Position numbers and translations under genes: made by a program. Positions 1 through 38,740 of a stretch of 38,740 nt of DNA are shown here, in pieces (the stretch's first letter is position 1; every line of letters starts with the position of its first letter). The notes beneath the pieces are model-generated. The model saw nothing but the letters and a program-made list of their open reading frames with translations, did no database searches and had not been told where the DNA came from. Source of the stretch: Clostridia bacterium (GTDB lineage Bacteria > Bacillota > Clostridia > Oscillospirales > CAG-272); assembly GCA_017462485.1 (NCBI GenBank), contig JAFTRA010000033.1:1-38740 (forward strand), read 5' to 3'.

Positions 1-102
1 ATTTGTGATTGCAGCAGTAAGAGTGGTCTTAACGTGGTCAACGTGACCGAGTGTACCTATATTAACATGGGGTTTTGTTCTTTCGAATTTAGACTTTGCC
101 AT
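1..102 (-). CDS. tuf: Elongation factor Tu, N-terminal fragment cut by the window edge
   Basis: EF-Tu is the GTPase that delivers aminoacyl-tRNA to the ribosome. Only the first 34 codons are present; they begin [20 protein letters not shown], a typical EF-Tu start, after a GAGG ribosome site. It is the last gene of the str operon here, 100 bases after fusA. The P-loop, normally GHVDHGKT, reads GHVDHVKT: the codon at 31-33 is GTT (Val) where Gly is expected. That Gly is close to invariant in translational GTPases, so this is either an unusual allele, a decaying second tuf copy, or an error at a contig end. The rest of the gene lies outside the window. Confidence 0.93.
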
Positions 103-156
103 TTTAAATATCCTCGTTGGATTTGTATTTTTATTTTTTTAATTTTTTTGTTTTAA

Positions 157-186
157 CCGCGGCTGCCTTGGCTAAAGCAGCCACGG
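157..186 (-). other. Hairpin between fusA and tuf
   Basis: On the minus strand CCGTGGCTGC and GCAGCCGCGG can pair over 10 bp with one G-U, around a 10-base loop, 17 bases after the fusA stop. The following bases are A-rich, not T-rich, so it does not look like a standard intrinsic terminator. It may protect the fusA 3' end or modulate read-through into tuf. The function is inferred only. Confidence 0.4.
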
Positions 187-202
187 GGTGAACCGAAACT
201 AA

Positions 203-2326
203 TTACTTAGCAGCTCTGTTCTTGATGATTTCTTCCTGAATATTCTTAGGAACATCCTGGAATCCATCGGGCTCCATTACATAAACAGCACGTCCCTGAG
301 AACGAGAACGAAGGCTGGTTGCGTAACCGAACATCTGAGCAAGCGGAACGTGAGCGTAAATCCTGGATACGCCTGTTGCGATCTGCTCCATAGAATCCAT
401 CTGACCACGGCGGGAGTTGATATCACCGATGATATCGCCCATGTAGTCGTCGGGAGTTGTTACGGAAACCTTCATGATAGGCTCTGTAAGAACGGGGTCA
501 GCGCGTCTCATAGCTTCCTTGAATGCCATAGAACCTGCAATCTTGAACGCCATTTCAGACGAGTCAACTTCGTGATAAGAACCATCATAAAGAGTAACCT
601 TAACGTCAACAACGTTGTAACCTGCAAGTACACCTGCCTGCATAGCGCCCTGAATACCTGCGTCAACAGCGGGAATGTATTCCTTAGGAATAGCACCACC
701 TGTTACAGAGTTGATAAACTCGTAACCCTTACCGGTTTCGTTAGGCTCAATAGTAATCTTAACGTGACCGTACTGACCCTTACCACCGGACTGACGAGCA
801 TACTTGGTATCCTGGTCAACCTTCTTGCGAATGGTTTCTTTGTATGCAACCTGAGGAGCACCGATATTAGCCTCAACCTTAAACTCACGAAGAAGTCTGT
901 CAACGATAATTTCAAGGTGGAGCTCACCCATTCCGGCGATGATAGTTTGACCTGTTTCATCATCGGTATAGGTTCTGAACGTGGGGTCTTCCTCTGCGAG
1001 CTTTGAAAGAGCGATGCCCATCTTCTCCTGACCTGCCTTCGTCTTGGGCTCGATAGCCTGACGGATAACGGGCTCGGGGAATACCATGGACTCAAGAATG
1101 ATAGGATGCTTTTCATCGCAGAAGGTGTCACCCGTAGTGGTGTTTTTAACACCTACAACAGCAGCGATATCACCTGCGTAGCAAACATCTATATCAGTTC
1201 TCTCGTTAGCGTGCATCTGAAGAATACGTCCGAATCTTTCATCAGAATCCTTTGTTGAGTTATAAACCGCAGTACCCTTCTGGACAGCACCCGAGTAAAC
1301 TCTGAAGAAGCAAAGCTTACCAACGAAGGGGTCGGTCATAATCTTGAAAGCAAGAGCGGAGAAGGGCTCGTCGTCGCTTGCGTGACGTACGTCTGCCTCA
1401 CCTGTCTCGGGGTTAACACCCTTGATTGCTTCAATGTCTGTGGGAGCGGGCATGTACTCGATGATGTTATCGAGAAGCTTCTGAACTCCCTTGTTCTTAT
1501 AAGAAGTACCGCAGCAAACGGGAATAATGTCGTTTGCGATGGTAGCTTTACGAAGAGCTGCCTTGAGCTCATCGACGGTGATTTCTTCCTCCATGATATA
1601 GCGTTCCATAAGCTCCTCATCGGTTTCGCAAATGGACTCTATCATGTTCTTACGGTACTCTTCAGCGAGTTCCTTCATATTTTCGGGAATCTCTTCAACT
1701 CTCATGTCTTTACCAAGGTCGTCGTAATATACGTCAGCCTTCATATCCATAAGGTCGATAATACCGCGGAAGGAGCTTTCTGCTCCGATAGGAAGCTGCA
1801 CGGGAACTGCGTTCGCGCGAAGTCTTTCCTTAATCATTTTAACAACACGGAAGAAATCAGCACCCATAATGTCCATCTTGTTGATGTAGCACATTCTGGG
1901 AACCTTATATTCGTTAGCCTGGTTCCAAACGGTTTCGGTCTGGGGCTCAACACCGCCCTTTGCGCAAAGAACGGTTACAGAGCCGTCGAGAACTCTGAGA
2001 GATCTCTGAACCTCAACGGTAAAGTCAACGTGACCGGGGGTATCGATGATGTTAACTCTGTACTTGTTAGCCTTTGCAGCCTCAACGTCGTTCTGATATG
2101 CGGTGGGAACCCAATAGCAAGTAGTAGCGGCAGAGGTAATCGTGATACCTCTCTCCTGCTCCTGCGCCATCCAGTCCATCGTTGCGGAACCGTCGTGCGT
2201 TTCACCTATACGGTGAGTCTTACCGGTATAAAAAAGGATACGTTCTGTCGTCGTAGTCTTACCGGCGTCAATGTGAGCCATGATACCGATGTTTCTTGTT
2301 CTTTCAAGCGAATACTCTCTTGGCAT
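203..2326 (-). CDS. fusA: Elongation factor G
   Basis: EF-G is the ribosomal translocase GTPase, also acting in ribosome recycling, in the cytoplasm. The 707-residue length is normal for the family. Visible motifs are the P-loop [19 protein letters not shown] near residue 17, DTPGHVDF (switch II), and NKMD (guanine recognition). The C-terminal domain IV/V signatures, such as [10 protein letters not shown] and [19 protein letters not shown]-like sequence, are present. It starts at ATG after AAAGGAG and lies 27 bases downstream of rpsG and 100 bases upstream of tuf, the classic str order. It looks intact and ordinary. Confidence 0.99.
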
Positions 2327-2353
2327 GAAACTTTAATCTCCTTTTTATACTAA

Positions 2354-2854
<501 letters not shown>

Positions 2855-2971
2855 TCATAGGTACTCGAATGTTTTTCAATTCGTTAGTGCTCGTTTTGCG
2901 ATTTATATGATAAGAAAAATCTATACCATCACAGCACGTGAGCACATTTTGTCCGAAAACGTACCTTTTAA

Positions 2972-3385
2972 TTATTTCTTCGGACGCTTTGCTCCGTACT
3001 TGGAGCGGCTCTGCTTACGGTTAGCAACACCCTGGGTATCAAGAGTACCACGAATAATGTGATAACGTACACCGGGAAGGTCACGAACACGGCCACCACG
3101 AATAAGAACAACGGAGTGCTCCTGAAGGTTGTGTCCGATACCGGGAATGTAAGAAGTAGCTTCCATTCCGTTTGTAAGTCTTACTCTGGCAATCTTACGA
3201 AGAGCCGAGTTAGGCTTCTTGGGGGTTACGGTCGTTACCTTGGTGCATACGCCTCTTTTCTGGGGCGAGGTCTTATCTGTAGCTTCATTACGAAGAGTAT
3301 TGAAACCTCTCTGGAGTACGGGAGTCTTAGACTTGTACGCCTTGTCGCTACGACCTTTTTTAACGAGCTGGTTAAAGGTTGGCAT
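2972..3385 (-). CDS. rpsL: 30S ribosomal protein S12
   Basis: S12 lies at the decoding centre of the 30S subunit and sets translational accuracy. The 137-residue form with about 13 extra N-terminal residues relative to E. coli is the Firmicutes type. The [10 protein letters not shown] loop keeps the Lys equivalent to E. coli K43. The second loop reads GGRVRDLPG: residue 101 is Arg (codon CGT at 3083-3085), where E. coli and B. subtilis have Lys (K88). K88R is a known streptomycin-resistance change. It is the first gene of the str operon, with AAGGAGG before its ATG. Confidence 0.98.
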
Positions 3386-3516
3386 GATTTTCCTCCTTCT
3401 TTTAGTTATAGTTTATAGAAATCTTGTCCGGTAAATGCCTTACCTTAAAAGATATCAACAATTTGCATTATCGGCAAAATGGCATAACTCACCCTGTTAC
3501 CCGATAATACCGATAT

Positions 3517-3545
3517 ATTGTAACACTTAACTTCGAACTTGTCAA
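3517..3545 (-). promoter_or_regulatory. Sigma-A promoter of the str operon
   Basis: On the minus strand TTGACA (3540-3545), 17 bases, then TACAAT (3517-3522), 131 bases before rpsL. It implies that rpsL-rpsG-fusA-tuf is transcribed independently of rpoBC, which is not adjacent here. Confidence 0.85.
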
Positions 3546-3657
3546 TAGTTTTTTTCACTTTTTTTCAAAAAATATCGTTTTAAGTTTCTATATACCAATA
3601 TTTATCTCATATTGCTCTCATAAATAAATATTTTCTGCGCTAAAAATCGAAAGGCTT

Positions 3658-4563
3658 TTATTCCAAGACGAACTCAAACAAAACCTTTTCTTTAAGAGTT
3701 TCAGTGGGAGCTGCATATTTTTTCATAAGATTTAAGGACGGAACGTTTTCCGTCTTCACCTCGCAAATAACCTTGCGAAGCCCCACTTGCTTTGCTATTT
3801 TCAAAAGCCCCGCAAAAATCTTGCTTCCTATCCCCTGCCTCTGCCTCTCGGGAAGCACTCTGAAAGAAGCCTCGCAAGCGCCTCTGCCATCAAAAGCGTA
3901 CAAGCACCCCTCACCGACGAAAACATTTTCTCCATTCTCAAAAACGGTAGCAGCAAAGGTCATAGCCTCTCCGGATTCAAACTCACGTCTTGCGGAATTT
4001 ATAAAATCTTCACCGTTCCCATTCGGGATATCATCAAGTATATTATATCCAAAATGACAATTTAAGTTTGCATCTTTGAGCATTTTCTCGTATGAATCCG
4101 CATATTTCATAGCAAACTCGCCGAGGTAAACGTTATCCACCATAACCTCGGGCAATTCCTCTGCTCTCATACACTCGGTGTATATACGTATAAGGTACGT
4201 TCCGTCCTCATCCTCTGCCTCATAATAGTCCTCCGCGCCGCGAAGCATAAGGTCTCTCCATTCCTCATATACGCCTACGACGGTTTCGGCTATTCCCTCT
4301 CTTTTGCAGTACTCTGATATAGCGAAAAACGCTCCCGCCACGTCCGCATTGTCGGAAAGAGGAAACGGGGCATCGAAGTGATATCCCGCCTCATCGGAAT
4401 AATATCTCATAATCAGGCAACCCGAGGAATACCCGAACTTAACCTCGAAGTCTCCGAAATCGAAGTCCGAATCGATATATTCACGAGAAAGGTCAATTTC
4501 ACCTTCAGAAATGCAACTGTAATACAAGTGGAATAAATTTCTGTCTAAAAACTTAAGCTCCAT
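3658..4563 (-). CDS. GNAT family N-acetyltransferase with a novel N-terminal domain
   Basis: The last 100 or so residues form a GNAT acetyltransferase domain: FRVLPERQRQGIGSKIFAGL is the acetyl-CoA-binding motif A (R/Q-x-x-G-x-G/A), followed by a motif-B-like stretch with VPSLNLMKKY. The first 200 residues are acidic, rich in Tyr/Asp/Glu, and I do not recognise them. I chose ATG at 4563 (GGCGGTGA six bases upstream) over an in-frame GTG at 4572. It lies 19 bases after the histidine kinase gene and is probably cotranscribed with it. The substrate is unknown. Confidence 0.8.
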   Translation of the reverse strand: MELKFLDRNLFHLYYSCISEGEIDLSREYIDSDFDFGDFEVKFGYSSGCLIMRYYSDEAGYHFDAPFPLSDNADVAGAFFAISEYCKREGIAETVVGVYEEWRDLMLRGAEDYYEAEDEDGTYLIRIYTECMRAEELPEVMVDNVYLGEFAMKYADSYEKMLKDANLNCHFGYNILDDIPNGNGEDFINSARREFESGEAMTFAATVFENGENVFVGEGCLYAFDGRGACEASFRVLPERQRQGIGSKIFAGLLKIAKQVGLRKVICEVKTENVPSLNLMKKYAAPTETLKEKVLFEFVLE

Positions 4564-4582
4564 AATCGTCACCGCCGAAGTA

Positions 4583-6178
4583 TCAATTCTTTATGGGCAT
4601 AGCCATCTCTGCCACGAAAATCTTTTCGCCGTTTTCGTATTCCGACCTATAATCGAAATCAGCGCCTATGGCTTCGCATATTTTCTTGCACGTCTTAAGG
4701 CCAACGCCGTTTCTTTCCGCCTCGTTAACCGAATTATTGACGTAATTCTTAACGTTTATAAAGAGCTTATCGAGTTTTGCATAGGAACGTATGCTTACGG
4801 TCTTTTCTTTATCTGCGTACTTATGAATATTTGAGAACAAATTGTCTATAATGCGCATGGTTTTCGGGGCGTCTGTCATAACACGGGTATCGACCTTAAT
4901 CGAATCGTCAAGCTGCATATCAACCTTATAGCCACGCTCTCCGAGGAGCAAGACGTGCTCCGTAAGAAGCTGCGCAAGAATAGTTCTCGCGTCGTAATCG
5001 TTAATATCCGTTTCAAGCTCTCCGCTGCCAAAAACAAGGAAATATCTGAACATATCGTCGGAAAGCTCTTTAAGACGGAGAGCCGTAGCCTCCGACGCTT
5101 TGATATACTCGCTCATCATCTTATCGTCTGTACTGCTCTTCATAATGTCGAGATATCCCAAAAGCACGGTAAGGGGCGTACGTATATCGTGAGACATTGA
5201 CGTTATAAGCTCAGTGTTCGCGTTTATAGCCTCTTTTTCATTCTCAAGGCTTTCAATCATAGAGCTTCTCATCTGCTCGACGTTTCTCGTAAGCACCGAA
5301 AGCTCGTCGTTACCCTTGTCGGTACGAACGGGCGTGTTCATATCCACCTCATAAACCGCGCTTACGTCCTTTGCAAGTCTCGAAATTTTGAAGAGTATTT
5401 TCTGGAAGTAAAGCATCAAAACGATTATAATAATCAACACGCCTACCGCCAAGCTAACTATATTCGCAACGTCATAGTAAATGTATTCGGTGAAATCCGC
5501 AAGAGAAACGAACAGCGTTCCGTCGCTCAAGGTGAGTGGCAAAAGTCCGTTGTTTTTAGCGGATTCTATTATCTCTTCTCTTGTGGGATATTGGACGGTG
5601 AGACCACCGTTATTACCCTCGGAAGAATTATTTTTATTGGATTCGGCATCTTCCTTTTCACCGCCCGACGCTCCACCATCCGCATTCGCGCCGCCTGAGC
5701 TGCCCCCGGTTACACCGTCGGTATTTTCATTTTCCGCATCTTGACTGCCGCCCGAATTTTCTTCGCCCTTTCCGCCGTTTTCACCGAGAGAACCGCTATT
5801 TGACGAGGAGTTTTCATTTTCGTTTTCGTTCTTGTCTATTTCGGGCTGAACGCTGCTGTCAAAGAACAGCTGATTGTCCTTATATATGAAAAGGTATATG
5901 TTTCTGTTACTTCTTACCCAATTGGTAATTTCGGCAGTATTATCGGAAGAAAGCCGATTTTTGTCAACAAAAGCTTGCAAATTAGCGACGTATCCCTCGT
6001 ATCTCGCCTTTCTGGATTCACTTGAATTATAATCGTTTTCTATCCAGTTTATAAATAAATACCTCACCGAAACGGAAACGGTAATTCCAAGAACTAAAGC
6101 AAATATAATAGACAAAAGCATTCCCGAGCGTAAAGAACGAAAGCTCTTGCTTAAAATATCTTTAATTTTCTTAATCAA
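4583..6178 (-). CDS. Two-component sensor histidine kinase
   Basis: A membrane sensor that autophosphorylates and passes phosphate to the regulator encoded just upstream. In order: TM1 (about 19-40), an extracytoplasmic region with a low-complexity Asn/Glu/Gly/Ser segment (about 115-192), TM2 (about 237-258), HAMP, the HisKA helix MSHDIRTPLTVLLGYLDIM with His330, and a HATPase domain with N-box DNLFSNIHKYAD and GVGLKTCKKI. The usual DxGxG (G1) box is replaced by NYVNNSVN, a variation seen in some clostridial kinases. The start is TTG at 6178 with GGAAGGG upstream, overlapping the regulator's stop by 8 bases. The signal is unknown; 531 aa. Confidence 0.93.
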   Translation of the reverse strand: MIKKIKDILSKSFRSLRSGMLLSIIFALVLGITVSVSVRYLFINWIENDYNSSESRKARYEGYVANLQAFVDKNRLSSDNTAEITNWVRSNRNIYLFIYKDNQLFFDSSVQPEIDKNENENENSSSNSGSLGENGGKGEENSGGSQDAENENTDGVTGGSSGGANADGGASGGEKEDAESNKNNSSEGNNGGLTVQYPTREEIIESAKNNGLLPLTLSDGTLFVSLADFTEYIYYDVANIVSLAVGVLIIIIVLMLYFQKILFKISRLAKDVSAVYEVDMNTPVRTDKGNDELSVLTRNVEQMRSSMIESLENEKEAINANTELITSMSHDIRTPLTVLLGYLDIMKSSTDDKMMSEYIKASEATALRLKELSDDMFRYFLVFGSGELETDINDYDARTILAQLLTEHVLLLGERGYKVDMQLDDSIKVDTRVMTDAPKTMRIIDNLFSNIHKYADKEKTVSIRSYAKLDKLFINVKNYVNNSVNEAERNGVGLKTCKKICEAIGADFDYRSEYENGEKIFVAEMAMPIKN

Positions 6179-6863
6179 TTTGATAACCCTTCCCCCAAAC
6201 TGTTCTTATTATCTTTGGAGAGGACGGAGTGTCCTCGAGCTTTCTGCGCAAATTAAGCATATGCACCGTAACCGTGTTACTTGAAGACGGAAGCGGCATC
6301 TCACCCCAAACAGATTCGTAAAGCTCATCCGATGAAATCGCTCTTCCTCTGTTAGTCGAAAGATAAATCAAAAGCTCCATTTCCTTATCTCTTATATCAA
6401 GAGGCTCCCCGAATTTGAACACCTCACGGGTTTCGGGATTGACCATCACACCTGCTCCGAGATTTATTCCGCCCGACGAGAGCGACTGACGGGAGCTATA
6501 ATTTTTATAACGTCTTGTAAGCGCCTCGATTTTCATAAGAAGCTCTCTTGCGCCAAAGGGCTTGACCACGTAATCGTCTCCGCCGCTGCCGTATGCGCTT
6601 TCCTTATCGCTGTCCAGCGATTTTGCGGTAAGAAACAGCACGGGTACGGTCGAAAAATTTCTTATTCTCTCAACCGCCTCAACTCCCGACATATTCGGCA
6701 TCATAATATCCATTATACAAAGGTCTATCGACGGGTCTGCAGTAAGGGCCTCAACTGCGCCCTCACCGTCAGATGCTTCAATAACGGTGTAACCGCGCCC
6801 CTCAAGCAAAAGCTTTAATATTTTTCTTATTTCCTTTTCGTCATCGGTAACTAAAATCTTCAT
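6171..6863 (-). CDS. OmpR-family response regulator
   Basis: A cytoplasmic DNA-binding regulator phosphorylated by the adjacent kinase. The receiver domain (1-115) has the acidic pair DD at 7-8, phospho-acceptor Asp52 in IMDIMMP and Lys101 in VKPFG. The C-terminal winged helix has the OmpR/PhoB pattern, ending VHMLNLRRKLED...VWGKGYQID. I chose ATG at 6863 (MKILVTDDE), since the upstream in-frame ATG at 6875 directly abuts the AAGGA ribosome site. First gene of a three-gene operon with its own promoter. Target genes are not evident. Confidence 0.95.
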   Translation of the reverse strand: MKILVTDDEKEIRKILKLLLEGRGYTVIEASDGEGAVEALTADPSIDLCIMDIMMPNMSGVEAVERIRNFSTVPVLFLTAKSLDSDKESAYGSGGDDYVVKPFGARELLMKIEALTRRYKNYSSRQSLSSGGINLGAGVMVNPETREVFKFGEPLDIRDKEMELLIYLSTNRGRAISSDELYESVWGEMPLPSSSNTVTVHMLNLRRKLEDTPSSPKIIRTVWGKGYQID

Positions 6864-6914
6864 ATTTATGACCATTCCTTTTTGCGCAAGCGCGCATATC
6901 CAGTATCACTAAAT

Positions 6915-6943
6915 ATTTTAACACATACGGAGAGCTTTTTCAA
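6915..6943 (-). promoter_or_regulatory. Promoter of the two-component operon
   Basis: Minus strand: TTGAAA (6938-6943), 17 bases, TAAAAT (6915-6920), about 50 bases before the response regulator start. Confidence 0.75.
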
Positions 6944-7006
6944 GCGTTACTTAAAAAATGCGAAGCGAAGTCTGTCTTAAACCGCACTCGCGCCGCATCT
7001 CAAACA

Positions 7007-7044
7007 AAATAAAGCCGAGACTTTTCAGCATCTCGGCTTTATTT
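7007..7044 (-). terminator. Terminator of the FAD oxidoreductase operon
   Basis: A 14-bp perfect stem (AAATAAAGCCGAGA at 7007-7020 with TCTCGGCTTTATTT at 7031-7044) and 10-base loop, 19 bases after the FAD gene stop. The A/T ends of the stem supply the T-rich tail. Confidence 0.8.
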
Positions 7045-7063
7045 AAAATCGCTATTTTTGACT

Positions 7064-8512
7064 TTAAATTATCGCTCCCTTTTCTACAAGCTTCTCTTGA
7101 AGCTCGGAGACGTTTATATCCCGACCGGCTCCGCCTGATTTGACCAGCATCGCCGAAGCAATACCTGCCGCCTCACCCATAGCTATACACTGCGCGGTGG
7201 GTCTTATAGCTCCCGAGGCAAGACGGGTGGCAGAAACGCACCTGCCCGCAACGAGAAGATTATCCACTCCCTTTGGCACAAGGGCGCGATACGGAATATA
7301 GAATCTCCAGTGATTCATATCCATACTTTCAATTTCCGGCGGTATTGGGTGAATATCCACGGGATGACCTCCGCAGGCTATGGCGTCCTCGAATTTTCTT
7401 CCCATCACAACGTCGAGTCCGTTAACGGTATATTCGCCGACTATATGTCTGGTTTCACGCACGCCAACGTCCGGAATATAGGTTGCAGTTATATTTTCAA
7501 GTCCCGGGAATTCTCTGAGATTTTTGGTGAGAGCCAGCGCGCCGTTCTTTATCGAATGCTGACCTCGGCTTAAGCTTTTTGCATCAAGTCCGTTTGCGTT
7601 GTTAAACGCGCATCCGGGACCGAGAAGTATAGCCTCGTCCTTGCTCGGCAGATTGTATATCTGAACGACGGGGTTGGGGTGAGGCGTGGGACTTAACTCT
7701 CCTATTTTAATTCGGAATACGCACATATCACCTCTGTTATAGCTCTCTATTACGTCATCTAAAGACATTACTCCAAACTCGTGCTGATGGAATTTATCGG
7801 GATTCTCTTTAAGATATTCGAAGAGTCTCTCAAAGTTAACGCCACGGACTCTATACATCGTGCCGAAATTCATCATCTCGCCTAACTTTCTTCCGCACCC
7901 CTCCTTCAAGTCCGCTTCGGTTGCGCCAAGGTTAAAAGGAACGCCTGAAAGAGTGGCAACGTCACCGTCTCCCGTAGCGTCTATAAACCTATCAGCCGCT
8001 ATCTCGGAAAAGCCTTCCTTATTAACGACTATGACGCTTTTAATTACGCTTCCCTCTTTGTTTACAAGGCATACGCGAGTATCGTAAAGCACCTCGACTC
8101 CCGCCTCGTCAAGCATATTCATCATAGTAGCAACCGCCGCCTCTTTGTCGGTGAAAACGTAGCTTCCGGGCTCACCGTGAGTTCCGAGCGCCAAGCCGTT
8201 ATCAATCATTCTTTTGCAGTATTCTCTCGCAAGTCCTCTGACGACCTGAACGCTTTCGGGCTTCGTTCCAAGCACGTCAAGAACCTCGGTTTTGTATTTA
8301 TCCACGTCCTTACAATGCTCGGTGAATTTGGTTATTCCCGCTTCACCTAGAGTGAGCATACCACCGGGCGTAAAGGTGCGCTCGATAAGAAGAGTTCTCG
8401 CTCCCTCTCTTGCCGCCGCGATTGCCGCAAAGCAGCCTGCGGTACCGCCACCGCAAACGACTACGTCGTATGAGGCGTACGCCTTTGCCTGTATTTTATA
8501 TTCATTCATCAT
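7064..8512 (-). CDS. FAD-dependent oxidoreductase (FAD_oxidored family)
   Basis: A soluble flavoprotein of the FAD-dependent oxidoreductase family often found next to glycan catabolism genes. The Rossmann dinucleotide motif GGGTAGCFAAIAAAREG (about residues 21-37) is followed by LLIER. FIDATGDGDVATLSGVPF and the C-terminal LLVAGRCVSATRLASGAIRP...GEAAGIASAM motif complete the FAD site. 482 aa, full length, no signal peptide. It is the last gene of the AraC-associated cluster, 44 bases after the glycosidase-like gene. The substrate cannot be read from sequence; oxidation of a sugar or amino sugar hydroxyl is a context inference. The start may be the first or second Met. Confidence 0.88.
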   Translation of the reverse strand: MMNEYKIQAKAYASYDVVVCGGGTAGCFAAIAAAREGARTLLIERTFTPGGMLTLGEAGITKFTEHCKDVDKYKTEVLDVLGTKPESVQVVRGLAREYCKRMIDNGLALGTHGEPGSYVFTDKEAAVATMMNMLDEAGVEVLYDTRVCLVNKEGSVIKSVIVVNKEGFSEIAADRFIDATGDGDVATLSGVPFNLGATEADLKEGCGRKLGEMMNFGTMYRVRGVNFERLFEYLKENPDKFHQHEFGVMSLDDVIESYNRGDMCVFRIKIGELSPTPHPNPVVQIYNLPSKDEAILLGPGCAFNNANGLDAKSLSRGQHSIKNGALALTKNLREFPGLENITATYIPDVGVRETRHIVGEYTVNGLDVVMGRKFEDAIACGGHPVDIHPIPPEIESMDMNHWRFYIPYRALVPKGVDNLLVAGRCVSATRLASGAIRPTAQCIAMGEAAGIASAMLVKSGGAGRDINVSELQEKLVEKGAII

Positions 8513-8556
8513 AATAATACTATCTCCGTTTTGGCATTTTGCCGTTTTTATAACTT

Positions 8557-10128
8557 TTATTTACATTTCTCAGGAAAAATATCAATATAATCAATAAGAA
8601 TGTTGTCCGAAAGTTGCTCCGACTCGAAAGCGAGCGTGAACTGATTTTTTCCATTTTTCACAGCCCGAAGAGGAACGCGGAATGCTCTTGCGGTTTCAGG
8701 AGTTGCGTGAAGCGGAGGATATTTACCGTCCTCCTCGTAGGGCTCGCTTATATCTTCACACGGGTATGCCTCTGCACCGTTAAACCACAGCTTAAATTGT
8801 CTATCGCCAAGGTTATCACGGGCTATTATTCTGAATCTGAAATCGCTCTGCCATTTTCCCGGCGGCTCCGCCATATAAATTTCGAAATTATGCTCTCTAC
8901 CCTTTGCAAAGGACTTTCCTCGAAGCTGTGACTTATGCTCCCAGCCCTTTGCTATAAAGAAATGCTGAGGCGCATTAGATATAAACTCTATATCCTTTGC
9001 GTTTTTCAAAACCTCAAAAGGCGGCTCGTTGAAGGGACCTCTTCCCTCTACTCCGTGCTCGCGGTAATAGACGAAATTAAAGTAACTCATTCCCTGCGCG
9101 CCCGCTTTATGAGCCATATACGCTGCCGTGTATATTTCGTTTTCACTCGCTCTGCGGAAGGTATCGTTATCGTAGCAGCCTTCCTTCAAAACTTTACCCT
9201 GATAGGTGCAGTGGCAGGCTTCAAAATAAACCGCAAGGTTTGGCATTCTCGCTGTGAATTCCTCAAAGTCGGTCCACTGGTCAGTATAATAATGCGTTGA
9301 AACGTTCACCATTTCCACGCCGAGCTTTTCCATATTTTCGGGCAAAAGTCCGAGCTCACTCCACATTTCCATTTTCGAGGGAACACGCACGCAAAGATAT
9401 CTGTGCTTTCCGCCTCGCTCGGTTCTGTCAAGAACGGCTCTGACGTTTTTAATAAAGCGTTCGGTTATGCTCTGCCTTTCTTCAAAGGTCGTGGCGCTCA
9501 CGTCGTACATATGAGGATGGCGCATAAAATCAAGCTCAAAGCCGTCTATGTCGTACATTTCGCACTGCTCGGTTATAAGATTCAGCATATACTCGGTAAC
9601 CTCGGGATATATCCAGTTCTGGCAACGGTTGTCCCAGGACTTAAGGTTGCCCCCGAACATATATTCCTTATGCTCCATCATAAAACGGCAAACGCTGTGA
9701 AGTCCCCTCACGTGATGCTTCGTTTCGCAGCACTCCACGTGATGACCGTCGTTAAGCCTTAGCGACACGAAAGCCGCCTGACCGAATTCACGGCAAGCAT
9801 CGATAAAATCCTGAAGAATATCTCCGCCGTCACGCACGTAACCGTTAATTCCCTTAAGCTCTATCAGCTCCTCATACGGAACCTCAAAATATTCGCTCCA
9901 CCACTTAAGATGCTCGCCGAAGGGATAAAATTTACTTTTATACCACGGAACTCTGCCGTGCGCCAGCTGAATAAAATGAGCGTCGGCAAGCCCCGCAACC
10001 TCTTTTACCGCCTCACGCAAGAAGCTCGGTTTATAGCTTTCGCCTTTTTTACGGTAGGGGCTCGTGCAGTTTTCAAGGTTCGTGGTATCGTTACTGTATA
10101 TGTTCTTAAAAGGAACTCTTGTATTCAT
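8557..10128 (-). CDS. Glycoside-hydrolase-like TIM-barrel protein
   Basis: A 523-residue protein that resembles family 10-like (GHL10-type) glycosyl hydrolases: SLRLNDGHH, then IDGFELDFMRHPHMYD near residue 200 (a beta-strand end with candidate acid residues), CVRVPS and VNVSTHYY. The last 110 residues look like a small beta-sandwich appended domain ending NILIDYIDIFPEKCK. No signal peptide, so it would act in the cytoplasm. It starts 3 bases after the isomerase stop with GGAGTAGGTA upstream, so translation is coupled. The exact activity is unknown; assignment as a glycosidase rests on fold-like motifs and operon context. Confidence 0.7.
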   Translation of the reverse strand: MNTRVPFKNIYSNDTTNLENCTSPYRKKGESYKPSFLREAVKEVAGLADAHFIQLAHGRVPWYKSKFYPFGEHLKWWSEYFEVPYEELIELKGINGYVRDGGDILQDFIDACREFGQAAFVSLRLNDGHHVECCETKHHVRGLHSVCRFMMEHKEYMFGGNLKSWDNRCQNWIYPEVTEYMLNLITEQCEMYDIDGFELDFMRHPHMYDVSATTFEERQSITERFIKNVRAVLDRTERGGKHRYLCVRVPSKMEMWSELGLLPENMEKLGVEMVNVSTHYYTDQWTDFEEFTARMPNLAVYFEACHCTYQGKVLKEGCYDNDTFRRASENEIYTAAYMAHKAGAQGMSYFNFVYYREHGVEGRGPFNEPPFEVLKNAKDIEFISNAPQHFFIAKGWEHKSQLRGKSFAKGREHNFEIYMAEPPGKWQSDFRFRIIARDNLGDRQFKLWFNGAEAYPCEDISEPYEEDGKYPPLHATPETARAFRVPLRAVKNGKNQFTLAFESEQLSDNILIDYIDIFPEKCK

Positions 10129-10131
10129 TAC

Positions 10132-11010
10132 CTACTCCATTCCCTTATCGAACACCTTAACGAATTCGATAAGACTTTCCTCCGAGGTCAAGCTACCCAT
10201 AGGACGCATTTCAAAGGATATAGTATTATTTTCCTTTTCGGTATATCCGATTTTCTTTAGCATTTTTATGAATCTCACACCGTCCTCGGAGGAATACTCG
10301 CTGCCAGGATAATTCCAAGCGGGGTGCTTATCTCCGTAAAGAGCAGATGATTTATCCTTTATCACGCAGTTGCCAAGGTGTATATGCTCAAGCACATCGC
10401 GTGATTTTTCCACTGCGCTCTCAAGCGTTTCGTGCATAAGAGGAACGTGACACATATCCAAAAGTAAACCAAAGTTAGCAAATCCTGCTTTTCTTACGGA
10501 TTTAACAAACTCAACCGTTTCGCAAAGAGGTCCGAAAAGAAAATATTTATCAATATCTCTATCGGTCGGCTCAAGGGTAAGCATAACGTCACGGGGAATC
10601 CTCTCGCCAAGCTTCATTATGAATTCAAAGAAGCGTTCCTTTGCGGCATCTCTGTCAGACGGAAAATCTCTTCCGCTGCCGATAACTATCTTTTTCGAAT
10701 CAAGAGAAAGCGCATACTCTATTTCTCTCATAATCGTAGAATACGCATACTCACGCTCCGCTTTGTCCGGTGATGCGGGATTTGACGGAGCTTCACCGAA
10801 TCTGTCACCTACGTTATAGTTGATTATTTTGCCGGAAGACTTAAGGATATCCCTCTCGGCAGCCGCTCTCTCGCCTCGCCAAAGCCAGCAATCAAGTGCC
10901 GAGACGTGTTCGTTTTCAGATAATTTTGCCAACGTTTCAGTATGCGCCTCGGCACAGGTTATCGAATCGGGATAAAGAAACATATGATTTGAGCCTAAAA
11001 TTGTTTTCAT
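10132..11010 (-). CDS. Sugar phosphate isomerase/epimerase-like TIM barrel
   Basis: It resembles the xylose-isomerase-like/AP endonuclease 2 TIM-barrel family, whose members isomerise or epimerise sugars or inositol derivatives with a divalent metal. Supporting features are the length (292 aa), strand-end acidic and His residues in VMLTLEPTDRD (Glu), FGLLLDMCHVPLM (Asp, His), HIHLGNC and ISFEMRP (Glu), which fit the Glu/Asp/His/Glu metal site of the fold. The ATG overlaps the upstream M55 gene stop (ATGA at 11007-11010), so the two are translationally coupled. No signal peptide. The substrate is unknown. Confidence 0.8.
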   Translation of the reverse strand: MKTILGSNHMFLYPDSITCAEAHTETLAKLSENEHVSALDCWLWRGERAAAERDILKSSGKIINYNVGDRFGEAPSNPASPDKAEREYAYSTIMREIEYALSLDSKKIVIGSGRDFPSDRDAAKERFFEFIMKLGERIPRDVMLTLEPTDRDIDKYFLFGPLCETVEFVKSVRKAGFANFGLLLDMCHVPLMHETLESAVEKSRDVLEHIHLGNCVIKDKSSALYGDKHPAWNYPGSEYSSEDGVRFIKMLKKIGYTEKENNTISFEMRPMGSLTSEESLIEFVKVFDKGME

Positions 11011-11804
11011 TCTCTCGTCATCTCCTTTTCGTACTTAAGATACTCGCTCCAGGTAGCGAGCAAATTATCACCGCGCATAATTACGGTATCATCCGTGTCA
11101 AATATTTCGGGGTGTATATTCTTCATTTTGGTTAAGTAGAAGCAGTCGGAAAATTTAATTTTTATCTCGTACGGCGAGCTTAATTTATAAGGCTCAACGT
11201 TTGCCTTTGCCGCCTTTAAGGCTGCCTCGTAGAGCATCTCTGCAGTTTTTTCTGCCGGCAGACATATTGCGCTATCCTCCGTAAGAGATTTTTTTACAGC
11301 GCAGGTAATAACACCGGGTATAAGCTCCTCTGCCTCACGGCATCCAAGGTCGTCACCAGACACAAAGAGAAGAGGTATCCCTCTCTCGCCCGCAAGAGCC
11401 GCTTCGACTCCTATTTCGCCAAGCAGCTTACCGTTAATATGTATGCTGTCATACTCTCTTAAGTAGCTATGCGCAAGGCAAGCTCCCTTTACGTGCTGCA
11501 TCGTGTGAAGCCCCAGCATAAAAAGACCGTCAAAGTCATCACCCACACCACGCCACAAATCAGGCAAGATAGGCTTTCCAAGCACCGCAGGAACGCTTAT
11601 CCTTGATACGTCAACGTTCCTTCCATCTGTATGCATATCGTAAACCACGGCATCACACCCGGCATCCTCTATTCCTCGAAGCACGGCAAGCAGGTCATGC
11701 ATAAGCATTTCCTTACCGAACTCGCTTACTTCAGCCTGTGGGAAGGACGTAACTCCGCTGACGCCCTCTATATCTGTCATAACCAAAAATCTTTTTTTCT
11801 TCAT
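11007..11804 (-). CDS. M55 family D-aminopeptidase (DppA-like)
   Basis: M55 peptidases are zinc enzymes that cut D-amino-acid-containing dipeptides such as D-Ala-D-Ala. The B. subtilis DppA zinc ligands Asp8, Glu10, His60, His104, Glu133 map to D11 and E13 (DIEGVSG), H58 (DMHTDGRN), H100 (LGLHTMQHVKG) and E130 (LLGEIGVEAA); the catalytic His corresponds to H112 in LAHSY. I chose ATG at 11804 (265 aa, AAGGGGGC nine bases upstream); the longer frame to 11849 would begin inside the promoter. First gene of the AraC-associated operon. In context it may release D-amino acids from peptidoglycan or D-peptide conjugates. Confidence 0.9.
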   Translation of the reverse strand: MKKKRFLVMTDIEGVSGVTSFPQAEVSEFGKEMLMHDLLAVLRGIEDAGCDAVVYDMHTDGRNVDVSRISVPAVLGKPILPDLWRGVGDDFDGLFMLGLHTMQHVKGACLAHSYLREYDSIHINGKLLGEIGVEAALAGERGIPLLFVSGDDLGCREAEELIPGVITCAVKKSLTEDSAICLPAEKTAEMLYEAALKAAKANVEPYKLSSPYEIKIKFSDCFYLTKMKNIHPEIFDTDDTVIMRGDNLLATWSEYLKYEKEMTRE

Positions 11805-11840
11805 AAAGAAAAGCCCCCTTTTAGCGTTTGTTGTAACACC

Positions 11841-11869
11841 ATTGTACACAAACGAAGGGAGCTATTCAA
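11841..11869 (-). promoter_or_regulatory. Promoter of the M55-FAD catabolic operon
   Basis: Minus strand: TTGAAT (11864-11869), 17 bases, TACAAT (11841-11846), about 37 bases before the M55 start. Its -35 directly abuts the direct repeats at 11870-11908. Confidence 0.85.
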
Positions 11870-11908
11870 TAAAATGTCCAAAAATTTATATAAAATGTCC
11901 GAAATTTA
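11870..11908 (-). promoter_or_regulatory. Two direct repeats, likely AraC-type activator site
   Basis: TAAAATGTCC occurs at 11870-11879 and again at 11891-11900, each followed by A-rich ATTTA (to 11888 and 11908). The spacing is exactly 21 bp, two helical turns, and the proximal copy touches the -35 hexamer. This is the class II geometry of AraC-family activators, and the AraC-like gene ends inside the distal repeat. Binding by that regulator is inferred. Confidence 0.7.
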
Positions 11909-12760
11909 CAATTTTGACACCGACTGCTTCCTGAATTCCCCGGGGGTAAAGCCCGTGTGCTTAAAGAAAAATTTGTTAAAATACTGCACATTTGAAAATC
12001 CGAGAGACTCGCTTATCATATCGAGCGACAACTCCCCGACAAGCATCATTCTTTTTGCACAGTCTATCTTATGGCGGTGAATATACTGCAAGAGGGATAC
12101 GTCCTCGTATTTTTTAAAGAGTCTTCCAAGCTGCTTTACGCTTACTCTGCAAAAAAGACTCACCTCTTCGCAGCTGAAAAATATCTGGGGATTGTCGTCA
12201 ATGTATTTTTTAGCTCTGTAAACCCTCGGGTCAAAGCGCTTCACGGGCGTATTTTTTTCGGAGAAAGCGCTCATTGCTCCGGCCGCAAAATATACCGTTT
12301 CGGTAAGGCGCGACCTGATGATATCCTTTGCATACTCTCCCTTTTCCTCGCCGCTCGCAGCTATAAATTCTATATTATTTCTTATGCTTTCATTCATTTT
12401 AAATATGGTATCTGCGCATTTGGAAAGCCTTTTGCAAAGCTCACTGCTCTCGGAAATCTCAAAGGCGATAGTTATTTTTGTAAAATCTCCCTCGCACGAG
12501 ATAACCTTATGCATTTTTTTAGGCGATATAAGAAAAAACTCCCCCTCGCAAACTCTTTGCTCCCCATCCCGAAGTCCGTAGGTTACACTTCCCCGAAGAA
12601 CCAGGTGCAGCTCGAAAAAAGTATGAGAATGGTCGCGGAAGGTCAAGCTATCTCTGTTTTCTGCGCACGCAGCCATTATCCAAAGAACCGAAGGTCCGTC
12701 GTCGGTCTCTTTTATCGGCAGGTTTATTTTATTTAACACACTTACAAAAGAATTGTTCAT
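11906..12760 (-). CDS. AraC family transcriptional regulator
   Basis: A 284-residue regulator. The N-terminal half is a cupin-like sensing domain (HSHTFFELHLVLRGSVTYGLRDGEQRVCEGEFFLISPKKMH, with the typical His and FFLI pattern). The C-terminal 100 residues are the two helix-turn-helix AraC domain (FFSCEEVSLFCRVSVKQLGRLFKKYEDVSLLQYI and MISESLGFSNVQYFNKFFFKHTGFTPGEFRK). I chose ATG at 12760, six bases after GGAGG. It lies upstream of, and on the same strand as, the M55/isomerase/glycosidase-like/FAD operon, which it probably activates in response to a sugar-like ligand. Confidence 0.92.
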   Translation of the reverse strand: MNNSFVSVLNKINLPIKETDDGPSVLWIMAACAENRDSLTFRDHSHTFFELHLVLRGSVTYGLRDGEQRVCEGEFFLISPKKMHKVISCEGDFTKITIAFEISESSELCKRLSKCADTIFKMNESIRNNIEFIAASGEEKGEYAKDIIRSRLTETVYFAAGAMSAFSEKNTPVKRFDPRVYRAKKYIDDNPQIFFSCEEVSLFCRVSVKQLGRLFKKYEDVSLLQYIHRHKIDCAKRMMLVGELSLDMISESLGFSNVQYFNKFFFKHTGFTPGEFRKQSVSKL

Positions 12761-12789
12761 AGCGTCCTCCGCATACTTTCCTTGTAAAT

Positions 12790-12818
12790 ATGCTATCACG
12801 AATCAAAACTTTTGTCAA
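12790..12818 (-). promoter_or_regulatory. Promoter of the AraC-like gene
   Basis: Minus strand: TTGACA (12813-12818), 17 bases, TAGCAT (12790-12795). A CGGACA sequence just upstream resembles half of the TGGACATTTTA repeat core before the operon, which could mean autoregulation; that is weak. Confidence 0.75.
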
Positions 12819-12849
12819 CGGTTTGTCCGTTTTTTACAACCACACTAAA

Positions 12850-12882
12850 AGCGGTCAGCGAGCATAACACCCGCTGACCGCT
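12850..12882 (-). terminator. Terminator of perR-rbr
   Basis: An 11-bp perfect stem (AGCGGTCAGCG at 12850-12860, CGCTGACCGCT at 12872-12882) with an 11-base loop, followed on the minus strand by TTTTAG. It lies 31 bases after the rubrerythrin stop. Confidence 0.8.
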
Positions 12883-12913
12883 GAATTTTATAGTACCGTT
12901 ATTTTTTAACGAA

Positions 12914-13447
12914 TCAGTAATTCTCTTTTCTTACCTCGAAGAAGCTCTGGGGATGAGCGCATACAGGGCAAGCGAGAGGAGCCTTAAGACCCATTACAAG
13001 ATGTCCGCAGTTGCGGCACTCCCACATGGTCATTTCGCCCTTTGCGAATACTTCCTGCATCTCAACGTTAGAAAGAAGCTTACGATATCTCTCCTCGTGA
13101 GCCTTTTCAATAGCGGCTACCATTCTGAACTGAGCAGCGAGAGCCTTGAAGCCCTCCTCTTCAGCCTCTTTAGCGAAGGTATCGTACATATCGGTCCACT
13201 CATAGTTCTCACCCTCTGCTGCTGCGAGAAGGTTAGCTGCGGTGGTGCCAAGTCCGCCAAGAGCCTTGAACCAAAGCTTTGCGTGCTCCTTTTCGTTATT
13301 TGCAGTCTCCTCGAATATAGCGGCAATCTGCTCGTAGCCCTCCTTCTTTGCAACAGATGCAAAGTAGGTGTACTTGTTTCTTGCCTGCGATTCGCCTGCA
13401 AAAGCAGTCATAAGATTCTGTTCTGTTTTAGTTCCCTTGAGTTCCAT
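12914..13447 (-). CDS. rbr: Rubrerythrin
   Basis: A non-haem di-iron peroxidase that reduces hydrogen peroxide in anaerobes, using electrons from rubredoxin-type partners. The N-terminal ferritin-like four-helix domain has the paired Glu ligands ([38 protein letters not shown]). The C-terminal rubredoxin-like domain has two Cys pairs (CRNCGH and CPVCAH) for one Fe. 177 aa, family-typical. It is 53 bases downstream of the PerR-like gene with AAAGGAG at the start and no separate promoter, so it should be induced with it by peroxide. Confidence 0.97.
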
Positions 13448-13500
13448 TTTAAATTCTCCTTTAATATGGTTTTATTTTTATTTAATTTATTTTGTCTGAT

Positions 13501-13875
13501 TTAAACCGTTTTTCTGCAATTCTCGCAAACGTACCGCAGTTTAAGCTCGTACGAATCAACGTCCGCTCCCGCAATTCTTTTCATATCCTCAAGAAGCGTC
13601 GGAACCGAAATATCCTTGATAGCGTGGCAAGACGTGCATATAAGATGCCCGTGCAGCTCGAATGACGAGTCATACACGTCAGCGCCGCCGTCAGCGGTTA
13701 TTTTCCTTATAAGTCCCTCTTCTTCCATAGACCGAAGATTATTATATACAGTCGCTCTCGAAATCCCCGGCATTTTCTCCCTGGCTAAAAGAAGCAGCTC
13801 GTCAGCGGTTCTATGCTGTCCTTTGCATAATTCCGAACGGAAAATCGAAAGCAATAAAGCTTTTTGCTTTGTCAT
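13501..13875 (-). CDS. perR: Fur family regulator, PerR-like
   Basis: A cytoplasmic metal-dependent repressor of peroxide defence. The winged helix includes GISRATVYNNLRSMEEEGLI. The dimerisation domain has the structural zinc pairs CTSC and CENC, and the D...HGH pattern (VYDSSFELHGHLIC) fits the regulatory metal site of PerR. At 124 aa it is slightly shorter than B. subtilis PerR. Assignment to PerR rather than Fur rests on its operon with rubrerythrin and on the PerR-like box over its own promoter. Confidence 0.88.
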   Translation of the reverse strand: MTKQKALLLSIFRSELCKGQHRTADELLLLAREKMPGISRATVYNNLRSMEEEGLIRKITADGGADVYDSSFELHGHLICTSCHAIKDISVPTLLEDMKRIAGADVDSYELKLRYVCENCRKTV

Positions 13876-13889
13876 ATCGTTCTCCCAAT

Positions 13890-13924
13890 TTAGACGAAGT
13901 ATTGATTTTTTAGATTTCGTCTAA
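13890..13924 (-). promoter_or_regulatory. Inverted repeat in the perR leader
   Basis: TTAGACGAA (13890-13898) and TTCGTCTAA (13916-13924) are perfect inverted repeats separated by 17 bases, between the promoter and the perR start. It may be a second operator or an mRNA hairpin. Confidence 0.5.
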
Positions 13925-13957
13925 AATTATTATAACAAAACAAAATCACATTGTCAA
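13921..13957 (-). promoter_or_regulatory. perR-rbr promoter with PerR-like box
   Basis: Minus strand: TTGACA (13952-13957), 17 bases, TATAAT (13929-13934), a full consensus. TTATAATAATTTTAG at 13921-13935 matches 13 of 15 positions of the B. subtilis PerR box TTATAATNATTATAA and covers the -10, as expected for autorepression. Confidence 0.88.
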
Positions 13958-14039
13958 TAGCTTTATTCGAATTTTTTCAAAAAATATTTTACCGTTGTAA
14001 GCTTACGAATTATACCCGCTTTTTAAAACCGCTCTTTTA

Positions 14040-14423
14040 TTTTTGGTTTATTTTTTCTCTTAACTCTATCTGATACGGGATAAGAGGTAAACTTTATTTT
14101 CTCCCGTCTTACGAGATGTAGTTACCCATACGTATTACTACGTACGCAGAGAAGCCTTTACACAGTCTTCATGCGTCTTAAGAAAATCGGGCACAAGCAA
14201 CCCACTCGTCAGATACATAATTATTATTGACAAAATTATAAAAACGACTCATCAAAACGTAACGCATCTGACGTTTAAATGCTTAACATAGAAGCGCCGT
14301 TGCACGATTATATTTCGGTAAGTCGCAAACGGTCTTAGGTAAAACCTTATCAAGAAAGGTGACGTTCTTTACATGCATTTTAGCCATAACGTCTCCGCAA
14401 AACAATTCCTTACAAAAGGATTT
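14040..14423 (-). ncRNA. Candidate structured transcript of unknown class
   Basis: Starting from a consensus promoter at 14430-14458, the minus strand holds no long ORF but many potential helices. CGTCAGAT pairs with ATCTGACG around a 43-44-base insert that itself contains ATAATT/AATTAT. Further on, TCTCGT-AAG-ACGGGA makes a 6-bp hairpin, GTAGT pairs with ACTAC across AATACGTATGGGTA, and CTCTTA pairs with TAAGAG. I could not match it to tmRNA, RNase P RNA or SRP RNA. 6S and raiA-type RNAs are possible but untested. The 3' end is uncertain. The first part may instead be translated (14283-14387). Confidence 0.4.
14283..14387 (-). CDS. Possible 34-residue peptide
   Basis: ATG at 14385-14387 follows GCGGAGACGTT (GGAG five bases upstream) and opens a frame of 34 codons, MAKMHVKNVTFLDKVLPKTV and on to a C-terminal Cys, ending in TAA. 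It lies about 36 bases after the predicted transcription start. I do not recognise it. It could be a real small protein, a leader peptide for the structured RNA downstream, or chance. Confidence 0.35.
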   Translation of the reverse strand: MAKMHVKNVTFLDKVLPKTVCDLPKYNRATALLC

Positions 14424-14429
14424 TATTAA

Positions 14430-14458
14430 ATTATAGCATAATAAAGCTTATTTTTCAA
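14430..14458 (-). promoter_or_regulatory. Promoter of the structured transcript
   Basis: Minus strand: TTGAAA (14453-14458), 17 bases, TATAAT (14430-14435). It points away from guaA into a region without a conventional gene. Confidence 0.8.
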
Positions 14459-14574
14459 TCATTATTTTCAATCCGAAAAGAAAAGTTTTCTTCCGTATGT
14501 CATTTTGACTAAAACAATTGCCTAAAGTGAATAATTTTTTTGCAATTTAGTTTTTGAATTATGATAAAAAACTG

Positions 14575-14603
14575 TTGATTTATCAAAAAAAATGTAGTAA
14601 AAT
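14575..14603 (+). promoter_or_regulatory. guaA promoter
   Basis: TTGATT (14575-14580), 17 bases, TAAAAT (14598-14603), 68 bases before the guaA start. The leader shows no purine riboswitch that I can see. Confidence 0.65.
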
Positions 14604-14671
14604 ATATTTGTTGAAGTATTTCAGTTTATAATCTTAATATTCCATAATCATAAATTATTAAAGGAGACATT

Positions 14672-15673
14672 ATGCAAACTATCGTACGTCCCGAAAGTTT
14701 TTGCCGTATTACCACGGAAGCGCTCGCTAAAAGCTTTATCGACGAGCAGGTAAAAATTATCAGAGAGCAGGTTGGTAACAAAAAGGTTCTTCTCGCCCTT
14801 TCAGGCGGAGTTGACTCCTCGGTAGTTGCCGCTCTTCTTGTCAAAGCAATCGGAAAGCAGCTCGTATGCGTTCACGTTAACCACGGTCTTATGAGAAAGG
14901 ACGAATCTGAAAACGTTGTTGAAATTTTCAGAAATCAGATGGACGCAAACCTCATTTACGTTGATGCAACCGACCGTTTCTTGAATCTTCTCAAAGACGT
15001 ATCCGACCCCGAAACAAAGAGAAAAATCATAGGCAAGGAATTTATAAACGTTTTTGCCGACGAAGCAAGAAAGCTTGAGGGAGTTTCTTATCTCGCCCAG
15101 GGAACAATATATCCCGACATTCTTGAGAGCCAGAAGCAAGCCGAAGGCAAAAAGGCTGTTAAATCGCACCACAACGTAGGCGGTCTTCCCGAGGACCTCC
15201 AATTTGAGCTTGTTGAGCCCCTTGCTCTCCTCTTCAAAGACGAGGTAAGAGTTGTCGGCGAAGCGCTCGGACTTCCTCACGCTATGGTTTACCGTCAGCC
15301 CTTCCCCGGCCCAGGTCTTGGCGTGCGCTGCCTTGGCGCTATCACGAAGGATAGACTTGAAGCTCTCCGCGAGGCTGACGCAATTCTCCGTGATGAGTTT
15401 GATAAAAACGGTCTTGCCGAAAAGGTATGGCAGTTCTTCGTAATTGTTCCCGACGTCAAGAGTGTTGGCGTTAAGGACGAGAGCCGCTATGAAGGCTGGC
15501 CCGCTATTATCCGCGCCGTTAACACCACCGACGCTATGAGCGCAACTATCGAAGAAATCCCCTACGCTGTTCTTCATAAGATAACCGCACGTATCACAAG
15601 CGAAGTCGTAGGCATCAATAGAGTTCTTTATGACCTCACACCGAAGCCTACGGGAACGATTGAATGGGAATAA
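14672..15673 (+). CDS. guaA: GMP synthase, ATP pyrophosphatase subunit without glutaminase domain
   Basis: It converts XMP to GMP by adenylation and amination. The P-loop of the ATP-pyrophosphatase domain, LALSGGVDSSV, is near residue 44, followed by VHVNHGLMRKDE, the YLAQGTIYPDILES segment and the C-terminal dimerisation domain ending TPKPTGTIEWE. At 333 aa it lacks the roughly 190-residue class I glutamine amidotransferase domain that most bacterial GuaA proteins carry at the N-terminus. A few ordinary residues replace it, and the AGGAG site confirms the start. This is the two-subunit arrangement known from archaea. No glutaminase subunit is present in the window. The stop codon lies inside a 19-bp inverted repeat. 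Confidence 0.95.
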   Translation: MQTIVRPESFCRITTEALAKSFIDEQVKIIREQVGNKKVLLALSGGVDSSVVAALLVKAIGKQLVCVHVNHGLMRKDESENVVEIFRNQMDANLIYVDATDRFLNLLKDVSDPETKRKIIGKEFINVFADEARKLEGVSYLAQGTIYPDILESQKQAEGKKAVKSHHNVGGLPEDLQFELVEPLALLFKDEVRVVGEALGLPHAMVYRQPFPGPGLGVRCLGAITKDRLEALREADAILRDEFDKNGLAEKVWQFFVIVPDVKSVGVKDESRYEGWPAIIRAVNTTDAMSATIEEIPYAVLHKITARITSEVVGINRVLYDLTPKPTGTIEWE

Positions 15674-15698
15674 GCCTGTGGCTTATTCCCATTCAATC
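15658..15698 (+). terminator. Perfect 19-bp inverted repeat at the guaA end
   Basis: GATTGAATGGGAATAAGCC (15658-15676) pairs perfectly with its complement at 15680-15698 over a 3-base loop. The left arm contains the last codons and stop of guaA. There is no T tract after it, so termination is plausible but not standard. The hairpin repeat begins at the next base. Confidence 0.6.
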
Positions 15699-15864
15699 AA
15701 CTATGATTGCCTAACAGCAAGTTATGATACGCTCTGCGTAGTTATAGTTAGCTTCGCCAAGTTATGAGCGACTTCGTCGCGTTGAAGTTAGATAAGCAAT
15801 CATATCATAACGAGTACATAGTACTCCCATAACGTTTGGCAACGCCAAACTCATAACTCTAAAC
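15699..15864. repeat. Hairpin-module repeat element, copy A
   Basis: A 166-base element starting AACTATGATTGCC and ending CTCATAACTCTAAAC, also present at 38584-38740. It is a chain of short hairpins joined by GTTATGA linkers in the left part and TCATAAC linkers in the right part: TACGC-TCT-GCGTA, TTAGC-TTC-GCCAA, GCGAC-TTC-GTCGC, GAGTAC-ATA-GTACTC, GTTTGGC-AAC-GCCAAAC. An enclosing stem pairs TATGATTGC with GCAATCATA (to 15804). Another module, GTTATGA-TTGGC-TTT-GCCAA, lies at 15901-15920 just before the four-helix-bundle gene. The stem sequences differ from copy B while base pairing is kept. Confidence 0.85.
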
Positions 15865-15943
15865 TCATAACTTTTTCTCTTATCTGCAAAACAAGTATCA
15901 GTTATGATTGGCTTTGCCAAATTTGAAGTTACAGGAGCTTATT

Positions 15944-16297
15944 ATGCCAGACAGCATATTAAGAAACAAATCCAAGGAATTTGCCAAAAGTATTGTGTTT
16001 CTTTGCCGAGGATTAAAACAAAACGGGGTTGAAAGTGCTTTAATCAACCAACTTCTGCGTTGCGGAACTTCTGTCGGTGCAAACGTTCACGAAGCACAAT
16101 ATGCACAAGGAACAAAGGATTTTATTTCTAAGTTTGAAATAGCACTCAAGGAGTGCAATGAAAGCGAGTATTGGCTTGAACTATTGCATGAAACAGATAG
16201 TAGTATAAGTGAAATGGAGTTCAAAAAATTTCAAAAAGAATGTATAGAACTACGCCGAATGCTCGTTTCGTCGGTTACCACATTAAAGAACAAATAA
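15944..16297 (+). CDS. Four-helix-bundle protein (S23/intervening-sequence family)
   Basis: It resembles the small four-helix-bundle family first found in 23S rRNA intervening sequences and related in fold to the Avd accessory protein of diversity-generating retroelements. The family pattern is visible: SKEFAKSIVFLCRGLK, LINQLLRCGTSVGANVHEAQYAQ, DFISKFEIALKECNESEYWLELL and a final helix with LRRMLVSSV. 117 aa, family-typical, starting at ATG 15944 with AGGAG six bases upstream. These proteins are basic and thought to bind nucleic acid; the molecular role of free-standing copies is unknown. It lies 79 bases downstream of the hairpin repeat with no reverse transcriptase in the window. Confidence 0.88.
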   Translation: MPDSILRNKSKEFAKSIVFLCRGLKQNGVESALINQLLRCGTSVGANVHEAQYAQGTKDFISKFEIALKECNESEYWLELLHETDSSISEMEFKKFQKECIELRRMLVSSVTTLKNK

Positions 16298-16326
16298 GGC
16301 TTACAAGTGGATTGGAAGCCTTATTT
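16292..16326 (+). terminator. Terminator of the four-helix-bundle gene
   Basis: An 11-bp stem (AAATAAGGCTT at 16292-16302, AAGCCTTATTT at 16316-16326) that includes the stop codon. An overlapping alternative pairs AAGTGG (16305-16310) with CCACTT and is followed by a T tract near 16337. Confidence 0.7.
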
Positions 16327-16341
16327 CAAGCCACTTTTTGC

Positions 16342-16545
16342 TCATTTTACAATTTTGCCGACAACACTTTTAATTTTAACAACATAAAATGAATGCTCTG
16401 CTTTTGACGGCAGAGCATTTTTGGTTTCAATTATGATACATTGGTTGAATTCTTCTATATAGCTGTCAGCGTAAGAAGTAAGATTAGCATCTACCATAGC
16501 AAGAAATTCTTCTTTGGTTACATCTGCATTATCCACGCCAAACAT
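16342..16545 (-). pseudogene. Possible gene remnant, unknown
   Basis: A 67-codon frame starting MFGVDNADVTKEEFLAMVDA, with protein-like composition in its first 35 residues. In-frame sequence upstream continues back to a TGA without a convincing ribosome site, and the 3' half crosses a terminator-like hairpin at 16393-16418. I think it is either the worn-down 5' end of a lost gene or chance. I do not recognise a family. Confidence 0.25.
16393..16422 (+). terminator. Intrinsic terminator, plus strand
   Basis: ATGCTCTGC (16393-16401) pairs with GCAGAGCAT (16410-16418) around an 8-base loop and is followed by TTTTT. It is a second, stronger stop after the four-helix-bundle gene. The 300 bases from here to the PadR promoter hold only the weak remnant ORF. 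Confidence 0.7.
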
Positions 16546-16699
16546 ATTGGTTTTGACACCATATTGTTTTTTGTTTTTTATCTTTTTCGGTCATTTTCGG
16601 TTGCTCCCAAACGCGCCAGCCTTTTTTATCTTTTTTCTTCTCAGGGAGAAGAAAGCAGTAGATAACGACACATTTGTAGGATTTTTTTCGAATTTTCTA

Positions 16700-16736
16700 T
16701 TGACAAAGGCAATACTTCGTGATATGATGTATTACA
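16700..16736 (+). promoter_or_regulatory. PadR operon promoter with palindrome
   Basis: TTGACA (16700-16705), 17 bases, TATGAT (16723-16728). The palindrome TGTATTACA at 16728-16736 lies over the likely transcription start and is a candidate site for the PadR-type regulator. Confidence 0.8.
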
Positions 16737-16752
16737 CAACAGGAGGCATTCT

Positions 16753-17070
16753 ATGGATATTCAGTTAAAACGAGGATTACTCGATATATGCGTACTGGCA
16801 GCTATAAAGAACGAAGATTCATATGGCTATAAGATTATCAAGGATATGAAGCCGTATATTGAAATGTCGGAATCGACTCTATATACGATACTAAAGCGTC
16901 TGGAGCTTTCGGGTATGCTGACAGTTCGCACGTCGGAGCACGACGGCAGACTTCGAAAATACTACCACATTACGAAAGCAGGGCTCGGGCGCCTTGAGGA
17001 TTTCAAGGACGAATGGCGTGAAGTTATGTTGATATATCAATTTGTAACCAAGGAGGACTCGGCAAAATGA
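16753..17070 (+). CDS. PadR family transcriptional regulator
   Basis: A small winged-helix repressor (105 aa). The PadR pattern is clear: LDICVLAAIKNEDSYGYKIIKDM, STLYTILKRLELSGMLTVRTSEHDGRLRKYYHITKAG (the wing), then a short helical dimerisation tail. It starts six bases after AGGAGG. Its stop overlaps the start of the DUF1700 gene (ATGA, 17067-17070). In Firmicutes PadR-DUF1700-DUF4097 sets are common and are thought to respond to membrane or envelope stress; it most likely represses its own operon. Confidence 0.93.
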   Translation: MDIQLKRGLLDICVLAAIKNEDSYGYKIIKDMKPYIEMSESTLYTILKRLELSGMLTVRTSEHDGRLRKYYHITKAGLGRLEDFKDEWREVMLIYQFVTKEDSAK

Positions 17071-17558
17071 CAAAGCAGCAGTTTATGGCAAGGCTTAAGG
17101 CAAAATTAAAAGGACTGCCCAAAAAGGACGTAGAAGAAAGACTTTCATTCTACGGTGAGATGATAGACGACCGCATTGAATCGGGACTTTCCGAAGAAGA
17201 GGCGTTATCAGAGGTCGGCTCGGCAGATGAGGTAGCGGCAGAGATTATCGGAGAAATGGCTACTTCCGCCGCTCTTAAAGAAAAGGTCGAAAACAAAAAG
17301 CTATCCGCTTGGCAAATAATTCTTTTGGCTCTCGGCTCTCCTTTATGGATATCTTTACTGATAGCGGGACTTGCCGTGATTATTTCGGTTTATGCGGTCA
17401 TTTGGACTCTAACCGCAGCTCTCTGGGTTGTTGAGCTACCATTCTTAATTTTCGCATTTATCTCAAAATATCTGTTTATAGGATGCAAATACACGACACG
17501 GGGTGCTCTTTATCTTACACGGCAATGTCTTTCCTTTATAAAGAGCACATTTAAATAA
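17067..17558 (+). CDS. DUF1700 (HAAS domain) membrane protein
   Basis: The first 65 residues are the helical HAAS/DUF1700 signature (KLKGLPKKDVEERLSFYGEMIDDRIESGLSEEEALSEVGSADEVAAEI), predicted cytoplasmic and thought to contact the partner PadR protein. The C-terminal half has two hydrophobic segments (about 85-120 and 122-140) starting LGSPLWISLLIAG and ends FIKSTFK. 163 aa. It is coupled to padR by a 4-base overlap. Its membrane half is repeated in the next gene. Confidence 0.88.
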   Translation: MTKQQFMARLKAKLKGLPKKDVEERLSFYGEMIDDRIESGLSEEEALSEVGSADEVAAEIIGEMATSAALKEKVENKKLSAWQIILLALGSPLWISLLIAGLAVIISVYAVIWTLTAALWVVELPFLIFAFISKYLFIGCKYTTRGALYLTRQCLSFIKSTFK

Positions 17559-17572
17559 GGGGGCTTTCTATA

Positions 17573-17911
17573 ATGATGACAAAGCTACTTATAATTCTTG
17601 GCGCGCCGTTATGGCTACCGCTTCTTATTGCGGTGGCTGCCGTGATACTCTCGCTCTTAATTGTGCTTTGGGCAGTCATACTTTCTTTTTGGAGCGCATT
17701 TACATCGCTTGCGGTTTCCTCCTTGGGAAGTCTTTTGCTCGGTATAATAAATGTCGTTAGCAGCGGTGTTCTTTCGGAGATTGCTTTAATGCTGTTTGGT
17801 ACGAGTATGGTATTGGCAGGACTCGCTATCTTCTCATTCATCGGTTGCCTCTACGCAACAAAGTGTTCGTGGAAGCTTATCAAAAGCACATTTGCAGTTT
17901 TGAAAAACTGA
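17573..17911 (+). CDS. Small membrane protein, paralogue of the DUF1700 membrane half
   Basis: 112 residues with three or four hydrophobic segments and no HAAS domain. It starts LLIILGAPLWLPLLIAVAAVIL and ends CLYATKCSWKLIKSTFAVLKN, closely matching LGSPLWISLLIAGLAVII and the CKYTTRGALYL...FIKSTFK end of the preceding gene, which points to a tandem duplication of the membrane part. Two adjacent ATG codons (17573, 17576) follow an AAGGGGG site. The function is unknown; it probably partners with its neighbour. Confidence 0.8.
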   Translation: MMTKLLIILGAPLWLPLLIAVAAVILSLLIVLWAVILSFWSAFTSLAVSSLGSLLLGIINVVSSGVLSEIALMLFGTSMVLAGLAIFSFIGCLYATKCSWKLIKSTFAVLKN

Positions 17912-17931
17912 TTGCAGAAAGGAATAAAAAT

Positions 17932-18822
17932 ATGAAAAAATGCTTGATTTTGGCAACTTTACTTGTCATTTTGGGCGGTTTGACTATTACTATGACAGCT
18001 TGTTCAAAGAATTTTAATTTCAATACGCTATTTGGAAACAGCTTTGAAGAAAAAGCAGTTGAGGTGGACGGTAGCTTTAATTCTATTGAAATACACACCG
18101 ACACAGCAGATATCACTTTAATTTCCTCTGATGACGGCAAATGCAGGGTGGTTTCGAACGACCGCAAAAAAATTGAATATTCCGCAATAAGTGAGGACGG
18201 TGCTCTTAAAATCAAATCCACCGACACAAGAAAATGGTACGAGCGTATGTTCAGCTTCGGAGCTCCTACTCTCACGGTATATCTTCCTAAAGAAGAGTTT
18301 GCCTCTCTCATAATAGACGAATCAACCGGAAATATCAAGGTAACGGATAATTTCAATTTTGCCACGCTTAATATAAAGGTCAGCACAGGAAACGTCATCT
18401 TGGAAAATATTACAGCCGACTCGGTAAGTGTTGAAACCTCCACGGGTAAAATTGATATGAAAGATACTGCTTGCACAGGCGAAATCACCCTTAAAGTCAG
18501 CACGGGTGACACTTATCTTCACAGCGTTAGATGCAAAAATCTTACCTCAACAGGTAACACGGGAGATATATCCGTAACAAACGTTATTGCAGAAGGAAAA
18601 TTTGATATCGAGAGAAGTACAGGAGACGTGAACTTTGACTCCTCAGATGCTGCTGAAATATACGTAAAAACCGACACGGGTAACGTGAAAGGCACACTTC
18701 TGTCCGATAAAGTATATATTGTTTCCAGCGATACGGGTAAGATCGACGTGCCGAAAACCATAACGGGCGGCAGGTGCGAAATAAGTACAAATACCGGAAA
18801 TATTAAAATATCTGTGAAATGA
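17932..18822 (+). CDS. DUF4097 beta-repeat lipoprotein-like protein
   Basis: 296 residues. The N-terminus MKKCLILATLLVILGGLTIT ends in TMTACSKN, an approximate lipobox, so it is probably a membrane-anchored extracellular lipoprotein. The rest is the DUF4097 right-handed beta repeat with recurring STGN/DTGN turns (STGNIKV, STGNVIL, STGKIDM, STGDTYL, NTGDISV, STGDVNF, DTGNVKG, DTGKIDV, NTGNIKI), one every 16-24 residues. I chose ATG 17932 (AAAGGA upstream); the open frame before it overlaps the previous gene. Last gene of the PadR operon; such proteins are linked to envelope-stress systems, by family knowledge. Confidence 0.88.
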   Translation: MKKCLILATLLVILGGLTITMTACSKNFNFNTLFGNSFEEKAVEVDGSFNSIEIHTDTADITLISSDDGKCRVVSNDRKKIEYSAISEDGALKIKSTDTRKWYERMFSFGAPTLTVYLPKEEFASLIIDESTGNIKVTDNFNFATLNIKVSTGNVILENITADSVSVETSTGKIDMKDTACTGEITLKVSTGDTYLHSVRCKNLTSTGNTGDISVTNVIAEGKFDIERSTGDVNFDSSDAAEIYVKTDTGNVKGTLLSDKVYIVSSDTGKIDVPKTITGGRCEISTNTGNIKISVK

Positions 18823-18861
18823 TAGACGGATGCCGTATTTGAAGCACTTCTAATAAATCAT

Positions 18862-18892
18862 AGCGAGGATACCAAAAACAAGTATCCTCGCT
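18862..18892. terminator. Bidirectional terminator
   Basis: AGCGAGGATAC (18862-18872) and GTATCCTCGCT (18882-18892) form a perfect 11-bp stem between the convergent DUF4097 and fucosidase genes. Confidence 0.75.
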
Positions 18893-18948
18893 CTAAATTT
18901 ATGAATTTTTGATTGTAAAGTTATATACTTATAACAGGACAGCCCTTA

Positions 18949-19911
18949 TCAGTCTCTTCCCTCTCGCTTTCCAACCTCACGGAATATATCAAGCGTAGGC
19001 GCGGGGATACGTCCGAGGTGGTCGGGTCCAACGTTGAGCAGATAATTTATGCCGTGTGAGTTGAGGTGACGCTTTATGCAAATAACCTCGTCGGCACTCT
19101 TCCAAGCGTCGTCATAGTACTTGAAGCCCCAGGTTTTATTGAGGGTTGCGGGGGTTTCGGTAAGCATTTCGTCATTGTATTCGTCGGGAACCACGTTATC
19201 GTCTAAGGAACGGTAATCACCGAATCCGTTGCCTATTCTCGTGTTTATAAGGCAATTCGGCTGAAGCTCCTTAACGAGCTTGTATAACTCCTCGGACTGC
19301 TCCTTTGTGATAACGTTGGGCGTATCAAACCAAATGAGGAGAAGCTCTCCGTAATTCGTCAAAAGCTCACGCACCTGAGAGAGAGTCTTTTTTCTGAAGC
19401 AACGGTCAAAGTCCTTGTTTTCTTCATCGGGGAAGTCCCAATCGTTAGAGACGTGACCGTTCTTGGTATTGTAATAATACCCTCCTCCGTCATACTCATT
19501 CCAATCAAGCTCCTGCGAATAATAGAGGCCGAGCCTCATACCGTGTTTTTTGCACGCCTCGGCAATTTCCTTTATTATATCTCTTCCAAAAGGAGTTCCA
19601 TCTACGGAATTAAAATCATCGTATTCCGATTTGAAAAGACAGAAGCCCTCGTGATGCTTTGCGGTAACGACTACGTACTTCATTCCCGCGCTCTTTGCGG
19701 TAAGCACCCATTCCTCCGCATCGAAAAATATGGGATTGAACGCTTTCGCAAGCTTGTGATACTCTTCCATAGGTATTTTTGCGTTACGCCTTATCCATTC
19801 CGCAATTCCGTCGATGCGCTTTCCGTTCCACTCGCCCGCAAGCAGACTGTAAAGTCCGAAATGAACCATCATTCCGAATTTTGCTTCCTTAAACCATAGC
19901 TTATTATCCAT
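18949..19911 (-). CDS. Alpha-L-fucosidase, GH29, short intracellular form
   Basis: It removes alpha-linked L-fucose by a retaining mechanism. The GH29 catalytic barrel is visible: WFKEAKFGMMVHFGLYSLLAGEW at the N-terminus, VVVTAKHHEGFCLF, GLYYSQELDW, and LLIWFD with the nucleophile Asp196. The usual Gly after WFD is Thr here. The protein is only 320 aa, has no signal peptide and lacks the C-terminal beta-sandwich of typical fucosidases (about 450 aa or more), so it should act in the cytoplasm on imported oligosaccharides. It starts after AGGAG and is divergent from an AraC regulator and an MFS transporter, its likely partners. Confidence 0.9.
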   Translation of the reverse strand: MDNKLWFKEAKFGMMVHFGLYSLLAGEWNGKRIDGIAEWIRRNAKIPMEEYHKLAKAFNPIFFDAEEWVLTAKSAGMKYVVVTAKHHEGFCLFKSEYDDFNSVDGTPFGRDIIKEIAEACKKHGMRLGLYYSQELDWNEYDGGGYYYNTKNGHVSNDWDFPDEENKDFDRCFRKKTLSQVRELLTNYGELLLIWFDTPNVITKEQSEELYKLVKELQPNCLINTRIGNGFGDYRSLDDNVVPDEYNDEMLTETPATLNKTWGFKYYDDAWKSADEVICIKRHLNSHGINYLLNVGPDHLGRIPAPTLDIFREVGKREGRD

Positions 19912-19923
19912 AAAAATCTCCTA

Positions 19924-19959
19924 TTGACAATTTTCGGATTATATGATATCATATATCCG
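19924..19959 (+). promoter_or_regulatory. AraC gene promoter overlapping a palindrome
   Basis: TTGACA (19924-19929), 17 bases, TATCAT (19947-19952) face the AraC gene. The near-perfect palindrome at 19935-19959 (centre ATATGATATCATAT, flanks CGGAT/ATCCG) covers the -10 and also lies in the fucosidase upstream region. It could be an operator controlling both directions. I see no good minus-strand promoter for the fucosidase. Confidence 0.65.
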
Positions 19960-20043
19960 CTTTTATTTTACCTAAAACATACATAAAATGCTATGATTTG
20001 ATCAGCAGTATAAATTGATAGAAATCGACTTAACAGAGGGAAT

Positions 20044-20784
20044 ATGAACATGCTTTGCAAATTACGCTTCGCAGGATGCTGCGAGGTTCCTCGCCCGTGG
20101 GTAACTACGGTATCGGAGGGCGTGAACAGACTGTATTACATTCACGGTGGAGAGGGCGGATATATAAGAGGTGGAAAGAGGATACCCTTTGTTCCCGGAT
20201 ATATATACATTTTGCCCGCTTTTTTGAATACGGAAACCTACACGGACCCCGACAACCGTCTGGTGCATACCTACGTCAATTTTGAGTTGGTACCGCCTAT
20301 TATATCCTCTGACGTGTTAGCTCTCGACCCAAAATCAGACGCTGTAACAGACTCGGTTTTCAAAACGCTAGAGCTACTTGCGTCGATGGCGACAAAATCG
20401 GTTTTATCAAAAGAGGATAAGGTCTTACTTATTGACACGGTCACCTACCTTATCTCAAAAGCCGTATCGGTATCCTCGTCCGCTCTTCTTGACGACGAGG
20501 TAGTAAATAAGGCTCTTAAAATAATGATAAGCCGTATGAAAGACGGGCTTACTGTCGCAGATATTGCCGCAGAGTGCTTTATGTCAACGGACGGATTTAT
20601 AAGAAGATTCACCCGTACCGTCGGAATGACGCCGTACGCATATTACAAAAAACTAAAGCTACGAGCTGCCGCCGCTATGAGAGATGAGGGTGCAACTCTC
20701 GAGGAGGCTGCCGAACGGTGCGGATACTCAGATGCCTCTGCCCTGCTTCACGCTATGAAAATTTCTCCCATTCCAACGTTTTAG
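20044..20784 (+). CDS. AraC family transcriptional regulator, short C-terminus
   Basis: 246 residues. N-terminal cupin-like domain (LYYIHGGEGGYIRGGKRIPFVPGYIYILPAF), C-terminal AraC DNA-binding domain (LTVADIAAECFMSTDGFIRRFTRTVGMTPYAYYKKLKLRAAAAMRDEG and LEEAAERCGYSDASALLHAMK). The protein stops within the second helix-turn-helix, about 15 residues before AraC proteins normally end (the FK...G..P..YR segment is missing), so it may be truncated or frameshifted near 20758. The start may instead be the ATG at 20050, better spaced from AGAGGG. It probably controls the divergent fucosidase and the transporter downstream. Confidence 0.82.
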   Translation: MNMLCKLRFAGCCEVPRPWVTTVSEGVNRLYYIHGGEGGYIRGGKRIPFVPGYIYILPAFLNTETYTDPDNRLVHTYVNFELVPPIISSDVLALDPKSDAVTDSVFKTLELLASMATKSVLSKEDKVLLIDTVTYLISKAVSVSSSALLDDEVVNKALKIMISRMKDGLTVADIAAECFMSTDGFIRRFTRTVGMTPYAYYKKLKLRAAAAMRDEGATLEEAAERCGYSDASALLHAMKISPIPTF

Positions 20785-20841
20785 TAAGCGTTTCGCAAAC
20801 AGAAAATATTGCGTATCCCCGAAAGTAATGCGCGCGAGATA

Positions 20842-20870
20842 TTGACTTTTTTCAAAAATAAGTATATCCT
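20842..20870 (+). promoter_or_regulatory. MFS transporter promoter
   Basis: TTGACT (20842-20847), 17 bases, TATCCT (20865-20870), 37 bases before the transporter start. Confidence 0.6.
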
Positions 20871-20907
20871 GTTTTAAGAATTACAAAATAAATAAGGTGC
20901 TTTTAAA

Positions 20908-22080
20908 ATGAGTAACACGAAAAGAAGACTGATTTTTGCGGTAGTGTATCTTGCTTACACTTCGATTTATATTGCCAGAGTCAACTTATCAATGGCGGGC
21001 CCCGAGCTTAACGAGCTATCCGTGTTAAATACCGTGCAGCTTGGACTTCTCGGCAGCGTTTTCTCCTGCGTTTTCGGCTCGGGACGCTTGATAAACGGTG
21101 CGATAGGTGACAAGACTCCTCCGTGGATAATGCTCACTGTAGGACTCGGATTTGCCGGAATCAGCAACCTGCTTATAGGATTTTTGCCTCCGTTCATAGC
21201 AATCTTTGCGCTTTGGGCAACGAACGCATATGCGCAGTCTATGCTTTGGAGCTCTGTTTTGTGCGTTGTTTCCTCTATGTATAGCGAGGGGGACGCCAAG
21301 AAAAAGACATCTCTTATGGTAACCTCGGTAGCTATGGGTAATATCGTGGGTATTTTAGTGAATACTTTACTCATAACCGCACTCGGCGTAAAATTCGCAT
21401 TTATAGTTCCCGGTATTCTTACTATCCTTCTCGGCGGCGCTGTATGCCTTCTCACAAGGAGTATAAAGCAGGAAGAAAAGGTAAAGCAAAACCACGTTTC
21501 TATATTCAAGCTCATAAGAAATAAGGAAATTCTTGAAATGAGCATTCCTGCTATGATGCACGGAGTAATGAAGGAAAACGTCAGCCTCTGGATGACCGTT
21601 TACGTAGTGGATAAATTCGGCACGGACCTCAGCACGTCCTCGTACTACATACTCCTTATTCCGCTCATCGGATTTGTCGGAAGAATTGTTTATCCTACCG
21701 TTTTTAAGCTTTGCCGAGAGAACGAAAACGCCGTTTCTCTTTTAGGCTTTGTTCTCTCTATCGCTTGCTCCGTGCTTATATGCTTCACAGGAATAGGTAT
21801 GATTGCGTCCGTTCTTTGCTTAAGCCTTATATACACGGCGGCTTCGATGATAAATACTTCTATTTTATCAATATATCCTCTCCGTTCGGCAAAAACGGGT
21901 AACGTATCGTCCGTCAGCGGAGTTATGGATTTCGCAACCTATTTCGGAGCCGGAATAGCAAGTATGATATACGGAATCGTTATCGACTCATTCGGATATA
22001 TACCAATGTTCGTTTCATTTGCCGTAATATCAATAGTTTCTATGGCCTTTATCGCAAAAATCAATGTCGATAGAAAGTAA
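20908..22080 (+). CDS. MFS transporter, organophosphate/anion-symporter-like
   Basis: 390 residues and about 12 membrane segments. The N-terminus LAYTSIYIARVNLSMAGPEL matches the organophosphate:phosphate antiporter-type start of MFS helix 1 (Tyr...ArgxNhSxA). GSVFSCVFGSGRLINGAIGDKTPPW is the helix 2-3 loop, equivalent to the MFS signature, and the central loop is RSIKQEEKVKQN. The substrate is not readable; hexose phosphate, glycerol phosphate or a sugar acid is possible. It lies 123 bases after the AraC gene and opposite the fucosidase, suggesting uptake of the glycan breakdown product. Confidence 0.87.
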   Translation: MSNTKRRLIFAVVYLAYTSIYIARVNLSMAGPELNELSVLNTVQLGLLGSVFSCVFGSGRLINGAIGDKTPPWIMLTVGLGFAGISNLLIGFLPPFIAIFALWATNAYAQSMLWSSVLCVVSSMYSEGDAKKKTSLMVTSVAMGNIVGILVNTLLITALGVKFAFIVPGILTILLGGAVCLLTRSIKQEEKVKQNHVSIFKLIRNKEILEMSIPAMMHGVMKENVSLWMTVYVVDKFGTDLSTSSYYILLIPLIGFVGRIVYPTVFKLCRENENAVSLLGFVLSIACSVLICFTGIGMIASVLCLSLIYTAASMINTSILSIYPLRSAKTGNVSSVSGVMDFATYFGAGIASMIYGIVIDSFGYIPMFVSFAVISIVSMAFIAKINVDRK

Positions 22081-22188
22081 ACTAAATCATTGTCAAAGCA
22101 CAAGCAATTCTCTTACGTCAAACGCAAAAATATGTAATTTTGTATAAATTTTTATCTTTAGAAAATATATATTTTTATGTCTTTGCTA

Positions 22189-22217
22189 TTGCAATCGGTA
22201 ATAAATTGTGATATAAT
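22189..22217 (+). promoter_or_regulatory. Promoter of the F420-ligase-like gene leader
   Basis: TTGCAA (22189-22194), 17 bases ending TGTGA, TATAAT (22212-22217). It gives a leader of about 220 bases before the gene at 22443. Confidence 0.75.
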
Positions 22218-22223
22218 ATGCGC

Positions 22224-22335
22224 AGAAATTCTTGCTGCGCAAGCCTTTGGCGCTTCGCACCTTATGCTGTCGCATACTGCGCGCCTTGAATCAGGGCGCA
22301 AAAATGCCCTTGCAAGCAAGCATTTTTGTTTGTTA
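22224..22335 (+). promoter_or_regulatory. Structured leader with terminator-like hairpin
   Basis: GCGCAG pairs with CTGCGC around a 9-base loop at the transcript start. CAAAAATGC (near 22300) pairs with GCATTTTTG (near 22322-22330) and ends in T-rich sequence, like an intrinsic terminator. The combination looks like an attenuator upstream of the ligase-like gene, but I recognise no known riboswitch. A 141-codon frame over this region (22177-22602) is not convincing as a gene. Confidence 0.4.
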
Positions 22336-22442
22336 TATAATAAAATGTCAAAATTTGAGGAAGATATTCATCTTGTTCAACTTTTTCTCCAATTCTTTAA
22401 AAATCAGAAGCATTATGCGGCTGTAAAGGAAGGTGTTTTTAA

Positions 22443-23642
22443 ATGGAAAACAAAGAACGCAGAGTTGGCACGGTATCGAGAGGTATTAGATGCCCCATCA
22501 TTCGTCAGGGAGATGACCTTGCTAAAATCGTTACGGACAGCGTGCTCGAAGCAGCGGAGTTCGAGGGATTTTCACTTAACGATAAGGACGTTATTTCAAT
22601 AACTGAGTCAATCGTTGCAAGAGCGCAGGGCAACTACGCTTCGGTCAGCGATATCGCTAATGACGTAAGAAGCAAGCTTGGCGGTGAAACGATAGGCGTT
22701 ATATTCCCCATTCTTTCCCGTAACCGCTTTGCAATATGCCTTAAAGGCATAGCTATGGGAGCTAAAAAGGTAGTTCTTATGCTCTCATATCCCTCCGACG
22801 AGGTTGGTAACGAGCTTGTTAGCCTTGATAAAATCGACGAGGCAGGCATCAATCCTTACAGCGACGTTCTTTCACTTGAAAAGTACCGCGAGCTCTTCGG
22901 AGAAAACAAGCACGAGTTTACCGGTATTGATTACGTTGAGTATTACGGAAATATTATCAAGGAAGCAGGCGCAGAGGTTGAGATTGTTTTCGCTAACCGC
23001 GCAACGACGATTCTTAATTACACAGACTGTGTTCTTACCTGCGACATCCATACACGTGCACGCACTAAGCGTATTCTCAAGGCTGCCGGAGCAAAGGTGG
23101 TTTTAGGTCTTGACGATATACTTACTTCTTCTGTTAACGGCTCGGGATACAATTCGTCTTACGGTCTTCTCGGCTCTAACAAATCCACCGAGGATCAGAT
23201 TAAGCTCTTCCCTAAGGAATGCACCGATCTTGTTTTCGACATTCAGGAAAGAGTATTCAAGGCTACAGGCAAAAAGGTTGAGGTAATGGTTTACGGAGAC
23301 GGTGCGTTCAAGGACCCCAAGGGTAAAATTTGGGAGCTTGCCGACCCTGTTGTTTCCCCCGCTTTCACCGGCGGTCTCGTAGGTACTCCCAACGAGCTTA
23401 AGCTCAAGTACCTTGCTGATAACGACTACAAAAACCTTTCGGGCGACGAGCTTAAGGCTGCTATTTCCGCAAGCATTAAGTCAAAGGGCGACAACCTTGT
23501 AGGAAATATGGCTTCACAGGGTACAACTCCGAGACAGCTCACAGACCTTATCGGTTCTCTTTGCGACCTCACGAGCGGCTCGGGAGATAAGGGTACTCCC
23601 GTCGTTCTCGTTCAGGGATATTTCGACAACTATACTAACTAA
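22443..23642 (+). CDS. Coenzyme F420-0:L-glutamate ligase-like protein
   Basis: It resembles the CofE family, which adds glutamate to F420-0 with GTP, in the long (about 400 aa) form found in Firmicutes. Matching segments are SVLEAAEFEGFSLNDKDVISITESIVARAQGNYAS (substrate-binding start, with the typical ITESIVARAQG), IGVIFPILSRNRFAICLKGIA, and VMVYGDGAFKDPKGKIWELADPVVSPAFT (Asp/Glu metal-site region). There is no other F420 gene in the window, and gut Clostridia generally lack F420, so the true acceptor may be something else. AAGGAAGG precedes the ATG. Confidence 0.85.
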   Translation: MENKERRVGTVSRGIRCPIIRQGDDLAKIVTDSVLEAAEFEGFSLNDKDVISITESIVARAQGNYASVSDIANDVRSKLGGETIGVIFPILSRNRFAICLKGIAMGAKKVVLMLSYPSDEVGNELVSLDKIDEAGINPYSDVLSLEKYRELFGENKHEFTGIDYVEYYGNIIKEAGAEVEIVFANRATTILNYTDCVLTCDIHTRARTKRILKAAGAKVVLGLDDILTSSVNGSGYNSSYGLLGSNKSTEDQIKLFPKECTDLVFDIQERVFKATGKKVEVMVYGDGAFKDPKGKIWELADPVVSPAFTGGLVGTPNELKLKYLADNDYKNLSGDELKAAISASIKSKGDNLVGNMASQGTTPRQLTDLIGSLCDLTSGSGDKGTPVVLVQGYFDNYTN

Positions 23643-23651
23643 TTAAAATAC

Positions 23652-23687
23652 AAAACGGTGTCTTTCAAAAAATCAAGACACCGTTTT
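23652..23687 (+). terminator. Terminator after the F420-ligase-like gene
   Basis: A 13-bp perfect stem (AAAACGGTGTCTT at 23652-23664, AAGACACCGTTTT at 23675-23687) followed by TTATTAC. Confidence 0.85.
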
Positions 23688-23704
23688 TATTACACAGATA
23701 AAAT

Positions 23705-25132
23705 ATGAGCTTATTAAAACAAAAGTTTACATTTTTTAAGCAAAAGTACATAGGCGACAGAGATTTTTACAAGCTTGTTTTTAAAATTTCCATACCTATG
23801 ATGATACAAAACGGAATAACAAACCTCGTCTCCTTGCTTGACAACGTGATGGTTGGAAGGCTTGGAACTGAGGCTATGTCCGGCATATCTATCGTCAACC
23901 AGTTTATCTTTATTTTCAATCTGCTTATCTTTGGCTCGCTAGCCGCCGCGGGTATATATATGGCGCAGTTTCACGGCAGCAACGATACCGACGGCCTAAG
24001 ATATTCATTCAGATTCAAGCTTCTTATAACCGTCTCTGCCGCTGTAATCGGCACTGTGGTTCTCTTTGCCTTTCACGGCACTTTCATAAATATGTTTCTC
24101 CACGACAGTGAAAGTGCGGGAGACCTTGCGCTGACGTACAGTCTCGGAAAAGAGTATCTTTTCGTTATGCTCGTAGGACTTATTCCGTATGCGGTATCTC
24201 AAATTTACGCTTCTTCGCTGCGTGAAACGGGAGAGGTTGTCGTACCTATGATAAGCTCGGTTGCCGCAGTCGTAACCAACTTTATTTTGAATTTGATACT
24301 TATTTTTGGATATCTCGGATTCCCTAGGCTAGGTGTTAAGGGAGCGGCAATAGCCACGGTTATATCAAGATTTGCGGAGCTCTTCATTTTGGTTATTTAC
24401 GCTCACGTAAAAACTAACCGTTTCGCATATCTTAAGGGAGCGTACTCATCAATCAAAATCCCGAGGGGGCTCTTCAAAGTAATTTTCATCAAGGGCATTC
24501 CCTTGATGCTCAACGAGTTTTTCTGGGGAATGGCTATGACGATGCGAAATCAATGCTATTCAACCAGAGGTCTTGACGTGGTTGCGGCTCTTAATATTTC
24601 CACAACCATTTTTAACCTGTTCAGCGTTGTATATATGGCAATAGGCTCTTCGGTTGCGATTATCGTTGGAAATCTTCTCGGCTCGGGAGAAATTGATGAA
24701 GCGAAGGATAAGGACAGAAAGCTCATAGCGTTCTCAATCCTTTCGGGAACGATTCTCGCCTCGCTTATGCTTATTTCCTCAATCTTTTTCCCATCGGTAT
24801 ACAAAACCTCCGCACAAGTTCGAAGCCTTGCGTCGTATATGATGATAGTTTCAGGTCTTACTATGCCGTTTGCGGCTTTCGCTAACGCTGCGTACTTTAC
24901 TATCCGCTCGGGAGGAAAGGTGCTTATAACTCTTATTTTCGACAGCTTTTATATGTGGTCCGTCGTAATGCCCATATCCATAATTTTTGCGTATTTTACA
25001 AACGTAAACATATTTATTCTCTTCCCCATATGTCAAGTATCGGACGCCCTCAAAAGCATCTTCGGATTGATTCTTCTGAAAAAAGGAACCTGGGCGAACG
25101 TTCTCGTAACCGACGAAAGCTTAAAACGTTAA
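23705..25132 (+). CDS. MATE family efflux transporter
   Basis: 475 residues, 12 predicted membrane segments in two homologous halves. MATE signatures: FKISIPMMIQNGITNLVSLLDNVMVGRLGTEAMSGISIVNQF at the start of half one, and IKGIPLMLNEFFWGMAMTMRNQCYSTRGLDVVAALNISTTI at the start of half two. Cation-coupled export of drugs or metabolites is the family role. No Shine-Dalgarno sequence is visible before ATG 23705, which follows the upstream terminator by only 17 bases. I see no clear promoter, so the expression signals are unclear. Confidence 0.93.
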   Translation: MSLLKQKFTFFKQKYIGDRDFYKLVFKISIPMMIQNGITNLVSLLDNVMVGRLGTEAMSGISIVNQFIFIFNLLIFGSLAAAGIYMAQFHGSNDTDGLRYSFRFKLLITVSAAVIGTVVLFAFHGTFINMFLHDSESAGDLALTYSLGKEYLFVMLVGLIPYAVSQIYASSLRETGEVVVPMISSVAAVVTNFILNLILIFGYLGFPRLGVKGAAIATVISRFAELFILVIYAHVKTNRFAYLKGAYSSIKIPRGLFKVIFIKGIPLMLNEFFWGMAMTMRNQCYSTRGLDVVAALNISTTIFNLFSVVYMAIGSSVAIIVGNLLGSGEIDEAKDKDRKLIAFSILSGTILASLMLISSIFFPSVYKTSAQVRSLASYMMIVSGLTMPFAAFANAAYFTIRSGGKVLITLIFDSFYMWSVVMPISIIFAYFTNVNIFILFPICQVSDALKSIFGLILLKKGTWANVLVTDESLKR

Positions 25133-25207
25133 TTTCAAACGATATCGCAATAATCCGCAAATTTAATAAAGTCATATCGGTAAGTTAAATAAAAAGGACT
25201 TCAAAAG

Positions 25208-26485
25208 ATGATAAATTCTTTAACAAAAGAAAAATATAACTACTACGTCAGAGTTCTCGAGGAAGAGCTTGTTCCCGCTATGGGATGCACAGAGCCTATC
25301 GCAATCGCATATGCGGCGGCAACGGCAAAAAAGGTACTCGGAAAACTCCCTACTGAATGCGAAATCTCCGTCAGCGGAAATATTATCAAGAATGCAAAAA
25401 GCGTAGTCGTTCCTCATACTGACGGTATGCGAGGAATCGAGGCTGCTGTGATTGCCGGTCTTGTTGCCGGAAATGCCGATGCAAAGCTTGAGGTACTCTC
25501 GGACGTGACGGACAAAGAGATTAAGATGATGAAAAGCATTCGTGAAACTCTTCCCGTAAGGCTCACGATGTCTGACAGCGAGCTTGCGTTTGATATTTGC
25601 CTCTCTGCAAGGAGTGAGGGCAACGAGGCGCTGGTCAGAATAGCTTCCAAGCATACAAATATCGTTCTTATAAAGAAAAACGGAAAAACGCTCTACGAGG
25701 GTAAAATCGAGCCTGCAAAGGAAAGCAAAAAGGCAGAGCTTTCGGTAGAGGAAATAGTAGAATTTGCGAACACGGTGAACATTTCCGATATAGAAAAGAC
25801 CATTTCACGCCAGATTGAGTATAATATGGCGATAGCTAACGAGGGACTTTCCGGAAACTACGGCGCAAATATAGGCAAGGTTTACCTTTCAACCTACTCG
25901 AACGATATAAGCGTTAAGGCGAAGGCTTACGCTGCTGCCGGAAGCGACGCAAGAATGAACGGCTGCGAGCTGCCCGTTATTATAAACTCGGGTAGCGGAA
26001 ACCAAGGAATGACAGCGTCGATTCCCGTCATCATATACTCGGTAGAAATGAAGCTTCCAAAGGAAAAGCTTTACCGCGCTCTCGTTTTATCAAATCTTCT
26101 CACCATACATATAAAGCACGGTATAGGTACTCTTTCGGCATATTGCGGCGCAGTTGCGGCAGGAGCCTCCGCGGGTGCGGGAATAGCCTATCTTCACGGT
26201 GGCGGATTCAAGGAAATCGCCCATACGCTCGTAAATGCTCTTGCGATAGATTCGGGTTTGATTTGCGACGGAGCAAAGGCAAGCTGCGCGGCAAAAATCG
26301 CTACCGCAGTTGAAAACGGAATACTCGGATTCAATCTTTACCGCTCGGGAAATCAGTTCTTCGGCGGCGACGGAATCGTGCAAAAGGGCGTTGAAAACAC
26401 CATTAAAAACGTTTGCAAGCTCGCGCGAGACGGTATGAAGGATACCGATAAGGAAATTCTTAACATAATGCTTAATTGCGATTAA
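25208..26485 (+). CDS. L-cysteine desulfidase / UPF0597 family protein
   Basis: The family degrades L-cysteine to pyruvate, ammonia and sulfide with an oxygen-sensitive Fe-S cluster, and is related to the serine dehydratase alpha chain. The N-terminal signature LEEELVPAMGCTEPIAIAYAAA with Cys25 is present, along with NSGSGNQGMTASIPVIIY and HIKHGIGTLSAYCGAVAAGASAGAGIAYLHGG; further conserved Cys residues occur at CDGAKASCAAK. 425 aa, full length. AAGGAC precedes the ATG, 75 bases after the MATE gene on the same strand. Cytoplasmic. The desulfidase activity is by family, not shown. Confidence 0.88.
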   Translation: MINSLTKEKYNYYVRVLEEELVPAMGCTEPIAIAYAAATAKKVLGKLPTECEISVSGNIIKNAKSVVVPHTDGMRGIEAAVIAGLVAGNADAKLEVLSDVTDKEIKMMKSIRETLPVRLTMSDSELAFDICLSARSEGNEALVRIASKHTNIVLIKKNGKTLYEGKIEPAKESKKAELSVEEIVEFANTVNISDIEKTISRQIEYNMAIANEGLSGNYGANIGKVYLSTYSNDISVKAKAYAAAGSDARMNGCELPVIINSGSGNQGMTASIPVIIYSVEMKLPKEKLYRALVLSNLLTIHIKHGIGTLSAYCGAVAAGASAGAGIAYLHGGGFKEIAHTLVNALAIDSGLICDGAKASCAAKIATAVENGILGFNLYRSGNQFFGGDGIVQKGVENTIKNVCKLARDGMKDTDKEILNIMLNCD

Positions 26486-26502
26486 ATCGGTCTATTACAA
26501 TA

Positions 26503-26589
26503 AAAATGGCAGCTCAAGCTTTCGATATGAACCCCAAAAGGTCAGGCGCTTTTTGGGGCGTATATCATTTCGGACTTGGCTGCCATTTT
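26503..26589. repeat. Long two-tier hairpin
   Basis: An outer 11-bp stem, AAAATGGCAGC (26503-26513) with GCTGCCATTTT (26579-26589), encloses an inner 8-bp stem, CCCCAAAA (26532-26539) with TTTTGGGG (26551-26558), with partly pairing sequence between. It can act as a terminator for the desulfidase gene, but at 87 bases it is much larger than the other terminators here and could be a small mobile repeat or RNA. Confidence 0.65.
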
Positions 26590-26654
26590 CGTTAAGGATT
26601 TTCTGCGCGGGCACAAAAAAGATAATTTATTGCTATAAGTATATAATTATTTGC

Positions 26655-26684
26655 TTGATTTTTTTCACCGCTGTTTGCTACAAT
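26655..26684 (+). promoter_or_regulatory. Promoter of the arabinofuranosidase gene
   Basis: TTGATT (26655-26660), 18 bases, TACAAT (26679-26684). The short inverted repeat AAAGGCTTGCAAAGCCTTT (26695-26713) follows the likely start point and could be an operator or leader hairpin. Confidence 0.65.
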
Positions 26685-26753
26685 TGAAATGCGAAAAGGC
26701 TTGCAAAGCCTTTGATAAATTTAAGTTGTCTTTCAGACAGAACGGAGATTATT

Positions 26754-28220
26754 ATGCAAACGACAAGAATTGTTGTCCCCGAGAAAATAGGTAAAATCGC
26801 GCCTGAAATTTACGGTCACTTTTCAGAGCATATCGGAGGCGTTTTTTACGGCGGACTTTGGGTTGGAAGGGATTCGTATATTCCAAACGAAAAAGGCTTC
26901 AGAAAGGACGCGCTAGACCTTTTAAGAAAAATAGGTGTTCCCGTTCTCAGATGGCCGGGAGGATGCTTCGCCGAAACTTATAATTGGAGAGACGGTATAG
27001 GGAATAACAGACCCGTGCGTCATAATTGGTGGACAAGAAATGACGGAAGATACGAAAGCAACGAGGTTGGAACGCACGAATTTTTCGACCTTTGTGAGCT
27101 TCTTGGAGCGAAAGCATATCTTGCGATAAACGTAACGTCAATAACTCCCCTCGATGCACGCGAGTGGCTTGATTACTGCCTCTCACCCAAGGGCAGCACG
27201 ACGCTCGCAAAGCTTCGAGAGCAAAACGGTCACCCCGAGCCATTTAAAATTGACTATATCGGTGTCGGTAACGAAAACTGGGGCGGCGGCGGAAATATGA
27301 CACCCGATTACTACGCCCTTGAATACAGACGCTTCGCTACTCTTATAGATAATGTGTGTAAGGCTTGTAAGAGCGACGCATTAGTCGTTGCGGGTGGAGC
27401 AAACCATACCGATTTTAACTGGACTCACGACCTTGCCGCGAATTTGGCTACGACCCCGAGAACTCCCGGCTGGGGTATGTCATTCCACTTCTATACCACA
27501 AAAGCGGGTGACTGTGTAAATTACACGGTTGACGATTGGAACACAACTATTAAACTAGCGAGAGCTATTGAGCCCACGCTACTGCGTCACGACGCTATAA
27601 CTCAAGGCTTCGGAATAAACAATAAGTGCAAGCTCGTCATAGACGAATGGGGCTGCTGGCATCCCGACGGCTCGGGACCTAGCAAGGGATACAACCTCTT
27701 TGAGCAACAATCAACTATGCGCGATGCAATAGTAACAGCTCTCTCACTCAATATATTTAACAATCACGCAGACAAGATATATATGACTAACGTCGCTCAG
27801 GTTTGTAATAATCTTCACTCTCTCTTGCTCTGCGACGGCGGAAAAAACCTTATAACCACTCCGACGTATCACGTATTCGATATGTATAAAAATCATATGG
27901 GAGCAAACGCAGTCAAGGTATTGCTTGAGAACAATGACACCCTTTCCGCATCCGCATCAATTAAGGACGGTTATCTTACGTTTACGCTTGCAAACCTTAC
28001 GGCAGACAAAGACGAAGAAACAAAAGTTGAGCTCTTAGGCTGTGATACCGACTTTGCGCTCGCAGAAGCATACGTTCTATCATCTCCCGATATGCGCGAC
28101 CACAATACGTTTGATGAGCCCACTAAAATAGCTCCAAAGAGCATAAAGCTTGATATCAGAAAAGCAATTTCCGTTCCTGCCGCTTCTGTGATTTCTATGA
28201 AAATCAAGCTTGGTAGCTAA
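26754..28220 (+). CDS. Alpha-N-arabinofuranosidase, GH51
   Basis: It releases terminal L-arabinose from arabinan or arabinoxylan oligosaccharides by a retaining mechanism. Catalytic acid/base Glu174 lies in IGVGNENWGGGGNM and nucleophile Glu298 in LVIDEWGCWH. The N-terminal IYGHFSEHIGGVFYGGLWVG and LRWPGGCFAETYNWRDGIG are strong GH51 signatures, and the last 100 residues are the beta-sandwich. 488 aa, no signal peptide, so intracellular. I chose ATG 26754 with GGAG six bases upstream. It is a single-gene unit with its own promoter and a shared terminator. Confidence 0.97.
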   Translation: MQTTRIVVPEKIGKIAPEIYGHFSEHIGGVFYGGLWVGRDSYIPNEKGFRKDALDLLRKIGVPVLRWPGGCFAETYNWRDGIGNNRPVRHNWWTRNDGRYESNEVGTHEFFDLCELLGAKAYLAINVTSITPLDAREWLDYCLSPKGSTTLAKLREQNGHPEPFKIDYIGVGNENWGGGGNMTPDYYALEYRRFATLIDNVCKACKSDALVVAGGANHTDFNWTHDLAANLATTPRTPGWGMSFHFYTTKAGDCVNYTVDDWNTTIKLARAIEPTLLRHDAITQGFGINNKCKLVIDEWGCWHPDGSGPSKGYNLFEQQSTMRDAIVTALSLNIFNNHADKIYMTNVAQVCNNLHSLLLCDGGKNLITTPTYHVFDMYKNHMGANAVKVLLENNDTLSASASIKDGYLTFTLANLTADKDEETKVELLGCDTDFALAEAYVLSSPDMRDHNTFDEPTKIAPKSIKLDIRKAISVPAASVISMKIKLGS

Positions 28221-28251
28221 TAAATGCAAACTAACATTTACAAAAACAACA

Positions 28252-28290
28252 AAAAAGATGTACGAATCAAAAGCTCGTACATCTTTTTTC
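28252..28290. terminator. Bidirectional terminator
   Basis: A perfect 15-bp stem (AAAAAAGATGTACGA at 28252-28266, TCGTACATCTTTTTT at 28276-28290) between the convergent GH51 and PH-domain genes, with T tracts in both directions. Confidence 0.92.
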
Positions 28291-28312
28291 AATTGTTTTT
28301 ATTTTAATAAAA

Positions 28313-29026
28313 TCAGAATATTCCGTCCGTTGCTGCAATATAAGGATTATTGCTGATATTTTCAACAGCGGCAGTATTGAGCATATGGTGAACGAGATAT
28401 TCACGAAGATCTTCAGGTCTTGCCATTTTCTCGAAATCTATATCCCATGGACCTACAACGTCAACGTGAACCTTACCGTATCCAAGAATGTTCTTATAGG
28501 TCTTAACAGCGGTTACTTCGGGGAATACCGTCTTCTTACTGTGCTTAAAGAATACACCCGTTTTCTCTACGACACACGTATCGTAAAACTCAATATACTT
28601 ATGACGGATAATTATTATCTTAACAACGATAATCGAGATAGGAACTATCGCCCAAAGAGCAAGAACGATAAGCCAATTTGAAAGATATTCGCCCAAAATC
28701 TTATCTACTATCGGAGTTAGAATCTTATCAAGAGCGGGAACAAAATTGGGAAGTATCTTCAAAACCGGAATTATAGCGGGTATCAAAACGAAGAAGAATA
28801 CCACGTTCCACCAATCAAGCTTTTTACGTCTGATACAGATCGTCACCGGTATTACCATCCATAACGCAAGAGCTACGAGAGGAGTGCAATCGTTCGGGAA
28901 TTTCATATTCATAAATATCAAGGCGGCGGGAATTGCTATTACAAAGAACAGTATATTCCACCAATTAAAAGCAAGCCAAAGCGTCTTTCTTGCTATGTAA
29001 TTAGGTGACTGACTATAACGAGACAT
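28313..29026 (-). CDS. Membrane protein with bacterial PH domain
   Basis: 237 residues. Hydrophobic segments near 21-40, 48-63, 75-90 and 115-138 are followed by a soluble segment HKYIEFYDTCVVEKTGVFFKHSKKTVFPEVTAVKTYKNILGYGKVHVD, typical of the bPH_2 (YdbS/YdbT-like) fold. The membrane part looks like an internal repeat (FNWWNILFFVIAIPAALI and LDWWNVVFFFVLIPAIIP). The function is unknown. It starts after AAGGAG with its own promoter. Confidence 0.8.
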   Translation of the reverse strand: MSRYSQSPNYIARKTLWLAFNWWNILFFVIAIPAALIFMNMKFPNDCTPLVALALWMVIPVTICIRRKKLDWWNVVFFFVLIPAIIPVLKILPNFVPALDKILTPIVDKILGEYLSNWLIVLALWAIVPISIIVVKIIIIRHKYIEFYDTCVVEKTGVFFKHSKKTVFPEVTAVKTYKNILGYGKVHVDVVGPWDIDFEKMARPEDLREYLVHHMLNTAAVENISNNPYIAATDGIF

Positions 29027-29065
29027 ATTAGCTCTCCTTATCAGAAATTATAACTTAACAAAATA

Positions 29066-29094
29066 AGTATAACACAACGTGGTATAAAAGTCAA
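29066..29094 (-). promoter_or_regulatory. Promoter of the PH-domain gene
   Basis: Minus strand: TTGACT (29089-29094), 17 bases, TATACT (29066-29071). Confidence 0.75.
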
Positions 29095-29157
29095 CAAAAT
29101 AAATTGGAATTTTTTTGAAAATTGTTTTTTAAAAGCGAAAACAGAATATCCCTTAGT

Positions 29158-29661
29158 TTAATAACTGCTTATCGGAAGCTCCGTATTGTCCTCTCCCTTT
29201 TCCACCTTGAGAATTTTTACGTAATAGCTCATAGTATCGTTGACCGTAACAAGAACTCTGTCCCCTACCCTTTTACCCATAACGGCGCTGCCGAGCGGTG
29301 ATTCCTTACTGACAAAGCCGAGAAGGGCGTTCTGGCGAAGGGTGGTAACTATTTGTACGGTCTTTTCCGCATTCATTTTCTCGTTGAAGATAGTGACCTT
29401 ATCAAACAATGCGACAGAGTCCCCCGCATCCTCAATTTCGATAACGTTTGCAGTTCTTATCATAGCCTCGAGATAACGTATTCTTCCCTCGTTTTTACGC
29501 TTTTCTCTTTTTGCTTCTTTGTATTCTGCGTTTTCGGAAAGGTCGCCAAATTCTCTCGTACGCTTAAGCTCTGCGCCGAGCTTTGGAGCAAGCACGCTTC
29601 TGCGGTACTTGATTTCTTCCTCCATTTTCTCTATGTCAACCTTTGTAAGCTCGTCGTACAT
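29158..29661 (-). CDS. greA: Transcription elongation factor GreA
   Basis: It rescues backtracked RNA polymerase by stimulating transcript cleavage. The N-terminal coiled coil carries the signature REFGDLSENAEYKEAKREK with the acidic tip residues (D, E), and the C-terminal FKBP-like domain has SPLGSAVMGKRVGDRVLV. 167 aa, slightly longer than the typical 157. It begins one base after the ackA stop and must be translated from the same mRNA. Confidence 0.96.
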   Translation of the reverse strand: MYDELTKVDIEKMEEEIKYRRSVLAPKLGAELKRTREFGDLSENAEYKEAKREKRKNEGRIRYLEAMIRTANVIEIEDAGDSVALFDKVTIFNEKMNAEKTVQIVTTLRQNALLGFVSKESPLGSAVMGKRVGDRVLVTVNDTMSYYVKILKVEKGEDNTELPISSY

Positions 29662-29662
29662 A

Positions 29663-30859
29663 TCAGTTATTGAGTCCCTCTACGATAGCAAGCGTATCTC
29701 TTGCTATAACAAGCTCCTCGTTGGTGGGAATTACGTAAACCTTAACGGTGGAGTCGGGAGTCGAAATCTCGATTTCCTCACCGTGCGTCGCATTTTTTGC
29801 ATCGTCTATCTTAACGCCGAGGAATGCGAGCTTATCGCAAACGTACTTACGGTAGTCGGGAGTATTTTCACCTATTCCGCCCGTGAACACAAGAGCGTCG
29901 GTGCCTCCCATAGCGGCGATATATCCGCCGACAAGCTTAGTAAGCTGGTGGCAATACATCTTCTTTATGAGAATGCATCTTTCATTTCCCTCTGCGGCAA
30001 GCTTGCATATTTCCTGGTTGTCGGAGGTTATGCCCGAAACTCCAAGCATACCCGACTTTTTGTTCATCATTTTATCTATTTCGTCAGCCGTGCTGATTTC
30101 ACCCTTTTTCATAAGGTAGGGAATAATAGCCGAGTCGATGTTACCGCATCTCGTACCCATCATAATGCCCTCAAGGGGGGTAACACCCATAGACGTGTCA
30201 AAGCATTTGCCGTCCTTTACGGCACTTACGGACGCACCGTTTCCAAGGTGGCAGGTAACAACGTTAAGCTCGGGGTTTCCGAAAAGCTCACCTGCTCTTG
30301 CTGCAACGAATCTGTGCGACGTACCGTGGAAGCCGTAACGGCGAATCTTATACTTTTCGTAATACTCGTAGGGAAGTCCGTACATATAAGCGTAATCGGG
30401 CATAGTCTGATGGAAGCCCGTATCGAAAACTGCAACCTGGGGCACGTTCATTATCTTTTCGCACTCTACAATTCCCTTAAGGTTGGCGGGATTGTGAAGA
30501 GGACCGAGGTCGATGCACTCCTCTATAGTCTTCTTTACGTCTTCGGTAACAAGAACAGAGCCAGAAAGCTTCTCTCCGCCGTGCAGAACTCTGTGTCCAA
30601 CAGCGCTGATTTCATCAACGGAGGAAATAACACCGAGCTTTTCGTCAACGAGAGTATCAAGGACAAGCTGTAACGCCTCAGCGTGAGTAGGCAGGGATAC
30701 TGCTACCTTGTAATCCTCTCTTCCGGGTACCTTAAACTTAAAACCGGACTTTCCACCTATTTCTTCGCAAATACCCTTTGCGATAACCGATTCGTTTTCC
30801 ATATCAATAAGCTGGAATTTGAGTGACGAGCTGCCTGCGTTAATTACGAGAATTTTCAT
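29663..30859 (-). CDS. ackA: Acetate kinase
   Basis: It makes ATP and acetate from acetyl phosphate, the last step of mixed-acid fermentation. Motifs: ILVINAGSSSLKFQL at the N-terminus, VFDTGFHQTMP, YGFHGTSHRFVA, CHLGNGASV, and FTGGIGEN near the C-terminus. 398 aa, family-typical. No phosphotransacetylase is in the window. It lies 63 bases after the CvpA-like gene with no clear promoter between, so it appears to belong to the NUDIX-CvpA-ackA-greA operon. Confidence 0.98.
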   Translation of the reverse strand: MKILVINAGSSSLKFQLIDMENESVIAKGICEEIGGKSGFKFKVPGREDYKVAVSLPTHAEALQLVLDTLVDEKLGVISSVDEISAVGHRVLHGGEKLSGSVLVTEDVKKTIEECIDLGPLHNPANLKGIVECEKIMNVPQVAVFDTGFHQTMPDYAYMYGLPYEYYEKYKIRRYGFHGTSHRFVAARAGELFGNPELNVVTCHLGNGASVSAVKDGKCFDTSMGVTPLEGIMMGTRCGNIDSAIIPYLMKKGEISTADEIDKMMNKKSGMLGVSGITSDNQEICKLAAEGNERCILIKKMYCHQLTKLVGGYIAAMGGTDALVFTGGIGENTPDYRKYVCDKLAFLGVKIDDAKNATHGEEIEISTPDSTVKVYVIPTNEELVIARDTLAIVEGLNN

Positions 30860-30922
30860 TTTTTACAATCATTCCTTTCTAGAGAGCGGTCGTTTATCTT
30901 TTTCAAACCTTAGATTTTCATA

Positions 30923-32587
30923 TTAAGTTTCGGGAATTTCCACACCGTCGGGAATTTCCACACCGTCGGGAATTACTATATCGCCGGGATTCCCTGTTCC
31001 GTCAGGATTTTCAGTTCCGTCGGGATTTTCTGTGCCACCCGGAATTTCAATACCTCCGGGAAGCTCGGGAAGCGTTCCGCCCGATGCGTAAATATCGTAG
31101 TACGTAGCCAGGAAGTCCGCCATATCGGCATCGGTAACTTCTTCCTTATCGCCAAAGTTTTCAACAACGTAATCTGTAATCTGGTCAAGCTGTTCATCTT
31201 CAAGAGCTATTCCGTTTTCGGTAAGAGTATTGTTTATCTCGCCGCTTACAGCTTCCTTATACTCCTCTTCGGTCTCATAGCTTTCCTTATCAATTGAGAT
31301 TACGTCGTTAAGAGTGGACTTGACGTCCTGAATTGTCTCAACCGTATCCTTATCAACGCCGGAATTCTGAAGAAGTATATCCATAGCCACCTTTGAAAGC
31401 GTTTCGGAAAGTCCCGCAAATCTCGGGTTTTTATCAAGTATCATAGAAAGTCGCTTAAACGCTGAATTTCCGTTTTCATCAAGCGTAAGGAATGCCGAGA
31501 ACATTACTTCAATATCGGGAGATGCCATAACACCCTCATCAGAAAGCAGGTAGTAAACCTCAGCAAACGTATGTATATCACCCTCAATATTAGTTTCATC
31601 AGATGTTGCGAACACCTTAAGAAGTGAGGTCAGAAGAGTATTAAGCGGCTCGTCTATTCCAAGCTGGAACGCTCCGGTTTCCGTAGCCTTTCCGCCTGCC
31701 GCAAATACTTTTGAAACGATAATGGTCATAAGCTTATCGTCGCCAAAGCTATCAATCATCTGGTCAATGATTTGCTTATTCTCTTCGGTAAGATTTTTAT
31801 AGTCAACTCCTTCGCCCTTGTCAAGCTCGCCGTAATATACGTAAAGCTCAACGGCATCGTCAACTACCGTATGAACATTAATGGGCTCACCCTCAACGTC
31901 AATAGTAATAAATCTATCATAAATAAATCCAAAGTGATCATCAGCAATATTAAGAACGGGGTTCTGAGCTATCTTATCAAGGTTAGTGTGATAAAGCTCG
32001 GATATCTGCTGGGTGTTCTTAAAATCCTTGTGGTCTCTTTCAGCTACCGTTACAGCCTCTTGTGCGGTTTCAAGAATTCCCGCAACGGGAACGAGGATTA
32101 CCACAGCAATTAAAAGCCCCTGGAGAGCTCCGAGAATCGCTCCGAGAACGCGTGTTGCAAAACTATTGGCAGAATTAGTGAAGCCGAGAACTCCGCAAAC
32201 CATAATGTAAGGAACTATCAAAATTCCGGCTACGACAAAGAAAATTCCAATAAACATCAAGGGAATGATTACAACAGTAAGCGGAACCGCTAAAATATAC
32301 ACTGCTTCCTCTCCCTCAAGCGCGCCCGCCAAGGCACTCATTTGCTCACTCAAGGTAATTCCGAGCTTATTCGTAAGATCCAGCATAGTCTTACCCTCAA
32401 GGTAAGAGTGAATCCATTCATAAGCCCCCGTGCATATCACGAGAGAAACCATAAATGCGACCGCTACCGTGATAAATTTCATCGTCTGACGCGATATTCC
32501 TCTCACAAATCCAAGAAGCACGCCAATGCCTGCCAAACCGGCAACCAAAGCGTAAACAGATAGGTTTAAAATTTCAGATAATGGCAT
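30923..32587 (-). CDS. CvpA-like membrane protein with long extracytoplasmic region and repeat tail
   Basis: The first 180 residues resemble CvpA family membrane proteins: hydrophobic segments near 9-28, 32-51, 90-125 and 140-165, the second preceded by GFVRGISRQTMKF. The remaining 370 residues are acidic and helical, unlike classic CvpA (about 160 aa), and end in a Pro/Gly-rich tandem repeat of the type (E)NPDGT / IPDGVE, encoded by imperfect 18-base repeats at about 30926-31060. I chose ATG 32587 (GGGAGGAG six bases upstream) over 32626. Function unknown. Second gene of the operon. Confidence 0.75.
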   Translation of the reverse strand: MPLSEILNLSVYALVAGLAGIGVLLGFVRGISRQTMKFITVAVAFMVSLVICTGAYEWIHSYLEGKTMLDLTNKLGITLSEQMSALAGALEGEEAVYILAVPLTVVIIPLMFIGIFFVVAGILIVPYIMVCGVLGFTNSANSFATRVLGAILGALQGLLIAVVILVPVAGILETAQEAVTVAERDHKDFKNTQQISELYHTNLDKIAQNPVLNIADDHFGFIYDRFITIDVEGEPINVHTVVDDAVELYVYYGELDKGEGVDYKNLTEENKQIIDQMIDSFGDDKLMTIIVSKVFAAGGKATETGAFQLGIDEPLNTLLTSLLKVFATSDETNIEGDIHTFAEVYYLLSDEGVMASPDIEVMFSAFLTLDENGNSAFKRLSMILDKNPRFAGLSETLSKVAMDILLQNSGVDKDTVETIQDVKSTLNDVISIDKESYETEEEYKEAVSGEINNTLTENGIALEDEQLDQITDYVVENFGDKEEVTDADMADFLATYYDIYASGGTLPELPGGIEIPGGTENPDGTENPDGTGNPGDIVIPDGVEIPDGVEIPET

Positions 32588-32628
32588 TATATCTCCTCCC
32601 GCCGCAGCCTGTGCCACGGCATACATAA

Positions 32629-33177
32629 TTAAATAACTCCTTTGAGCTTTGCCGCCTTTAGAACGGCTATCTGGGTTTTCGCATCGCTTATTTTACCCGT
32701 CATAACCTGATCTACAAGGTCGGTAAGCGGCGCATACTCAACGTCGAGAAACTCATCGTCATCGAGCTCTCTTTCGGAGAACGTAAGCTCCTCCGCCAAG
32801 TACATATATATTTTCTCATTTATGAGCGCAGGCGAGGTATCAAGCTCTCCGAGGAAGGTCATTTTTCCCGCAACAGCGCCGGTCTCCTCTCGCAGCTCTC
32901 TTTTAGCTGCTGAAAGCGGGTCTTCTGTGGGATAATCAAGCTTTCCTGCGGGTATCTCGTAAAAGACTCTTCCGTGAGGGTATCTGTACTGACGCTCCAT
33001 AATTACTCTTCCGTCGGACGTAATCGGAATGACGCACACAGCCCCGACGTGAAGACAAAATTCACGGATAGACTTCTCGCCGTTCGGCAGAATTACCGTA
33101 TCGCAAACGACGTGCAAAACCTTGCCGTCGTAAATCTCTTTCCTCGAGACCTTTTGTTCTAAAAGATTTTCGTACAT
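32629..33177 (-). CDS. NUDIX hydrolase, ADP-ribose pyrophosphatase type
   Basis: 182 residues. The Nudix box GKLDYPTEDPLSAAKRELREETGA fits GX5EX7REUXEEXGU and is preceded by YEIPAGKLD, typical of ADP-ribose pyrophosphatases, which split ADP-ribose into AMP and ribose 5-phosphate. Cytoplasmic, Mg-dependent by family. First gene of the operon running to greA, with a good promoter and GAGGG before the ATG. Confidence 0.93.
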   Translation of the reverse strand: MYENLLEQKVSRKEIYDGKVLHVVCDTVILPNGEKSIREFCLHVGAVCVIPITSDGRVIMERQYRYPHGRVFYEIPAGKLDYPTEDPLSAAKRELREETGAVAGKMTFLGELDTSPALINEKIYMYLAEELTFSERELDDDEFLDVEYAPLTDLVDQVMTGKISDAKTQIAVLKAAKLKGVI

Positions 33178-33204
33178 AGCGCACCCTCAAATTTATTTAT
33201 ATAT

Positions 33205-33233
33205 ATTTTACCATTTATTTTCTCCTAAGTCAA
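33205..33233 (-). promoter_or_regulatory. Promoter of the NUDIX-CvpA-ackA-greA operon
   Basis: Minus strand: TTGACT (33228-33233), 17 bases, TAAAAT (33205-33210), 28 bases before the NUDIX start. Confidence 0.82.
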
Positions 33234-33310
33234 CACGCAGGCAAAAATATTTTTAAATATGCGGAAACAAAAAAGAAAGTAAGTTTTCCCCGCATTCTCA
33301 GTTGCTCGAA

Positions 33311-33381
33311 AAAAACGCACTAAAAACGACAGTCTCCCGCTTCTATGAAAAAGTAAAACTCTCGTTTTTTAGTGCGTTTTT
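33311..33381 (-). terminator. Long A/T-flanked hairpin after the GNAT gene
   Basis: AAAAACGCACTAAAAACGA (33311-33329) pairs with TCGTTTTTTAGTGCGTTTTT (33362-33381) over 19 bp with one bulge and a 32-base loop. It is 21 bases after the GNAT stop and can terminate in both directions, but the loop is unusually long for a terminator. Confidence 0.65.
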
Positions 33382-33401
33382 GCAAATGTATATTTACATT
33401 T

Positions 33402-33893
33402 TCAGTCAATCCGCTGATATGCAATCCTTTCTTCTCCATTTTCAAGATATATAATCCCACACTTCGCGAAGCCGCATTTTAAAAGAGCTCTTTGCATAGG
33501 AATATTATCTCTGTGCGTATCTATCTTGAGATTACCGCATTTTTCATAGGCAAAATCGAAGCAAAGCCTGCTAACCCCCTTGCCGTGTGACTTTTCGGAC
33601 ACTGCAATCCTGTGAATAACGCCGTAGGGCTCGTCATTCTTCCACGCACCGTCGTATATTTTTTTATACGTCCGGTCCTCTCCGAAGAAATATACGAAAA
33701 CTGCCATAAGCTCGCCACAGTCTTCCACCACGTAAAGCTGCCTGTTTTCAATATCTGAGCGTATCAATTCTTGACACGGATACCCATCTTTCCATTGCGT
33801 AGGGTTTCCCGCTGCCCTCATAAAGCTTCTCGCTTCCGAATAAATAGAGTCTATTTCTTCAAGCTCCGCAAAGCTCGCCAAACGAATTTCCAT
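33402..33893 (-). CDS. GNAT family N-acetyltransferase
   Basis: 163 residues covering a single GNAT fold: an N-terminal strand-helix (MEIRLASFAELEEIDSIYSEARSFMRAAGNPTQWKDGYP, the arrangement of small-molecule or peptide acetyltransferases in Firmicutes), IHRIAVSEKSHGKGVSRLCFDFAY as acetyl-CoA motif A, and IDTHRDNIPMQRALLKCGFAKCGIIYL as motif B. The substrate is unknown. Single-gene unit with its own promoter; cytoplasmic. Confidence 0.9.
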   Translation of the reverse strand: MEIRLASFAELEEIDSIYSEARSFMRAAGNPTQWKDGYPCQELIRSDIENRQLYVVEDCGELMAVFVYFFGEDRTYKKIYDGAWKNDEPYGVIHRIAVSEKSHGKGVSRLCFDFAYEKCGNLKIDTHRDNIPMQRALLKCGFAKCGIIYLENGEERIAYQRID

Positions 33894-33921
33894 ATTCTCC
33901 TCCGTTTTTATTCTTTCCTAT

Positions 33922-33950
33922 ATGATAACACTAATCAATATAGTTGTCAA
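33922..33950 (-). promoter_or_regulatory. Promoter of the GNAT gene
   Basis: Minus strand: TTGACA (33945-33950), 17 bases, TATCAT (33922-33927), 28 bases before the start codon and only 7 bases after the terminator stem of the upstream gene. Confidence 0.82.
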
Positions 33951-33990
33951 TACAAAAAACGAAGTGGATTATATTACATACCACTTCGTT
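33951..33990 (-). terminator. Terminator of the acyl-CoA synthetase gene
   Basis: A 10-bp stem (AACGAAGTGG at 33958-33967, CCACTTCGTT at 33981-33990) followed on the minus strand by TTTTTTG, 50 bases after the stop. Confidence 0.88.
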
Positions 33991-34040
33991 TTCCTTCTTT
34001 TTGTAAACTTTGGTTTTCTTTTTCGAGCCTATATATACTA

Positions 34041-35744
34041 TCAATCGATCGTCATATCAAGCTTGAATCTCATGATTTTTCTCAAGGTGTTCTTAGGGAA
34101 CTCTTCTTCTCTAACCTTGAGAACTCCTATTTTCTTATAGGGGACTGCGTTTCTGTTATAATCGTCAATATAGTCTTGAAAATGCTTCTTTATATCGGTG
34201 ATGCCGTTCTTTTCAATATAGTCTTTATCGGGATAGATTTCAGCAACTATCGCATTATACTCAAGACCTCTTTTGTTCTGCCCCTCGTAAACTATTATAT
34301 CGATGATACCGGGGGTGGCTATAAGGTCATTCTCAATTTCCTCGGGATATACGTTCTTACCGTTGGAGAGAATTATAAGATTCTTTTTTCTTCCGGTAAT
34401 ATAAAGAACGTTATTTTCATCAAGTCTTCCGTAGTCTCCCGTTTTAAAATATCCGTCCTCGGTTATAGCATCGCGAGTTGCCTCTTCGTTTTTATAATAG
34501 CCAAGCATTACGTTGGGACCCGTTACCCAGATTTCACCCTCTCCGTCTTCATTGGGAGAATCAATTATGACCTTGTCTATATCAATTACGTTTCCGACAC
34601 TGCCCTTGACTACGTTTTTGCTTCTGTTAACAGCGATAATAGGAGCGCACTCAGTGATGCCGTATCCATTGAGGGTTGAAATTCCAACTGACTTGAAGAA
34701 ATCAAGGATTTCAGCATTTATTGGGGCGCCGCCCGAGATTATCATTTTAACCTCGCCGCCAAACGCAGCGCGCACGGATTTGAAAAGCTTTTTTCTTACG
34801 TCAATACCCATCTTGCAAAGTAGGTTGCTTGCCTTTATCATAATCTTAAGAAGCTTCTCTTTACCCTGCTCCTTTACGGTTGCCTGAATTTTTCTGTAGA
34901 AGGTTTCAAGATAGAGAGGAACAAGCGCAAGGTGACCAGGCTTCTCATCTCTAAGCTCCTTCTGAATGTATCTTAGGCCCGCCGAAATATAAACCTCCGC
35001 GCCTATCATAGCATGACCAACGAAGGTAACCGACGAGCCGTAGGTATGATGAGGCGGAAGAACGCCGACGGTTTTATCGGTATAATCAAGATAAGGAGCA
35101 ACGTTAGAAATATCCGAGAGAATTGCGTTCTGGCTGAGCATAACGCCCTTACCCTCGCCCGTAGTACCCGAGGTGAAAACGAGAAGAGACATTTTATGAA
35201 CGTCAAGCTCGTTATTGAAGTAAGCGTCGGGATTCCCCGCAAAAAGCTCTCTTCCCTCTTCCACAAGAGCGTCAACACCAATTCCACTGCCCTTGCCGTA
35301 CATAACGATAGGCTCGGCAAGAAGATTGTTTGCTTCAGCTATTGACGTACCCTTTTCGCTTATATCCTCGTCTATGAACAAGAACGAGGCCTCCGCTCTG
35401 CTTGCCGTTTTTGCGAGCTCGTCTGCGTGCCAATCGCAGTCAAGAGGCACTATAACGCCTCCGGCGGAAAGAATAGAGAAATAAAGAATCGCCCACTCGT
35501 AAGAAAGCTTTCCTATAACTACGCAGTGCTTGTCCTTGCAGCCCATATCAAGAAGCTTCGAGGTGAGCGCGCGAACGTCGTCACGCAGAGCATTAAAGGT
35601 AATTCTCGTTACTTCAGGCTTATGGATATTTGCCCTAAATGAATACGCATTCTTTCCCGAATACTCTTCAGCCGCCCATTCAACAAGATGGCGGACATCT
35701 TTAAATTCGTGTTTTTCATGCAGCATATGATTTTTCATAGCCAT
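34041..35744 (-). CDS. AMP-forming acyl-CoA synthetase (AMP-binding)
   Basis: An adenylate-forming enzyme that activates a carboxylic acid, most likely a fatty acid, with ATP and CoA. Signatures: LLVFTSGTTGEGKGVMLSQ (A3 loop), STLNGYGITECAPI (A5), GYFKTGDYGRLDENN (A7), ITGRKKNLIILSNGKNVYPEEIE (A8), and PKNTLRKIMR with the catalytic Lys (A10). 567 aa, cytoplasmic or membrane-associated. The ATG at 35744 follows GGAG; a second ATG is at 35738. It has its own promoter and a structured leader of about 94 bases. Confidence 0.94.
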   Translation of the reverse strand: MAMKNHMLHEKHEFKDVRHLVEWAAEEYSGKNAYSFRANIHKPEVTRITFNALRDDVRALTSKLLDMGCKDKHCVVIGKLSYEWAILYFSILSAGGVIVPLDCDWHADELAKTASRAEASFLFIDEDISEKGTSIAEANNLLAEPIVMYGKGSGIGVDALVEEGRELFAGNPDAYFNNELDVHKMSLLVFTSGTTGEGKGVMLSQNAILSDISNVAPYLDYTDKTVGVLPPHHTYGSSVTFVGHAMIGAEVYISAGLRYIQKELRDEKPGHLALVPLYLETFYRKIQATVKEQGKEKLLKIMIKASNLLCKMGIDVRKKLFKSVRAAFGGEVKMIISGGAPINAEILDFFKSVGISTLNGYGITECAPIIAVNRSKNVVKGSVGNVIDIDKVIIDSPNEDGEGEIWVTGPNVMLGYYKNEEATRDAITEDGYFKTGDYGRLDENNVLYITGRKKNLIILSNGKNVYPEEIENDLIATPGIIDIIVYEGQNKRGLEYNAIVAEIYPDKDYIEKNGITDIKKHFQDYIDDYNRNAVPYKKIGVLKVREEEFPKNTLRKIMRFKLDMTID

Positions 35745-35749
35745 TTAAC

Positions 35750-35838
35750 TCCATTGTGTTTAGTAATCGCCGGCAGCGTAACGGTCGCTGTAAGACGCAA
35801 AGGTATTACGCTTTTACGTTACCGGCGACCTGCCGACC
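35750..35838 (-). promoter_or_regulatory. Structured leader of the acyl-CoA synthetase gene
   Basis: On the minus strand TCGCCGG-TAACG pairs with CGTTA-(CGCTG)-CCGGCGA, a 12-bp interrupted stem enclosing about 40 bases. It fills most of the leader and is far more GC-rich than its surroundings. It could be a riboswitch-like or protein-binding element, but I do not recognise the class. Confidence 0.45.
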
Positions 35839-35844
35839 TTTGAC

Positions 35845-35873
35845 ATTATAGCATAAAATCGTTGATTTGTCAA
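35845..35873 (-). promoter_or_regulatory. Promoter of the acyl-CoA synthetase gene
   Basis: Minus strand: TTGACA (35868-35873), 17 bases, TATAAT (35845-35850), a full consensus. Confidence 0.9.
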
Positions 35874-36050
35874 CAATTTTATTGTTTTAGACTTTCCGTT
35901 CTTAGTCCTGCCTCTTTAAAAAGTCAAATTCGTTTTCAAGAATTCATCGAAAATTACAATTTTTATGTTGTACCGTTATGGTAAAAAGCTTTGTTTTATA
36001 CCATTTTTAGAGCAATTTAGATTAAAATTTCTTTTTTTCATTTTTTGGGG

Positions 36051-36102
36051 TTGACATTTTTGTCTACATATGGTAGACTATAATCGTCTACAACATATAG
36101 AC
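36051..36102 (+). promoter_or_regulatory. BlaI-family promoter and two operator dyads
   Basis: TTGACA (36051-36056), 17 bases, TAGACT (36074-36079); TATAAT at 36079-36084 is an alternative -10 with poor spacing. Dyad 1, GTCTAC-ATATG-GTAGAC (36062-36078), covers the spacer and -10; dyad 2, GTCTAC-AACAT-ATAGAC (36086-36102), covers the transcription start. Their centres are 24 bp apart. The GTCTAC/TGTAGAC-type half-sites fit BlaI/MecI repressors. Confidence 0.85.
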
Positions 36103-36140
36103 TTGCAATTACTGCATTTATATAAATTACGGAGGTACAT

Positions 36141-36509
36141 ATGAAAGAATTAAAGCTTGGCGCCATCGAGGCTAGATTCGCGGATATAATATGGGCAAAC
36201 GCTCCTATAAGCACCGCCAACCTGACACAGCTTTCCGGGGAAGCGTTTGGGTGGAAAAGAACCACCACATACACCGTTCTTAAGCGTTTATCCGAAAAAG
36301 GAATATTTAAAAACGAAGGCGGAACGGTTTATACCATTATTTCAAAAGAAGAATTTTACTCAAAGCATAGTGAGGAAGTGGTCGAAGAAAGCTTTGGTGG
36401 CTCGCTTCCCGCATTTATTGCCGCATTCACTTCGAGAAAAAAACTCACGCAGAAGGAAATAGACGAAATCAAAGCTATGATTGACAAAATAGGCTCCTAT
36501 GACACTTAA
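36141..36509 (+). CDS. BlaI/MecI/CopY family repressor
   Basis: 122 residues. A winged helix in the first 75 (KLGAIEARFADIIWANAPISTANLTQLSGEAFGWKRTTTYTVLKRLSEKGIFKNEGGTVY) matches BlaI, followed by a helical dimerisation tail (FTSRKKLTQKEIDEIKAMIDKI). BlaI proteins repress until the partner membrane protease, activated by its ligand, causes their cleavage; the partner gene is 44 bases downstream. The two dyads in front suggest autorepression. Confidence 0.94.
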   Translation: MKELKLGAIEARFADIIWANAPISTANLTQLSGEAFGWKRTTTYTVLKRLSEKGIFKNEGGTVYTIISKEEFYSKHSEEVVEESFGGSLPAFIAAFTSRKKLTQKEIDEIKAMIDKIGSYDT

Positions 36510-36553
36510 GATAAGCTACATTCACGAATTATCCATAGACAAGAGGTATTCAT

Positions 36554-38503
36554 ATGGAAAAGATTTTTATATATCTTCTTAACGTCAGTATTTCGGCAGG
36601 CTTTTTAGTACTTGCGGTTTTACTATTTAGGCTTATTTTCAAAAAATCCCCAAAGTACATAAGCGTTATACTTTGGGGGCTGGTTGCAATAAGACTTATG
36701 ATTCCCGTAAGCATTGAAAGCAATTTCAGCTTAATCCCCAGCAAAGAAACTGTTCCCGGCGACATAGCGATGGAAAAACACCCTGCGATAGACAGCGGAA
36801 TACCTGCGGTTAATGAAATAGTCAATCCTATTATTTCATCATCATTAACCCCGAAGCCATACGAAAGCGCAAATCCGATTCAGATAACAACAGCAGTCAT
36901 TTCATTCATATGGATAATAGGTCTTATCCTTATGATATCTTATTTCGTATTAAGCTATATAGTCTTAAAAGGAAAAATGCGGGAGTCGGTGATATTATAT
37001 GAAAACGTGTACGTATCCGACAGAGCCGGCGTGCCTTTTATACTCGGAATATTGAAGCCTAAAATATATTTGCCGTCGGATTTAAAGGAGTGCGACCGTG
37101 ATTTTATAATATCTCATGAAGAGGCACATATATCACGGCTTGACCACCTATGGAAGCCGTTGGCATTCTTGATTTTATCGGTTTATTGGTTCAATCCTTT
37201 GATTTGGGTTGCTTATATCTTTCTATCAAGGGATATAGAGCTGGCCTGCGACGAGAAGGTTATGAGAAATTACGAAGAAAAGAAAAAAACGGAATACGCC
37301 GAAGCTCTTCTCAGGTGCAGTATGAAGACTCACGGTATTAAGGCTTGCCCTCTTGCTTTTGGGGAGGTTGGAGTTAAGCCGCGTATTCGAGCAATAGCCA
37401 ATTACACCAAGCCTGCCGTCGTAATTATTATTTTATCAATAATAGCAACGGTAATACTCGCCGCTTGCTTTTTAACCTACAAAAAATCCGATAAAAAGTC
37501 TATAAGCCCCGGAATTTATTATTCAAGAGGGGTCGTATATTCGGGTGAGAACAAAGAGTACGAGCAAAGCGAAAGCTTTCCTTTATTCATTTTTCTCGAT
37601 AACGGAACGTTAATGACTGAGAGCTATGATATAAAAAACAGCACGTTTACATCTCTTGGAGAACTGAATAAATGTTATCTTTCAAAAAAAGACTACCGTT
37701 CGCTTTTTGAAGGGAATTTTGGAATCGACTATCTCAGAGAAAGAAATGCCTCTGTATTCAAGATTGATTACACCTATGCCATAGACGGAATGGAGTGCGA
37801 CGAGCTGTACGTCTTTTTCACCGAAGACGAAGAAGTTTATCTCGGCATTTACACTTCCGAGAGTGCAATCAAGGTATTGTACCGCTTAAATATGAACGAG
37901 GCTCTTCCGACAAATTTTCTGCAAACTACTTACAGGGAAGCTTCGGACATAAACGAGGGCTTAAAGACTTCTTTGACAATCAATCCCGCGGATAACACCA
38001 TGGTAATTACATTCGGACTTTTCTCAAGCCACTCCCCTTTGTCCGGAACTTATGAATTCGAAAATGATTCTCTCATATTCACAGACAGACGAACCCCGGA
38101 GAATAAATGCGTATTTGACCTTAGCGGTGACTCGCTTATTTTTAATTTTGAAAAGTCAACCTTTGCCGCGGCAGAGGACGGCACCGAATTCAAACGTCAC
38201 TATCAGATTTATCCTGTTCCCGCAACGTCATTTTACGATTTGGGAGATGACGGAAGGTATGAATTGGTAAGCGTTCGCAGAAGTGAAATTGACGGCGAAT
38301 TCGCTTTGCTTTTTGAAGCGTACGCCCGAGGAGAAAAATTCAACAGCAGCAAAATTCCATTTGAAAAATACGACTATATAAATCTAGAGAAAGACAAAAG
38401 CGGCAATTTGATTTTAGTGTGTGAAAACAAAAACATGCTTCTAAAGACAGATAAATTTTACGTAGATTATTACGACGGAAAATTTATAATCACACGCAAA
38501 TAA
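36554..38503 (+). CDS. M56 (BlaR1-like) sensor metalloprotease with unrecognised ectodomain
   Basis: 649 residues. TM segments lie near 6-28, 36-52, 112-138 and 290-308. The M56 zinc protease domain lies between the last two, with SHEEAHISRLDHLW (H188-E-x-x-H192) and ELACDEKVM (E229/D233/E234 region). Residues 310-649 are extracytoplasmic and beta-rich. They contain no SxxK and none of the other penicillin-binding motifs of true BlaR1 sensors, so it should not sense beta-lactams by acylation. The ATG follows AAGAGG by seven bases. It probably triggers loss of the BlaI-like repressor upstream. No beta-lactamase or other target is in the window. Confidence 0.9.
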   Translation: MEKIFIYLLNVSISAGFLVLAVLLFRLIFKKSPKYISVILWGLVAIRLMIPVSIESNFSLIPSKETVPGDIAMEKHPAIDSGIPAVNEIVNPIISSSLTPKPYESANPIQITTAVISFIWIIGLILMISYFVLSYIVLKGKMRESVILYENVYVSDRAGVPFILGILKPKIYLPSDLKECDRDFIISHEEAHISRLDHLWKPLAFLILSVYWFNPLIWVAYIFLSRDIELACDEKVMRNYEEKKKTEYAEALLRCSMKTHGIKACPLAFGEVGVKPRIRAIANYTKPAVVIIILSIIATVILAACFLTYKKSDKKSISPGIYYSRGVVYSGENKEYEQSESFPLFIFLDNGTLMTESYDIKNSTFTSLGELNKCYLSKKDYRSLFEGNFGIDYLRERNASVFKIDYTYAIDGMECDELYVFFTEDEEVYLGIYTSESAIKVLYRLNMNEALPTNFLQTTYREASDINEGLKTSLTINPADNTMVITFGLFSSHSPLSGTYEFENDSLIFTDRRTPENKCVFDLSGDSLIFNFEKSTFAAAEDGTEFKRHYQIYPVPATSFYDLGDDGRYELVSVRRSEIDGEFALLFEAYARGEKFNSSKIPFEKYDYINLEKDKSGNLILVCENKNMLLKTDKFYVDYYDGKFIITRK

Positions 38504-38548
38504 TGCGTTTTTGCCAACTTTTGTTTGCAAAAATAAAAAGGAACAGAC

Positions 38549-38585
38549 TTTAGCGTGATACTCTTAACGGAGTATTCACGCTAAA
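38549..38585 (+). terminator. Hairpin at the end of the BlaI-M56 operon
   Basis: TTTAGCGTGATACTC (38549-38563) pairs with GAGTATTCACGCTAAA (38570-38585) over 15 bp with one bulged T. It has no T tract and runs directly into the hairpin repeat, just as the guaA hairpin does. Confidence 0.6.
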
Positions 38586-38740
38586 CTATGATTGCCCTTA
38601 CGGGCAAGTTATGAGTTGTGAGATACTTCGTATCGTTATGATTGGCTTCGCCAAGTTATAGGTTAGATGGGCAATCATATCATAACGCTTGCTATGCAAG
38701 CTCATAACAGTGAGCGAAAGCGAACCTCATAACTCTAAAC
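38584..38740. repeat. Hairpin-module repeat element, copy B
   Basis: It starts AACTATGATTGCC and reaches CTCATAACTCTAAAC exactly at the window end. Modules: TTGCCC-TTAC-GGGCAA, GATAC-TTC-GTATC, TTGGC-TTC-GCCAA, GCTTGC-TAT-GCAAGC and an imperfect GTGAGC-GAAA-GCGAAC, joined by GTTATGA on the left and TCATAAC on the right. The enclosing stem is ATGATTGCCC with GGGCAATCAT. Copy A has the same order with different stem sequences. In copy A the four-helix-bundle gene follows about 80 bases further on; the equivalent here is outside the window. Confidence 0.85.

Follow-up and report, generated by a model that had tools for sequence, protein, structure and literature searches.

Inverted hairpin-chain repeats of a Clostridia genome probably belong to a large family of small mobile DNA elements in gut bacteria

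The window, that is, the whole stretch of 38,740 nucleotides of Clostridia DNA analysed here, carries two copies of a repeat that, as far as can be judged from sequence comparison, is part of a large family of small DNA elements of gut bacteria, which are probably able to jump. In each element, two arrays of a 7-nt word stand in inverted orientation to one another, and hairpins space the words. In our opinion these are probably mobile elements tied to four-helix-bundle (4HB) proteins of the S23p type, which would insert at the 3′ ends of transcripts, partly by fold-back pairing. Members of the family are often met at gene ends, and many of them pair there with the last nucleotides of the gene. 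The ends of the genes guaA and rlmD are occupied repeatedly, by elements of different word types, and part of these elements carry inverted arms that match the host. A common feature, an array of 7-nt words beside a gene, connects the orphan candidate RNA Gut-1, S23p and the intervening sequences (IVS) of rRNA.

Results

Two-armed hairpin chains in the window

Both copies reported in the earlier note, copy A at 15699–15864 and copy B at 38584–38740, were found again at these positions (Table 1). They are two-armed hairpin chains: the word GTTATGA spaces the hairpins of the left arm, and its reverse complement TCATAAC spaces those of the right arm. The window copies show the stems that the note had quoted, and in them the word turns from GTTATGA to TCATAAC. 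The long-range pair ATGATTGC/GCAATCAT, which it had taken for an outer stem, is present too; the strand closing this stem also has a local partner (TTGCCC-TTAC-GGGCAA in copy B). The stems of the two copies had been said to differ in a compensated way at the same positions. The compensation holds, and the strict one-to-one matching does not, since copy A has an extra hairpin, GCGACTTCGTCGC at 15768–15780. The folding energy of the region 15699–15880 around copy A was better than that of 200 out of 200 dinucleotide shuffles (z = −4.0), and copy B gave the same result with z = −4.7.

Copy A is a chain together with a 4HB gene, and this complete unit lies directly 3′ of the guaA stop codon. The 4HB gene starts 79 bp downstream of the chain, and the guaA hairpin H0 lies directly upstream; the earlier note recorded neither. 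Copy B is broken off where the contig ends. The final 141 bases of the window are identical to the opening 141 of contig C24, which belongs to the same assembly, and the full frame around this copy measures about 360 bp. A PF05635 profile search gave no match on C24, where copy B continues. The window's own genome, G000 below, comprises 2.23 Mb in 49 contigs and is 98% complete.

Table 1. Positions of the features found in the window.
Feature	Position	Strand	Basis
Host gene, putatively guaA by similarity; ends ..TIEWE stop	14672..15673	+	ORF list; homologous 3′ end in relatives
H0, 19-bp perfect hairpin GATTGAATGGGAATAAGCC-TGT-GGCTTATTCCCATTCAATC	15658..15698	+	
618-bp insert, by comparison with the empty guaA site in relative G010	15674..16291	+	alignment
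Hairpin chain copy A, word type A	15699..15864	+	sequence, folding, 11-copy alignment
Hairpins of the copy A chain	15728-15740, 15748-15760, 15768-15780, 15812-15826, 15834-15850	+	
More words, one hairpin TTGGC-TTT-GCCAA after GTTATGA; stretch up to the 4HB start codon	15865..15943	+	
4HB gene, S23p / 23S rRNA IVP family, 117 aa	15944..16297	+	profile and PDB matches
guaA terminator region, today 3′ of the element	16298..16340	+	aligns to sequence directly after guaA in G010
5′ arm of interrupted terminator hairpin, GGAACAGAC; 3′ arm GTCTGTTCCTTTTTT on contig C24	38540..38548	+	
Left-end hairpin of outer frame E1, TTAGCGTGAT..ATTCACGCTAA	38550..38584	+	
Hairpin chain copy B, word type A, within E1, without 4HB gene, runs on into C24	38584..38740	+	

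The earlier note had suggested a search for further copies, and a query with the full copy matched 22 of 40 genomes, including G000. For the covariation analysis, 11 aligned type-A copies of similar length were selected from a larger set; their kinship survives shuffling. Pairing cells amounted to 97.9% versus 89.8% in the shuffles. Both sides had changed in 10 of 27 pairs, which was equalled by none of 500 shuffles, and the covariation score was 0.270 versus 0.115 in shuffled and at most 0.071 in slid alignments. A test for further pair types on the same 11 copies was not significant (69/500 shuffles). The compensated change first noticed between two copies is therefore borne out as strong covariation across 11 of them, and the opinion that this is not a plain palindromic repeat is supported, as is the two-armed layout. 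The type-A chain starts with A(A/G)(C/T)TATGAT, followed by the first hairpin and then by GTTATGA words with hairpins between them. The middle strand GGGCAATCATA is able to pair with the chain start. In the right arm, the hairpins lie between TCATAAC words, and the chain ends with TCTAAAC. Locus L121 (1774–1995, minus strand) has about nine hairpins of a single polarity (GTTATGA only) and is without the inverted arm; perhaps it is an expanded left arm.

Chains at the ends of guaA and rlmD

An empty site of the kind that the earlier note had in mind was found at guaA of the relative G010. Positions 15602–15673 of the window align to positions 1–72 of this site with 69% identity, and positions 16292–16340 (49 bases) align to positions 75–122 with 82% identity. 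The alignment on both flanks indicates that 618 bp stand in place of two bases, with the guaA terminator on the right. Judged by this comparison, copy A is a 618-bp insertion between the guaA stop codon and the guaA terminator. The 5′ arm of H0 consists of the last guaA codons and the stop codon, and its 3′ arm is an inverted copy of them at the tip of the element. The palindrome score is 16 at the guaA end of the window versus 4–6 at 14 empty guaA ends.

The guaA ends compared were 30 loci from 54 genomes with a match. By our reading, 16 of the 30 carry a chain: type A accounts for nine, including a degenerate one, and a second type, whose words are GATGAA/TTCATC, for seven. An inverted copy of the guaA codons (score of at least 8) was present at 6/9 ends with type A, 0/7 with the second type and 0/14 empty ones. 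Since it is missing at 10 of the 16 occupied ends, fold-back copying is not general. In the six genomes with such a copy, the arm fits the genome's own codons with a score of 13.7 versus 11.5 when swapped (4/720 permutations).

The input to the H0 scan was 21 type-A loci, of which eight had been selected for lying at guaA, plus the window, which dropped out owing to a chance TATGA upstream. Among the 19 type-A chains located, 12 have an H0, and 11 of these hairpins include the stop codon of a frame at least 80 aa long, six of them at a guaA gene. In 7/12 the hairpin is at least 10 bp long with the stop codon inside. As a control, a stop codon within a perfect hairpin was common for at least 6 bp (95/421 long frames) and uncommon for at least 10 bp (10/421). 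When the 4HB-linked chains with H0 were considered, the host stop codon lay inside in 8/41. At L158 and L159, a short guaA-like tail (TGGGAATAA or GAATGGGAATGA) stands at the left end of the unit, upstream of the 4HB gene. By eye, the sequence before this tail is not guaA-like, and the tail is possibly a trace of departure from guaA.

At rlmD, 28 of the 40 ends offered were parsed: 24/30 from relatives (17 occupied, 7 empty) and 4/10 from MAG contigs, which had been chosen for carrying chains and are counted among the 21 occupied ends. Four GTGAAGT elements were assigned as occupied by hand. The palindrome scores were 6–18 for the 21 of 28 ends that are occupied, by several word types, versus 3–5 for the seven empty ones. 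It turned out that the rlmD arms match the codons of their own genome (11.76 versus 7.05 swapped, 0/10000). An almost identical element is present in three hosts, at loci L276, L297 and L301. In its arm, the inner 8 nt are matched to the host (CAAACGAC or CACACGAC); the outer 8 nt, GACTCGAC, are constant, with a full fit only to the host of L276. A constant outer part and an inner part that follows the host suggest that the former is borne by the element and the latter may have been copied from the host. The arm of L277 fits its own host poorly (score 7), as is expected of a recently arrived arm. At rlmD of G000, the sequence right of the element picks up the empty G008 site again, with 91% identity across 247 bases. 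Some 100 bases of that site are gone, so this insertion was not a simple one.

The outer frame of copy B

Copy B consists of two nested elements, a chain inside a frame that we call E1. In G000 this frame encloses at least five type-A chains (L013, L014, L016, L017 and copy B). On the left it ends in the hairpin TTAGCGTG..CACGCTAA, and on the right in a module finishing near CTAAGAACATCACCC; by eye, the two ends resemble imperfect inverted repeats. Other E1 copies hold different chains, with the words GTGAAGTT, TCGATAT, GCGATAT and AATATCAC. Where both ends are present (18 copies), the flanking sequences complement each other, with a mean score of 13.0 versus 7.0 for swapped flanks. The score was at least 10 in 15/18, and the three weakest copies had 6, 7 and 8. 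A run of four T is located to the right of E1 in 16/18 copies and to the left in 2/18. From the complementary flanks and the T runs on the right, we read E1 as sitting in the loops of terminators, mostly in one orientation.

The four-helix-bundle partner

The 4HB protein of copy A matches PF05635 (2.4e-23), TIGR02436 (9.1e-29) and PDB 2rld_A (3e-25). G000 has six PF05635 matches, one of which is truncated. The profile is present in 16/17 genus genomes, and PF05635 / S23p was found in 35/199 sampled genomes of the phylum. We know of no catalytic site in the 4HB fold.

The set of 113 4HB loci comprised 80 named contigs and 33 loci from G000 and relatives. The named contigs hold the closest 4HB genes (best 80 of 584); most are MAGs with Clostridia, Oscillospiraceae or Ruminococcus in the title, and many come from ruminant guts. 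On these 80 contigs, hairpin coverage is 0.18–0.19 within 300 bp upstream of the 4HB match, 0.04–0.07 beyond 400 bp upstream and 0.03–0.10 downstream. There were 3.37 hairpins per 400 bp versus 0.92 in the controls, which are mostly coding (73/80 4HB loci). A listed 7-nt word was found directly upstream of the 4HB gene in 68/100 full-length regions, downstream in 7/100 and further up in 3/92; the list was drawn from the same loci as those tested, and 40/113 loci are unlabelled. Without the list, any 7-mer occurring at least four times was found in 76/100 regions upstream, 15/100 downstream and 15/92 further up. In the 4HB-linked chains, the stems vary while the word stays conserved. On the tree of the 4HB proteins (72/113 loci, the labelled ones), the word changes 16 times, with a minimum of 13 and a shuffled mean of 53.2, and 0/200 shuffles were as low; the tree rests on few alignment columns, many of its forks are left open, and near-copies favour agreement. 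Thus the word appears to track the 4HB protein tree, and linkage alone could yield the same agreement.

At L026 (1100–2000, contig C39 of G000), a 4HB unit adjoins, by eye, an apparent tRNA-Leu gene. A partial second copy of the 5′ part of this tRNA-Leu-like gene lies upstream; this is possibly another copied target.

Mispairs and loops

In chains upstream of 4HB genes, G.U exceeds A.C mispairs by 34 to 13, and in other copies the ratio is 8 to 9. The controls gave 17 to 13 for terminator-like hairpins and 140 to 112 for background hairpins, and a looser hairpin finder with word types A–F gave 12 to 20. The evidence for an RNA reading from a G.U excess is therefore mixed and of low power. The loops were more regular in the two arms of 4HB-linked chains. 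In the left arm, T..C loops number 67 and G..A loops 12 of 149; in the right arm, G..A loops number 45 and T..C loops 12 of 108, with a background of about 10% each. These mirrored loops show a directional unit inverted between the arms, which fits a symmetry at the DNA level. C-GNA-G loops form very stable DNA mini-hairpins. Both a structured RNA and a folded single-stranded DNA are kept as possibilities.

Relation to Gut-1

The earlier note knew of no named family with this layout. This has to be corrected: Rfam Gut-1 (RF01706) matches sister chains built on other words. Like the chains, Gut-1 consists of hairpins joined by a repeated linker, and the left arm of the sister chains matches all of its 77 positions. 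Scores of at least 50 bits were obtained for the GTGAAGT chains L072, L073, L232 and L282 and the GTGATAT chain L168, and scores below 50 bits for the GTTATAT chain L172 and for L130, which is of the second guaA type. In the window, there was no Gut-1 match at the gathering cut-off, nor in its region 15600–16000 at E up to 5, and the type-A loci L013, L006, L017, L128, L149 and L157 gave none at E up to 0.05. With strict filters, Gut-1 occurs in at least 46/59 relatives and exceeds the cut-off in at least 39/59 genomes, with 0 to at least 49 matches per genome and a top score of 89 bits. E. coli gave signal under the cut-off only. Four of the five Gut-1 loci inspected show a whole chain, and the fifth view missed the place. 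Chain L332 follows a tRNA-Leu gene, and chain L333 follows a tmRNA gene. At 29/30 Gut-1 loci, no 4HB frame was found nearby (same strand, flanks examined). Seven Gut-1 matches that overlap or adjoin follow one another on a single strand at G006:C68:8828-9292, where left arms have expanded in tandem. Weinberg et al. (2010, PMC2864571) considered Gut-1 most probably a non-coding RNA and reported it from environmental sequences only. Gut-1 covers one arm, and the accessible text of that paper mentions no protein, second arm or mobility.

Discussion

We consider it unlikely that the chain is a non-autonomous element of the MITE or REPIN type, served by a transposase located elsewhere (Y1/RAYT or IS1182 type) and carrying the 4HB gene as a passenger. 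REPINs with RAYT (TnpA-REP) are likewise short directional palindromic units in many copies with a partner gene (PMC3116915 and PMC8266576, in the excerpts available). Window-type chains linked to 4HB genes, with the word flip and the mirrored loops, are also inverted directional palindromic units, which recalls REPINs. However, the partner of the chain is a 4HB protein and not a Y1 transposase, and each arm holds several words and hairpins. The position of E1 in terminator stem-loops is much like the targeting of inverted repeats by IS1272, an element of the IS1182 type that, according to the available part of PMC5678879, carries a transposase gene and takes the place of the inverted repeat, whereas E1 keeps the terminator arms on both sides. 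The transposase families covered by our searches were Y1 and PF13751. Y1 (PF01797) had no match in G000 and was present in just 3/17 genus genomes, although draft genomes can miss genes. PF13751 was found in 0/25 genus genomes, and an IS1182-type transposase was rejected as the mover of E1. The agreement between the word and the 4HB tree speaks against the passenger role too.

Other known systems were also compared. The reverse transcriptase profile PF00078 had no match in G000 and was found in 2/17 genus genomes. The Avd protein of diversity-generating retroelements presumably belongs to the same fold family as the 4HB proteins, and G000 differs from these retroelements in having no reverse transcriptase match. 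A weak PF05635 match has a reverse transcriptase for a neighbour at G015:C18:5972-7526, an arrangement also known from such retroelements. Group IIC introns, attC sites and CRISPR were dropped on their layout, together with the reverse transcriptase and Rfam searches.

Could the chains have evolved by template switching alone? In this case, they would be short inverted repeats of the ordinary kind, with arms made alike by DNA polymerase switching strands, and neither a mobile system nor selection would be needed. Homogenisation of arms and inversion of spacers are reported in the accessible part of PMC8604942. One H0 loop is AAA in one relative and TTT in the other (L122, L138), and copies without a 4HB gene have no excess of G.U over A.C with either hairpin finder. 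Compensated change is not proof of selection by itself, because template switching can also produce it. Template switching is thus a likely contributor. As the whole explanation it is quite unlikely, since it leaves the conserved words, the polarity flip, the association with 4HB genes and the empty site unexplained. In addition, the wrong-way loops are near background (8% and 11% versus about 10%), so spacer inversion appears to be infrequent.

It is very unlikely that the chain is a structured non-coding RNA like the described Gut-1, whose spread is incidental: the Gut-1 scores of sister chains, the G.U excess upstream of 4HB genes and the chains after tRNA-Leu and tmRNA genes would fit, but the copy number varies widely between genomes, guaA has an empty site, and Gut-1 matches occur on both strands of one element (L092; L168).

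In the explanation that we prefer, the chains are mobile elements with S23p-type partners, a protein family known from rRNA. In the IVS of Coxiella 23S rRNA, tandem heptameric repeats lie just before the S23p ORF, and the ends are complementary (PMC4990558, as far as its text is accessible). Copy A encodes a PF05635 protein of the same family, and copy B is without it. Unlike the IVS, copy A lies after guaA and copy B between terminator arms, neither of them in an rRNA helix, and the chains of the window have hairpins between the words and both arms upstream of the gene. In the wider phylum, the 4HB gene was without a hairpin chain in 28 of 29 loci (the 29th yielded no frame), with 0.50 versus 1.04 hairpins per 400 bp. 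Instead, these loci have tandem 7-nt words (identity at lag 7 of 0.40 versus 0.25–0.29 at other lags and 0.25 in the control) and inverted words 3′ of the gene (16.7 versus 8.6 swapped, on average). Four of them lie within 23S rRNA and two within RNase P RNA. From the 7-nt arrays of the phylum and the heptameric repeats of Coxiella, we read the hairpin chain as an S23p word array to which hairpins were probably added. At L321 and L323 (1229–2003, minus strand), the 4HB gene with its 7-nt arrays lies inside RNase P RNA, and the RF00010 match spans the insert. No paper that joins S23p genes, hairpin chains and gene ends was found in the openly licensed literature (titles and abstract openings).

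We propose that the cognate 4HB protein, as an oligomer, binds single-stranded nucleic acid at the repeated words and keeps the chain together as a compact body. The element would settle where a transcribed gene ends or at a terminator. Where its 5′ tip pairs with the gene end, insertion or later repair would copy the host strand back on itself. H0 would close the junction, and the gene would retain a usable end. Fold-back copying or template switching may keep the arms complementary as the sequence drifts. The element encodes no strand-joining enzyme, and host replication or repair functions would have to join the strands. Chains without the gene, such as most Gut-1 loci, are assumed to be served by 4HB proteins in trans. 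A more far-reaching version is tentative and rather doubtful: mobility would require no dedicated enzyme, the 4HB oligomer would read the 7-nt word, the 5′ tip would guide homing to the last codons of guaA or rlmD, one fold-back reaction would provide both recognition and junction repair, and the S23p protein of rRNA IVS would be the same machine.

S23p has been described as a protein family without known function, and the word array offers a direct binding test. When a repeat arm copies the end of a host gene, compensated stems may arise in this way and may be mistaken for RNA function in searches based on covariation.

We also compared more distant records. In G035, which belongs to another family of the same order, a unit of chain and 4HB gene likewise follows guaA. 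Its 4HB protein is 88% identical to that of the window, and the C-terminal part of guaA is 65% identical; we count this contrast as probable horizontal spread. Relatives of the 4HB protein occur in 25 plasmid records, all with less than 60% identity. An unannotated phage record from human faeces (MT835815.1:4618-4959, minus strand) holds a 4HB protein 66% identical to that of the window.
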